The position numbers were made by a program, and so were the translations under genes. 39,805 nucleotides of DNA from a virus: IMG/VR virus record IMGVR_UViG_3300029827_000042, positions 1 to 39,805 of that record; one strand, written 5' to 3'. Positions within the stretch are counted from its first letter, which is position 1, and each line of letters begins with the position of its first letter. This document shows positions 1 through 39,805 of the stretch, piece after piece. The notes beneath the pieces were generated by a model. That model made no database searches. It was not told the origin of the DNA and worked only from the letters and a program-made list of their open reading frames with translations.

Positions 1-79
1 AATCGTTTGGGTCCCATCAAGTTTATATTTGAAAAGGCGTCAGAGCCGATCACTATATAAGGGACTCCTATATATATAG
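1..79. repeat. Left copy of the 79-bp terminal direct repeat
   Basis: These 79 bases are identical to the last 79 bases of the window, starting at an AATCGTTTGGG motif and ending at TATATATAG. A contig from a circular or circularly permuted genome shows this when the assembler leaves one overlap at the ends. The copy contains an inverted repeat (CTATATA at 53-59, TATATAG at 73-79) and a candidate promoter, so it is ordinary genome sequence counted twice. Confidence 0.97.
29..59 (+). promoter_or_regulatory. Candidate sigma70 promoter for the accessory operon
   Basis: TTGAAA (29-34) is followed 18-19 bases later by CTATATAA (53-60), a plausible -35/-10 pair reading toward the first accessory gene. 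The long spacer keeps confidence modest. Because the genome is circular, this promoter sits inside the closing repeat and is preceded by about 560 bp of non-coding DNA. Confidence 0.4.
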
Positions 80-116
80 AGAGTATAGGGCACTCACACT
101 CAAAGACAGTCCAAAA

Positions 117-165
117 TGAAAAAAAATCGGCTACAAAAAAAATCGCCACAAAAATTTCGACATCA
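117..165 (+). promoter_or_regulatory. A-rich leader boxes upstream of the first gene
   Basis: Two adjacent related boxes lie here: a short one (A-run then TCGGCTACAAAA, about 117-137) and a full one (A-run then TCGCCACAAAAATTTCGACA, about 135-165). A third copy lies at 601-630 in front of the next gene. The A-run, the GCCACAAAA core and the TTTC..CATCA end are shared. The function is unknown; they could be a regulator site or a translational enhancer. Confidence 0.5.
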
Positions 166-197
166 GATATAGTCTATAGCAACAAGGGGTTTTCATT

Positions 198-593
198 ATG
201 AATTTGAATAAGATTTTATTATTGTGTGTGTCATGTGCTTCTTTGACTGGTTGTAACAATATCACAGAGTACTTTGCACATGGACGTGGAAGGGCTAGAT
301 TTGCTGAGGCAGAACAAGATCGACAGATAGCCATACTAGAAGCAAAAGCCAAGCTAGAGAGCGCGCAATACTTAGCTAAGGCGGAATTAGAAAGATCACA
401 ATCTTTAGCATCAGCCGAGATCATAAGAGCTAAGGGAGTAGCAGAGGCTAATCGTATTATTGGGGAATCTCTCAAAGGTAATGAAGTTTATCTGCGCTAT
501 CGTTGGATAGAAGGGCTACAGACTAACCAAATGCAGGTAATTTATGTGCCGACTGAGGGGAATCTTCCTATTTTAGAGGCTGGTAAGAGGTGA
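198..593 (+). CDS. Lipoprotein with SPFH/prohibitin-like C-terminal segment
   Basis: A 131-residue protein with a signal peptide and lipobox LTGC (Cys19). It is followed by a long Ala/Glu-rich helix (about residues 33-90) and a conserved ending with LRYRWIEGL and QVIYVPTEGNLPIL. The helix and ending resemble the C-terminal segment of SPFH (stomatin/prohibitin) proteins, but the SPFH domain itself is absent. The protein is presumably a membrane-anchored coiled coil in the periplasm. An AAGGGG site precedes the ATG. It is the first gene of the + strand accessory operon. A role in the envelope or in host membrane remodelling is inference. Confidence 0.85.
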   Translation: MNLNKILLLCVSCASLTGCNNITEYFAHGRGRARFAEAEQDRQIAILEAKAKLESAQYLAKAELERSQSLASAEIIRAKGVAEANRIIGESLKGNEVYLRYRWIEGLQTNQMQVIYVPTEGNLPILEAGKR

Positions 594-600
594 TAACTTC

Positions 601-630
601 AAAAAAAATGGCCACAAAATTTCAGCATCA
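601..630 (+). promoter_or_regulatory. Third copy of the A-rich leader box
   Basis: An eight-A run followed by TGGCCACAAAATTTCAGCAT matches the box at 135-165 in all but a few positions. It lies between the lipoprotein stop codon and the methyltransferase start. Repetition in front of two consecutive genes points to a shared control element. Confidence 0.5.
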
Positions 631-645
631 ATTACAATTATCGGC

Positions 646-1146
646 ATGAAATCAAGATCATTTACAAAGACGGATCCGCAAAGCCATCAGGGTGATAATA
701 CCTGGTTTACTCCTAGAGAAATCATTGACAGATTAGAGCCGTTCGATGTGGATGTTTGCACGGTGTCTTGGAGGCCATATGATACGGCTAAGCGGCATAT
801 AGAGCATGATAAGGGCCAAGATGCTCTGGAAGTGGAATGGGATGGGTTTGTGTGGATGAATCCTCCTTATGGCAAGGAGATCGATCCGTTTATAGAGAAG
901 TTCTTGGAGCATGGGGATGGGATTGGATTAGTGTTTGCAAGAATGGGAACGAAATGGATGCATGAGTTTTTGAGTCAAGGTGATGCTGTCTTCTTTTTGA
1001 GAAAAAGGATTAAGTTCATCAATCGGAATATGGAAGTCAGTTCTAATGCGGGATGTGATTCATGTTTGCTGTTGATGGGAGAGAAAGCGATCCGGTGTGT
1101 TAAAAATTGTGGATTGGATGGTAAGCTGATTTGTATCAAGGGATGA
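646..1146 (+). CDS. dam: Phage DNA N-6-adenine methyltransferase (Dam family)
   Basis: A 166-residue protein of the phage Dam family (T1 Dam-like), which methylates adenine in DNA using S-adenosylmethionine. Visible hallmarks are the N-terminal TWFTPREI motif (19-26), the catalytic NPPY motif followed by Gly (72-76), and the expected compact length. Members usually recognise GATC; that specificity is inferred, not seen. Next to the Lar-like gene, it probably protects phage DNA from host restriction. The only clear start is the ATG at 646, and no strong Shine-Dalgarno is visible. Confidence 0.9.
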   Translation: MKSRSFTKTDPQSHQGDNTWFTPREIIDRLEPFDVDVCTVSWRPYDTAKRHIEHDKGQDALEVEWDGFVWMNPPYGKEIDPFIEKFLEHGDGIGLVFARMGTKWMHEFLSQGDAVFFLRKRIKFINRNMEVSSNAGCDSCLLLMGEKAIRCVKNCGLDGKLICIKG

Positions 1147-1311
1147 ATGGAAATTGAAGAATTAAAGTTACGCATGCGCGAAGCGAATATCATGGAAGGC
1201 TATCAAGATGAAGAAACCGTTCATGTTAAGATAGATGAGTTGTTGTTGGAGTATGTGGATGATGATGAAGTGAGAGAATTATATTACGAGGTAGATAAGT
1301 GGTATGCATAA
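1147..1311 (+). CDS. Small acidic protein, unknown
   Basis: A 54-residue ORF whose ATG directly abuts the methyltransferase stop codon and whose end overlaps the next start by 8 bases, a spacing that fits translational coupling. The product is acidic, starts MEIEELKLRMREAN and looks largely helical. No family is recognised. Confidence 0.6.
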   Translation: MEIEELKLRMREANIMEGYQDEETVHVKIDELLLEYVDDDEVRELYYEVDKWYA

Positions 1312-1606
1312 TGAGTTTGTGAAATTAGTTGAAAAGGTTGTGAGTTATGTCCCGAAGCCATGTCCTTGGTGTGGGGAGACTCCTTGTTTTAAGTTGCCTA
1401 TATCTGGAAAGAAAACATGGCTATGGTCGATAAAATGTTTGAATTCGATGTGTAGTATGAATCCGGAAACTAGAAAGATAGGAATCAGAAATACAACAAA
1501 GATGGATATTGAGAGACAAGAAAGTAAAGTGCAAGAGCTTGTGGATATTTGGAATCGTGGGAATCCTATGGAAGCGACACATCGGAGGACGGTAACGTTT
1601 AGGTAG
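1304..1606 (+). CDS. Lar-like restriction alleviation protein (zinc ribbon)
   Basis: A 100-residue protein with a CPWCGETP motif (20-27), a second Cys pair in KCLNSMC (44-50) and a late VDIWNRGNP motif. This is the arrangement of the Lar/restriction-alleviation zinc-ribbon proteins common in phages. In that family the protein modulates type I restriction. It is directly downstream of the Dam-type gene. The C-terminal end overlaps the tRNA-like element. The family fit is good; the biochemical role is inferred. Confidence 0.7.
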   Translation: MHNEFVKLVEKVVSYVPKPCPWCGETPCFKLPISGKKTWLWSIKCLNSMCSMNPETRKIGIRNTTKMDIERQESKVQELVDIWNRGNPMEATHRRTVTFR

Positions 1607-1672
1607 ATGAGTCGGATGGACAAGACGCCTGAAATTTGTAGGGAGGAATGGGTTCGATTCCCATATCTATCT
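1602..1672 (+). tRNA. tRNA-like element, isotype unclear, possibly decayed
   Basis: It folds as a cloverleaf: acceptor GGTAGAT (1602-1608) with ATCTATC (1665-1671, one G-U); a 3-bp D stem GTC/GAC; an anticodon-like stem CCTG/TAGG; and a perfect T arm ATGGG-TTCGATT-CCCAT (1648-1664) with the invariant TTCGA loop. Against a working tRNA: no U8, no U33, a weak anticodon stem, 71 nt and no encoded CCA. The anticodon is uncertain. It overlaps the stop codon of the Lar-like gene and fills the gap before the next gene. Confidence 0.45.
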
Positions 1673-1696
1673 ATTTTGCTACTAAAATATACTGGC

Positions 1697-1843
1697 ATGA
1701 AGAAGAGAAAGACAAATAAAGCTAAGAGATCCGTGAACAGTTGCAAGAATCATGGAAGTTGCTTATGGTGCAAGGGCAATCGGTTATACCAGGTCAAAAA
1801 GGCTAAAGAGAAGAGTAAGGAATCTCGCGATAAGGAAAAATAG
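1697..1843 (+). CDS. Small basic Cys-rich phage protein
   Basis: A 48-residue Lys/Arg-rich protein with a CKNHGSCLWCKGNRLY core, a pattern seen in small putative metal-binding phage proteins. The frame is open further upstream to 1607, but that extension runs through the tRNA-like element and lacks the family look, so the ATG at 1697 is preferred. No clear ribosome-binding site is visible. Function unknown. Confidence 0.6.
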   Translation: MKKRKTNKAKRSVNSCKNHGSCLWCKGNRLYQVKKAKEKSKESRDKEK

Positions 1844-1844
1844 C

Positions 1845-2042
1845 ATGGAAGAAGAGAAAGTATGCAAAAGCTGCAAAAGCTATGTGCATCAGAGACTAGG
1901 AGCGTATAAAGGACATACTATTAACTGCATGGCTTATGGATGTGAACAATGGCTCGCAGGTGGCGATTACTGCCATCGGAATGATATTATACGATATTTG
2001 TTCGATGAGCTTAAACTATTGGATCGAGGCGAAAATGAGTGA
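1845..2042 (+). CDS. Small zinc-binding phage protein
   Basis: A 65-residue protein with VCKSCKSY (Cys-x2-Cys) near the start and further Cys/His in NCMAYGCEQW and GDYCHR, consistent with a zinc ribbon. Start chosen at 1845 because AAGGAAAAATAGC precedes it, although the frame is open upstream. It begins one base after the previous stop. Function unknown. Confidence 0.65.
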   Translation: MEEEKVCKSCKSYVHQRLGAYKGHTINCMAYGCEQWLAGGDYCHRNDIIRYLFDELKLLDRGENE

Positions 2043-2166
2043 TGTTAATGACCATATAGATCGTTTATATGAGCATATCGATGAGATTAAAAGTGATATT
2101 AGTGATATCTTTTTCCTTCTTGAGCAGTTAGAGAATGCTTTAAATAAGACTAAAGATAAAGAGTAA
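2035..2166 (+). CDS. Small coiled-coil protein, paralogue of 2923-3078
   Basis: A 43-residue acidic helical protein beginning MSDVNDHIDRLYEHIDEI and continuing KSDISDIFFLLEQLENAL. It closely resembles the product of 2923-3078 (MSDVDDRIDRLYEHIDRL, KSDISEIFSMIKEIKKAL), so the two are a local duplication. The start overlaps the previous gene by 8 bases. Heptad-like spacing suggests a coiled coil. Function unknown. Confidence 0.6.
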   Translation: MSDVNDHIDRLYEHIDEIKSDISDIFFLLEQLENALNKTKDKE

Positions 2167-2203
2167 TTAGTATATTTATATTCAAGACGAAACGAGATTG
2201 GTA

Positions 2204-2401
2204 ATGGAAGATATAAGCGAAGAAGAGGAGAAGAAGAGATTAGCGTTTCTTATTGAGGAGCATGTCTGTAGGGGTGCATCCAATTCTGAGACATGGTTGG
2301 CTCCTATTTCTAGGGAATTTTGGCTAATTGTTAGTGGTGTTTTCACTTGGATAAACTTTTGTCCTTATTGTGGTTTCAAGCCGGAGGATCGTTGGTGGTG
2401 A
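2204..2401 (+). CDS. Small protein with C-terminal CPYCG knuckle
   Basis: A 65-residue protein starting MEDISEEEEKKRLAFLIEEH and ending FCPYCGFKPEDRWW. A single Cys-x2-Cys knuckle at the end is frequent in small phage proteins and may need a partner Cys pair for zinc. Its stop overlaps the next start (TGATG), indicating coupling. Function unknown. Confidence 0.55.
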   Translation: MEDISEEEEKKRLAFLIEEHVCRGASNSETWLAPISREFWLIVSGVFTWINFCPYCGFKPEDRWW

Positions 2402-2613
2402 TGAGTGAATGGAGAGATATTAAAGATGCTCCGAAAGATGGGACTGAAATTCTAGCATGGTGTGAAACCGAGAAACGTAAAGGTTATGAAATAATCAAAT
2501 GGCATAGTAACGATTGTTGGTGTGATATATATGGTGATTGGGGGTGGCTTGAATCTGGCATTCTAGGATGGATGCCTCTTCCTAAGTCTCCACGAAAGGA
2601 ACATGAAGACTAA
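2401..2613 (+). CDS. DUF551-like phage protein
   Basis: A 70-residue protein with the DUF551-type pattern: MSEWRDIKDAPKDGTEILAW at the start and GWMPLPKSP at the end. The family is widespread in phages and of unknown function. Related modules occur here at 3735-3941 and twice in 4349-4834. The ATG at 2401 is coupled to the upstream stop codon. Confidence 0.7.
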   Translation: MSEWRDIKDAPKDGTEILAWCETEKRKGYEIIKWHSNDCWCDIYGDWGWLESGILGWMPLPKSPRKEHED

Positions 2614-2926
2614 AATGAAAAAGATATACTTAGTATGGGGCATTACTGGCAAAGAAGAGTACGAAGACCGTGAAGAATGGGTGGTATGTGCTTTCGCATA
2701 CAAATCTAAGGCTATTGATTACGCTAAAAAGTGTGAAGATGAGGGAAAACGTATCTTAGAACGATATTATAAAGAACAAGGTTCTAAATGGTTACATAGA
2801 TGGGACCATGAAAATATGGAACAATATGCCAATAGATATGATGAAGAGATGTGCATCAAAGGGGATATTGAGTACTTCTTTACGGAAGTGTTTTTCGATA
2901 ACTGTTCAATGGATGTTAGTTTATGA
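2603..2926 (+). CDS. Small phage protein, paralogue of 5205-5486
   Basis: A 107-residue protein with the opening KKIYLVWGITGKEEYEDREE and then WVVCAF. The 5205 product opens KIYLVKGQTDNYDEEMEW and IVCAY, so both belong to one small phage family, of unknown function. The start overlaps the DUF551-like gene. A second in-frame ATG at 2615 is also possible. Confidence 0.65.
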   Translation: MKTKMKKIYLVWGITGKEEYEDREEWVVCAFAYKSKAIDYAKKCEDEGKRILERYYKEQGSKWLHRWDHENMEQYANRYDEEMCIKGDIEYFFTEVFFDNCSMDVSL

Positions 2927-3078
2927 GTGATGTTGACGACCGTATAGACCGTTTGTATGAGCATATAGACCGTTTGCACGAGCAGAACGATGCGATAAAA
3001 AGTGATATTAGCGAAATCTTTTCTATGATTAAAGAGATAAAGAAAGCTCTAAATAATCCAATTTTATATCGATTTTAA
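2923..3078 (+). CDS. Small coiled-coil protein, paralogue of 2035-2166
   Basis: A 51-residue helical, charged protein beginning MSDVDDRIDRLYEHIDRL. Its ATG overlaps the preceding TGA as ATGA. It is the second copy of the 2035-2166 family, with an extra heptad-like insert (HEQNDAI). No function is known. Confidence 0.6.
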   Translation: MSDVDDRIDRLYEHIDRLHEQNDAIKSDISEIFSMIKEIKKALNNPILYRF

Positions 3079-3101
3079 AGGCCTATACGAAAGGAGAAGA
3101 G

Positions 3102-3185
3102 ATGAGTGAATGGAATTGGGGCAGCTTTTGGATTGGAATGACTTTGATGGCTATCATAGAAGCCTTAATCAGGATGTGTATTTGA
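3102..3185 (+). CDS. 27-residue single-span membrane peptide
   Basis: A short ORF with a strong ribosome site (AAAGGAGAAGAG before the ATG). The product MSEWNWGSFWIGMTLMAIIE continues ALIRMCI and is hydrophobic enough to span the membrane once. It sits next to another membrane protein. It is a weak lysis candidate only by position and hydrophobicity. Confidence 0.45.
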   Translation: MSEWNWGSFWIGMTLMAIIEALIRMCI

Positions 3186-3186
3186 T

Positions 3187-3366
3187 ATGGAATTTATAGT
3201 AATATTTGGAGTGTTTATACCATTACTAATTGGACTAATTGGTATTATTACAGAAAACTCATTTAAACAATCTATTATAATTGGAATTAAATTTGGTTGG
3301 GGCATTTTACTTGTAATATTTATTTCATATTCTACTTATATATTATTAAGTACGTTGATAAAATAA
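3187..3366 (+). CDS. 59-residue two-span membrane protein
   Basis: Two hydrophobic segments are visible: FIVIFGVFIPLLIGLIGII (about residues 3-21) and a second around WGILLVIFISYSTYILL (38-54), separated by a short polar loop. It starts one base after the previous stop codon. A small hairpin-like membrane protein of this kind could be a holin, but no family is recognised. Confidence 0.5.
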   Translation: MEFIVIFGVFIPLLIGLIGIITENSFKQSIIIGIKFGWGILLVIFISYSTYILLSTLIK

Positions 3367-3398
3367 AAATTTCTATTAATAATCTTAAAGAAAAAATA

Positions 3399-3566
3399 AT
3401 GAAAGAAGAGATCACAAAGATTGATGAGTTGCCACAAGAGATTATAGACTATTATGACCGGCAGCTATTAGAATCCACGTCTGACAATACTTGGGTATTG
3501 CGATTCATGGAGTATCTGAAGAATAGGGATCCTTTATATGTTCCTGAGGAATGGGATGGGAAGTGA
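3399..3566 (+). CDS. Small acidic protein, unknown
   Basis: A 55-residue protein starting MKEEITKIDELPQEIIDYYD and ending PLYVPEEWDGK. The frame is open upstream to 3297, but that part overlaps the membrane protein, so the internal ATG preceded by an A/G-rich stretch is preferred. The 3' end is coupled to the next gene (TGATG). No family recognised. Confidence 0.5.
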   Translation: MKEEITKIDELPQEIIDYYDRQLLESTSDNTWVLRFMEYLKNRDPLYVPEEWDGK

Positions 3567-3802
3567 TGTTTTTTTGTATACCACATAATTGGAAATTAGA
3601 GGCTATGCAATCTGTAATTGGGATTCTAGAATGTGATTATACGATATGTTTATATCAATGCAGTAAGTGCGGTAAGTTAAAAACTAGAAAGATTGCTGGA
3701 AGATTCAAAATAAAGAAAGAAAAAGAGAATATTGATGAGTCAATGGAAACAATTCCGAGAGGAAAAGAAGATCGAGATCGGCAGATATCTCGTGATGAGT
3801 GA
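3566..3802 (+). CDS. Small zinc-finger-like phage protein
   Basis: A 78-residue protein with CIPHNWK near the start and YQCSKCGKLKTRK about residues 35-47, giving a possible C..H..C-x2-C metal site. The tail is highly charged. The ATG overlaps the preceding stop. An in-frame start at 3551 adds five residues. The last 68 bases overlap the next gene in another frame, so the true end of one of the two deserves care. Confidence 0.5.
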   Translation: MFFCIPHNWKLEAMQSVIGILECDYTICLYQCSKCGKLKTRKIAGRFKIKKEKENIDESMETIPRGKEDRDRQISRDE

Positions 3803-3941
3803 CAAGTATTTCTACGATCCGATTATCGCGGTGTATGATGGCTCCCAATTCGTTATTGGACCTCAGTCATATCACTTACCTTCGAACTTACCGATATCGA
3901 TAACGCATTATCTATGGATCCCTGAGAGAGTTATCGAATGA
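3735..3941 (+). CDS. DUF551-like phage protein
   Basis: A 68-residue protein opening MSQWKQFREEKKIEIGRYLV and ending ITHYLWIPERVIE. The Trp-rich opening and the final THYLWIPE match the DUF551-like layout seen at 2401 and 4349. It overlaps the upstream zinc-finger gene by 68 bases. A TTG one codon upstream is also available. Function unknown. Confidence 0.55.
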   Translation: MSQWKQFREEKKIEIGRYLVMSDKYFYDPIIAVYDGSQFVIGPQSYHLPSNLPISITHYLWIPERVIE

Positions 3942-4000
3942 AGCAGAAAGAGTTGATATTAGAATGGGCAACTTACAATTGGGGTAAAAATAATGAATAG
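3938..4000 (+). CDS. Possible 20-residue coupled peptide
   Basis: An ATGA overlap at its start and an 8-base overlap with the next start make this mini-ORF (MKQKELILEWATYNWGKNNE) continuous with the translational chain. It could simply carry ribosomes between its neighbours. There is no support beyond position. Confidence 0.2.
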   Translation: MKQKELILEWATYNWGKNNE

Positions 4001-4334
4001 TAACGACCGCATAACATCGATTAAAGTCGAGGAACTAAAACTACAATACCACAATAAACATGGAGAACCAATGATGAACATATGTGATATTAACAACGCA
4101 TCTGGAGAACAGAATTTAACGATCTATAGGGGTGATTATAAGACTTTGGAGGATTTCCTGGACCGCGTATCGGAACAAAGAGCCAAGTTAAACAACGCTA
4201 TCTTCTTCTGTGACGGTGAATTTTATGCGGCTAAATTCGAGGTCATGGATGCAAATACTTTTGAAGGGAAGAAACATATCAACGCGTGTTCGGATGCATA
4301 TAAATTCATATGGACATATAGAATGATAAAATGA
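3993..4334 (+). CDS. Hypothetical accessory protein
   Basis: A 113-residue soluble-looking protein starting MNSNDRITSIKVEELKLQYH. A GGGG stretch precedes the start. It lies between two DUF551-like genes and overlaps the next ORF's first possible start by 4 bases. No family, membrane segment or metal motif is recognised. Confidence 0.6.
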   Translation: MNSNDRITSIKVEELKLQYHNKHGEPMMNICDINNASGEQNLTIYRGDYKTLEDFLDRVSEQRAKLNNAIFFCDGEFYAAKFEVMDANTFEGKKHINACSDAYKFIWTYRMIK

Positions 4335-4348
4335 ATCAAGGAAAGGCA

Positions 4349-4834
4349 ATGAGCAAATGGAGAGAGTTTAAAAGCGCGCCAAGAAATGGAAGCAGATTCT
4401 TTGTGAAGCTCGGATATTGGCAGCCATCAACACAAGAGATTAAAATAGAATATGACGTAGCATTCTGGGAAGATGGAGAATGGAAGCTTGGACTTTACTC
4501 TCATGAAATGGCTGATACAATTTTATGGCTTCCTATTCCGCTGGAGAATAACGTAGAAAAAAATAAGAAGGAGAACAAGATGGACTGGCATAAAGTAGAA
4601 GATAAGCTTCCTAGTACAGGAGTAGAAGTAGCCGTATTTGTAAAAGTGGGTCATCAAACCTATTATGATTTCAGAAAGTTTGATCCCGGAACAGGATGGG
4701 GAGGAAGCGCATCAAAAGTAATTGCGTGGAGCTACTTTGAGCCATGGAAAAATGCACCAAATCTTAAAGCTGAAGTAATAACAACGTCTGCGGAAAGGGA
4801 CTCTGTTTTTAGTAAATATTTTTTTTTTGGATGA
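4349..4834 (+). CDS. Tandem DUF551-like protein (two modules)
   Basis: A 161-residue protein. Module 1 opens MSKWREFKSAPRNGSRFFVK and ends TILWLPIPLEN; module 2 opens MDWHKVEDKLPSTGVEVAVF and ends around AWSYFEPWK. A Lys/Glu/Asn-rich linker joins them. Start chosen at 4349 because AAGGAAAGG precedes it (an upstream in-frame ATG is at 4331). The linker DNA keeps a strong ribosome site (AAGAAGGAG) in front of an internal ATG at 4580, so module 2 may also be made alone. Confidence 0.65.
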   Translation: MSKWREFKSAPRNGSRFFVKLGYWQPSTQEIKIEYDVAFWEDGEWKLGLYSHEMADTILWLPIPLENNVEKNKKENKMDWHKVEDKLPSTGVEVAVFVKVGHQTYYDFRKFDPGTGWGGSASKVIAWSYFEPWKNAPNLKAEVITTSAERDSVFSKYFFFG

Positions 4835-4839
4835 TTAAT

Positions 4840-4909
4840 TGTAACGTTCAATAACGCACTATAACTATGTATAAGTGTGTATAACTAGCTATAACTGGGT
4901 ATAACTTGA
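4840..4909. repeat. Helically phased 10-bp direct repeats (TATAACTNNN)
   Basis: Five tandem decamers start at 4860, 4870, 4880, 4890 and 4900: TATAACTATG, TATAAGTGTG, TATAACTAGC, TATAACTGGG, TATAACTTGA. Two weaker units precede them (TGTAACGTTC at 4840, AATAACGCAC at 4850). A period equal to one DNA turn would place each motif on the same helix face, as in iteron or multi-operator arrays. The last unit overlaps the start of the next gene. Confidence 0.75.
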
Positions 4910-5079
4910 GAATACAAGCGTTACTTTTCGTTCTGCTCTTTGCTCTCAAGATCACCGGATCGATACAGATTGTGTGGTTTTGGGTATTCTTTCCGTTATT
5001 CTTTGATGGCATTTTATTTTTAGGATTCTTGTTGTTTATATTTGCCTTACACTCAATATCTTACAAACGCAGATATTAA
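4906..5079 (+). CDS. 57-residue membrane protein with TTG start
   Basis: An open frame with no ATG. The TTG at 4906 lies inside the last decamer repeat, and an in-frame TAA at 4882 limits the start. The product begins LRIQALLFVLLFALKITGSI and carries a second span, WFWVFFPLFFDGILFLGFLL. It resembles the small two-span phage proteins annotated as transmembrane Fragile-X-F. The role is unknown; it is a possible lysis or envelope protein. The ribosome site is weak (GGG, spacing 6). Confidence 0.5.
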   Translation: MRIQALLFVLLFALKITGSIQIVWFWVFFPLFFDGILFLGFLLFIFALHSISYKRRY

Positions 5080-5204
5080 AATCTTTTGTTCAAAAAATAT
5101 CTTGTGATATGCTTCAATAAACGACGGTTCGCATTTTTAGACAAAGGAATGCGGCGATCTGTTTCGTGGAGGTAATACTCTGACCGTTTTACTTAAGGAA
5201 CGTC

Positions 5205-5486
5205 ATGAAGATATATTTGGTAAAAGGCCAGACCGACAACTATGATGAAGAGATGGAATGGATTGTTTGCGCCTATAAAAAAAAATCCGACGCTGAGAGC
5301 CACAAGAAGGCGGCTAACAAGATTACATATGACTTCTTCGAAAGAAATAAGCGCGGAGATGGTGAATTTATAGCCATCCAAGCTCTCGGAACATGCGTGA
5401 ATCCCTACGACGAGTTTATGCAAATGGAAGCTGGGGGCACGACATATTTTATTGAAACAACAGAACTTTTTGAAGAATTTGAATGA
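5205..5486 (+). CDS. Small phage protein, paralogue of 2603-2926
   Basis: A 93-residue protein opening MKIYLVKGQTDNYDEEMEW and ending in an acidic stretch (TTELFEEFE). AAGGAACGTC precedes the ATG. The shared opening and the IVCAY motif tie it to the 2603 gene. The 125 bases upstream hold a CGCATT/AATGCG hairpin but no convincing promoter. Function unknown. Confidence 0.65.
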   Translation: MKIYLVKGQTDNYDEEMEWIVCAYKKKSDAESHKKAANKITYDFFERNKRGDGEFIAIQALGTCVNPYDEFMQMEAGGTTYFIETTELFEEFE

Positions 5487-5689
5487 ACAAAGCTACATTT
5501 ACAATTGAATATGATTTCTTTGAAGAGCATGAAGAGATCTCACGTATGATTAACTATCAAGAGGCCTATTCTAAGCTTTTTGAGATCCATCAACTCGTAA
5601 GAACAGAATTAAAGCATAGTCCAGAAGAACACTCCATTCACATAGAGCGTCTTCTGAATGAGATAAAAGAGATCAGCTATATAGACTGA
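5483..5689 (+). CDS. Small conserved-looking phage protein
   Basis: A 68-residue acidic protein, MNKATFTIEYDFFEEHEEIS and onward, of a type often found in early regions of phages. The ATGA overlap with the previous gene implies coupling. It is the last gene of the + strand accessory operon, and its stop codon lies inside a hairpin at the convergent junction. Confidence 0.55.
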   Translation: MNKATFTIEYDFFEEHEEISRMINYQEAYSKLFEIHQLVRTELKHSPEEHSIHIERLLNEIKEISYID

Positions 5690-5694
5690 TCTCT
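5668..5694 (-). terminator. Hairpin terminator for the parB-like/rep transcript
   Basis: A perfect 9-bp stem AGAGATCAG (5668-5676) with CTGATCTCT (5686-5694) and a 9-base loop lies between two convergent genes. On the - strand the stem is followed by a short U-rich run (TTTTAT), so it fits the end of the - strand transcript best. It may also slow + strand transcription. Confidence 0.6.
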
Positions 5695-5699
5695 AGAGT

Positions 5700-6470
5700 T
5701 TAAACATTCTGAGGCTCTAATGCCATTCGATTGCCGACTGACATTTTTCGGTTATACAGATCATTGATCAGAACGTTGCGCGCATTTTCTACGTTATTGT
5801 AGCTATTGGCACGGATCAACTCATCTGGATGCATATTGATCTTGCGCATCATATGTTCATGATCGTAATCTATACGGGCTATTGTGGTCATAATCGACCA
5901 CTGTAATGCCTTGGTCATATATTTTTTATTGGAGTAGTATCTAAAGGCTTCTTGTATGTCTTTAAAGTAACCACAAAAGAGTTCGATTGTCGGAAACGTA
6001 TATTTTAAAGTTATTGTGCCGGACTTGAAATCTCTGCTCACTTTACGGAAGTCACCGCCAGTAAAGGTGGAGTTAAAACAGGATAGTGAGACTTGATATT
6101 CTTTGATCATCCTATCGATAAATATATAAGTTACGTTTCCTTGCTTCACGAAAAAATGAAGGTGATCCTCTTGCGACCAATTCTTATTCCCCACATTCAA
6201 CAAATGTACATCATTGACTTCTGGATCCGCATCAATAATATAGTATATAATCAGTTCGTGTTCCTTCGCGATCTGCAGGCGATGTTGTCCGTCTATGACT
6301 TCCATGTCGGGCGAGACGATAATGGGGTTATACTTAAGTTTATTTCGCTTAAGGATCACTCTTTCAAGTTCTCGATTAACTGTGATTTTTCGATTCTCTT
6401 CTAGGAGAATAAATTTGTCGTAATCGTTGGTTTCGTATACGATTATGCTAGTTACGTTGGTAAATGTCAT
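5700..6470 (-). CDS. ParB-like (DGQHR) domain protein
   Basis: A 256-residue protein with the ParB/sulfiredoxin-superfold signature VIDGQHRLQIAKE (DGQHR at 60-64), preceded by a beta-rich segment. The remaining part is helical and has no recognised domain. ParB-type domains occur in partition proteins, DNA nucleases and modification-linked proteins. Start at 6470 because AAGGAATCGTC precedes that ATG; the frame is open upstream to 6548. It is on the same strand as rep and 161 bases behind it, which suggests a plasmid-style partition or regulatory role (inference). Confidence 0.7.
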   Translation of the reverse strand: MTFTNVTSIIVYETNDYDKFILLEENRKITVNRELERVILKRNKLKYNPIIVSPDMEVIDGQHRLQIAKEHELIIYYIIDADPEVNDVHLLNVGNKNWSQEDHLHFFVKQGNVTYIFIDRMIKEYQVSLSCFNSTFTGGDFRKVSRDFKSGTITLKYTFPTIELFCGYFKDIQEAFRYYSNKKYMTKALQWSIMTTIARIDYDHEHMMRKINMHPDELIRANSYNNVENARNVLINDLYNRKMSVGNRMALEPQNV

Positions 6471-6590
6471 GACGATTCCTTGTAAGTTAAATTTTATGCA
6501 CTTTTGAGTATACAAGGATCCATTTTTCATTTCAATGAGGAATTTCATTTTTTATCAAATTTGGTTGTGCCTCTAAACCGTTGCTTACAT

Positions 6591-6599
6591 TTATCCACT
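6591..6599 (+). promoter_or_regulatory. DnaA-box-like site
   Basis: TTATCCACT matches the DnaA-box consensus TTATCCACA at eight of nine positions and lies just downstream of rep. A single near-match in AT-rich DNA is weak evidence, but its place beside the initiator gene is suggestive. Confidence 0.25.
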
Positions 6600-6631
6600 T
6601 CTTCGATCCATCATTTCTTTTTCAGCCTCAT

Positions 6632-7501
6632 TCATTTTATTTCTACTCCTAGTTTTTCAAATTTTCTTATTACATCAATTTTAAAATCCCTATCCGAAAT
6701 TGATAATACTTCACATTTCATACCGCCTGAAAACTCAATATAAGACTCTCCAACGACGATTCTAACTCCTTGGAGTACTTTGTTGTCATAATGAATTAAA
6801 TGATCTAAAAAGCCCTTATTTGACCTCGATAGATCCTCTGCATCTTCGTTATCAACCCAAAGATCCCATCTTGAGAGAACGGTTGATAATCCTACCGCAT
6901 CAGATGCTCTAGTCTTCCATGCTAAAGTTCTCTTAACGGCAAGTTCAAGTTTTTCTTCATCATGGTACTTCATCAGATTTCTACGAAGGTCATCAGGGAT
7001 TTCTAGCTTTAATAGACAGGAAAAAACAACAACCGCGTTATTGTTTATTTCTTTTCCTTTAGAAGGTTTTCCTTTATACCCCTCATTTTTGAGGGGTTCT
7101 ATGAACCCCTCATTTTTGAGGGGTTCTATGATACCCTCAGAATTGAGGGGTTCGGTAAAATTATTTGAAGGATTCTCAAAGATGAAAATTTTACGCTTCC
7201 TTTTCCACTTGAATTTATCTTTATTCTCCATTGTACAAGGTACGCTTTTGGTATCTCTTCTTATGAAGCCTTCTTTCTCAAGAAGCATGTTCCATCTCTC
7301 GATTGTCTTTATCGAAACACCTTTCATTTTTGCGAGCTGTTCATCAAAAGCAAAGCAATACCCAAATTTATTTGAGAGAACAACAAGCTCTCCGAAATAG
7401 ATTTTTGCTTCGGGCGGTATATTCTTACATTCTCGGATAGGAGATTTTAAGATTGCGTATTCTGGTAATAAGATTTCTTTCAATTCTGACATTTCTGACA
7501 T
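6632..7501 (-). CDS. Helix-turn-helix replication initiator
   Basis: A 289-residue protein. Residues about 30-85 form a winged-helix DNA-binding domain with QLAKMKGVSIKTIERW followed by LLEKEGFIRR, as in phage and plasmid replication initiators of the lambda O/RepA type. Residues 115-144 are a repeat region (IIEPLKNEGFIEPLKNEG) encoded by palindromic 27-bp DNA repeats, so the origin probably lies within the gene. The C-terminal half resembles no domain I can name. AAGAGG is correctly spaced before the ATG. Confidence 0.75.
   Translation of the reverse strand: MSEMSELKEILLPEYAILKSPIRECKNIPPEAKIYFGELVVLSNKFGYCFAFDEQLAKMKGVSIKTIERWNMLLEKEGFIRRDTKSVPCTMENKDKFKWKRKRKIFIFENPSNNFTEPLNSEGIIEPLKNEGFIEPLKNEGYKGKPSKGKEINNNAVVVFSCLLKLEIPDDLRRNLMKYHDEEKLELAVKRTLAWKTRASDAVGLSTVLSRWDLWVDNEDAEDLSRSNKGFLDHLIHYDNKVLQGVRIVVGESYIEFSGGMKCEVLSISDRDFKIDVIRKFEKLGVEIK
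7079..7159. repeat. Three 27-bp palindromic iterons inside rep (candidate origin)
   Basis: Direct repeats of 27 bp begin at 7079, 7106 and 7133. Each contains an inverted repeat CCCCTCA-4-TGAGGGG (7079-7085/7090-7096; 7106-7112/7117-7123; a slightly degenerate third at 7133-7139/7144-7150) followed by TTCTATGAA or a variant. Iterons within the initiator gene are the lambda ori/O arrangement. Each unit encodes nine residues, so the protein repeat is a by-product of the DNA repeat. Confidence 0.8.
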
Positions 7502-7527
7502 GGTAACCTCTTAAATAATTATTATTA

Positions 7528-7557
7528 TTGAAAAAATTCACCCTGCCGTGCTAAATT
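7528..7557 (+). promoter_or_regulatory. Candidate promoter for the terminated leader RNA
   Basis: TTGAAA (7528-7533) and TAAATT (7552-7557) with an 18-base spacer form a fair sigma70 pair on the + strand. A promoter is needed somewhere upstream because a strong + strand terminator follows at 7652 and all genes to the left are on the - strand. Confidence 0.4.
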
Positions 7558-7563
7558 AGTTGC

Positions 7564-7680
7564 CTAAATCGTGCAGATTTTGGTACACTAATCTCAACCT
7601 GGCAGGGTTGATTTCTTAATGGCAACGTTATAAGGTTGCCACTTTCTTACTGGCTATCCTACCTGGATAGCCTTTTTTTT
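7564..7680 (+). ncRNA. Putative short RNA antisense to the rep leader
   Basis: A + strand transcript starting near 7564 and ending at the terminator would be about 115 nt and contain no credible gene. It carries a GGCAAC/GTTGCC hairpin (7621-7640) plus the terminator stem. It is fully complementary to the predicted rep mRNA leader, as in plasmid copy-control RNAs. The alternative is an attenuated leader of the virion operon, comparable to the lambda 6S/tR' arrangement. The 5' end is a guess. Confidence 0.4.
7652..7680 (+). terminator. Rho-independent terminator in the divergent region
   Basis: Stem GGCTATCC (7652-7659) pairs perfectly with GGATAGCC (7665-7672), loop TACCT, followed by eight T. 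This is a textbook + strand terminator although no + strand gene lies just upstream, hence the proposed short RNA. Confidence 0.88.
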
Positions 7681-7684
7681 CCAA
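7656..7684 (-). promoter_or_regulatory. Candidate rep promoter
   Basis: Read on the - strand, TTGGAA (7679-7684) and TAGGAT (7656-7661) are separated by 17 bases. Each matches four of six consensus positions. Transcription would begin near 7650 and give a structured leader of about 150 nt, containing a long-range stem (ACCCTGCC with GGCAGGGT, 7540-7547 and 7601-7608) before the rep ATG. Confidence 0.3.
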
Positions 7685-7701
7685 CCAATTTAAAATTTAC
7701 A

Positions 7702-7729
7702 TTGCAAAGCCATTTACATTAAGTATAAT
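7702..7729 (+). promoter_or_regulatory. Promoter of the virion operon
   Basis: A perfect TATAAT (7724-7729) has TTGCAA (7702-7707) 16 bases upstream. Two TTTACATT direct repeats (7696 and 7713) overlap the promoter and may bind a regulator. Transcription would start about 13 bases before the first virion-operon ATG, downstream of the terminator. Confidence 0.65.
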
Positions 7730-7748
7730 GACCTATTCAAGGTAAAAA

Positions 7749-8072
7749 ATGGCATTTGAAGACAGACATCTTATACCAACAGCTATCACAGCTGCTAAGC
7801 CTGTGGAGGTTACATCAGGATCTCACGGACTTTCAAGAGGCCAGCGTGTGCGCGCTTCACGCTTCTATACAACTCCATTAGCCTCCGCAACCGGGATGGA
7901 ACAGCTCAATGATTGTGATTTTGTCGTTGAGAACGTGACTACTAACACTTTCGAGCTATATGATGTTTTCGGACAGCCGATCGACGGATCCACGTATACC
8001 GCCTTTGTGAATAACGGCCTTGGGCAATTCACGCTCACTGGGCCCACACTCCCTTACGAGAACGAGATTTAA
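7749..8072 (+). CDS. FCCH-like beta-domain protein, first gene of virion operon
   Basis: A 107-residue beta-rich protein with VTSGSHGLSRGQRVRAS, NDCDFVVENVTTNTFELYDV and GSTYTAFVNNG. This layout matches the FCCH-type module found in many phage structural proteins. The same module recurs at 14248-14952, where a 28-base stretch of DNA is identical. AAGG precedes the ATG. It is probably a virion or decoration component; no direct evidence of its location. Confidence 0.65.
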   Translation: MAFEDRHLIPTAITAAKPVEVTSGSHGLSRGQRVRASRFYTTPLASATGMEQLNDCDFVVENVTTNTFELYDVFGQPIDGSTYTAFVNNGLGQFTLTGPTLPYENEI

Positions 8073-8080
8073 GGAATATA

Positions 8081-8251
8081 ATGGAAGAATCAAGCTGTGA
8101 GAACTGTAAAAACAAATTCGGAAAGTTAGAGTTTTATTCTCATCTTAAGGACCCGAACAATAATATTTGGTTATGTGAGGATTGTGCGGATCTTCCGTTA
8201 AGCCAAATAAAAAGGAAAAAAAAACGTGAACTCAGAAGAATTGATCAATAG
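8081..8251 (+). CDS. Small zinc-ribbon protein
   Basis: A 56-residue protein starting MEESSCENCKNKFGKLEFY. It has two Cys-x2-Cys knuckles (CENC at 6-9, CEDC at 32-35) and a basic tail (QIKRKKKRELRR), consistent with a zinc-binding nucleic-acid-associated protein. AAGGAATATA precedes the ATG. It lies directly before the large terminase gene, so a packaging or regulatory role is possible. Confidence 0.6.
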   Translation: MEESSCENCKNKFGKLEFYSHLKDPNNNIWLCEDCADLPLSQIKRKKKRELRRIDQ

Positions 8252-8299
8252 GAATTTTAATTATGGTAGCTGTTACTTCACCTGAGATTAAAAATTACT

Positions 8300-9814
8300 A
8301 TGAAGAATACACCGATTACAAACCAAAGCCAAGATGACATCGCTAGAGCAAACCTTGCTGATCGTCGATGGCGTCTCGCAAATTTATATAAAATCAAAGA
8401 TAAATATGGAGCCGTCGTTGATTTTGAGCCAAACTGGGCGCAAGATGAACTCCTAAAACCTCATTATTTAAATCTGATCCTCAAAGCGCGTCAGTTAGGC
8501 GTAACTACTTTCTTCAGCATTATGTTCCTGGATACATGTCTCTTTAACGATAACGTAAACGCCGCTATCATTGCCGACAATAAGGATGTTTCTCGGGAGG
8601 TTTTCATTGATAAAGTTAAGTTTGCTTACGATCACCTTCCTGAGTGGGTTAGGCAACTTTCTTCAGCAACTAGGGACAACGTTCATGAGCTTCGCTTTAG
8701 CAATGGTTCCGTTTTTCGTGTGGGTACTTCTTTGCGAGGAGGAACCGTTCAACTCCTTCATATTACAGAGTTTGCGAAGGTTTGCGTCGAAAATCCTAAA
8801 AAAGCTCAAGAGATTATGTCTGGTGCTCTCAATACCGTTCAGGCTGGTCAGTTTGCTTGTATCGAATCGACCGCACGAGGAAAAGATGGCTATTTTTATG
8901 ATATGTGTCAGACTGCTATGGAGCTTGAGAAAAGCGGAAAAGAACTGACTCCCCTAGATTGGAAGTTCTGGTTCTTTCCTTGGTGGAAGGAACCGATGTA
9001 TATGCTTAATGATGAAGATGTTAGGATATCTAAAGACTTTAAAGAATACTTTCTTCATCTAGAAAAGGATCATAATATCTTTCTAAGAGACGAGCAAAAA
9101 GCGTGGTATGTTAAAAAAGCCGAGGTTCAAATGGACGATATGAAAAGAGAGTTCCCTTCCACGCCGCAGGAGAGCTTCGAATCTGCTAATGAGGGTTTCT
9201 ACTTCGCCAAGCTTCTCTCAAGAGCGCGCCACGAAAAGCGTATGACTCGCATCCCTTACGATTCGCACGTCAAACAATTTTCGGCCTGGGATATCGGTTG
9301 GTCAGATTCCACTGCGATCTGGATTTTCCAAGTCGTCGGTAAAGAGATCCAGATGCTCGATTATTACGAGAACTCCGGAGAATCCCTGGAACATTACGAA
9401 AAATGGATAAAAAAACGACCATACAATATTGAGAAACACTTCCTTCCACACGATTCAGCTGGAAAAAGCGCGGCGACTGGACGAGCCTATGTTGATTATG
9501 CTCGTGAGATGGGACTTAAATGTGAAGTTCTGAAGATCGAACACAACAAATTGGTCGATATCGAGATGGTACGTCACATTATGCCAAGAGTATGGTTCGA
9601 CCAAGAGAACTGTGAAAAAGGTATTAAATGCTTAGAGAACTATCGCAAGGAATGGAATGATAAGCTCGAATGTTATCGAGAAAGACCTCTACATAATTGG
9701 GCCAGTCATGGGGTCGACGCTTTTATCTATGCCGTCAATGCAGTTAACAAAATGACCGGAAATTCAGGGCTAACTCCGGAACAATGGAAAGAGATCCGCA
9801 GAAAACATACTTAA
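8300..9814 (+). CDS. terL: Terminase large subunit
   Basis: A 504-residue packaging motor. ATPase domain: Walker A KARQLGVTT (62-70), Walker B LLHITEF (152-158) and a coupling-type CIESTARG (187-194). RNase H-like nuclease domain: first acidic motif AWDIGWSD (Asp331), LPHDSAGKS (Asp385) and the final GVDAFIYAV (Asp473). It translocates DNA into the prohead through the portal and cuts the concatemer. The candidate small subunit is far away at 37284. The start codon is the first ATG of the frame; the upstream ribosome site is weak. Confidence 0.95.
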   Translation: MKNTPITNQSQDDIARANLADRRWRLANLYKIKDKYGAVVDFEPNWAQDELLKPHYLNLILKARQLGVTTFFSIMFLDTCLFNDNVNAAIIADNKDVSREVFIDKVKFAYDHLPEWVRQLSSATRDNVHELRFSNGSVFRVGTSLRGGTVQLLHITEFAKVCVENPKKAQEIMSGALNTVQAGQFACIESTARGKDGYFYDMCQTAMELEKSGKELTPLDWKFWFFPWWKEPMYMLNDEDVRISKDFKEYFLHLEKDHNIFLRDEQKAWYVKKAEVQMDDMKREFPSTPQESFESANEGFYFAKLLSRARHEKRMTRIPYDSHVKQFSAWDIGWSDSTAIWIFQVVGKEIQMLDYYENSGESLEHYEKWIKKRPYNIEKHFLPHDSAGKSAATGRAYVDYAREMGLKCEVLKIEHNKLVDIEMVRHIMPRVWFDQENCEKGIKCLENYRKEWNDKLECYRERPLHNWASHGVDAFIYAVNAVNKMTGNSGLTPEQWKEIRRKHT

Positions 9815-9876
9815 GTTAAAATTTTAACTTACCGATAAACCATGTGTCATGTTATCAAGTAAATTTTAAACTTGAT
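9812..9876. repeat. Two palindromes between terL and portal
   Basis: A 20-bp perfect palindrome (TAAGTTAAAA and its reverse complement, 9812-9831) includes the terL stop codon. It is followed by ATCAAGT/ACTTGAT (9854-9860, 9870-9876) around an A/T loop. There is no T-run typical of a terminator. They could be protein-binding sites or mRNA processing or translation-control hairpins between two genes needed in different amounts. Confidence 0.5.
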
Positions 9877-9886
9877 TCGCGGTGCT

Positions 9887-11992
9887 ATGTCGATATACAT
9901 CCCAGGCGGAACTGATAAAGTCTCCGAGTTCAATATCTTTTTCAATGATGCATATCGTGCAATGTCACCATATTACGTTCAGGCTCAAAAGGATTTGCTT
10001 GCGTATGCAGGGGATAACTGGACGAATGCTGAGAAAACGCAGTTGATACGTCAAAGGCGTATGGTTCTCGAGCTAAACAAAGTTCGTCGTATCATCAATC
10101 TATACTCCGGTTATGAAAGAGAAAACCGGACGTCTACGGTGATTTTTCCTCAAGAACAGAATGATCAAGTTACGGCTGATCAATTCTCTGAGGTGATGCT
10201 TGCTGTCTACAATAAGGCACAGAGCGAATATATCTTTTCAGAAGCTTTTGAGCATTCCCTTAAGACTGGTCTTGCTATCGTCGGTATGTACCTTGATTAT
10301 ACGAATGACAAAGTCAATGGCGACCTTAAATTCTACTGGAAGCCATTTAATTCAATAATTTTGGATCCATACTTTACGAAGCGTGACTTATCCGATTGTG
10401 ACCAAGCTGCTACGCGTGATCTTCTTGGACGTAACCGAGTAAAGGCTCTCCTTCCCCATGTTCCTGCGGAGATCATCGACGATCTTCCGACGGGAATACG
10501 GGATAACAAATTCCAATATCTAGGCAATTATCGCCAATTCAATTCCCAATACATTTCAAAACATTTACTTACTTATGATCAGCACTGGGTTCGCGAGACT
10601 ATCGAAGAGAAATTTGTGGTGGATCAGGAAACTGGCGAATCTGAACTTGTCACTGGAACGCCTGAAGAAGTGAGAGAACTCAAGCAGTTACTTATAGAGA
10701 ATCCACAATTCAAAATGATATCTGCTTACAAGGAAACTGTAAATCTGCGAATTATTGTTGGAGGACAACTTTTATATGACGGTCCCGATCCTACTGGCTT
10801 GGATACATATCCTTTCTTGCCTGTACTTGCTTATCACGAACCTGAGATTGATTCTTTCGAGTTAAAGATACAGGGTGTTGTCCGTTCGGTAAGAGATGCG
10901 CAACGTCAATACAATCGTCGCCATTCACAAATCATTGACATCATGGAATCCATTATCAACTCGGGATGGGTTCATAAAAATGGTGCTGTTGTTGATCCAG
11001 AGATGCTCTTTCAAACCGGTCAGGGGCGAAACATCGTAGTTAACCAGGACTTTGATGTGAATGGCGATCTTCGCGAGATTTCACCTCCACAGATCCCTCA
11101 AGGATACCTCGCTTATCAAGACATCATGGATCGAAATATCATGGAGATTCCGGGCGGTTCTGATGAGCTTCTAGGACTCTCATCTACAGGTGATGTGCAG
11201 GTATCCGGAAAGCTTGCTGAGGTGCGCGCTTCAAACGGTTTAAAGGGAAATAGAGGTCTCTTCGATAATTTCGAATACTTCCAAAAGCTGTTTGGTGGCC
11301 TTACAATGAAGGGTATTCAGAAGAACTTCACTCCAGGAAAGGTTCAACGGCTAATCAACCAAGAGCCTACGGAAGAGTTCTTCTCTAAGTCATTCGAGCA
11401 ATTCGATTGCGTTATCAAATCTATTGCTAAGACGCAGACGCAACGTGAGGCTTACTATTATCAACTTCTACAACTTCGTTCTATCGGGGTACCTATTCCC
11501 GATGATGAACTTATTTCTGCTGTTCCGCTACAAGGCAAGACGAATCTCATCAAGAAAATGGCAGAGATGGAAGAGCAGAAGAAAGCAGCTATCGAACAAG
11601 AGATGAAAGACAAGTCTCTACAAGATCAACTCATTGCAAGTACTACAGATCAGAATCTCGCTCTCGCTCAAGAAAGACGTGCTCGTGTGCTATCTGATCT
11701 CGGATTGGCCAGAGAACGCGTATCCGAAGCACATCTCAATCAGACAAAAGGTTTACTCAATAACGCTAAAACGATCGCCGAGATGGAAGACATGAAGCAA
11801 GGGCGTTTTATTGAGATGTTAAAGCTCGCATCGGAGGTTCAAGTAAATACAGCCGATGTAGAAGAACAATTGGATAACGACATGGAAAGATCACGGCAAA
11901 TGATCGACCAAGCCGGCATCCTTAATCAACAACAGGCTCCTCCTCCTGGAATGGAACAGGGGCCGCAAAACATGGGAGGCCTCAATGGCTAA
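9887..11992 (+). CDS. Portal protein (P22-like podoviral family)
   Basis: About 701 residues, the size of P22-type portals. The N-terminal part carries RRIINLYSGYERENR and KTGLAIVGMYLDY, and a middle part YNRRHSQIIDIMES. The C-terminal third is a long Gln/Glu-rich helix region (barrel-like), ending in a Pro/Gly/Met tail. The dodecameric portal would form the DNA channel, dock the terminase and nucleate head assembly. The ATG at 9887 is preferred to a TTG at 9872. It follows terL and precedes the scaffold and capsid genes in classic order. Confidence 0.88.
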   Translation: MSIYIPGGTDKVSEFNIFFNDAYRAMSPYYVQAQKDLLAYAGDNWTNAEKTQLIRQRRMVLELNKVRRIINLYSGYERENRTSTVIFPQEQNDQVTADQFSEVMLAVYNKAQSEYIFSEAFEHSLKTGLAIVGMYLDYTNDKVNGDLKFYWKPFNSIILDPYFTKRDLSDCDQAATRDLLGRNRVKALLPHVPAEIIDDLPTGIRDNKFQYLGNYRQFNSQYISKHLLTYDQHWVRETIEEKFVVDQETGESELVTGTPEEVRELKQLLIENPQFKMISAYKETVNLRIIVGGQLLYDGPDPTGLDTYPFLPVLAYHEPEIDSFELKIQGVVRSVRDAQRQYNRRHSQIIDIMESIINSGWVHKNGAVVDPEMLFQTGQGRNIVVNQDFDVNGDLREISPPQIPQGYLAYQDIMDRNIMEIPGGSDELLGLSSTGDVQVSGKLAEVRASNGLKGNRGLFDNFEYFQKLFGGLTMKGIQKNFTPGKVQRLINQEPTEEFFSKSFEQFDCVIKSIAKTQTQREAYYYQLLQLRSIGVPIPDDELISAVPLQGKTNLIKKMAEMEEQKKAAIEQEMKDKSLQDQLIASTTDQNLALAQERRARVLSDLGLARERVSEAHLNQTKGLLNNAKTIAEMEDMKQGRFIEMLKLASEVQVNTADVEEQLDNDMERSRQMIDQAGILNQQQAPPPGMEQGPQNMGGLNG

Positions 11993-12221
11993 AATGAAAT
12001 ATATGGAGAGTTATGGCAAGGGTTACAAGCCGCCAAGCGGCTCCGCAGGGGGTGAGGCCAAAGGGCAATTTTCCTCAAAAGGTAATCCGAGAAATGTGCC
12101 GAAAAAGGGTAGTGAAATCGGATCAATGTCTGATTACGGCATGAATGCTGATAAGGCAAAAGTCAAAATGCTCGAAAAAGAACAAGCACAGAATGAAAAA
12201 CTCAGAGGTATCGGATGCTAA
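11985..12221 (+). CDS. Hypothetical head-region protein
   Basis: A 78-residue basic, Gly/Ser/Lys-rich, probably disordered protein (MAKMKYMESYGKGYKPPSGS at the start, charged helix at the end). It overlaps the portal stop by 8 bases and the next gene by 7, so it is translated with the portal. No family recognised. Confidence 0.6.
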   Translation: MAKMKYMESYGKGYKPPSGSAGGEAKGQFSSKGNPRNVPKKGSEIGSMSDYGMNADKAKVKMLEKEQAQNEKLRGIGC

Positions 12222-12574
12222 TTCTTCCTAAAGGTCACATCCAAGATGAACATGAGAACACAAAAAAGGGCCTTCGGGACCAGTTCAATGTACAGCTTGA
12301 GAAGATCTTAAATGAGAATAGCAAAATCGATAAATATTGGATTTTGGGGAAGATTAAATTCCCCGAAGAGTTTGGTGGAAAAGTTGGTCGCATGTTTCTT
12401 CAGGGATGTTTGGAAAAGCCTCCTGTCGTAGCGAACTCTTTTTTGTACGAGGTTGATAGTCGCTCTGGGAAAAAAACCCTTTTATGGGTGATGAATCCGG
12501 ACGGATCTCTTCGTTTACCAACTCTTAACAAAACGGTGTCAATAAACACCAAGAAGTCGGGCGTATTAATCTAG
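12215..12574 (+). CDS. Hypothetical head-region protein
   Basis: A 119-residue mixed alpha/beta protein beginning MLILPKGHIQDEHENTKKGL. The middle contains KIKFPEEFGGKVGRMFLQ. An AGAGG site lies upstream and it overlaps the preceding gene. Its place between portal and scaffold suggests a head-assembly role, but nothing in the sequence shows one. Confidence 0.6.
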   Translation: MLILPKGHIQDEHENTKKGLRDQFNVQLEKILNENSKIDKYWILGKIKFPEEFGGKVGRMFLQGCLEKPPVVANSFLYEVDSRSGKKTLLWVMNPDGSLRLPTLNKTVSINTKKSGVLI

Positions 12575-12625
12575 GTCGCCGCTAGACAGGGTCGCCGCCA
12601 ATATCGGGCGCTTACGGGAGTAAAT

Positions 12626-13276
12626 ATGAATGAAACAGAAGAACAAGCAGCCCCTGCCTCCGAGGACGTTGCAGTTAATATGGACGAGACTCAAAGCCAA
12701 GACGAAAAACCTGCTAGACAGGTTCCTTTGGAAGCCCTTGAAAAAGAGCGAAAGAAACGTCAAGAGGCAGAGGTACAAGTGCGACTCTACGAAGAACTCG
12801 CGAAACGTGCAAAAGAAGCACAGGCGGCACCTGAAGAGAACCCCGAAGATGACGAAGAATTAGTCAACCGAGGAGATCTCAGACAGTTTCACAAGAAGCT
12901 GACATCTCAGGAGTTCCAAGCGATTAAGCGTGAAGTTGCAGAAGAAACCTTTAAGGAGTCTCGGCCAGAGGCAATTCAGTTGGTAAATAGCCATCTGAAA
13001 GAGATTTTAGAAAAAAAGCCTTGGCTAGCGGATTCGATTGAAAACGCACCTAATCGTTATGCGAGAGCTTACGAGATTGTACAAGATTATATGCCACAAG
13101 TGATTGCTAAGAATACAAAATCATCAGAGGCTAAAAAGATTGTAGAAAACGCTTCGAAGCCTGGATCACCGGCAGCCGCTGGAAAGTCACAGAATTTGAA
13201 TAGCGCGGATTATCTCAGAAGCATTGCTGGTACGAAAGAGTTTGGTGAATATCGGAAGAAGCTACTTGGGCGATAA
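12626..13276 (+). CDS. Scaffold-like head assembly protein
   Basis: A 216-residue very acidic, Glu/Lys/Gln-rich protein with a disordered N-terminus and a coiled-coil segment around ALEKERKKRQEAEVQVRLYE. Its place directly before the major capsid gene and its composition fit a scaffolding protein, which organises the prohead and then leaves. The 51-base gap upstream contains a GGTCGCCGC direct repeat (12575 and 12590 areas), GC-rich compared with the surroundings. GGGAG precedes the ATG. Confidence 0.65.
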   Translation: MNETEEQAAPASEDVAVNMDETQSQDEKPARQVPLEALEKERKKRQEAEVQVRLYEELAKRAKEAQAAPEENPEDDEELVNRGDLRQFHKKLTSQEFQAIKREVAEETFKESRPEAIQLVNSHLKEILEKKPWLADSIENAPNRYARAYEIVQDYMPQVIAKNTKSSEAKKIVENASKPGSPAAAGKSQNLNSADYLRSIAGTKEFGEYRKKLLGR

Positions 13277-13294
13277 ACCTATAGGAGCAATTTC

Positions 13295-14236
13295 ATGGCA
13301 AGTGGAATTACATCAACAAGTCAAGTAGATCCTGAAGTAGATGTTTACTTTGACAATATCTTGTTGGATAGACACCAACCATACTACCCTTTTGGGTACT
13401 TTGCGCAAGAGCGTAGAATCCCTCAAAAGAACTCTAAGACAGCGATCTTTCGCCGTTTTGATAATTTATCTGATGCACTTACACCGCTTTCTGAGGGAGT
13501 CACTCCTGCTAGTGAGCAAGTAAGTAAATTTGACATTACAGCAGTGGTTAGCCAGTACGGAAAAGTTGTTCAATTAACAGACGACGTTATCGTTACAGTT
13601 TGTGATGAGACCTCGAACGAGGTCGCAGACATGCTTCAGCAAAATATGGCTAGTACATACGACAAGATCGTGCGTAACATGCTTGTAGCTTCTGCATCTC
13701 AAATTGACTGCTTAAATGGAGTTAATGGTAACGCTGTTACTGAACTTACTTCAACAGACATGGAACTTGCTATTGATTACTTAGAAGGTAACAACGGTAA
13801 GAAAATGAGTCCTAATATTGAAGGAGTTAACGCATTTGGAACAGCTCCCGTTTGGGCGGCTTACTGGATGATTATTCATACTGATCTACGTGCAGACGTA
13901 AAGCGGTTGTCTAACTTCCTTCCAACTGCTGATTACCCACGTCAACAGTCTGTACTCGAGTCTGAGTTCGGATCTATTGACGAAGTACGCGTTGTGAAGA
14001 CTTCAGAAGGCTATAAAGATACTAGCTCTCCTGCGATCTACTACAACCCACTACTTGCTGCTAATTCTTATGGAAGAATTTCTATCGACGATCAGTCTAT
14101 GGAAATGATTATAAAGCCGCTTGGAGAAGGTGAAGATGCCTTGAATCAAAGACAATCAATGGGTTGGAAGGGACGCCTCGGCGCCGTTTTACTCGATGAC
14201 GCATGGGCTGTAATCGTACGATCAACTAAAGCATAA
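13295..14236 (+). CDS. Major capsid protein, N4-gp56 family
   Basis: A 313-residue protein with the N4-gp56-type opening: LLDRHQPYYPFGYFAQERRI, then FRRFDNLSDALTPLSEGVTP and the segment GKVVQLTDDVIVT. The C-terminal part contains NSYGRISID and DALNQRQSMGWKG. It has an HK97-like fold in this family and builds the icosahedral shell. AGGAGC precedes the ATG. The position after the scaffold-like gene agrees. Confidence 0.9.
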   Translation: MASGITSTSQVDPEVDVYFDNILLDRHQPYYPFGYFAQERRIPQKNSKTAIFRRFDNLSDALTPLSEGVTPASEQVSKFDITAVVSQYGKVVQLTDDVIVTVCDETSNEVADMLQQNMASTYDKIVRNMLVASASQIDCLNGVNGNAVTELTSTDMELAIDYLEGNNGKKMSPNIEGVNAFGTAPVWAAYWMIIHTDLRADVKRLSNFLPTADYPRQQSVLESEFGSIDEVRVVKTSEGYKDTSSPAIYYNPLLAANSYGRISIDDQSMEMIIKPLGEGEDALNQRQSMGWKGRLGAVLLDDAWAVIVRSTKA

Positions 14237-14247
14237 GGAGAAATAAT

Positions 14248-14952
14248 ATGGCTGCTGAATTAGGCACAAGTGCAAATTTAAAAACTGGTATTCGCGAACT
14301 TAACTTCGCGACGAGTACTTACGCCGGTCACTTCATTTCAGCTGGAGGAGCTTATAATCTTCTTCTTCCTTTTGAAGCGGATAAGCTCGAAATCTGGAAC
14401 TACACAAAGTTCGGAACTAACTCTCAGACACTCGCATCAGTATGGTTTAGAGATATGCCAGATGGTGATGCTCTGCTTGTTACTCGCGGAACTACTACCT
14501 TAAGTTCAACATTAGAGGCTACAAACGGTATTACAGTATTGAATACCGATGCGGGCTTTGCTGATGAGCATGTAACTATTACTGGCGTTTCAACAGCAAC
14601 ACCGGGAGTTGTCACTGCGGCTGCTCACGGGTTGTCTAATGGAGATCGCTGTTATATCACAAAACTTACAGGAAACATGGGTCTTGAACTGAATAACAAA
14701 CAATTTGTTGCTCAGAACGTGACTACTAACACTTTCGAGCTTTATGACATCTACGGTAATGCTGTAACAGTGGCTGCAACTTATGCAGCTGGTGGACAGG
14801 TTAACAAGATGGTTGCAAGCGCTGGAATTGTGAACTCACCTGCTGTTTACAACTTAACTATTGGAACTGCTTCAATCGGTAATGACAGCGATGTCATGTA
14901 CTTTGTTGCAAGTAAGTTTAATAGCTACTACAACTTAGGCGATATTGCATAA
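14248..14952 (+). CDS. Head decoration-like protein with FCCH-type module
   Basis: A 234-residue beta-rich protein directly after the major capsid gene and before a terminator, a usual place for abundant head decoration proteins. The central part (about residues 115-190) is an FCCH-like module, VTAAAHGLSNGDRCYI and NKQFVAQNVTTNTFELYDI. Part of its DNA is identical to the module gene at 7749. The role as decoration protein is inferred from position. AAGGAGA precedes the ATG. Confidence 0.6.
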   Translation: MAAELGTSANLKTGIRELNFATSTYAGHFISAGGAYNLLLPFEADKLEIWNYTKFGTNSQTLASVWFRDMPDGDALLVTRGTTTLSSTLEATNGITVLNTDAGFADEHVTITGVSTATPGVVTAAAHGLSNGDRCYITKLTGNMGLELNNKQFVAQNVTTNTFELYDIYGNAVTVAATYAAGGQVNKMVASAGIVNSPAVYNLTIGTASIGNDSDVMYFVASKFNSYYNLGDIA

Positions 14953-14957
14953 ATTTG

Positions 14958-14981
14958 AGTGGGGCTTTGGCCCCACTTTTT
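14958..14981 (+). terminator. Rho-independent terminator after the capsid genes
   Basis: AGTGGGGC (14958-14965) pairs perfectly with GCCCCACT (14970-14977) across a TTTG loop, followed by a T-run to 14981. It would set high expression of the head genes apart from the downstream tail genes, with read-through expected since no strong promoter is visible just after it. Confidence 0.88.
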
Positions 14982-14996
14982 ACAAGGAATTAAAAA

Positions 14997-15257
14997 ATGG
15001 TCAGATCAAAAAGTAAGATTCAGGGAACTGAAAAATACAAAGCAAAAGAAGAAAAGTATAAGCAAAAAACAGAGAAAAATTATAAAAAGGCTGGCAAATT
15101 TGTAGATAAAACTGAATCAATGCTTAAAGCTGAAACTGCTAAAAATAAGCTTTCTAAGGCTAAAAATATAGCTAAGGCATCTAAAGAGCAATATAAAACA
15201 ATTAAATCAGATATTAAATCGCGTAAAAATTCATCTAAAAAATCTGTAAAGAAATAG
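14997..15257 (+). CDS. Small Lys-rich protein
   Basis: An 86-residue protein with about a third Lys, organised as helical repeats (KAKEEKYKQKTEKNYKKAGK). It could bind DNA or be packaged, but low complexity prevents family assignment. TACAAGGAATT precedes the ATG, just after the terminator. Confidence 0.55.
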   Translation: MVRSKSKIQGTEKYKAKEEKYKQKTEKNYKKAGKFVDKTESMLKAETAKNKLSKAKNIAKASKEQYKTIKSDIKSRKNSSKKSVKK

Positions 15258-15265
15258 GAGTTAAA

Positions 15266-15694
15266 ATGAAGAAACGAAGTGAAGCACCGACATTGTTAGA
15301 AGATTTCGATCCTGAAACATTCGAAATTAAGACGCTTGATGACTTTAAGATTTGGAACAAATGGGCTAGAAAAAACGGCCATCCGATCAAAGTTCCTACG
15401 GAAGATTACTACAAAAAAGTAAAAGTGAAATTCCAACGCTTCGATCAGCCTGAGAATACTCTCAAGGCGCGCGTCAGAAACAAAGACATCGATTGGACTG
15501 GGCAATTGATTCCAGGAAAAACATATGATCTATGTATTCCTGTGGTCAAATTCCTTAACGGATTAGCGGAGCCTGACTTTAAAGAGGTAAAATCTTTTGA
15601 GAATGGTGAAACAATTGTAGAAACAAAGCAAGTCGGAGAGAAGTCTCGATTCTCATGCCAAGTTATAGATTTTGGAGATGAAGATGCCGCTTAA
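15266..15694 (+). CDS. Hypothetical virion-region protein
   Basis: A 142-residue soluble protein with an acidic N-terminus and a beta-rich second half ([30 protein letters not shown]). AGGAG precedes the ATG. Found between head and tail genes; the function is unknown. Confidence 0.6.
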
Positions 15695-15821
15695 AAAAGG
15701 TAAAAGCAAAAAGGTTATTAGTTCAAATATTAAAACTGAAATGAAAGCTGGAAAGCCACAGAAACAGGCGATTGCAATAGCAATGAGTAAAGCTGGTAAA
15801 TCTAAAAAAAAGGCTAAGTAA
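15684..15821 (+). CDS. Small basic protein, DUF6496-like
   Basis: A 45-residue protein [20 protein letters not shown] then [20 protein letters not shown] and a Lys tail. This pattern is a familiar tiny phage protein family (DUF6496-like). It overlaps the previous gene by 11 bases and shares one base with the next start, so translation is probably coupled. Function unknown. Confidence 0.7.
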
Positions 15822-16486
15822 TGGCAAACCCAAAATTAGGCTTAGAAATTATAACTATTATGCGCAATGTCACAGGTCGTGTGGACGCCTCAGACAATTT
15901 GTTTTCCGACAATGTGATGCTCGGTCGTATCAATGATTTTCTTGGCTTAATTATGCCACAAGATGTTCGTCTATATGAGAACAAAACATGGTATGAGTTT
16001 TCTATTGAAGTGGACAATGATGACACTACTCTTTTTGAAGATACTTACAATATTGACTTAGATGTTCTAGGCTATTCAACACTTGGAGCGGTGGCGTATT
16101 GTTCAGGTTTCGACTTACAATGGTTTCAATCTCCGGACCTTTTCTATGCGAAATGGCCGGAGACTCAGACCTACACTCCACAGAGACCTGTTGATGTATT
16201 GTATTACAATAATCAGCTCATCTTCCGCGCTCGACCAGATCAAGCATACAGTATCAAGCTCGAAGCGTATTCCATTGAACCAAAACTGGCAAATGCAGGA
16301 ACAGCTATTGAGAACCCATACTTCTGGAGATATGTGGCATACGGGGCTTCTCTGGATCTCTTCAGCGACTATGGCGAAATGGATGAGTATGCAAAATATT
16401 ATCCTGCATTTATGCGTTATAAAGGTCTTGTAAATCTCAGGACAAACCAACAATTAATGTCGCAACGTTCGACACCAACTTTTTGA
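15821..16486 (+). CDS. Head-to-tail adaptor-like protein
   Basis: A 221-residue protein beginning [20 protein letters not shown], with Tyr/Trp-rich beta segments (YENKTWYEFSIEV, DVLYYNNQLIFRA). Size and position between capsid and tail hub match podoviral adaptor proteins that extend the portal. The assignment rests on synteny and general look, not on a decisive motif. It begins on the last base of the upstream stop codon. Confidence 0.55.
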   Translation: MANPKLGLEIITIMRNVTGRVDASDNLFSDNVMLGRINDFLGLIMPQDVRLYENKTWYEFSIEVDNDDTTLFEDTYNIDLDVLGYSTLGAVAYCSGFDLQWFQSPDLFYAKWPETQTYTPQRPVDVLYYNNQLIFRARPDQAYSIKLEAYSIEPKLANAGTAIENPYFWRYVAYGASLDLFSDYGEMDEYAKYYPAFMRYKGLVNLRTNQQLMSQRSTPTF

Positions 16487-16492
16487 GGAACT

Positions 16493-17167
16493 ATGGCTAT
16501 ATGGGATGCTGATCAACCATTAAGTACAGATTCACCTGGAATATTTCCTAGCAAATGTCAAGCTAACTGGGATGTACTTTTCGACAACTTAGGAGCAGAT
16601 CACTTGTTCCGAACAACGACTGGTGTTACCGATCAAGGGTATCACAAGATCATTCATTGGGTAAATCAATCAGATCCCACATATATCAATGGAACTGGGA
16701 TGACATATGCTAAAGATCAGGTGATAACATTAGATTCTGTTGACCAAACGGCTCCACAACTCTTCCATAGAACTTCTGATGGAACGACGACAAGAGAGAA
16801 TCCTATCACATGTGTTCCGATCAGAGCATTCGTAAACTTTGATGGAACGGTAGGATTAAAAGGTTCGGGGGATACTCAAACAATACGTAGTTCTTTCAAT
16901 GTTGATTCCGTAAAAAGGATTGGAACAAGGAGTGGAAATTATGAGATCACATTTACTCCTGGAACAATTCCATCGGCTGCTTATGCTGTTTTAGGTACAG
17001 CACAAAGGAGTGGGGTAACATCAAACGGAAAAGCCTGCTATATTGCTATTAATGACGTGGCTTATACAACTGCTGTAACGACATCAGTCTTACAAATCAC
17101 GTGTAGTTCAGATGGGACAAACTCCCATGATGTGTTTATGGGCAACGTAATTATAGTCGGAGGATAA
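16493..17167 (+). CDS. Virion/tail protein with C-terminal beta domain
   Basis: A 224-residue protein. The N-terminal half contains FDNLGADHLFRTTTGVTDQG. The C-terminal half has FVNFDGTVGLKGSGDT and IRSSFNVDSVKRIGTRSGNY, a beta-rich pattern recurrent in phage tail-fibre and structural proteins. Its stop codon overlaps the next start. It is probably part of the tail assembly. Confidence 0.55.
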   Translation: MAIWDADQPLSTDSPGIFPSKCQANWDVLFDNLGADHLFRTTTGVTDQGYHKIIHWVNQSDPTYINGTGMTYAKDQVITLDSVDQTAPQLFHRTSDGTTTRENPITCVPIRAFVNFDGTVGLKGSGDTQTIRSSFNVDSVKRIGTRSGNYEITFTPGTIPSAAYAVLGTAQRSGVTSNGKACYIAINDVAYTTAVTTSVLQITCSSDGTNSHDVFMGNVIIVGG

Positions 17168-19626
17168 TGGGTTATACAGGGCATTTAATCGCTTCATTCA
17201 AGACTGGCCTAGAGACTGATGTTGCTCCCTGGTTACTCCCTGACGAGGCTCAAGAATCTCTGGTTGATGGATACGTGCAACATGGGGTTATTAATAAGCG
17301 CGATGGATATAACTACTTTGCCAACGGTACACGAGGTGATGCTCCTTATTGCGAAAGTCGTATTGTTAAGGCTATAACTGGCGTTTCAATGACGGGTGCT
17401 ATTGATAGCGCGAATACAGTATTTACAACAACAGCTACTAGTCTTCCTATTCGAAGAGGTAGCTTTGTGGTCACTGGAGATACGCCTGCTCAAACTGCTA
17501 CTGATGATGGAGTCGGAGGATTTACCGGAAATGTTTCTGCCGGCTCAATCAATTATCAAACAGGTGTCGTTTCAGTTACATTTAATATAGCTCCGACTGG
17601 GGGAACGATCACAGCAACGTATGATTATCATCCTGGTCTTCCGGTTATGATGATTGCTCAATTTGTTACTGCTACGAATACACGCGAATCGATCGTTGCC
17701 GATCAAGATAATCTTAATAGATATAATTCAATCACTAATCGATACGACGATATCACTAATGCCACATATACTGGCGGTAAGAGCGATTTTTTTTCTTGGG
17801 TGCAATATCCTGATCTGGATGATTCTGGTCGGCTTCTCTTTGTAAATAATGTGGATCCGATTCAGAGTTATGACGGAACGAATGTCGAGAAATTCTACGC
17901 TGTCTTTGATTGTACTGAAGTGACGGATGAAGCTTATGGTACAGGTGATGGAACAGCCACTTATGCCAATACTCTCACAAACTTTCCTGTGACTGCTGGA
18001 ACCGTTGTAATTACTGCTGATAAAGCCGGTACTGGAGGGGGCACAAAAACTATGACTGATAATGGGCTTGGCGCATTTACAGCTACTAGTGATGGGACCG
18101 GGACTATAAACTATGTCACTGGAGCTGTGTCTGTTACATTTAACGCTACGGTTCCAAATCCTGATCCAATTGTAGCCGATTATTGCTATAACACTGGAGA
18201 GGTTACGACTTGTCTTCTGATGTTCAATTATAAAGATCGTTTAATCCTTCTGAGGACGACTGAAACCGGAGGCACTATACATCCACGTCGTATACGCATA
18301 TCGGGCATTGGGCAGTCTGGAAATGACTTTAGAGTCACTGCTACCGGTGCAGGTGTCATTGACATACCTGATCAGGACTGGATCATGGGAGCTGCTTACA
18401 ATCGTGATGACCTTATGATCTTCACTGAGAGGGCTACGTGGATTTTGAAATATACAGGTAATGATGTTGTTCCTTTTACTCTGGAGAAGATTGATGGAAG
18501 CCGTGGATGTCGCGCTCCTTTTTCACCAATCTCTTATTTAAATCTTACGAAAGCATATAGCCCTTATGGATTCATTGTAACGGATGGATACCAAGTCAAA
18601 AGATATGATGAGCCGATTCCAAACTATTGTTTTGAAGAAGTCAACCCGAAGGAGTTTGACCTGTGTTTTTCTGGAGCTGTTGATGACGATCAAAATCATT
18701 ATCTTATCCATCCATCTACAGACGCAGAAACAAGCGATACGATCCTTGTGAACAACTATGATGAAAACAACTTCTCAAATTACAAAATCCCTCTTAGTTG
18801 TATGGGAAATTATCTCGAATCTTTTGATATTGACTGGGATTACTTAGCTACAAATGTTTCTTCATGGAAAGTTTTTGCAAGCTATTATGCTACATGGAAT
18901 GATCTGTCCTATAGCAAGGATATGCCTATCACCCTGGGAGGTGGCCATAAAGGTGAAATCTGGCGCTTAAACATAAATGACAAAGAAGATAATCCTTGCA
19001 GAGTCTATGGAGTCACTGAGATTTCTACTGGTCCAACATTAGTCGAAATAACTTCAGATTGGAATAACTACGCTTTAGGAGATATTATCTATTTCGCAGG
19101 ACTCGGTGGATCTATTGAGCTAAATAATAAACAGGGACAGATCACAGCTATAACTGACAATCAAACCTTCCGTATTTCAATGGATAGCACAGTTCCCAGT
19201 ATTACAGCCTACACTTCAGGTGGCGTAGTTTCGAGAACTGTACCGTTTGAGTTTGTAACTAAGAACTTCAATCCCTACACGGCTGAAGGTCTTAAAGTAA
19301 GATGTGGATGGGTTTACTTCTATATGGATGTAAGTGAGACTCTCTTAACGGATAAAGACGGAAATGTAGTGCCCGCGAAAATTGAGATTGAGGTTTTTTC
19401 TAATGATTCCAATGAGCCAACACAAGTTCTCAATGTGACAATGCCTATTTATACGGGAAACTTTTCAGATTATGATGGACGTATCTCAAATAAGAGATGG
19501 TTCAAGATGTATATTAATCAAACATCTCGGTTTATCCAATTCAAAGTTAAAAACCAGCAAGCCGGCAGCACGGTTCGCATTCATGCCATTCAGCCTGGAT
19601 TCGTTCCGGCAGGGAGGAGAATATGA
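17167..19626 (+). CDS. Large tail hub protein (P22 gp10-like)
   Basis: An 819-residue protein opening with FKTGLETDVAPWLLPDEAQE and VINKRDGYNYF, the layout of podoviral tail hub/stabilisation proteins (P22 gp10, T7 gp12-like). Two related inserts of about 80 residues occur: SGSFVV-like about 90-160 (TGVVSVTFNIAP) and about 250-340 (TGAVSVTFNATV). An FCCH-like module lies near 615-690 (IELNNKQGQITAI). It would close the head-to-tail channel and hold fibres. Confidence 0.7.
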   Translation: MGYTGHLIASFKTGLETDVAPWLLPDEAQESLVDGYVQHGVINKRDGYNYFANGTRGDAPYCESRIVKAITGVSMTGAIDSANTVFTTTATSLPIRRGSFVVTGDTPAQTATDDGVGGFTGNVSAGSINYQTGVVSVTFNIAPTGGTITATYDYHPGLPVMMIAQFVTATNTRESIVADQDNLNRYNSITNRYDDITNATYTGGKSDFFSWVQYPDLDDSGRLLFVNNVDPIQSYDGTNVEKFYAVFDCTEVTDEAYGTGDGTATYANTLTNFPVTAGTVVITADKAGTGGGTKTMTDNGLGAFTATSDGTGTINYVTGAVSVTFNATVPNPDPIVADYCYNTGEVTTCLLMFNYKDRLILLRTTETGGTIHPRRIRISGIGQSGNDFRVTATGAGVIDIPDQDWIMGAAYNRDDLMIFTERATWILKYTGNDVVPFTLEKIDGSRGCRAPFSPISYLNLTKAYSPYGFIVTDGYQVKRYDEPIPNYCFEEVNPKEFDLCFSGAVDDDQNHYLIHPSTDAETSDTILVNNYDENNFSNYKIPLSCMGNYLESFDIDWDYLATNVSSWKVFASYYATWNDLSYSKDMPITLGGGHKGEIWRLNINDKEDNPCRVYGVTEISTGPTLVEITSDWNNYALGDIIYFAGLGGSIELNNKQGQITAITDNQTFRISMDSTVPSITAYTSGGVVSRTVPFEFVTKNFNPYTAEGLKVRCGWVYFYMDVSETLLTDKDGNVVPAKIEIEVFSNDSNEPTQVLNVTMPIYTGNFSDYDGRISNKRWFKMYINQTSRFIQFKVKNQQAGSTVRIHAIQPGFVPAGRRI

Positions 19627-19898
19627 GTAAACTTAATACCAGATTTAACTTTGGGAGTGAACTTGCAGATGAGGACCCTAGATTACACAGACAGTTAAAC
19701 GATATATATACGAACATTGCAAATTCTGTTAACGTGAAATCAAATAAAAATGTTACACCGGATACGGATCCTCCGGCTGACGATCCTATTAACGCCAACT
19801 ATGATTTAGGCGATGTTTGGGTAAGATCGGACAATGATACGGCGTGGATTATGACGAGTAGAACGTCAGCTAACGTGGTAAACTGGAAATCAATATAG
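19623..19898 (+). CDS. Small tail-associated protein
   Basis: A 91-residue protein starting MSKLNTRFNFGSELADEDPR, with a short helix followed by a beta module LGDVWVRSDNDTAWIMTS and VNWKSI. Similar modules occur in the fibre genes at 23686 and 26929. The ATGA overlap with the hub gene suggests coupled production and a role at the hub-fibre junction. Confidence 0.6.
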   Translation: MSKLNTRFNFGSELADEDPRLHRQLNDIYTNIANSVNVKSNKNVTPDTDPPADDPINANYDLGDVWVRSDNDTAWIMTSRTSANVVNWKSI

Positions 19899-19907
19899 GA
19901 GAAAATA

Positions 19908-20444
19908 ATGGCTTATAAAACAAATGCACAAGGCGAAGAGTATGGGTATGGAAATACTTTAAGCATGCTCGAACCGAATAAATTAAGCTCATTAAATCCA
20001 GAGCAAGAAAATCTTTTCAAAATGTTCGCATCGGCACTTCAAGGTGGGGGTGGTCCTTTAGCAGATATATTTAATTTCAATCCTGAGCAAACTAGAGAAG
20101 ACTTTAATCAACAATACGCTCAGCCGGCTTATCAACAATTTCAAGAAGAAGTTATCCCAGGCATCACAGGTCAGTTCAGGGGTCAGAATTTACAGAACTC
20201 ATCATATCTCGGAGGAGGTCTTGCTAAAGCAGGATCAGATGTTCAAAGTGGTCTAAATGCACAGTTATCGCAAATGCTCTCACAGGCTCGTGAAGGAGCT
20301 ATGGGACGTAAACAGTCAGGCCTACAGAACTTGTTAGGGCAGCAGACTTTTGCTTATACAGAATCACCTTGGCTATCTCTATTGAATGCAGGAGCTGGAA
20401 TTGCCGGAAAAGCCGCTGGTGCTCACTTTAGTAAACCAGGTTAA
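19908..20444 (+). CDS. Internal virion (ejection-type) protein
   Basis: A 178-residue Gln/Ala/Gly-rich helical protein (PEQTREDFNQQYAQPAYQQF; GLAKAGSDVQSGLNAQLSQM). This composition and a place after the hub gene are typical of podoviral internal proteins released with the DNA. It ends with a small hydrophobic Ala/Gly segment (LLNAGAGIAGKAAGAH). Family not identified. Confidence 0.55.
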   Translation: MAYKTNAQGEEYGYGNTLSMLEPNKLSSLNPEQENLFKMFASALQGGGGPLADIFNFNPEQTREDFNQQYAQPAYQQFQEEVIPGITGQFRGQNLQNSSYLGGGLAKAGSDVQSGLNAQLSQMLSQAREGAMGRKQSGLQNLLGQQTFAYTESPWLSLLNAGAGIAGKAAGAHFSKPG

Positions 20445-20458
20445 AAAAAGGATTTAAT

Positions 20459-21379
20459 ATGCCACAAGTACAATTTTTAGACATTCCAAACATCGGAACA
20501 GCTGTTGGAAAGTTTGGGAATGCTTTTATGGAGGAGACTCTCGCTAACTCTAAAAAGAATCAAGAAGAGGATGCGCTTCAGGCGATGCTTGCTGATGCAA
20601 AGGAGAGAATCGCTGCTGGTGAAAGTCCAGATGCTGTTGCGGCTACAATTCTTGGAACAAAAAATGTTCCTTTCGAGAGAAGGTTAAGCACTGCTGATAT
20701 GTTTTCGAAATCTGCCGAGAGAGCTGAGAATAAAAGAATCGCAAATGAGAAACTTGCTAGAGAAGAAGAAAATAGAAAAATAGCAAATAAACGTGCCGAC
20801 GAAGCCGCAAAACTATCAAGACAAAAGTATGGTTTAGATCTTAAAAAATTAGATCGTAAAGAGCAAGATGCCTACGCTAAGGAAACAGATCCATTAAAAA
20901 TTTCCCTTGGAACACTTGAAGAAATGGAAAATCTTGTAAAAAAAGGTAATATTGGTAGGGGTTCCACTGCTTTGGCTTTGAACCCTTTTGCAACAGAAAC
21001 TCAAAGTGATATCGGCGCTTACGAGATCGCAGCTAAATCTTTGATCACTATGGTTTCAACTATGAATATTCGTAATCAAAAAGAGTTTGAAGCTATGGCT
21101 GGGAAACTTACTGATCCGAACTTGCCTAATGCTGAGAAAAGGGGACTTCTTGAGAAATTAAAAAGCAGAGTAACTCGTGAATTAAACCTAAAAAATCAAA
21201 GATATAAAGATAGAATCGATGGAGGTGGAGAATCGAAATCTCAATCTCAAGAATATGAAAAAATCCGATTCAATCCTAGTGATGAAGCACATAAACAGAG
21301 AGCCTTGGAAATTCTTCAATTGGTTAATGGAGATCGAAAAAGAGCTAATGAAATTATGGCTGAGGAATTCACTCAATGA
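20459..21379 (+). CDS. Internal virion (ejection-type) protein
   Basis: A 306-residue helical, charged protein with a long coiled-coil section around residues 78-125 (NEKLAREEENRKIANKRADE). It lies between two other putative ejection proteins; P22-like phages also carry three. No enzymatic domain is visible. The stop codon overlaps the start of the next gene. Confidence 0.55.
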   Translation: MPQVQFLDIPNIGTAVGKFGNAFMEETLANSKKNQEEDALQAMLADAKERIAAGESPDAVAATILGTKNVPFERRLSTADMFSKSAERAENKRIANEKLAREEENRKIANKRADEAAKLSRQKYGLDLKKLDRKEQDAYAKETDPLKISLGTLEEMENLVKKGNIGRGSTALALNPFATETQSDIGAYEIAAKSLITMVSTMNIRNQKEFEAMAGKLTDPNLPNAEKRGLLEKLKSRVTRELNLKNQRYKDRIDGGGESKSQSQEYEKIRFNPSDEAHKQRALEILQLVNGDRKRANEIMAEEFTQ

Positions 21380-23529
21380 CAATGCCAGATTTTTATAGCT
21401 CTTTCGACGAAGAACAAAATCCTGAAGCTCAGAATCAGCAAGAGATTCCTCAAGAGTCTGAAGCCTTGGATTTTTATTCTGCGTTTGATGAAAATCAACA
21501 AGAGCAACCAGAAAATCCTCCTGAAAAAACGACTACCGAAAAAGCCGCTAGATTAGCTTCCCAATTTGCTATGGGTACTGCGGAAGCGGCTCTATTACCA
21601 TACGAAATTGCTACAATACCATTGGCCAGTAAAGATGCTATGCACATGATTTATCGTGAACAACTCATGGATGAACTTGACAATCTTACTTCAATGAAAT
21701 TTTGGGGTGGGATAACTCCTGAGCAAGAGGAGCGTCTTGCTGAAGTTGAGGCTCAAATAAAAGACTTTGGTCGATCTGAACAATATGCGGAACCAATAGA
21801 CATGGGGATCCGATCACTTACTGAGCAAGCGACTGGAATAGATTTGAAGCCTGAAGGTTGGTTAGAAAAGGGGATGAATTTTCTTGGATTTATAAAGGAT
21901 CCAAAAAAGACTCTTACCAATATAAAAAACGCCGTGACTCCAAAAGATTTCATGAAAGCAATCATGCCTACTGCCAAGGAAGGCGTAAGATCCGTAGCAG
22001 TCGGAGGAGCTTTGCAAGCTGCTGAAAATGGTGAATATGGTCCTATTGGAACAATGGCTGCAATGATTACAGCGGACTTGATGGCAAATGCGGCAGTTGG
22101 TGGCGCTAAACTTAGTAAAAAGATTATTCAGGAACCTAAGCAGACAATTGCTGGATTGGTTGCAAAATTTACTGGGGCTGAAAAAAAGCAATTGCAAAAA
22201 GAGATTATCGAATCATTCCGACAAAGCGACATTCAGGCCGATCTTGGAACGATTACTGATAGCAGTCTCATCAAATGGACTCAAGCCAGAATCCAACAAT
22301 CCGGACTTATTGGTAAAGAGCTTGATGAGTTTAAAAGAAATCTTTTCGAAGAGATCAAAGAATCCTATAAGAAAGTTGCTGAGGGTGTCGGGGAAGCTCG
22401 TAAGATTACAAATTACGAAGTTGGATCTGTAGCCAAAGAGACTATCAATGAAATTAGAACAAATGATCTAAATGAAGTAAGAGAATTATATAAAGAAGCT
22501 AATTCAGAATTAAAGCCTGGTGAGATTATAGACTCATCAAATGTAAAAAAATCTGCAGATGCCATTATGAAAGATTTGACTCCAGGCTCTCTTAAATCTG
22601 AAGAGACTAAAAAAGTTCTAAATATAATTGAAACTCTTGAAAAAGATCTTATTGAATTTGCAGAATCAGGAAAACAATATTCAGATCCACAAGCTTTAAT
22701 AAATTCTAAGATTGCCTTAAACGATATAATTAATTACGAAGTGCAAGGCGGTCAAAAGAAGTTGCTTAAAGGTCTTGTGGGAGAAATTGACAGAGCTTTG
22801 ATTAATCACGGCAAAAGAAATGCTAAGTTTGGTGAAAAATATATCCAAGCAAATAAGAGATTTTCGCAACATGCGAAGACCTTTCGAAATAAAGAGATCA
22901 CAACTCTGCTCAAGGAGTCGGATCCTACAAAGCTTCTTAATCGAATGGATACGACAAATGGCATACTTAAATTAAAGTCGATATTAAGCAAAACTCCTGA
23001 AGGGAAAAAAGTTTTCAACGAATTAAAGAGGCTTAAATTGGATCAAATGTTTGAAAACAGCATGATCAATAATACTAGCCAACAGGCAAAGCTCGGAACT
23101 TTTTCTAAAGTCGGAGCAAAAACTAAAGATGCCGAGATATTAAGACAGCTTTTAGGTAGAAAGGCTTATAGGAAACTTACTAATATTCAGAAAAATGCCG
23201 GATTGTTAGATAAGTCGGCTCAAGAATTTTTCAATGCTTCAAAAACTGCTGCTGTAGCCACTGATGGAGCAATGGTTTTCAAATTATTTAATGATGTTAC
23301 TCATTTAGTTTCTGGTAACCCTTTTCCTCTCGTTAAAAGCGTTGGGTCTCTAATGGCTATGAAAAGAGTATCTAGACTTTTATCGGATCCGGAGTTCTTG
23401 ACGCTTGTCGAGGATGTTATCATAACTCAAAAAAGTGGTGATAAAAAGAAAACCTTCGATGCGATGATGGCATTACTTCCTTATGCTAAAGAAGTTTCTG
23501 AACAAGTAAAGTCAAAAGTCAACGATTGA
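21376..23529 (+). CDS. Large internal virion (ejection-type) protein
   Basis: A 717-residue protein. The N-terminus carries a duplicated motif (DFYSSFDEEQ and DFYSAFDENQ), an Ala-rich hydrophobic stretch near 60-80, another near 205-240 (MAAMITADLMANAAVGGAKL), then long charged helices. No lysozyme or transglycosylase motif is visible. By size, composition and position it is the major DNA-ejection protein. Translation is coupled by an ATGA overlap; a second ATG is two codons later. Confidence 0.6.
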   Translation: MTMPDFYSSFDEEQNPEAQNQQEIPQESEALDFYSAFDENQQEQPENPPEKTTTEKAARLASQFAMGTAEAALLPYEIATIPLASKDAMHMIYREQLMDELDNLTSMKFWGGITPEQEERLAEVEAQIKDFGRSEQYAEPIDMGIRSLTEQATGIDLKPEGWLEKGMNFLGFIKDPKKTLTNIKNAVTPKDFMKAIMPTAKEGVRSVAVGGALQAAENGEYGPIGTMAAMITADLMANAAVGGAKLSKKIIQEPKQTIAGLVAKFTGAEKKQLQKEIIESFRQSDIQADLGTITDSSLIKWTQARIQQSGLIGKELDEFKRNLFEEIKESYKKVAEGVGEARKITNYEVGSVAKETINEIRTNDLNEVRELYKEANSELKPGEIIDSSNVKKSADAIMKDLTPGSLKSEETKKVLNIIETLEKDLIEFAESGKQYSDPQALINSKIALNDIINYEVQGGQKKLLKGLVGEIDRALINHGKRNAKFGEKYIQANKRFSQHAKTFRNKEITTLLKESDPTKLLNRMDTTNGILKLKSILSKTPEGKKVFNELKRLKLDQMFENSMINNTSQQAKLGTFSKVGAKTKDAEILRQLLGRKAYRKLTNIQKNAGLLDKSAQEFFNASKTAAVATDGAMVFKLFNDVTHLVSGNPFPLVKSVGSLMAMKRVSRLLSDPEFLTLVEDVIITQKSGDKKKTFDAMMALLPYAKEVSEQVKSKVND

Positions 23530-23574
23530 TGGCACAATAAAAATACAAAAGAACATAAATAATACATCATACAT
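23512..23574 (-). CDS. Possible 20-residue hydrophobic micro-peptide
   Basis: On the - strand a strong ribosome site (CGAGGAG, 7-base spacing) precedes an ATG encoding MYDVLLMFFCIFIVPSIVDF and a stop. A single membrane-spanning peptide opposite the end of the ejection gene would be unusual. No promoter is evident, so this is speculative. Confidence 0.2.
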   Translation of the reverse strand: MYDVLFMFFCIFIVPSIVDF

Positions 23575-23685
23575 AATTTTCTCCTCGTTAAAGACTTATG
23601 ATTATATATGGACTTCTAAAACTTTTCAAGACATAAAAATTATTTTAGGTTAATGTAAAGTTAAAAATTAAACTTGGAGTAACAC

Positions 23686-24645
23686 ATGTCTTTCGCTAAA
23701 AATCCTACACAATATGAGGGTGTCAATGTATCAAACCCTCCTTCAACGATCAGAGTTGCAAGAGCACCTCTAACAACAGACTTAAACTTTCCCTTCAATA
23801 CGATATGGGTCGACACAGCTGCTGATGATGTCTATTTATATACCCAATCTGCTGCTGGATCTGCAACTTGGGTTATAATGGGAGCCTCTAGTGATCCTAT
23901 TGCTGATGTTCCTCATGGAGGCACAGGGCTTGCAACTATTACAGACCACGGCGTTATGGTTGGTTCTGGAGTTGGAGCAATTACGCCATTAGCTGTCGGA
24001 ACGTCTGGTCAGTTGCTTGTTGGTTCGTCTGGAGCGGATCCCGTGTTTGCTACACCTTCATCTGCTGACTCCTCAATCACATGGGCGCCTGGTGCTGGTA
24101 TTATCGGCGCTTCAGTCATTCAGGCAACTACTGCACAACTTGGTGGAGGACAGACTGCGACTGATGCTGAGGCTATTGCTAAAACTTCGATTGTAAACTT
24201 TGTCACACCATCAAATTTAGCTGCTTCAGGATTCTTGCAATATGCAGATGTAACTATTACTGCGGCAGAAATCAAAAATCTAGCAACAACGCCAATCGAA
24301 TTAGTCGCCGCTCCGGCTGCCGGTTCATCTCATATGTTCTTGGGGGCAATGTTAAAGCTCAATTATGGTTCAGAGGTATTTGCTGAGGCTGGAGATAATC
24401 TAGGAATCAAGTATACAGATGCTTCTGGAGTTCAGGTTTCAGATACTGTTGAAATGACTGGGTTTATCGATCAAAGCGCTGACACGATAACAAATGCAGT
24501 TCCGATAAAAGATGCGATTGTTGCAGCAGTTTCCGCAGAAGCTCAGGCATTAGTTCTCGATAACTTGAATGCAAACATCACTGGTAATGCTTCAAATGAC
24601 TCGACTGTAACAGTGAGAGTTTACTATGCAACTCAAGCACTTTAA
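23686..24645 (+). CDS. Tail fibre protein
   Basis: A 319-residue Ala/Thr/Gly-rich beta protein. N-terminal anchor MSFAKNPTQYEGVNVSNPPS, then FNTIWVDTAADDVYLYTQ, then the fibre-type motif PHGGTGLATITDHGVMVG and TPLAVGTSGQLLVGSSGADP, and a C-terminal beta domain. The 156-bp gap upstream holds AT-rich DNA and an imperfect palindrome but no clear terminator; a promoter there is possible. TTGGAG precedes the ATG. Probably a receptor-binding fibre. Confidence 0.75.
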   Translation: MSFAKNPTQYEGVNVSNPPSTIRVARAPLTTDLNFPFNTIWVDTAADDVYLYTQSAAGSATWVIMGASSDPIADVPHGGTGLATITDHGVMVGSGVGAITPLAVGTSGQLLVGSSGADPVFATPSSADSSITWAPGAGIIGASVIQATTAQLGGGQTATDAEAIAKTSIVNFVTPSNLAASGFLQYADVTITAAEIKNLATTPIELVAAPAAGSSHMFLGAMLKLNYGSEVFAEAGDNLGIKYTDASGVQVSDTVEMTGFIDQSADTITNAVPIKDAIVAAVSAEAQALVLDNLNANITGNASNDSTVTVRVYYATQAL

Positions 24646-24655
24646 GGAGTAATTG

Positions 24656-24922
24656 ATGGCTAAAACGCAACAACTGAAAGATTATAGTATCGCCGAACTC
24701 ACAGCAGATGTCGGTACTTATCTAGAAAAAAGAATGTCGTACTCTGGGGATAACCTGGAGTATGTCGGATATAACCGTGAACCTAATGCGGCTACTACGG
24801 ATACAACTTGGTTCATAATTAAGATGACTTATTCCGGATCAAATGTTACTCGATATCAACTTCCGGATAATGGCGTTGAATTTAAGTATGCTTGGGATTC
24901 AAGAGCAACTTATTTTACTTAA
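24656..24922 (+). CDS. Small tail-fibre-region protein
   Basis: An 88-residue protein, MAKTQQLKDYSIAELTADVG, with a beta-rich second half (TTWFIIKMTYSGSNVTRYQL). AAGGAG precedes an ATG at 24656 (a TTG is one codon upstream). It may be a fibre accessory or assembly protein. No family recognised. Confidence 0.6.
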   Translation: MAKTQQLKDYSIAELTADVGTYLEKRMSYSGDNLEYVGYNREPNAATTDTTWFIIKMTYSGSNVTRYQLPDNGVEFKYAWDSRATYFT

Positions 24923-24954
24923 TCTTTAATAATTAAGTCACAGAGGTTTATAGT

Positions 24955-25851
24955 ATGCCATATGTCTACAATCCATTTATCTCAAACTTAGATGATGCTG
25001 GTAATATAAGTGGTGCGGATGTAGTCGGTCCAGGAACTTCTACAGATGAAGCTGTTGCCTTATGGAACGGCACTGACGGAAAGCTTCTCAAAGACAGTCT
25101 TGTTCTCATTGACGGATCGGGTAATGTTACAGCCAATAGCATTATTCTTACCACTAACTTGGCTGTCGCTGATGGTGGTACGGCTGCTTCTACGACTACT
25201 GGAGCGCGCACTAACCTCGGTGTGGCTATTGGATCGGATGTGCAGGCATATTCAATCCAGTTGGACTCGGCTGCTAGCGTTGGAGATGGAATAATTGCTC
25301 ATATAGCTGCAAATACTTTCACGCCAAGAACAATCACAGGTACGGCTAACGAAATCGATGTCTCTAATGGCGATGGTGTCGCTGGAAATCCTACGGTTGG
25401 ACTTGTTGCCTCTCCACATATTACGTCTGTTACATTTGATTCCGGATCAAACTTCTTGGCAAATTATGAAGAAGGGACGTTCACTCCCGTAGTCATTGGA
25501 ACTTCTACGCCTGGAACTGCAACTTATTCCATACAGATTGGGAATTACACACGAATTGGAAATCGAGTGTTTTTTACCATAAATCTCACATGGTCAGCAG
25601 GTTCAGGTTCTGGGAATCTAAAAATTGATGGATTGCCATATACAGTAAATGCTTCTAATGGTACTAGCCCCTGTTCCGTAAGTTTTGGAAGTGACTTGAC
25701 AATAGCTGCAAGTACGAGTCAGGTTTTTGGATATATAATAGCAAATTCAACAACAATAGGATTTGGAGAAGTTATTTACAATTCTTCAGCTCCGGCGGTG
25801 GCGTACGATGCAGCAAGTTTGATTAATATTTCAGGACATTATTATATCTAA
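24955..25851 (+). CDS. Tail fibre protein
   Basis: A 298-residue protein. N-terminal anchor MPYVYNPFISNLDDAGNISG resembles the next gene. The middle contains VADGGTAASTTTGARTNLGV, a common fibre repeat. The C-terminal domain NYEEGTFTPVVIG followed by IQIGNYTRIGNRVFFTINL is a widespread phage fibre-tip module. Likely receptor binding. Confidence 0.75.
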   Translation: MPYVYNPFISNLDDAGNISGADVVGPGTSTDEAVALWNGTDGKLLKDSLVLIDGSGNVTANSIILTTNLAVADGGTAASTTTGARTNLGVAIGSDVQAYSIQLDSAASVGDGIIAHIAANTFTPRTITGTANEIDVSNGDGVAGNPTVGLVASPHITSVTFDSGSNFLANYEEGTFTPVVIGTSTPGTATYSIQIGNYTRIGNRVFFTINLTWSAGSGSGNLKIDGLPYTVNASNGTSPCSVSFGSDLTIAASTSQVFGYIIANSTTIGFGEVIYNSSAPAVAYDAASLINISGHYYI

Positions 25852-25880
25852 TTAATCTACTCATAATATAGGAGATATTA

Positions 25881-26708
25881 ATGCCTTTTAAATACAATCC
25901 GTTCTCAAACAAGCTCGACGAAGTCAACTTGGCTGGTAGTGCATCTCCATTGACTACCAAGGGCGATTTATATACTTATACTACAACTGACGCAAGATTA
26001 GCAGTAGGAACTTTTTCAAATGATCTTATAGTGGACAATTCCGGTGACATTGCTTGGAAAAGCAGGAGAAATTGGGTCAGTTATTATGATGATTTTCTTC
26101 ATTATTCAACCGGCGATTGGACAAAGAATAAGTCTGGAACAGCCGCAGATTCAGTTTTTTCAGTAACACCCTCAGATGGAAATCATCCCGGTCAATGGAA
26201 AGGATATACAGGAAGTACCACAACAGGACATGCGAGATTACAACTTTTTGAAACTTCTATGATAGTAGGAGCAGCCGGAACAGTCCGTTTTGAAACATGT
26301 GTTCAAATGCCAATATTGTCAGATGGCACAGAAACGTACACAGCACGGATAGGATTAACAAATAATACGTCCGGAGATGATGGTACAGAAGCAGTTTTTT
26401 TCAGATATACTCATGGAACTTATTCAGGCAATTGGGATTTAGTCAGCATATCAGCTAGTGCAGAAACATCTTCTAATTCAAATGTAGCAGTTTCTACAAG
26501 TTGGACTAATCTTGCTTTTGAGATAAATTCAGCAGGAACATTGGTAACCTATTATGTGAATGGTATATCTGTTGGAACAAATGCAACCAATATACCTACA
26601 AATGCAGTCGGTGTAGGATTAGCAATTAAGAAAAGTGCAGGCAGCACATCAAGAGATTTATACTGTGATTATGTAGACCTAAATATTCAACTTGCAAATA
26701 CGAGGTAA
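25881..26708 (+). CDS. Tail fibre protein with jelly-roll-like domain
   Basis: A 275-residue protein starting MPFKYNPFSNKLDEVNLAG, followed by the TTKGDLYTYTT fibre motif and a C-terminal domain of about 190 residues rich in alternating beta strands (FETCVQMPILSDGTETYTAR; VTYYVNGISVGTN), reminiscent of concanavalin/LamG-like lectin folds. The lectin comparison is by eye. Possibly sugar binding. AGGAGA lies upstream. Confidence 0.7.
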   Translation: MPFKYNPFSNKLDEVNLAGSASPLTTKGDLYTYTTTDARLAVGTFSNDLIVDNSGDIAWKSRRNWVSYYDDFLHYSTGDWTKNKSGTAADSVFSVTPSDGNHPGQWKGYTGSTTTGHARLQLFETSMIVGAAGTVRFETCVQMPILSDGTETYTARIGLTNNTSGDDGTEAVFFRYTHGTYSGNWDLVSISASAETSSNSNVAVSTSWTNLAFEINSAGTLVTYYVNGISVGTNATNIPTNAVGVGLAIKKSAGSTSRDLYCDYVDLNIQLANTR

Positions 26709-26709
26709 T

Positions 26710-26928
26710 ATGGCAAAGCTACACAAGATGGTCAACGGACAGAAGATTGACTTAACAGAAGAGGAAGAGATCGCTATAAGAGCAGAGTGGGAACAGAACC
26801 GCATTGAGCTTAATGAAAAGCGGATGGCTAAAAAAGCTTTGGATGAAGACAGACTCCGATTAAAGGGAGAGGTCTGCAAGAAGCTTGGGATTACTATAGA
26901 AGAACTTGAACTTATCACGGGAAATTAA
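26710..26928 (+). CDS. Tail assembly chaperone-like small protein
   Basis: A 72-residue charged helical protein, MAKLHKMVNGQKIDLTEEEE then IAIRAEWEQNRIELNEKR. The LTxEEExxIRAEW pattern is common in small proteins encoded beside tail-fibre genes and thought to aid fibre assembly. GAGGTAAT precedes the ATG. It sits within the fibre block. Confidence 0.65.
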   Translation: MAKLHKMVNGQKIDLTEEEEIAIRAEWEQNRIELNEKRMAKKALDEDRLRLKGEVCKKLGITIEELELITGN

Positions 26929-28230
26929 ATGAGCTACTCAGGAATTAGTCCAAAGAATCCCTCTAACTATACAGGTCAGAAGAACGGTATAGTTCCTGCG
27001 GTCTCAAGAAATCGTCGTCCAACTACTGCAGACTATAAGCAGCCTGAAACGGGCCGCAATTATCCGATCACTTGTATATGGCAAGTGAGCAAGAATCCGA
27101 CTACGGGATCCGAGGGTGAACTGTGGGCACTATCAAAAATTGTGGCTAACGTCGCGACTTGGACGAACATTACAGCTGGGGGAACTTCGGGGATTGTTAC
27201 TGTAACTGGTGATAATGCTGTTGCTGTTTCTGGTGATGGAGCCGGAAATTTAAATCTAAATGGAACTACTGTTCTAACTGGTGTGAACAATACCCCCATT
27301 TATATTCTTGGAACCGATTCACCATCTTACAAGCAAGAGGTGCAAGTTCAGATTGCCAATGTTGTTACTGCTACGCCGGCTAATGCTAACGACGCTGGTG
27401 TAGCTTCATTCAATACTGCACAGTTTACGATCGATGGCACTTCTGGGATGGTAGGACTTAAAGGTGGAATAACGCCTCCTATGCTAATGATAAGCCTTGA
27501 TGACATGAATAATGCTACGCCAGATGGTTTTGGAGTCATCACTCTCGGAGGAACTGCTGTAACTAATGGGAGTAATGCGACCCCTCTTTTCTCTGTAAGA
27601 ACACCAAATTCCAACGATATAGATTTTCAATTACAGATCGCAAAAGAAGTGGATCCTACTATCGGTGTAATCGCAAATGCTGGAATTGCATCCTTCAATA
27701 CAAATCAATTCGATGTGGATACTGGAACGGGCATGGTCTCGATGAAGGGATCGACGACTGACAATGCTGTACTTGCAATTACTGCTGATGGTCCTACAAG
27801 TGGTGGCCCTGATGCTAGTGGTGTGCTGAACTTCACAGGTGCTGGTGGCGCTACCACTTCAATCACTGGGAATGTTGTTACTATTACAGCGGGATCTACT
27901 GGAGGAGGTCTAACTTGGAGGGAAGAGATTGGAACGTCGGCAAATTTTTCAACCAATGAAGGGATTTTCGGAAATAATGCTGGAACAATTACACTGACAT
28001 TGCCTTCTGGTCCTTCTATTAGTGATACATTCGCAGCTTATCAAGAAGGAGCTGGAAAAGTTCGAATCCAGACTCAAGGAGCTGATATCATTAAATTTGG
28101 TAACCAATCATGCGCTGCTGGTGGCTATATTGAATCTCTCAATGAGGGTGACTGTGTATGGATCGTAGCAATTGATGCTACTCGGTTCAGGGTCATTAAC
28201 GCTGTTGGGAGTTGGACAATATCAGTATGA
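26929..28230 (+). CDS. Large tail fibre/spike protein
   Basis: A 433-residue protein. N-terminal anchor MSYSGISPKNPSNYTGQKNG, then ITCIWQVSKNPTTGSEGELW (the beta module also seen at 19623 and 23686), then repeated VASFNTAQFTIDGTSGMVGL and IASFNTNQFDVDTGTGMVSM segments, typical of elongated beta-structured spikes, and a C-terminal beta domain. Directly follows the chaperone-like gene without a gap. Confidence 0.75.
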   Translation: MSYSGISPKNPSNYTGQKNGIVPAVSRNRRPTTADYKQPETGRNYPITCIWQVSKNPTTGSEGELWALSKIVANVATWTNITAGGTSGIVTVTGDNAVAVSGDGAGNLNLNGTTVLTGVNNTPIYILGTDSPSYKQEVQVQIANVVTATPANANDAGVASFNTAQFTIDGTSGMVGLKGGITPPMLMISLDDMNNATPDGFGVITLGGTAVTNGSNATPLFSVRTPNSNDIDFQLQIAKEVDPTIGVIANAGIASFNTNQFDVDTGTGMVSMKGSTTDNAVLAITADGPTSGGPDASGVLNFTGAGGATTSITGNVVTITAGSTGGGLTWREEIGTSANFSTNEGIFGNNAGTITLTLPSGPSISDTFAAYQEGAGKVRIQTQGADIIKFGNQSCAAGGYIESLNEGDCVWIVAIDATRFRVINAVGSWTISV

Positions 28231-28961
28231 CAAATAATCCCTTAAATATCACAGACGACGGACTCCAAGATTTCGAATCGACTACAGGGGATTTTACAGC
28301 TATTGATCTTACTACAAAAGGAGATCTCCTTGCATATACTGGTACTGCTTATCAGCGACTTCCTATCTCGACTGATGGCTACGTTCTTAAGGCGGATTCA
28401 GATGTGGATGTTGGACTGAGATGGTCTTGCACTGGATTCGAATTTATTGAGACCCAAGAAGCTTCTTCTTCTTCGACAATTGAGTTCAACAATTTTGCGG
28501 ATGCTGAATGCTATAGTGTCTATAAGCTCGTTTGGAAAAATGTCCGGAGAAATGCCGGGGAGCTTTCTTTTAGATTGCGATTTAGTATTGATAACGGAGT
28601 CACTTGGCTTACTACGAATTACAAACATATGCATGAGAGTATTCGAGATGTTGATGGTGTGCATTCATTTCCATATAGTGCATCGGCCTCTTACATTGAG
28701 ATAAATTCCCACACTGGTGATACCTCCAATCTTAGCTTTAATGGCGAGGCTTATTTCTTCACAAGTGCTACGCCATCCACAACTTTGAAACAGGGAATTA
28801 CATTCACTTCTACGAATTTTGGACCTACAAATTCTCAGTTTGTCAATTCAAGAGGATACGGGTTAAATACAACAAATTCTACTGTGGATGGCTTTCAATT
28901 CTTAATGGATAGCGGAACAATTACTTCTGGAACGTTTTCACTATATGGGGTGCTGGTATGA
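28227..28961 (+). CDS. Tail fibre tip paralogue 1 of 3
   Basis: A 244-residue protein MTNNPLNITDDGLQDFESTT, with the LTTKGDLLAYTGTAYQRLPI fibre module, then a C-terminal beta domain ending GTITSGTFSLYGVLV. It is the first of three tandem paralogues that share the N-terminal anchor, the TTKGDL module and the final G-x-F-x-L/M-Y-G signature. The start overlaps the previous stop codon (ATGA). Confidence 0.75.
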   Translation: MTNNPLNITDDGLQDFESTTGDFTAIDLTTKGDLLAYTGTAYQRLPISTDGYVLKADSDVDVGLRWSCTGFEFIETQEASSSSTIEFNNFADAECYSVYKLVWKNVRRNAGELSFRLRFSIDNGVTWLTTNYKHMHESIRDVDGVHSFPYSASASYIEINSHTGDTSNLSFNGEAYFFTSATPSTTLKQGITFTSTNFGPTNSQFVNSRGYGLNTTNSTVDGFQFLMDSGTITSGTFSLYGVLV

Positions 28962-29701
28962 CTACGAATCCCCTTAACATTAATGATTCTGGACTTCCAA
29001 TTTTCAATGCTACTACGGGAGCTTTTTCTGCTGTGGCTGCAACGACCAAGGGGGATTTGATTGTACATAATGGAACGAACTATACTCGCCTCGGTGTGGG
29101 AGCGAATAACAAAATTCTTCTGGCTAATAGCGGTGAGTCTACTGGTTTGCTTTGGGGTGATTTGTCATTTACTGGTAATTGGGTTCTTGTGGATAGCGCT
29201 GTTGCTTCTTCGTCATCCTCGATAGAGTTTACTAATCTTGATCCTGCTCTTTATGCTACGTATTTTATTAGCTTAGTGGATATTCACTCTGCTACTGACA
29301 ATGTAAGTCTCCAATGTCTTATGAGTGTGAATAATGGTAGTTCATTCTTAAGCTCCGCATATAAATATGTTTATAGAATTATGGATACTGGTTCGGGTGC
29401 TGACGATGAAAACCATAGCTCTTCGGCTTCGTATATTGAAGTTGCGGATCGGATTGGAAATGCTGCGGGTGAGGGGATTGCTGGATGGTTCTGGTATTTG
29501 CCTTCTGCTACTCCTGCGACTCAGTTATACCAATCAATTGAATGGCAACTCTATGGTCAAGATACGGGAACGGATCTTAACGGTTATTGGGGTGGCGGGC
29601 TAAACTCTACTACTTCTGATGTGGATGCACTACAGTTCAAATTCTCATCTGGAAATATTGAATCAGGTAATTTTTATCTTTATGGTCTAGAGGTCTCATG
29701 A
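28958..29701 (+). CDS. Tail fibre tip paralogue 2 of 3
   Basis: A 247-residue protein MTTNPLNINDSGLPIFNATT, with TTKGDLIVHNGTNYTRLGVG and a C-terminal tip domain ending NIESGNFYLYGLEVS. DNA at 29454-29484 is identical over 31 bases to the third paralogue, far above the overall similarity, suggesting gene conversion. Coupled to its neighbours by ATGA overlaps. Confidence 0.75.
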   Translation: MTTNPLNINDSGLPIFNATTGAFSAVAATTKGDLIVHNGTNYTRLGVGANNKILLANSGESTGLLWGDLSFTGNWVLVDSAVASSSSSIEFTNLDPALYATYFISLVDIHSATDNVSLQCLMSVNNGSSFLSSAYKYVYRIMDTGSGADDENHSSSASYIEVADRIGNAAGEGIAGWFWYLPSATPATQLYQSIEWQLYGQDTGTDLNGYWGGGLNSTTSDVDALQFKFSSGNIESGNFYLYGLEVS

Positions 29702-30450
29702 GTACTACGAATCCGGCTAATATTAACGATGATGGATTACAGGTTTTTGTGGCTTCTACAGGATCTTTCTCTGGAGTAGAGCTAACCACGAAGGGAGACA
29801 TTCTTTCGCGTTCAGCAAGCGCCTATGTACGTCAGGCGGTCACTGTAACTGACTCGGATGCTCTTGTCTGCGACTCTGCGGAAACTTCTGGGTTGAATTA
29901 TGCTACTGTTACGGCTGGAAGCTCTGTGACTTTTCTGGGAACTCAGTCGGCTTCGTCTTCGGCTACTATTGATTTTACCACTGAATTTAACGATGCGACT
30001 TATCTTTATTATCTTATTACTTATACCAATGTTCGACCTGCAACGGACGGCGTAGAGTTTCGTGTACGCATGAGTGTTGATGGAGGATCTTCTTATGAGA
30101 GTAGTGGTTATAGATGGGTTAGATTGCGGTTGTCTTCAAGTTCTGGAAGCGATTCTATTGCTCAAAACGATTCCGACTCGAAAATAAAAGTGGTTGTAGA
30201 TGTTGGAAATGCTGCGGGTGAGGGGATTGCTGGGAAACTACTTTACATTCCTTCAGCTTCACCGGCTAGCAATAACCCTGGAGTCCTCATGCATGACAAC
30301 AATCTAATTAAATCTACTGGTACATTCTACCGAACATTTGGAGGAGGTATGTTGGATACCAATAGTGTTGTCAACGGTATTAGATTCTACATGGACTCCG
30401 GCAATATAGCTGTTGGAGACTTCTATATGTATGGAGTTAGTAAATCCTAA
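29698..30450 (+). CDS. Tail fibre tip paralogue 3 of 3
   Basis: A 250-residue protein MSTTNPANINDDGLQVFVAS, with ELTTKGDILSRSASAYVRQA and an end NIAVGDFYMYGVSKS. Last gene of the virion operon. The 77 bases that follow before the convergent gene contain no clear terminator. The tandem set probably gives alternative or complementary receptor-binding tips. Confidence 0.75.
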   Translation: MSTTNPANINDDGLQVFVASTGSFSGVELTTKGDILSRSASAYVRQAVTVTDSDALVCDSAETSGLNYATVTAGSSVTFLGTQSASSSATIDFTTEFNDATYLYYLITYTNVRPATDGVEFRVRMSVDGGSSYESSGYRWVRLRLSSSSGSDSIAQNDSDSKIKVVVDVGNAAGEGIAGKLLYIPSASPASNNPGVLMHDNNLIKSTGTFYRTFGGGMLDTNSVVNGIRFYMDSGNIAVGDFYMYGVSKS

Positions 30451-30527
30451 CATCTACAAACCGTATTACTTTTTATTAATTCCAATATTCTAAAAGTATG
30501 GCTTACTTCTTGCAGCCACGCTAAAAA

Positions 30528-30665
30528 TTAATACTCTGTACAACCGCTTTCATCAACAGTATAAGTGTCTTGTGATGTTACAGTGACACAAGCTTCAGAA
30601 GTAGCGCTGATTGCGCAAAACATTAACGTCATTCCGCCAATCATGGTTAATATTTTGTTTTTCAT
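30528..30665 (-). CDS. Small exported peptide with signal sequence
   Basis: A 45-residue protein with a clear signal peptide (MKNKILTMIGGMTLMFCAIS) and a likely cleavage after ATSEA, leaving a peptide of about 20 residues with Cys at both ends (one near the N-terminus, one in ESGCTEY). A disulfide is possible. GAGGAG precedes the ATG. Last gene of the - strand envelope cassette. Function unknown. Confidence 0.55.
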   Translation of the reverse strand: MKNKILTMIGGMTLMFCAISATSEACVTVTSQDTYTVDESGCTEY

Positions 30666-30750
30666 GTTCTATTCTCCTCATTTCTTTTTCATCTTCCTTG
30701 AAATTTGAATAGCTGCTTCCTTGTAACCATTTTAAAAACTTTCTGATCAT
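30595..30750 (-). CDS. Possible small charged protein overlapping the exported peptide
   Basis: A 51-residue ORF starting MIRKFLKWLQGSSYSNFKED, with an AGGGG site upstream, overlaps the exported peptide by 71 bases in another frame. The N-terminus is amphipathic and the rest strongly charged. The region upstream of 30665 (85 bases) is otherwise empty. Coding status is uncertain. Confidence 0.3.
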   Translation of the reverse strand: MIRKFLKWLQGSSYSNFKEDEKEMRRIEHEKQNINHDWRNDVNVLRNQRYF

Positions 30751-30762
30751 TTGATACCCCTG

Positions 30763-31053
30763 TTATTTCATAGCAAATTCATCAGCATGAGTACCGGACC
30801 ATTCACTATCATAGTATCCTTGTCCTGGGATATCTTGACATTCTTCAACCCATTCTTCGTCTGTCATCTCTTCTTCACTCTTAGCCATGAGACAAGCACT
30901 AACAGAAGCTCTGTAAGCCATAGCAGCACCGTGATATCCTGTGTGTCTTACATTATCATCTTTGTGTAAAGCGGATTCTGGAAAAGTGTAGTTAAATTGA
31001 CAGCTTGTTAAGAGCAGCGTCCCTGCTGCAATAATAAAATTGTGTATTTTCAT
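30763..31053 (-). CDS. Predicted lipoprotein, unknown
   Basis: A 96-residue protein with signal peptide MKIHNFIIAAGTLLLTSC (lipobox LTSC, Cys18). The mature part has Cys in SACLMAKSEEE and VEECQDI and is acidic. It overlaps the upstream beta-barrel-like gene by one base, so the two are co-translated. A role in masking or altering the host surface is inference from the cassette. Confidence 0.6.
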   Translation of the reverse strand: MKIHNFIIAAGTLLLTSCQFNYTFPESALHKDDNVRHTGYHGAAMAYRASVSACLMAKSEEEMTDEEWVEECQDIPGQGYYDSEWSGTHADEFAMK

Positions 31054-31475
31054 TAATATTTTACTCCATATCTAACTTTTAAGTTTGGTACGGCGTTGAA
31101 ATACTTAGAAGAAAAGATGTCTTCTTGCAACGATAATTCCACAAAAGAATCATGAAAATCTTTTCCCAAAACGATTCCAGCTCCAGTGTTCGTTTCGCTT
31201 TTGAATCTATCAGCTTTGAAGTGGTTTATGTGGATAGATGGCCCAAAATAATAATCTTCATATAAAAGTCTAAAAGATGCTTTTGCTTCAAAAATGGTAG
31301 TGATATTAGAGAAGGATAGATTCGCGTTCAAATCTAATTTTCCGATTTCTACATCTTCGAGATAACCGATTCCGATGTTTGGGATCATAATGTATGGTCC
31401 GGCTCCTATGCTCAAATACGTTTCTGCGCATAGTGGCGATGTCATTATAGCTAATAGTAGTGCTAGTTTTTTCAT
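31053..31475 (-). CDS. Outer-membrane beta-barrel-like protein
   Basis: A 140-residue protein with signal peptide MKKLALLLAIMTSPLCA and alternating short beta strands (TYLSIGAGPYIMIPNIGIGY, YYFGPSIHINHF), ending VPNLKVRYGVKY with an aromatic penultimate position suited to barrel assembly. Phages such as lambda (lom) also encode outer-membrane proteins. It may block superinfection or alter host adhesion. Family not identified; the barrel call is from the strand pattern. Confidence 0.6.
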   Translation of the reverse strand: MKKLALLLAIMTSPLCAETYLSIGAGPYIMIPNIGIGYLEDVEIGKLDLNANLSFSNITTIFEAKASFRLLYEDYYFGPSIHINHFKADRFKSETNTGAGIVLGKDFHDSFVELSLQEDIFSSKYFNAVPNLKVRYGVKY

Positions 31476-31510
31476 TACAGCTCCTTTGGGTTAGTGTAAT
31501 TGATACCGAA

Positions 31511-31708
31511 TTACTTGGTATGCGGTACAGTTTGCCTGAGCTTCTCAATTTCTGACAAGGGTCTTTTCTTATTTAGGCACGATTTACAAGTTGCTCTGCA
31601 TTTCCCATAACTTTTGTAGTTCTTAAGAAATTCGTGGACAATTTTTTCTTCCCTACAATCAGAACAGATACGCGTTTCAATTTTCGGGGGATTCTGGTGA
31701 TAAGTCAA
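31511..31708 (-). CDS. Small zinc-ribbon protein with TTG start
   Basis: A 65-residue protein with ICSDCREEKIVHEF and CRATCKSCLNKK, a Cys-x2-Cys pair set common in small phage proteins related to HNH-associated zinc ribbons. The start is TTG at 31708 with GGGAG correctly spaced. It overlaps the upstream lipoprotein by 32 bases. A similar protein is encoded at 34160. Confidence 0.5.
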   Translation of the reverse strand: MTYHQNPPKIETRICSDCREEKIVHEFLKNYKSYGKCRATCKSCLNKKRPLSEIEKLRQTVPHTK

Positions 31709-31901
31709 TTTCTACTCCCAATTCGTTTTCTATTAGTTCTTCTACAATTTCTTCAAAAATATTGTCTTGATCCCATCCATAATTTTCTTCTAATTGCTCT
31801 ACGGGGGATCTCTCACAACTGAAAATAAATATGCAAACGATTAAGAGCGCTGCAAAACATGTCATGGCAATATTCTTCTTCGCGAAAAATGGTTCTTTCA
31901 A
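31677..31901 (-). CDS. Predicted acidic lipoprotein with TTG start
   Basis: A 74-residue protein with a membrane segment TCFAALLIVCIFIFSC (lipobox-like IFSC) followed by an acidic tail (ERSPVEQLEENYGWDQDN; IDLSPESPEN). The start is TTG preceded by a strong AAGGAGATAG. The tail resembles small phage lipoproteins of unknown role. It could act at the envelope at lysis, but no spanin features are proven. Confidence 0.55.
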   Translation of the reverse strand: MKEPFFAKKNIAMTCFAALLIVCIFIFSCERSPVEQLEENYGWDQDNIFEEIVEELIENELGVEIDLSPESPEN

Positions 31902-31903
31902 AA

Positions 31904-31966
31904 CTATCTCCTTGGGTAATTAATCAGCAAGCCAATAATAAATCCAAAGAGGAACAGAAGAGCCAT
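31904..31966 (-). CDS. Possible 20-residue membrane peptide
   Basis: An ORF encoding MALLFLFGFIIGLLINYPRR fills the gap between the ERF gene and the lipoprotein. It is one hydrophobic span with a basic end. No ribosome-binding site is visible and its stop lies in the next gene's ribosome site. Weak support. Confidence 0.25.
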   Translation of the reverse strand: MALLFLFGFIIGLLINYPRR

Positions 31967-31980
31967 TAAAATCGAAATTA

Positions 31981-32625
31981 TTACTTGGAAACAAATGGCT
32001 CTTTCCATTTAAGGAATTTCTCCATGAAATTATCAGGGTTTTCATTATATTTGCTAATAATTTCTTGATAAGGTATTTCGTATTTTTCATGTACTTGTTT
32101 TACATACTTTTCCATATCCCTGGAAGTAGCATCATCATATTTCATAAGAAATTGCGCAAGGGATTCCTGATTTTTCGCGGATTCAATTCTCTTTTGCTCT
32201 TCTGGTGAAACGTAATCAATGTTATCTTTTTCCACATCATCGCCAGTTTCAAGACAGAATGTTTTGAGCAATCCATATTTGAAAGCATAAGAGATAGCTT
32301 TTCCCACACCTTTGTCTTGTCCATCGATACCATATCCCGGAAAAGACACTGATACACGATCTTCTGGATGGTCGATATTCACAAACGACATTACTAGAGT
32401 GATAGACGTTCGATTACCATCTTGTTGGATATCGGTTACGGATGTCATTAAAACAATTCCGTTATTTACTAGGGGATCGTGTAAAGCTTTTGATACAGCA
32501 TCATGAGTAACATATTTATATTTTGTATTAAATTTTGGCATGTCAACTGTAGCGCCTTTATTGACTCCTTTTACTTCCTTCATAACATTGTGTAATCTTT
32601 GATAGATGTTTTTCTTATCTGTCAT
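31981..32625 (-). CDS. erf: ERF-family single-strand annealing protein
   Basis: A 214-residue protein of the ERF recombinase family. Hallmarks are YKYVTHDAVSKALHDPLV, the long GIDGQDKGVGKAISYAFKYG and LLKTFCLETGDDVE. ERF binds single-stranded DNA and promotes annealing, used in phage recombination and genome circularisation. The ATG at 32625 is preferred because GGAGATTTAT precedes it. It works with the PD-(D/E)XK nuclease two genes upstream. Confidence 0.9.
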   Translation of the reverse strand: MTDKKNIYQRLHNVMKEVKGVNKGATVDMPKFNTKYKYVTHDAVSKALHDPLVNNGIVLMTSVTDIQQDGNRTSITLVMSFVNIDHPEDRVSVSFPGYGIDGQDKGVGKAISYAFKYGLLKTFCLETGDDVEKDNIDYVSPEEQKRIESAKNQESLAQFLMKYDDATSRDMEKYVKQVHEKYEIPYQEIISKYNENPDNFMEKFLKWKEPFVSK

Positions 32626-32770
32626 ATAAATCTCCATAAAATAATTGGCTTGTACTTCTAAAATCTTCTTTATCTCTGCGACTCATCTCATTCAGTGTAA
32701 ACTCGAAATCTGGTTCACTTTTTCTTGGCTCTTCTTTTTCCTTTTCTTCCGTAGAAATATTTATAGACAT
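32615..32770 (-). CDS. Small charged protein in recombination operon
   Basis: A 51-residue Glu/Lys/Arg-rich protein (MSINISTEEKEKEEPRKSEP; FTLNEMSRRDKEDFRS) with a near-perfect ribosome site GGAGGTGATCG before the ATG. It overlaps the nuclease C-terminus upstream and the ERF start downstream, so its expression is tied to both. Possibly a small recombination cofactor. Confidence 0.6.
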   Translation of the reverse strand: MSINISTEEKEKEEPRKSEPDFEFTLNEMSRRDKEDFRSTSQLFYGDLYDR

Positions 32771-33260
32771 CGATCACCTCCGTGAGTAACTTCATATTCT
32801 CTTTGTATAAGTATTGCTTCGGTTCGGATCCATCTCTACCGACCTTCAAGAACATTATTCCCTTAACATCATAACCTGCCTGCTTCGCTAGATAAGAGTA
32901 CGCGGTTCCCTGAAGTAACCAGGACTTAGATTCGCGCTGTGAGGTCTTTAAATCGACTATGATGCATCCTCCAGGCTCTTTAACTATGAAATCTATCTGT
33001 CCGGTGATTCCGAGCTTTGGACAATAGAGTCTTTTCTCTACTTCGGCGAAGTTTTTTCCACGACCAAACCATTTCTTAAACGAATCAACATATCCCTGGT
33101 ACTCTTCCGGAAGATCCCATCCATCGATTCCCTTGGCTATACCTTCGCAAGCTTTGTGGACTCTCGTTCCTCGTACGCATGCATTTTCTAGAACTTGCTT
33201 ATCGACATATTGCATCCCGCTGAAAGGGCTAAGAATTTCGGTGACTCTTAAATATTCCAT
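32715..33260 (-). CDS. PD-(D/E)XK (RecB/Cas4-like) exonuclease
   Basis: A 181-residue nuclease. RGTRVHKACEG (His35) is the RecB-family N-terminal motif; GITGQIDFIV gives the first acidic residue (Asp90); IIVDLKTSQ gives Asp103-x-Lys105 and the QxxxY-type region follows (LLQGTAYSYLAKQAGYD). It probably resects DNA ends to provide single strands for ERF. The start overlaps the stop codon of the upstream gene by one base. Confidence 0.82.
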   Translation of the reverse strand: MEYLRVTEILSPFSGMQYVDKQVLENACVRGTRVHKACEGIAKGIDGWDLPEEYQGYVDSFKKWFGRGKNFAEVEKRLYCPKLGITGQIDFIVKEPGGCIIVDLKTSQRESKSWLLQGTAYSYLAKQAGYDVKGIMFLKVGRDGSEPKQYLYKENMKLLTEVIDVYKYFYGRKGKRRAKKK

Positions 33261-33514
33261 TAATCTACCACTCTTTTCCAGTGTGTTACTTCTTCGCTGT
33301 TATCATATTTGTAGCCATCCCAAGAACTACCTTGAAACCAACCCATTTTACAGGTGTCTCCGATCTTCATTTTCACTAAATCAAAGCTTTCAGGTAAGAA
33401 ATCCTTGCAATCAGCCCAACCATTTGAATCCATGATTACGGATGGATAAGAGAACTTCCTCTTTTTTATTTCTCCATCGACTTCGATTTCATACATTTGA
33501 CCAACCTGCTTCAT
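33260..33514 (-). CDS. First gene of recombination operon, unknown
   Basis: An 84-residue protein beginning MKQVGQMYEIEVDGEIKKRK, with a beta-rich middle (KMGWFQGSSWDGYKYD) and the ending THWKRVVD. AAGGAATTTT precedes the ATG. It leads the - strand operon of nuclease, ERF and envelope genes and might be a regulator or accessory of the nuclease. Confidence 0.55.
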   Translation of the reverse strand: MKQVGQMYEIEVDGEIKKRKFSYPSVIMDSNGWADCKDFLPESFDLVKMKIGDTCKMGWFQGSSWDGYKYDNSEEVTHWKRVVD

Positions 33515-33546
33515 TTATAAAATTCCTTCGCAAAGTTCAATTTAGA

Positions 33547-33568
33547 ATTATATTAAGTTGAAAACAAC
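33547..33568. promoter_or_regulatory. Divergent control region between recombination and regulator genes
   Basis: The 106-bp AT-rich gap between divergent genes holds a - strand TATAAT (33547-33552) without a good -35, and an inverted repeat GTTG-AAAA-CAAC (33557-33568) beside it. The repeat is a plausible operator for one of the winged-helix genes downstream. Confidence 0.35.
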
Positions 33569-33620
33569 AAAAAAATTTATTTTTATTCACCAAACCTTTA
33601 GATATATGACGAGGTGATCA

Positions 33621-33890
33621 ATGAATAAATCAATACCATTAGAAATTATCGATCAAATTGGCAGACATTGCCCAAGAGCTATTTCCTGTTATGTAATCTG
33701 TTTGGGAAGAGCGGATGCTGACCACAATGTTGTTTTCAGAAGAGAGGAAATTACAACGGGTCTATCTGAAAGTTATTGCAAATTTAAGAATGATTTAAGG
33801 GCTTTGGCTCGTGAAGGCCTCCTTGAATGGCATGAGATGGGATATTATTTACATGTAACATTGGCAGAAATTGATGTCACAGACGTATAA
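33621..33890 (+). CDS. Winged-helix-like small regulator
   Basis: An 89-residue protein. The central part RREEITTGLSESYCKFKNDL, followed by RALAREGLLEW and a beta wing (GYYLHVTLAE), looks like a winged helix-turn-helix. It is transcribed divergently from the recombination operon, the usual site for a switch regulator. GAGGTGATCA precedes the ATG. Regulatory function is inferred. Confidence 0.55.
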   Translation: MNKSIPLEIIDQIGRHCPRAISCYVICLGRADADHNVVFRREEITTGLSESYCKFKNDLRALAREGLLEWHEMGYYLHVTLAEIDVTDV

Positions 33891-34179
33891 ATGTTGTAGT
33901 TTTTGTTATGAAGACCTACAAAGTGTAGATCCTGAGCTGGCTATGTTCTGGCTCAATCTTTGTGGAAAAAGTCTTAAGAACCGAGGTTTTTATGATTTTA
34001 GCATCAACACAAAATTCAAAAACGATTTAGAGAAGCTTGAGCAATATGACTTTGTGACAATGCATGAGACTGACACTGAGCTTATCGCACGGGTTGAGGG
34101 ATTGGCGATTGATGGTGAATTTGTGCCGGCTTTCTGCATCAATCATGAGGATCATGACTATGAAAAAGATCATTTGTAA
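33874..34179 (+). CDS. Winged-helix-like protein with Cys motif, relative of 33621
   Basis: A 101-residue protein, MSQTYKCCSFCYEDLQSVDP, with YDFSINTKFKNDLEKLEQYD and FVTMHET matching the helix-turn-helix and wing layout of the upstream gene. It also has a CCSFC knuckle. It overlaps the upstream gene by 17 bases and is probably an ancient tandem duplicate. A TTG one codon upstream is possible. Confidence 0.5.
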   Translation: MSQTYKCCSFCYEDLQSVDPELAMFWLNLCGKSLKNRGFYDFSINTKFKNDLEKLEQYDFVTMHETDTELIARVEGLAIDGEFVPAFCINHEDHDYEKDHL

Positions 34180-34345
34180 GAAGTGTGGCGAGGCAAAAAA
34201 AGAGAATGAGTTTTATATCTGCGTGACTCGCGGATATGAGCATAGAAAATCGTCTTGTAAAATCTGTTTCAATAGAGAAAAGGGGTTGAAGAAGATGAGA
34301 AAAGATTATCTTAAACTATTAAAAGAAAACAACTTAGAGGTATAA
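34160..34345 (+). CDS. Small zinc-ribbon protein
   Basis: A 61-residue protein MKKIICKKCGEAKKENEFYI followed by SSCKICFNREKGLKK. Two Cys-x2-Cys knuckles (CKKC, CKIC) form a zinc ribbon of the type also encoded at 31511. The start is internal to an open frame and overlaps the previous gene by 20 bases. Probably nucleic-acid binding. Confidence 0.6.
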   Translation: MKKIICKKCGEAKKENEFYICVTRGYEHRKSSCKICFNREKGLKKMRKDYLKLLKENNLEV

Positions 34346-34346
34346 A

Positions 34347-34664
34347 ATGTCAGACAAGATCACGGTAACTAATATAAAAATGAAAAACCAAGGCTCACTA
34401 ATTCTTCAATGCGACGTGATCATTCACCCATGGAAAATGACGATGAAAGAGATAAAATATTTTGTCAAAGGTGAGGCAAAATGGCTCGGAATGCCGTCTA
34501 GATCTTGGAAAGATGGTGATGAATGGAAAAGCATGGAGCTTACTCTTTTTCATGATGCTGAGGCTAAAGAAGCGTTTCGGGATGCTGTGATCGATAAGAT
34601 TTTAATTGAGCTTGAACAAGGCATAAAAGAAAAGATCTTATTTGATGATGATTTGCCTTTCTAA
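34347..34664 (+). CDS. SpoVG-like phage protein
   Basis: A 105-residue protein with KITVTNIKMKNQGSLILQCD, IHPWKMTMKEIKYFVKG, a WLGMPSRSWKDGDEW motif and a helical C-terminus (FRDAVIDKILIELEQG). This layout matches SpoVG-like nucleic-acid-binding proteins that occur in phage recombination regions. AGAGGTATAA precedes the ATG. The assignment is by pattern only. Confidence 0.5.
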   Translation: MSDKITVTNIKMKNQGSLILQCDVIIHPWKMTMKEIKYFVKGEAKWLGMPSRSWKDGDEWKSMELTLFHDAEAKEAFRDAVIDKILIELEQGIKEKILFDDDLPF

Positions 34665-34669
34665 AAAAA

Positions 34670-34698
34670 AGACGTTCCCCCGATGAAAAGGAACGCCT
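34670..34698 (-). terminator. Minus-strand terminator upstream of rusA
   Basis: AGACGTTCC (34670-34678) pairs with GGAACGCCT (34690-34698) with one mismatch. An eight-A run precedes it on the + strand, so on the - strand the hairpin ends in a U-run. It would end - strand transcripts that cross rusA from the serine recombinase gene. There is no T-run in the + direction. Confidence 0.6.
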
Positions 34699-34759
34699 AG
34701 GAGAACACGATGTTGAATACGTGTTAAGATATTTATACCACAACTCTAAGAGGCAATCA

Positions 34760-35329
34760 ATGAAAATTACTATTCCAGGCAATCCCATTCCACAAGCGCG
34801 GCCAAGATATCATATTTCCACGAAAGGTAATGTCATGGTATATGATCCACAGTCCAGAGATAAAGTTATCACTAAACGCTTACTAGCTAAGAAAATTGAT
34901 AATCATTTTCCAGATCTTGAGCCTTTAGAAGTTGCTGACATTGGTCTCACATTCTATATGAAGATTCCTAAGAGTCTGCGAAAAGCGGATCGACTACTCG
35001 CAGAAGCTGAGCAATTGCGACATACGACTAAGCCCGATTGTGATAACTTGGTTAAGTATGTTTTAGATTGCTTAACAGATACTTTCTTAAAAGATGACAA
35101 TGGAGTCAATTTGACATATGTCAAAAAGATATACAGCACATATCCGCGGGTGGAAATTGAGATCAATCATGGAGTGCGTGATCTCTCGAAAATTCTCTTT
35201 CAAGATGCATTGCCCGACTCGAAAGAATCCGGTGAATTGCGGCGTGAGTCCAAGGTTTTCTGGAACGGCTTGGAACTTTCCGACTGTTCAGAACTTCAGC
35301 GGTGCGCCTATATGAAAGACCATCATTGA
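34760..35329 (+). CDS. rusA: RusA-family Holliday junction resolvase with long tail
   Basis: A 189-residue protein. RusA hallmarks: MKITIPGNPIPQARPRYH, VMVYDPQSRDK, KPDCDNLVKYVLDCLTD (catalytic-type Asp93, Asp95, Asp103) and FLKDDN (Asp112). The core ends near residue 136 (PRVEIEIN); about 50 further residues are unlike the family and are encoded opposite the end of the serine recombinase gene. It cuts branched DNA during recombination and packaging. AAGAGG precedes the ATG at 34760. Confidence 0.88.
   Translation: MKITIPGNPIPQARPRYHISTKGNVMVYDPQSRDKVITKRLLAKKIDNHFPDLEPLEVADIGLTFYMKIPKSLRKADRLLAEAEQLRHTTKPDCDNLVKYVLDCLTDTFLKDDNGVNLTYVKKIYSTYPRVEIEINHGVRDLSKILFQDALPDSKESGELRRESKVFWNGLELSDCSELQRCAYMKDHH
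35159..35185. repeat. Inverted repeat at the rusA/recombinase overlap
   Basis: GAGATCA (35159-35165) and TGATCTC (35179-35185) flank 13 bases and include the recombinase stop codon. The same stem core occurs in the hairpin at 5668-5694, also at a convergent gene end. No T-run follows. It could be a weak terminator or a recombination site. Confidence 0.4.
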
Positions 35330-35900
35330 ACTTTATTGTGTTCATGATCTTGATGATCTCTTGTTCTGCTTCACAACGCACAAGAAACTTCCCTAAGGCT
35401 TTATAGCCATACGGGATGTACCCAACTCGCTCCCCTCTTCTTATCTTTGCTTGTAGGGCTTTAGAAACGTTTTCTCGGATTCCTGCCAAATTATCTTCAG
35501 CAATAGCCCCCATAATCGTAGTCATAAGCTTGGCTGTGCGTCCTTCGCCGTAAATTGTCGGTTCTGTAGCTGACATAGCGGTAGCTTTCTTTTTTGCAAT
35601 ACGGGATTGAATCTGTACTTGCTTCTCAACGGAACGCACTAGACGCGAGGAGTTCCAGACTATGAAAATATCTCCGGGCTTCAATGCGTCAATAGCCTCC
35701 AATAGAACAGGTCTTTTGCTTAGCTCCCAATCACTCGTGACATTGCTCTCATGAAAAAACTGGATTTCAGCGCTTCCAATCTTGTTTCGGATCTCTTGTT
35801 CTTGCACTTCATGAGAAAGAGAGTCCAAAACTTCTACAATATTCCCGTCTTTGTCTTTAGTCTTGATTTTCGAAACTCGTGTTAATCCAACGTATTTCAT
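35163..35900 (-). CDS. Serine recombinase (resolvase/invertase family)
   Basis: A 245-residue serine recombinase. The catalytic domain starts YVGLTRVS (Arg8, nucleophile Ser10) and contains RPVLLEAIDALKPGDIFIVW and SSRLVRS; helix E-like region (TTIMGAIAEDNLAGIRENV) and a C-terminal DNA-binding part with RRGERVGYIPYGYKALG and YRRTAEVLNSRKVPSRSRKP. It is larger than simple resolvases and smaller than serine integrases. It could resolve multimers, invert DNA or integrate. AAGGAG precedes the ATG. The 3' end overlaps rusA by 167 bases. Confidence 0.88.
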   Translation of the reverse strand: MKYVGLTRVSKIKTKDKDGNIVEVLDSLSHEVQEQEIRNKIGSAEIQFFHESNVTSDWELSKRPVLLEAIDALKPGDIFIVWNSSRLVRSVEKQVQIQSRIAKKKATAMSATEPTIYGEGRTAKLMTTIMGAIAEDNLAGIRENVSKALQAKIRRGERVGYIPYGYKALGKFLVRCEAEQEIIKIMNTIKFNDGLSYRRTAEVLNSRKVPSRSRKPWTHAAIHRILSSRAMHLEREFSRDHALHD

Positions 35901-35914
35901 CGTGTTCTCCTTTA

Positions 35915-36178
35915 TTATTGTGTTTTTTTCGCTTCTTTTTCGAATTCTTCCATACTTTCCTTGAGCTTAATCATCATGTTAACAAATGATTCCATCTCCC
36001 TATGTAAGTGTTGACATACTACGCCGTAAATCTCGTGTGCATTTCTCTGCCTTTCATCCTCAACAAGGGCTATTGAAGTTCTCATTAACAATCCAATCAG
36101 CATAACATTTTCTTTTTCGTCTTTATATATTTCTAGCCCTTCGTTCAGTGCTTCGATTATCTTTAGTTTCTTCTCCAA
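35915..36178 (-). CDS. Small helical protein with TTG start
   Basis: An 87-residue protein, KKLKIIEALNEGLEIYKDEK, ending in a charged helix (KLKESMEEFEKEAKKTQ). The start is TTG at 36178 with a strong AAGGAGG seven bases upstream. It overlaps the previous gene by 56 bases in another frame. It lies upstream of the recombinase in the same operon. Function unknown. Confidence 0.5.
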   Translation of the reverse strand: MEKKLKIIEALNEGLEIYKDEKENVMLIGLLMRTSIALVEDERQRNAHEIYGVVCQHLHREMESFVNMMIKLKESMEEFEKEAKKTQ

Positions 36179-36431
36179 GTAATACCTCCTTAAGGTCTTT
36201 TACGGTTTCTTCCCATGTTTTTTCTGTGCGCTCGCCAACTAAACGGACTTGATCCGCTAGCGAAATCAATACCTTCTTGCAATTCCAATCTATCGTTTCG
36301 GATAGTTCGGTTTCGTCAATATTTAAAATACCACTATTGCGGACCGTTTCTTGCTCTTCCTGTAAGAGTTGAATCATAACAGCTAGCTTGCCCAGATTCA
36401 AAAGATAAGATTCTAAACTATTCAGCTTCAT
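36123..36431 (-). CDS. Hypothetical helical protein
   Basis: A 102-residue protein beginning MKLNSLESYLLNLGKLAVMI with predicted long helices. GAGG precedes the ATG, which overlaps the stop region of the upstream gene. Expression appears tied into the - strand operon leading to the recombinase. No family recognised. Confidence 0.55.
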   Translation of the reverse strand: MKLNSLESYLLNLGKLAVMIQLLQEEQETVRNSGILNIDETELSETIDWNCKKVLISLADQVRLVGERTEKTWEETVKDLKEVLLGEETKDNRSTERRARNI

Positions 36432-36636
36432 AAATAACCTCAGTTTGTCGAGGTCTCAGCACTTTAATATTATGTCCTAGTGTCTCAAGCTTCTTAAGAT
36501 CCTCTATTGTGAATACTTTTCGGCTTCCGCTTCCAGAGCTAAACATACTAATCATAAGTTTAGCCTCTAGGTTGTCCGGATAATATCCGTCACGCCCACA
36601 AATATTTTTGTATTTTACAATTAATTCTTGTGCCAT
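36418..36636 (-). CDS. Hypothetical small protein
   Basis: A 72-residue protein MAQELIVKYKNICGRDGYYP with a segment FTIEDLKKLETLGHNIKVLR that could be a small helix-turn-helix. AAAGGAG precedes the ATG. First gene of the group leading to the serine recombinase. Function unknown. Confidence 0.55.
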   Translation of the reverse strand: MAQELIVKYKNICGRDGYYPDNLEAKLMISMFSSGSGSRKVFTIEDLKKLETLGHNIKVLRPRQTEVIYEAE

Positions 36637-36726
36637 TTTACTCCTTTATGTTATGTTTTTATTCCTATGTTAAGTAGTTTTATGCGAAAACCGGGCGATC
36701 CTTTGGTTTAAGTCAGCCCAGTTTTA

Positions 36727-36752
36727 CCCCTCTTTAAAAAGAGGGGTTTTTT
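36727..36752 (+). terminator. Perfect hairpin terminator between minus-strand genes
   Basis: CCCCTCTTT (36727-36735) and AAAGAGGGG (36738-36746) form a perfect 9-bp stem with a two-base DNA spacer, followed by six T in the + direction. On the - strand it follows the stop codon of 36751-37146 but ends in TAAAAC, so it is a weaker terminator there. The strong orientation points to an unseen + strand transcript. Confidence 0.75.
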
Positions 36753-37146
36753 ATTCCTCGTCACTAGCAATTCTATTATCCATGCAGTAGCCAAGATACT
36801 CGTTGATCCTGAGCTGTAAGTATCTGTCAAGTTTATTCCATACTCTACACGCCATTTCAGATGGTACCCTGTACTCTAGAGCGCTGACAGCTATGAAAAG
36901 CCAAGCATGGCGGTTCATACGATTATTACGTATAACATCCTTAGCAGTGACATATGACCCGAAACCGTAACATCCTTCAAGCAACCAATCCGCACTATCA
37001 ATAAATTGCTTCAAATGGTTTTCCAAGATATCAATTAAATTATCTCGATTCTCTTTTCTCTCTGCGAGTGGTAACTTTTTAAGGTCTTGCAATTGAATTT
37101 GAAAATTTCCACGTTCAATTGATTCGTGTTGTTCTAATGTTCTCAT
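36751..37146 (-). CDS. Hypothetical protein, unknown
   Basis: A 131-residue protein starting MRTLEQHESIERGNFQIQLQ, helical, with SYVTAKDVIRNNRMNRHAW and LDRYLQLRINEYLGYCMDNR. A duplicated promoter-leader unit precedes it, with AAAGGAG before the ATG. A regulatory role is possible. No family recognised. Confidence 0.6.
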   Translation of the reverse strand: MRTLEQHESIERGNFQIQLQDLKKLPLAERKENRDNLIDILENHLKQFIDSADWLLEGCYGFGSYVTAKDVIRNNRMNRHAWLFIAVSALEYRVPSEMACRVWNKLDRYLQLRINEYLGYCMDNRIASDEE

Positions 37147-37179
37147 CGTGTGTTCTCCTTTGGTTTTTGTTATGGTATC

Positions 37180-37209
37180 ATTCTATCATACGCAAACATT
37201 ATAACGCAA
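37180..37209 (-). promoter_or_regulatory. Minus-strand promoter P1 (duplicated unit)
   Basis: On the - strand TTGCGT (37204-37209) and TAGAAT (37180-37185) are 18 bases apart. About 70 bases, from TTGCTTGCGTTAT through GATACCATAACAAAAACC to AAAGGAG, are nearly the same as the unit at 39110-39172. The conserved GTTTGCGTATG inside the spacer may be an operator. Confidence 0.7.
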
Positions 37210-37283
37210 GCAATAAATGAATTAAATTAAAATTTTGATGAAAAAAACCTATAGGGATGTTATAAAAAAACTTGAGGTGATCC

Positions 37284-37688
37284 ATGGCATACCCAAAAAA
37301 AGAACAAGAAACGCGTTTTCCGCTCCGCGGCGTTCCTATTGATAGAGACGAAGTAAAAAAACAGATTATTAAATATCACGGAAATATTTCGCGCGTTGCA
37401 ATGGCTATCGGTTGTTCAAGGCGTGCTATAAATAGCATTGTGGCCGGGGATCCCTCCGTTAAGGAAGTTTTAGAAGACGCACGAGAAAGGGTTATTGACG
37501 AAGTCGAAGACGCTTTCACAAAGAGAGCCATGGCCGGTGATACCACAGCAAGTATTTTCTTTTTAAAAACTAGGGCCAAAGATCGAGGATATGATCAGGA
37601 TTATAAGGTTGATTTAGAAGCAATTACAAGGGCTGCTATGTCCTTCGCTTTGAATCGGACACGCAACCCAGCTGAAATTGATAATTAG
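37284..37688 (+). CDS. terS: Terminase small subunit-like protein
   Basis: A 134-residue protein with a helix-turn-helix (KYHGNISRVAMAIGCSRRAI) followed by a helical oligomerisation-type region (DEVEDAFTKRAMAGDTTASI) and FFLKTRAKDRGYDQDYKVD, the pattern of phage TerS proteins that recognise packaging sites. GAGGTGATCC precedes the ATG; TTGATG/TGTTAT (37235-37263, spacer 17) is a weak promoter candidate. It stands alone on the + strand, far from terL. A transcription regulator is the main alternative. Confidence 0.72.
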   Translation: MAYPKKEQETRFPLRGVPIDRDEVKKQIIKYHGNISRVAMAIGCSRRAINSIVAGDPSVKEVLEDARERVIDEVEDAFTKRAMAGDTTASIFFLKTRAKDRGYDQDYKVDLEAITRAAMSFALNRTRNPAEIDN

Positions 37689-37870
37689 ATATTGAGAACA
37701 AGAGATTCTGCAAGCTCCAACAAACAATCTTCACAAACTACTTTATTTTCATCGCTTGGATTTTCATAAATACCATCATAATGATCAAATTTTTCATCAC
37801 AAATACTACAAATATATTCTTCAATAATCTCGCAAATTTCTTCCTTGAACGCAATTTCAGATTTATTCAT
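37685..37870 (-). CDS. Small protein with two Cys pairs
   Basis: A 61-residue acidic protein with YICSICDEKFDHYDG and VVCEDCLLELAESL, two Cys-x2-Cys knuckles suggesting zinc binding. The leader contains TTTAACCAAAGGAAAG, a motif shared with the neighbouring genes. Its stop overlaps the TerS stop from the other strand by 4 bases. Confidence 0.6.
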   Translation of the reverse strand: MNKSEIAFKEEICEIIEEYICSICDEKFDHYDGIYENPSDENKVVCEDCLLELAESLVLNI

Positions 37871-37885
37871 TTTTCTTTCCTTTGG

Positions 37886-38074
37886 TTAAAGTGTGTCTGT
37901 CAATGTTCTTCTCATGTGATTTATCAATCTATGCCTACCCCCATAAATTGAGGCGTAAAGCTCTATTGCGTCGAGTATATCAAGCTTTGACGCTCTTTTT
38001 ACCCACGCTTTAAAGTCTGAAATATTGCCATTTTCTAAGTTTAATAAAGCGTCTTTAATTGATTGTTTAATCAT
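37886..38074 (-). CDS. Hypothetical small helical protein
   Basis: A 62-residue protein, MIKQSIKDALLNLENGNISD then FKAWVKRASKLDILDAIELY, likely helical and nearly neutral. Its leader has the shared TTAACCA..AGGAAA motif. Part of a run of six small - strand genes. No family recognised. Confidence 0.55.
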   Translation of the reverse strand: MIKQSIKDALLNLENGNISDFKAWVKRASKLDILDAIELYASIYGGRHRLINHMRRTLTDTL

Positions 38075-38098
38075 TGTGTATTTTCCTATCTGGTTAAT

Positions 38099-38305
38099 TT
38101 ATTTATATTTTCTAAATCTATCAAGATCGCCATTATCGCAAGTTGCTACGATCTGACAAGCGTATTCAAAGCCTAACATTTGATTTTCATTTAAGTTGTT
38201 AGCCTCATCATTTTTAATTAATAGTAAAAAGTTTAAAATGGATCTCATTGTATCCGATTGTATATCTCTAATCTCAGCTTTTTTTCTATAGTCTAAATTA
38301 ATCAT
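38099..38305 (-). CDS. Small helical protein, paralogue of 38580-38792
   Basis: A 68-residue protein: KKAEIRDIQSDTMRSILNFL, then QMLGFEYACQIVATCDNGDL and DRFRKYK. The gene at 38580 has KKELRDIQRDTSKAIYLM, ALGYLYCVEALKYSTVNDI and DKFREYK, so the pair arose by duplication. A hairpin unit precedes it. Function unknown. Confidence 0.6.
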   Translation of the reverse strand: MINLDYRKKAEIRDIQSDTMRSILNFLLLIKNDEANNLNENQMLGFEYACQIVATCDNGDLDRFRKYK

Positions 38306-38317
38306 ATCATCCTCTCT

Positions 38318-38370
38318 GGTTAAGGTTTAATCATAGAGGGAAAGTAATTTCCCCCTAGGTTAAAACTTAA
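38318..38370 (-). repeat. Intercistronic hairpin unit 1
   Basis: A 10-bp stem (38334-38343 with 38348-38357, loop of four) is flanked by GGTTAAGGTTTAATCATAG and CTAGGTTAAAACTTAA. The same flanks surround a different stem at 38809-38862. One pair is A-C on the + strand but U-G on the - strand RNA, so the fold is meaningful in the - strand transcript. Confidence 0.65.
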
Positions 38371-38374
38371 CAAT

Positions 38375-38590
38375 TTACCGGTTGTGAAAGGCTATATTCG
38401 CTTTGCAAAATTCCACAAGGCCGCCAACGTATTGACGATTAATAAATGAAATGAAAGTTTCAGTTTGCCAACATTCCATTGCATAAACTATGTCTTCATA
38501 ATCCTCAGCATCAAAGTCATAACATTCTCTCGCCCACTCAAAACAATCCGCTTTGAATTGATCAGTTTCTAAATATTTATTATAGTTCAT
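38375..38590 (-). CDS. Hypothetical small acidic protein
   Basis: A 71-residue acidic protein, MNYNKYLETDQFKADCFEWA then RECYDFDAEDYEDIVYAM, with aromatic and Asp/Glu-rich helices. Start at 38590 because GTGAGGCAATTT precedes that ATG; the frame is open to 38629. It overlaps the upstream gene by 11 bases. A small acidic phage protein could be a DNA mimic or inhibitor, but nothing proves that. Confidence 0.5.
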   Translation of the reverse strand: MNYNKYLETDQFKADCFEWARECYDFDAEDYEDIVYAMECWQTETFISFINRQYVGGLVEFCKANIAFHNR

Positions 38591-38792
38591 AAATTGCCTC
38601 ACTTGTTTTGTATTCTCTAAACTTATCAATATCGTTAACGGTTGAATATTTTAGCGCTTCAACACAATATAAATATCCTAATGCCATATCACCACTCAAA
38701 CAATTGATATTATTTTCTAACATTAAATAAATGGCCTTTGAGGTGTCCCTTTGAATATCTCTTAATTCTTTCTTCTCTTTATCCGTTTTCAT
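38580..38792 (-). CDS. Small helical protein, paralogue of 38099-38305
   Basis: A 70-residue protein MKTDKEKKELRDIQRDTSKA, then GDMALGYLYCVEALKYSTVN and DKFREYK. Related to 38099-38305 along its length. Leader with TTAACCATAAGGAAAG and a hairpin unit upstream. Function unknown; conservation of the pair with its leaders suggests the whole cassette was duplicated. Confidence 0.6.
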   Translation of the reverse strand: MKTDKEKKELRDIQRDTSKAIYLMLENNINCLSGDMALGYLYCVEALKYSTVNDIDKFREYKTSEAIYEL

Positions 38793-38808
38793 CTTATCCT
38801 TTCCTTAT

Positions 38809-38862
38809 GGTTAAGTTTAAATCATAGTCCGCGATTGCAATCGCGGACTAGGGTTAAGCTTA
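38809..38862 (-). repeat. Intercistronic hairpin unit 2 with 26-bp palindrome
   Basis: TAGTCCGCGATTG (38825-38837) is followed immediately by its exact reverse complement (38838-38850). Flanks GGTTAAGTTTAAATCATAG and CTAGGGTTAAGCTTAA match unit 1 although the stem sequence differs. The GC-rich stem stands out from the AT-rich surroundings. It lies between the stop of 38860-39102 and the next gene on the - strand. Confidence 0.75.
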
Positions 38863-39102
38863 ATCAAGCAATTGTTGTAAGTATCCCACCGGTTGACCGT
38901 CGGATAAAATCAATTCAATGCGGACGGAGTTTTCAAAGTCAGGATCCATTGAAACGTACTCAGGATTAAAGCCGAATACCTCTAACAATTCGTTAAAATC
39001 TAACATGCTAGAAACGGTTTTTTCTAAACCCCCTATCGTGTCCGTAACTTGATATTCGTTATTAATTTTTATTGTGTCATATGTGAAGGCTTGATATTTC
39101 AT
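38860..39102 (-). CDS. First gene of the minus-strand small-gene operon, unknown
   Basis: An 80-residue acidic protein, MKYQAFTYDTIKINNEYQVT, with a beta-rich start and the ending ELILSDGQPVGYLQQLLD. AAAGGAG precedes the ATG inside the duplicated leader. It is read first from promoter P2. No family recognised. Confidence 0.55.
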   Translation of the reverse strand: MKYQAFTYDTIKINNEYQVTDTIGGLEKTVSSMLDFNELLEVFGFNPEYVSMDPDFENSVRIELILSDGQPVGYLQQLLD

Positions 39103-39135
39103 TGTGTTTACTCCTTTGGTTTTTGTTATGGTATC

Positions 39136-39165
39136 AATATAACATACGTAAACTTAATAACGCAA
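39136..39165 (-). promoter_or_regulatory. Minus-strand promoter P2 (duplicated unit)
   Basis: TTGCGT (39160-39165) and TATATT (39136-39141) with an 18-base spacer on the - strand. The unit shares TTGCTTGCGTTAT, GTTTACGTATG, and GATACCATAACAAAAACC with P1 at 37180. It drives the small-gene cluster. Confidence 0.72.
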
Positions 39166-39726
39166 GCAAAAAGATAATTAAAATAAAGGCTTGATAAACA
39201 TCACTTCGATAAGTTATATCTAAGCCATACAAAGCCAATAACATATAAATAAACGGCTATGACTTACAATCTTAGCATCTCACAAACATCACATATAAAT
39301 TAAAGAAATCTGTTTACAAAACTTGTGACAATATGGTATTGGGTTGCATATCTCCATGCATTTTATCTCTATGACATTGCAGCAAGGCAAACACAACACA
39401 ATATAATCCGGATCTGCGCAATGGACTTGCCGCAATTATGGATCATCATTAAGTTAACGGATGTCGACCGCTGCAGAATCGTTGTTGAATCGTTGTTGAA
39501 TTGATTTTAAATTGATTTTAAGTTGTGTGGGTTATGCATTTTTACTCTATCGACCGAGCCACCTAAACGTACCGACAAATTAAAATTTGAATTAACACTA
39601 ATCGTCATAGTCTATCACGCCTACCATAACTACCGAGACAATAACTGATACTAACAAGGATAGCGAGACACTGATTAGTAACTGACTATCAATAAGTTAC
39701 AACATACATATTAAAAAGTTTATTAT
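39166..39726. other. Long non-coding region next to the circular junction
   Basis: About 560 bp without a credible gene. It holds AT-rich DNA, 11-bp tandem repeats (39478-39521), and several weak promoter-like hexamers, including a TATAAT at 39724-39729 without a good -35. The longest ORF is 27 codons at 39421 and lacks a ribosome site. With bases 1-197 it forms a region of about 750 bp on the circle that could hold a packaging site, an origin or early control elements. Confidence 0.6.
39478..39521. repeat. Four 11-bp tandem repeats
   Basis: ATCGTTGTTGA occurs twice in tandem (39478, 39489), followed directly by ATTGATTTTAA twice (39500, 39511) and then GTTGTG. The 11-bp period equals about one DNA turn. 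The repeats lie in the longest non-coding stretch and are candidates for TerS, replication or regulator binding. Confidence 0.7.
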
Positions 39727-39805
39727 AATCGTTTGGGTCCCATCAAGTTTATATTTGAAAAGGCGTCAGAGCCGATCACTATATAAGGGACTCCTATATA
39801 TATAG
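39727..39805. repeat. Right copy of the 79-bp terminal direct repeat
   Basis: Identical to bases 1-79. The unique genome length is therefore 39,726 bp. The preceding base context (TTTATT) joins smoothly to base 1 onward, consistent with circular closure. Confidence 0.97.

Follow-up and report, generated by a model that had tools for sequence, protein, structure and literature searches.

The 77-nt OOP RNA of phage lambda is an antisense RNA specified by the pO-oop-tO unit beside gene O, and the purpose of OOP and of its promoter has been debated for decades, with the unit cast either as an antisense brake on cII or as a regulator of replication initiation. Plasmids carry antisense copy-number RNAs of their own, such as CopA of R1 and RNAI of ColE1, and the pR'-tR' plan of lambda places a promoter-terminator leader ahead of the late genes. 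OOP silences cII (PMC5869508). Lambda phage and plasmids that are pO- replicate more poorly, and pO lowers transcription from pR, with the stability of the O-P mRNA left unchanged by oop RNA (PMC3985674). Replicative inhibition in lambda requires OOP together with the iterons, and it is abolished when oop nucleotides 2–46 are replaced with pO and the terminator kept in place (PMC3349717). A 2016 study noted that until recently phage antisense RNAs, oop being the first, had been reported in lambdoid phages only (PMC4933390).

A replication initiator with internal iterons diverges from the virion operon

The window, by which we mean the whole stretch of DNA analysed here, is a 39,805-bp virus genome; a 79-bp direct terminal repeat (positions 1–79 and 39727–39805) indicates that it is probably complete and circularly assembled. 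Its phage-type genes encode a P22-type portal, TerL, Erf, an exonuclease, RusA, a serine recombinase, a ParB-like protein and a Cro-like HTH protein, and by this gene content it appears to be a tailed phage, possibly a temperate one. A DNA similarity search against named phages returned two short terL matches and nothing else, and a scan of the whole window at gathering scores matched no Rfam family. A 247-bp divergent gap separates rep, on the - strand to the left, from the first gene of the virion operon, on the + strand to the right (Table 1). A diverged second copy of the 107-aa protein encoded by this first gene is found kilobases downstream in several relatives (L034 11142–11417, L041 11143–11427, and L070–L073). 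The ParB-like gene behind rep and, in relatives, an RtcB-type RNA ligase or ParA-like gene close to terL (L027 3137–4306, L015 1788–2552) may reflect plasmid persistence of some of these phages.

The rep product matches PHROG replication-initiation profiles, with additional weak O-like matches; BLASTP gives no alignment between it and lambda O, and a search of IMG/VR for its relatives confirmed none. The iterons inside rep are likely the origin. Their position within the gene (nt 349–424) matches that of the lambda iterons (nt 349–433 of O), and many relatives carry 15–23-bp tandem repeats at about nt 300–510 of their initiator genes. Judged from these sequence features, the unit described below sits in a lambda-type replication module.

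Table 1. Coordinates of annotated and predicted features in the window and of the corresponding promoter candidates in the closest relative, L004
Feature	Position	Strand	Remarks
Terminator behind ParB-like gene	5669-5693	-	
ParB-like gene	5700-6548	-	3' of rep, same orientation
rep, replication initiator	6632..7501	-	HTH_36; PHROG replication initiation protein
Iterons within rep	7078..7153	-	27-bp palindromic repeats x 2.8, rep nt 349-424
P1, pO-like promoter candidate	7528..7557	+	TTGAAA-18-TAAATT, TG extended -10, 9/12; predicted
P2, alternative pO-like promoter candidate	7560..7589	+	TTGCCT-18-TACACT, TG extended -10; predicted
Long-range hairpin, rep leader	7540-7547 / 7601-7608	-	arms ACCCTGCC / GGCAGGGT
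Pair inside the long stem	7555-7560 / 7587-7592		ATTAGT / ACTAAT
Predicted OOP-like short RNA from P1	7564..7680	+	~117 nt
Predicted short RNA if from P2	~7596-7680	+	85 nt
Hairpin inside the short RNA	7621-7626 / 7635-7640	+	GGCAAC / GTTGCC
Intrinsic terminator (tO-like)	7652-7680	+	8-bp stem + T8: GGCTATCC-TACCT-GGATAGCC
rep promoter candidate	7656..7684	-	TTGGAA-17-TAGGAT, leader ~150 nt, rank 57; predicted
Virion operon promoter candidate	7702..7729	+	TTGCAA-16-TATAAT, 3' of terminator, rank 14; predicted
Virion operon, first gene	7749..8072	+	107 aa
Stronger rep promoter candidate	7770-7798	-	TTAGCA-17-TATAAG, extended -10, leader ~260 nt, rank 17; predicted
terL	8300-9814	+	virion operon, downstream of 107-aa gene
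P22-type portal gene	9872-11992	+	virion operon, after terL
L004, promoter counterpart	3469-3498		TTGACC-18-TAAGAT, TG extended -10, rank 3 of 23006
L004, weaker late promoter candidate			TTGTCT-16-TATAGT, between terminator and late genes, rank 18 of 23006

A terminator, promoter candidates and strong folding in the divergent gap

The initial annotation had recognised a + strand intrinsic terminator in the gap. The terminator is present and stands beyond chance: it is one of the two + strand matches that the 39.8-kb genome has at a dG of -13 or lower, and six randomised genomes contained none. The accompanying remark that no + strand gene precedes it is correct locally, but a + strand operon ends further off, at 5689, and no + strand terminator at dG -8 or below was called between there and 7652. 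The other strong + strand terminator (36726–36747, dG -13.7) lies between two - strand genes, again without a preceding + strand gene; the region 36655–36752 has a fair fold on the + strand (z -3.25) and is possibly another short antisense RNA.

Promoters in this analysis are weight-matrix matches, and gene starts are the output of a simple caller. Two candidates, P1 and P2, point away from rep, with their -10 elements ending 55 nt and 87 nt upstream of its start. P1, which had been put forward as a fair promoter, does exist as a site but is weak alone (28th of about 79,600 genome positions) and is outranked slightly by P2, which stands 13th genome-wide and is the best antisense candidate near rep, with 3 of 40 shuffles matching its score. 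Promoter-like sites in the area (11, vs 6.2 ± 3.0 in shuffles) are not enriched. This count would fit a divergent gap in which hairpins have arisen by chance and AT-rich stretches merely look like promoters, a reading that we hold to be highly improbable in view of the absence of the terminator from randomised genomes, the enrichment of both the terminator and the joint promoter-terminator unit beside initiator genes, and the behaviour of lambda as a positive control (see below).

Both rep promoter candidates would give leaders that overlap the predicted short RNA, and they converge on P1 and P2 in the manner of lambda pR versus pO. The interval 7502–7681 folds far better than its shuffles on the + strand (z -8.3) as well as on the - strand (z -7.3), and the region of the predicted short RNA itself, 7565–7680, has a fold z of -4.6. 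Three paired elements had been described here. The ATTAGT/ACTAAT pair and the GGCAAC/GTTGCC hairpin are both present, and so is the long-range stem in the rep leader; the left arm of this stem, however, falls within the P1 spacer, ahead of the RNA start predicted near 7564. The stem is therefore possible in the rep leader but cannot form in the short + strand RNA. A direct repeat, TTTCTTAATGGC at 7612–7623 and TTTCTTACTGGC at 7643–7654, marks the base of the final two hairpins of the short RNA, a copy to each.

A further + strand promoter candidate lies between the terminator and the virion operon. The sequence ATTTACATT occurs twice around its -35 element, 20 bp apart (7692–7700 and 7712–7720), and is a possible operator or activator site. 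A motif near CATTAAGATGAATTTATGTAAAG recurs before homologues of the 107-aa gene in L010, L012, L014 and many relatives, and a related version of it precedes terL in many relatives; it is a candidate for a phage-specific late promoter.

As an alternative, the initial annotation had offered an attenuated late leader, in which transcription from P1 or P2 stops at 7680 and a Q-like phage antiterminator permits entry into the virion operon. The layout does resemble the lambda pR'-tR' plan, with a promoter candidate and then a terminator immediately before the virion genes; the virion operon begins 68 nt past the terminator on the same strand, and the closest relative shows the same order. Unlike a Q-dependent pR'-tR' leader, however, the window genome encodes no protein of the Q antiterminator families PF06530 and PF03589, a promoter candidate stands past the terminator (as does a weaker one in the closest relative), and relatives carry units with no late gene following, where the tandem-arranged units face the antisense strand of early genes and there is nothing to express. 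On these grounds the late leader is disfavoured, and we regard it as improbable, although an antiterminator unrelated to the Q families may be present.

The closest relative shares the layout

The closest relative of the window, L004 (80% in TerL), has the same layout of a - strand rep, an extended -10 promoter candidate, an inverted repeat, a + strand terminator and late genes. Its initiator gives no BLAST alignment with that of the window, and a search for relatives of the L004 initiator recovered L004 alone. The extended -10 promoter candidate is located 37 nt upstream of the initiator start, and a 9-bp inverted repeat, CCCAGAATC/GATTCTGGG, one of whose arms falls on the boundary between -35 and spacer, is the counterpart of the long hairpin of the window (- strand z -3.1). 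Genes on the + strand converge on the rep operon in L004 as they do in the window. Direct alignment of the two gaps was uninformative. The regions upstream of the 107-aa gene homologues vary among the other TerL relatives, with different genes there, and we therefore rejected the idea that the layout belongs to the virion operon in general.

Antisense promoter-terminator units recur beside initiator genes

Initiator genes of the TerL-related phages were found with PHROG profiles over whole records. An antisense terminator (dG -11 or below, called by the same program for initiators and control genes) lies 5–200 nt upstream of the start in 18 of 26 initiator genes vs 52 of 1004 control genes (5.2%), with a Fisher p of 2e-15 against controls with a 20–400 nt gap; this and the following p-values are optimistic, as the surveyed sequences are related and independence is overstated. 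Sense terminators at the same distance precede 1 of the 26. In a second batch of initiators, gathered with another family model once the hypothesis had been formed, the antisense terminator was present in 8 of 10 (binomial p 2e-9). When a sigma70 promoter on the antisense strand close to the start codon (score 8.5 or more) was sought together with the terminator, the joint unit was found at 14 of 25 initiator genes and at 4 of 1044 controls (p 5e-22), and one of these four control matches, from L087, turned out to be an initiator-type HTH gene. The predicted RNAs of the relatives are mostly about 50–180 nt long.

Most of the relatives' initiators are homologous to lambda O, and those of the window/L099 and of L004 form separate groups. 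Grouping at 60% identity, with lambda O included, divides the initiators into 23 clusters, and the DNA upstream of them mostly fails to align, so the unit does not simply reflect the copying of one sequence. Nor is it universal, since no joint unit was found at the initiator-like genes in ten distant named phages. Seven of the 25 initiator genes are without the unit. Three relatives have a rep without the unit but an antisense promoter-terminator unit before a gene further upstream (L086 2794–3063, L087 863–1171, L166 535–810); in L087 this gene is of the initiator-type HTH kind (phrog_270). A consensus fold of the terminators of five relatives left the hairpins misaligned, with zero predicted pairs, and so supports no claim of covariation. 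Part of the promoter signal in one clade, the pO-like -35 (TTGACGGGTAAA), coincides with the codons for a conserved LPV(N/K) stretch and may partly be a coding by-product, and for this reason its conservation is not counted as separate proof.

The survey bears on the reading of the terminator as an insulator, which would merely halt antisense read-through that comes from the + strand operon ending at 5689 and crosses parB and rep, ahead of the virion operon, with no dedicated short RNA. The lack of a called + strand terminator between that operon and the gap fits this reading, as do the converging + strand genes of L004. Antisense terminators, however, also stand beside initiators that precede tandem early genes rather than a virion operon, and the enrichment of antisense promoters beside initiators would be left unexplained. 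Pure insulation possibly holds for the window, but it does not account for the relatives, and we consider this explanation quite improbable.

Comparison with lambda OOP and with plasmid antisense RNAs

Run on lambda as a positive control, the same scan recovered tO 57–82 nt upstream of O, and pO (TTGAGT-17-TGTCATAAT) with its -10 ending 2 nt before the O start codon; near-identical pO-like sites occupy the same position in L093, L176 and L094. The window resembles the lambda OOP unit in that its promoter candidates adjoin the initiator start and point away from it, the predicted RNA is short and self-terminating, and the initiator gene has internal iterons. The relatives' initiators that bear the unit are, moreover, mostly lambda O homologues. 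The surroundings differ: the rep of the window is divergent from the virion operon, whereas lambda O lies downstream of cII, and blastn detects no similarity between window and lambda in the 200 nt upstream of the initiator gene.

The best-known target of OOP is also missing. Phage_CII has no match in the window and none above the family cut-off in 24 relatives, and none of the genes upstream of ten relatives' initiators is CII. With no CII above this cut-off in the window or the relatives, and with the upstream neighbour of rep divergent, we rejected cII as a target of the predicted RNA.

The gap had been likened to the architecture of plasmid antisense copy-number control, and as a functional analogy this holds, in that the predicted RNA is short, terminated and complementary to the structured leader of a replication gene. 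Unlike in the plasmid systems, the initiator type, the iteron origin within the gene and the promoter position are lambda-like, no plasmid antisense RNA family of Rfam matches the window, and the genome-level match is to pO-oop-tO. Lambda OOP is thus the proper model, and plasmid copy control a functional comparison only.

Discussion

We consider it fairly probable, on the evidence of sequence, that the divergent gap is an OOP-like unit with a predicted self-terminating RNA of about 85–117 nt that is complementary to the rep leader and controls rep or the origin. Transcription would begin at a sigma70-type promoter a short way upstream of the rep start codon and run away from rep, the resulting RNA (about 85 to 117 nt, depending on the promoter) would be fully complementary to the rep leader, and the terminator would also block this transcription from entering the virion operon. 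The unit would limit or time initiator production and the activity of the in-gene origin, as in lambda pO-oop-tO, possibly through convergent transcription against the rep promoter, through pairing of the antisense RNA to the structured leader of rep, or through both. The elements, their recurrence beside initiators, the iterons and the absence of cII above the cut-off are computational findings, and the synthesis of the RNA and each step of its action are inferred. The antisense short RNA first proposed for the gap gains strong comparative support from the recurrence of the unit before relatives' initiators that have no virion operon beside them; its weak points are the promoter candidates of the window, which are fair at best and two in number.

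A variant of the OOP-like reading is that only the firing of the pO-like promoter matters and the RNA is a by-product, the effective agent being convergent RNA polymerase traffic or DNA topology at the origin. Such a cis-only device would agree with the lowering of pR transcription by lambda pO and with the lack of effect of oop RNA on O-P mRNA stability (PMC3985674). It is at odds with the loss of replicative inhibition when oop nt 2–46 are replaced despite an intact pO and terminator (PMC3349717), and also with the strong structure of the window region on both strands; we find it rather unlikely. In lambda, the evidence favours both an effect of pO in cis and a requirement for the intact oop sequence.

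Within the OOP-like reading, the surroundings of rep narrow what the unit could act on. Upstream of rep, its own strand is empty until the virion operon on the opposite strand, so any action of the RNA in cis would be confined to the rep leader and promoter or to the origin. In addition, the unit is common in relatives without a recognisable cII, which points to replication control as its general role. More tentatively, phage origins of the O type could have OOP-like units as a general control module that does not depend on the cII switch and perhaps predates it, the units having been retained or regained next to initiators that are unrelated (lambda O homologues, the window/L099 type and the L004 type) across a large uncultured group that lacks cII. 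Phages that have no cII and yet retain the unit beside the initiator naturally separate the two roles debated for lambda, and favour replication control. The window offers a clean test case, as its rep does not lie downstream of a cII-like gene and a cis effect must fall on rep or the origin.
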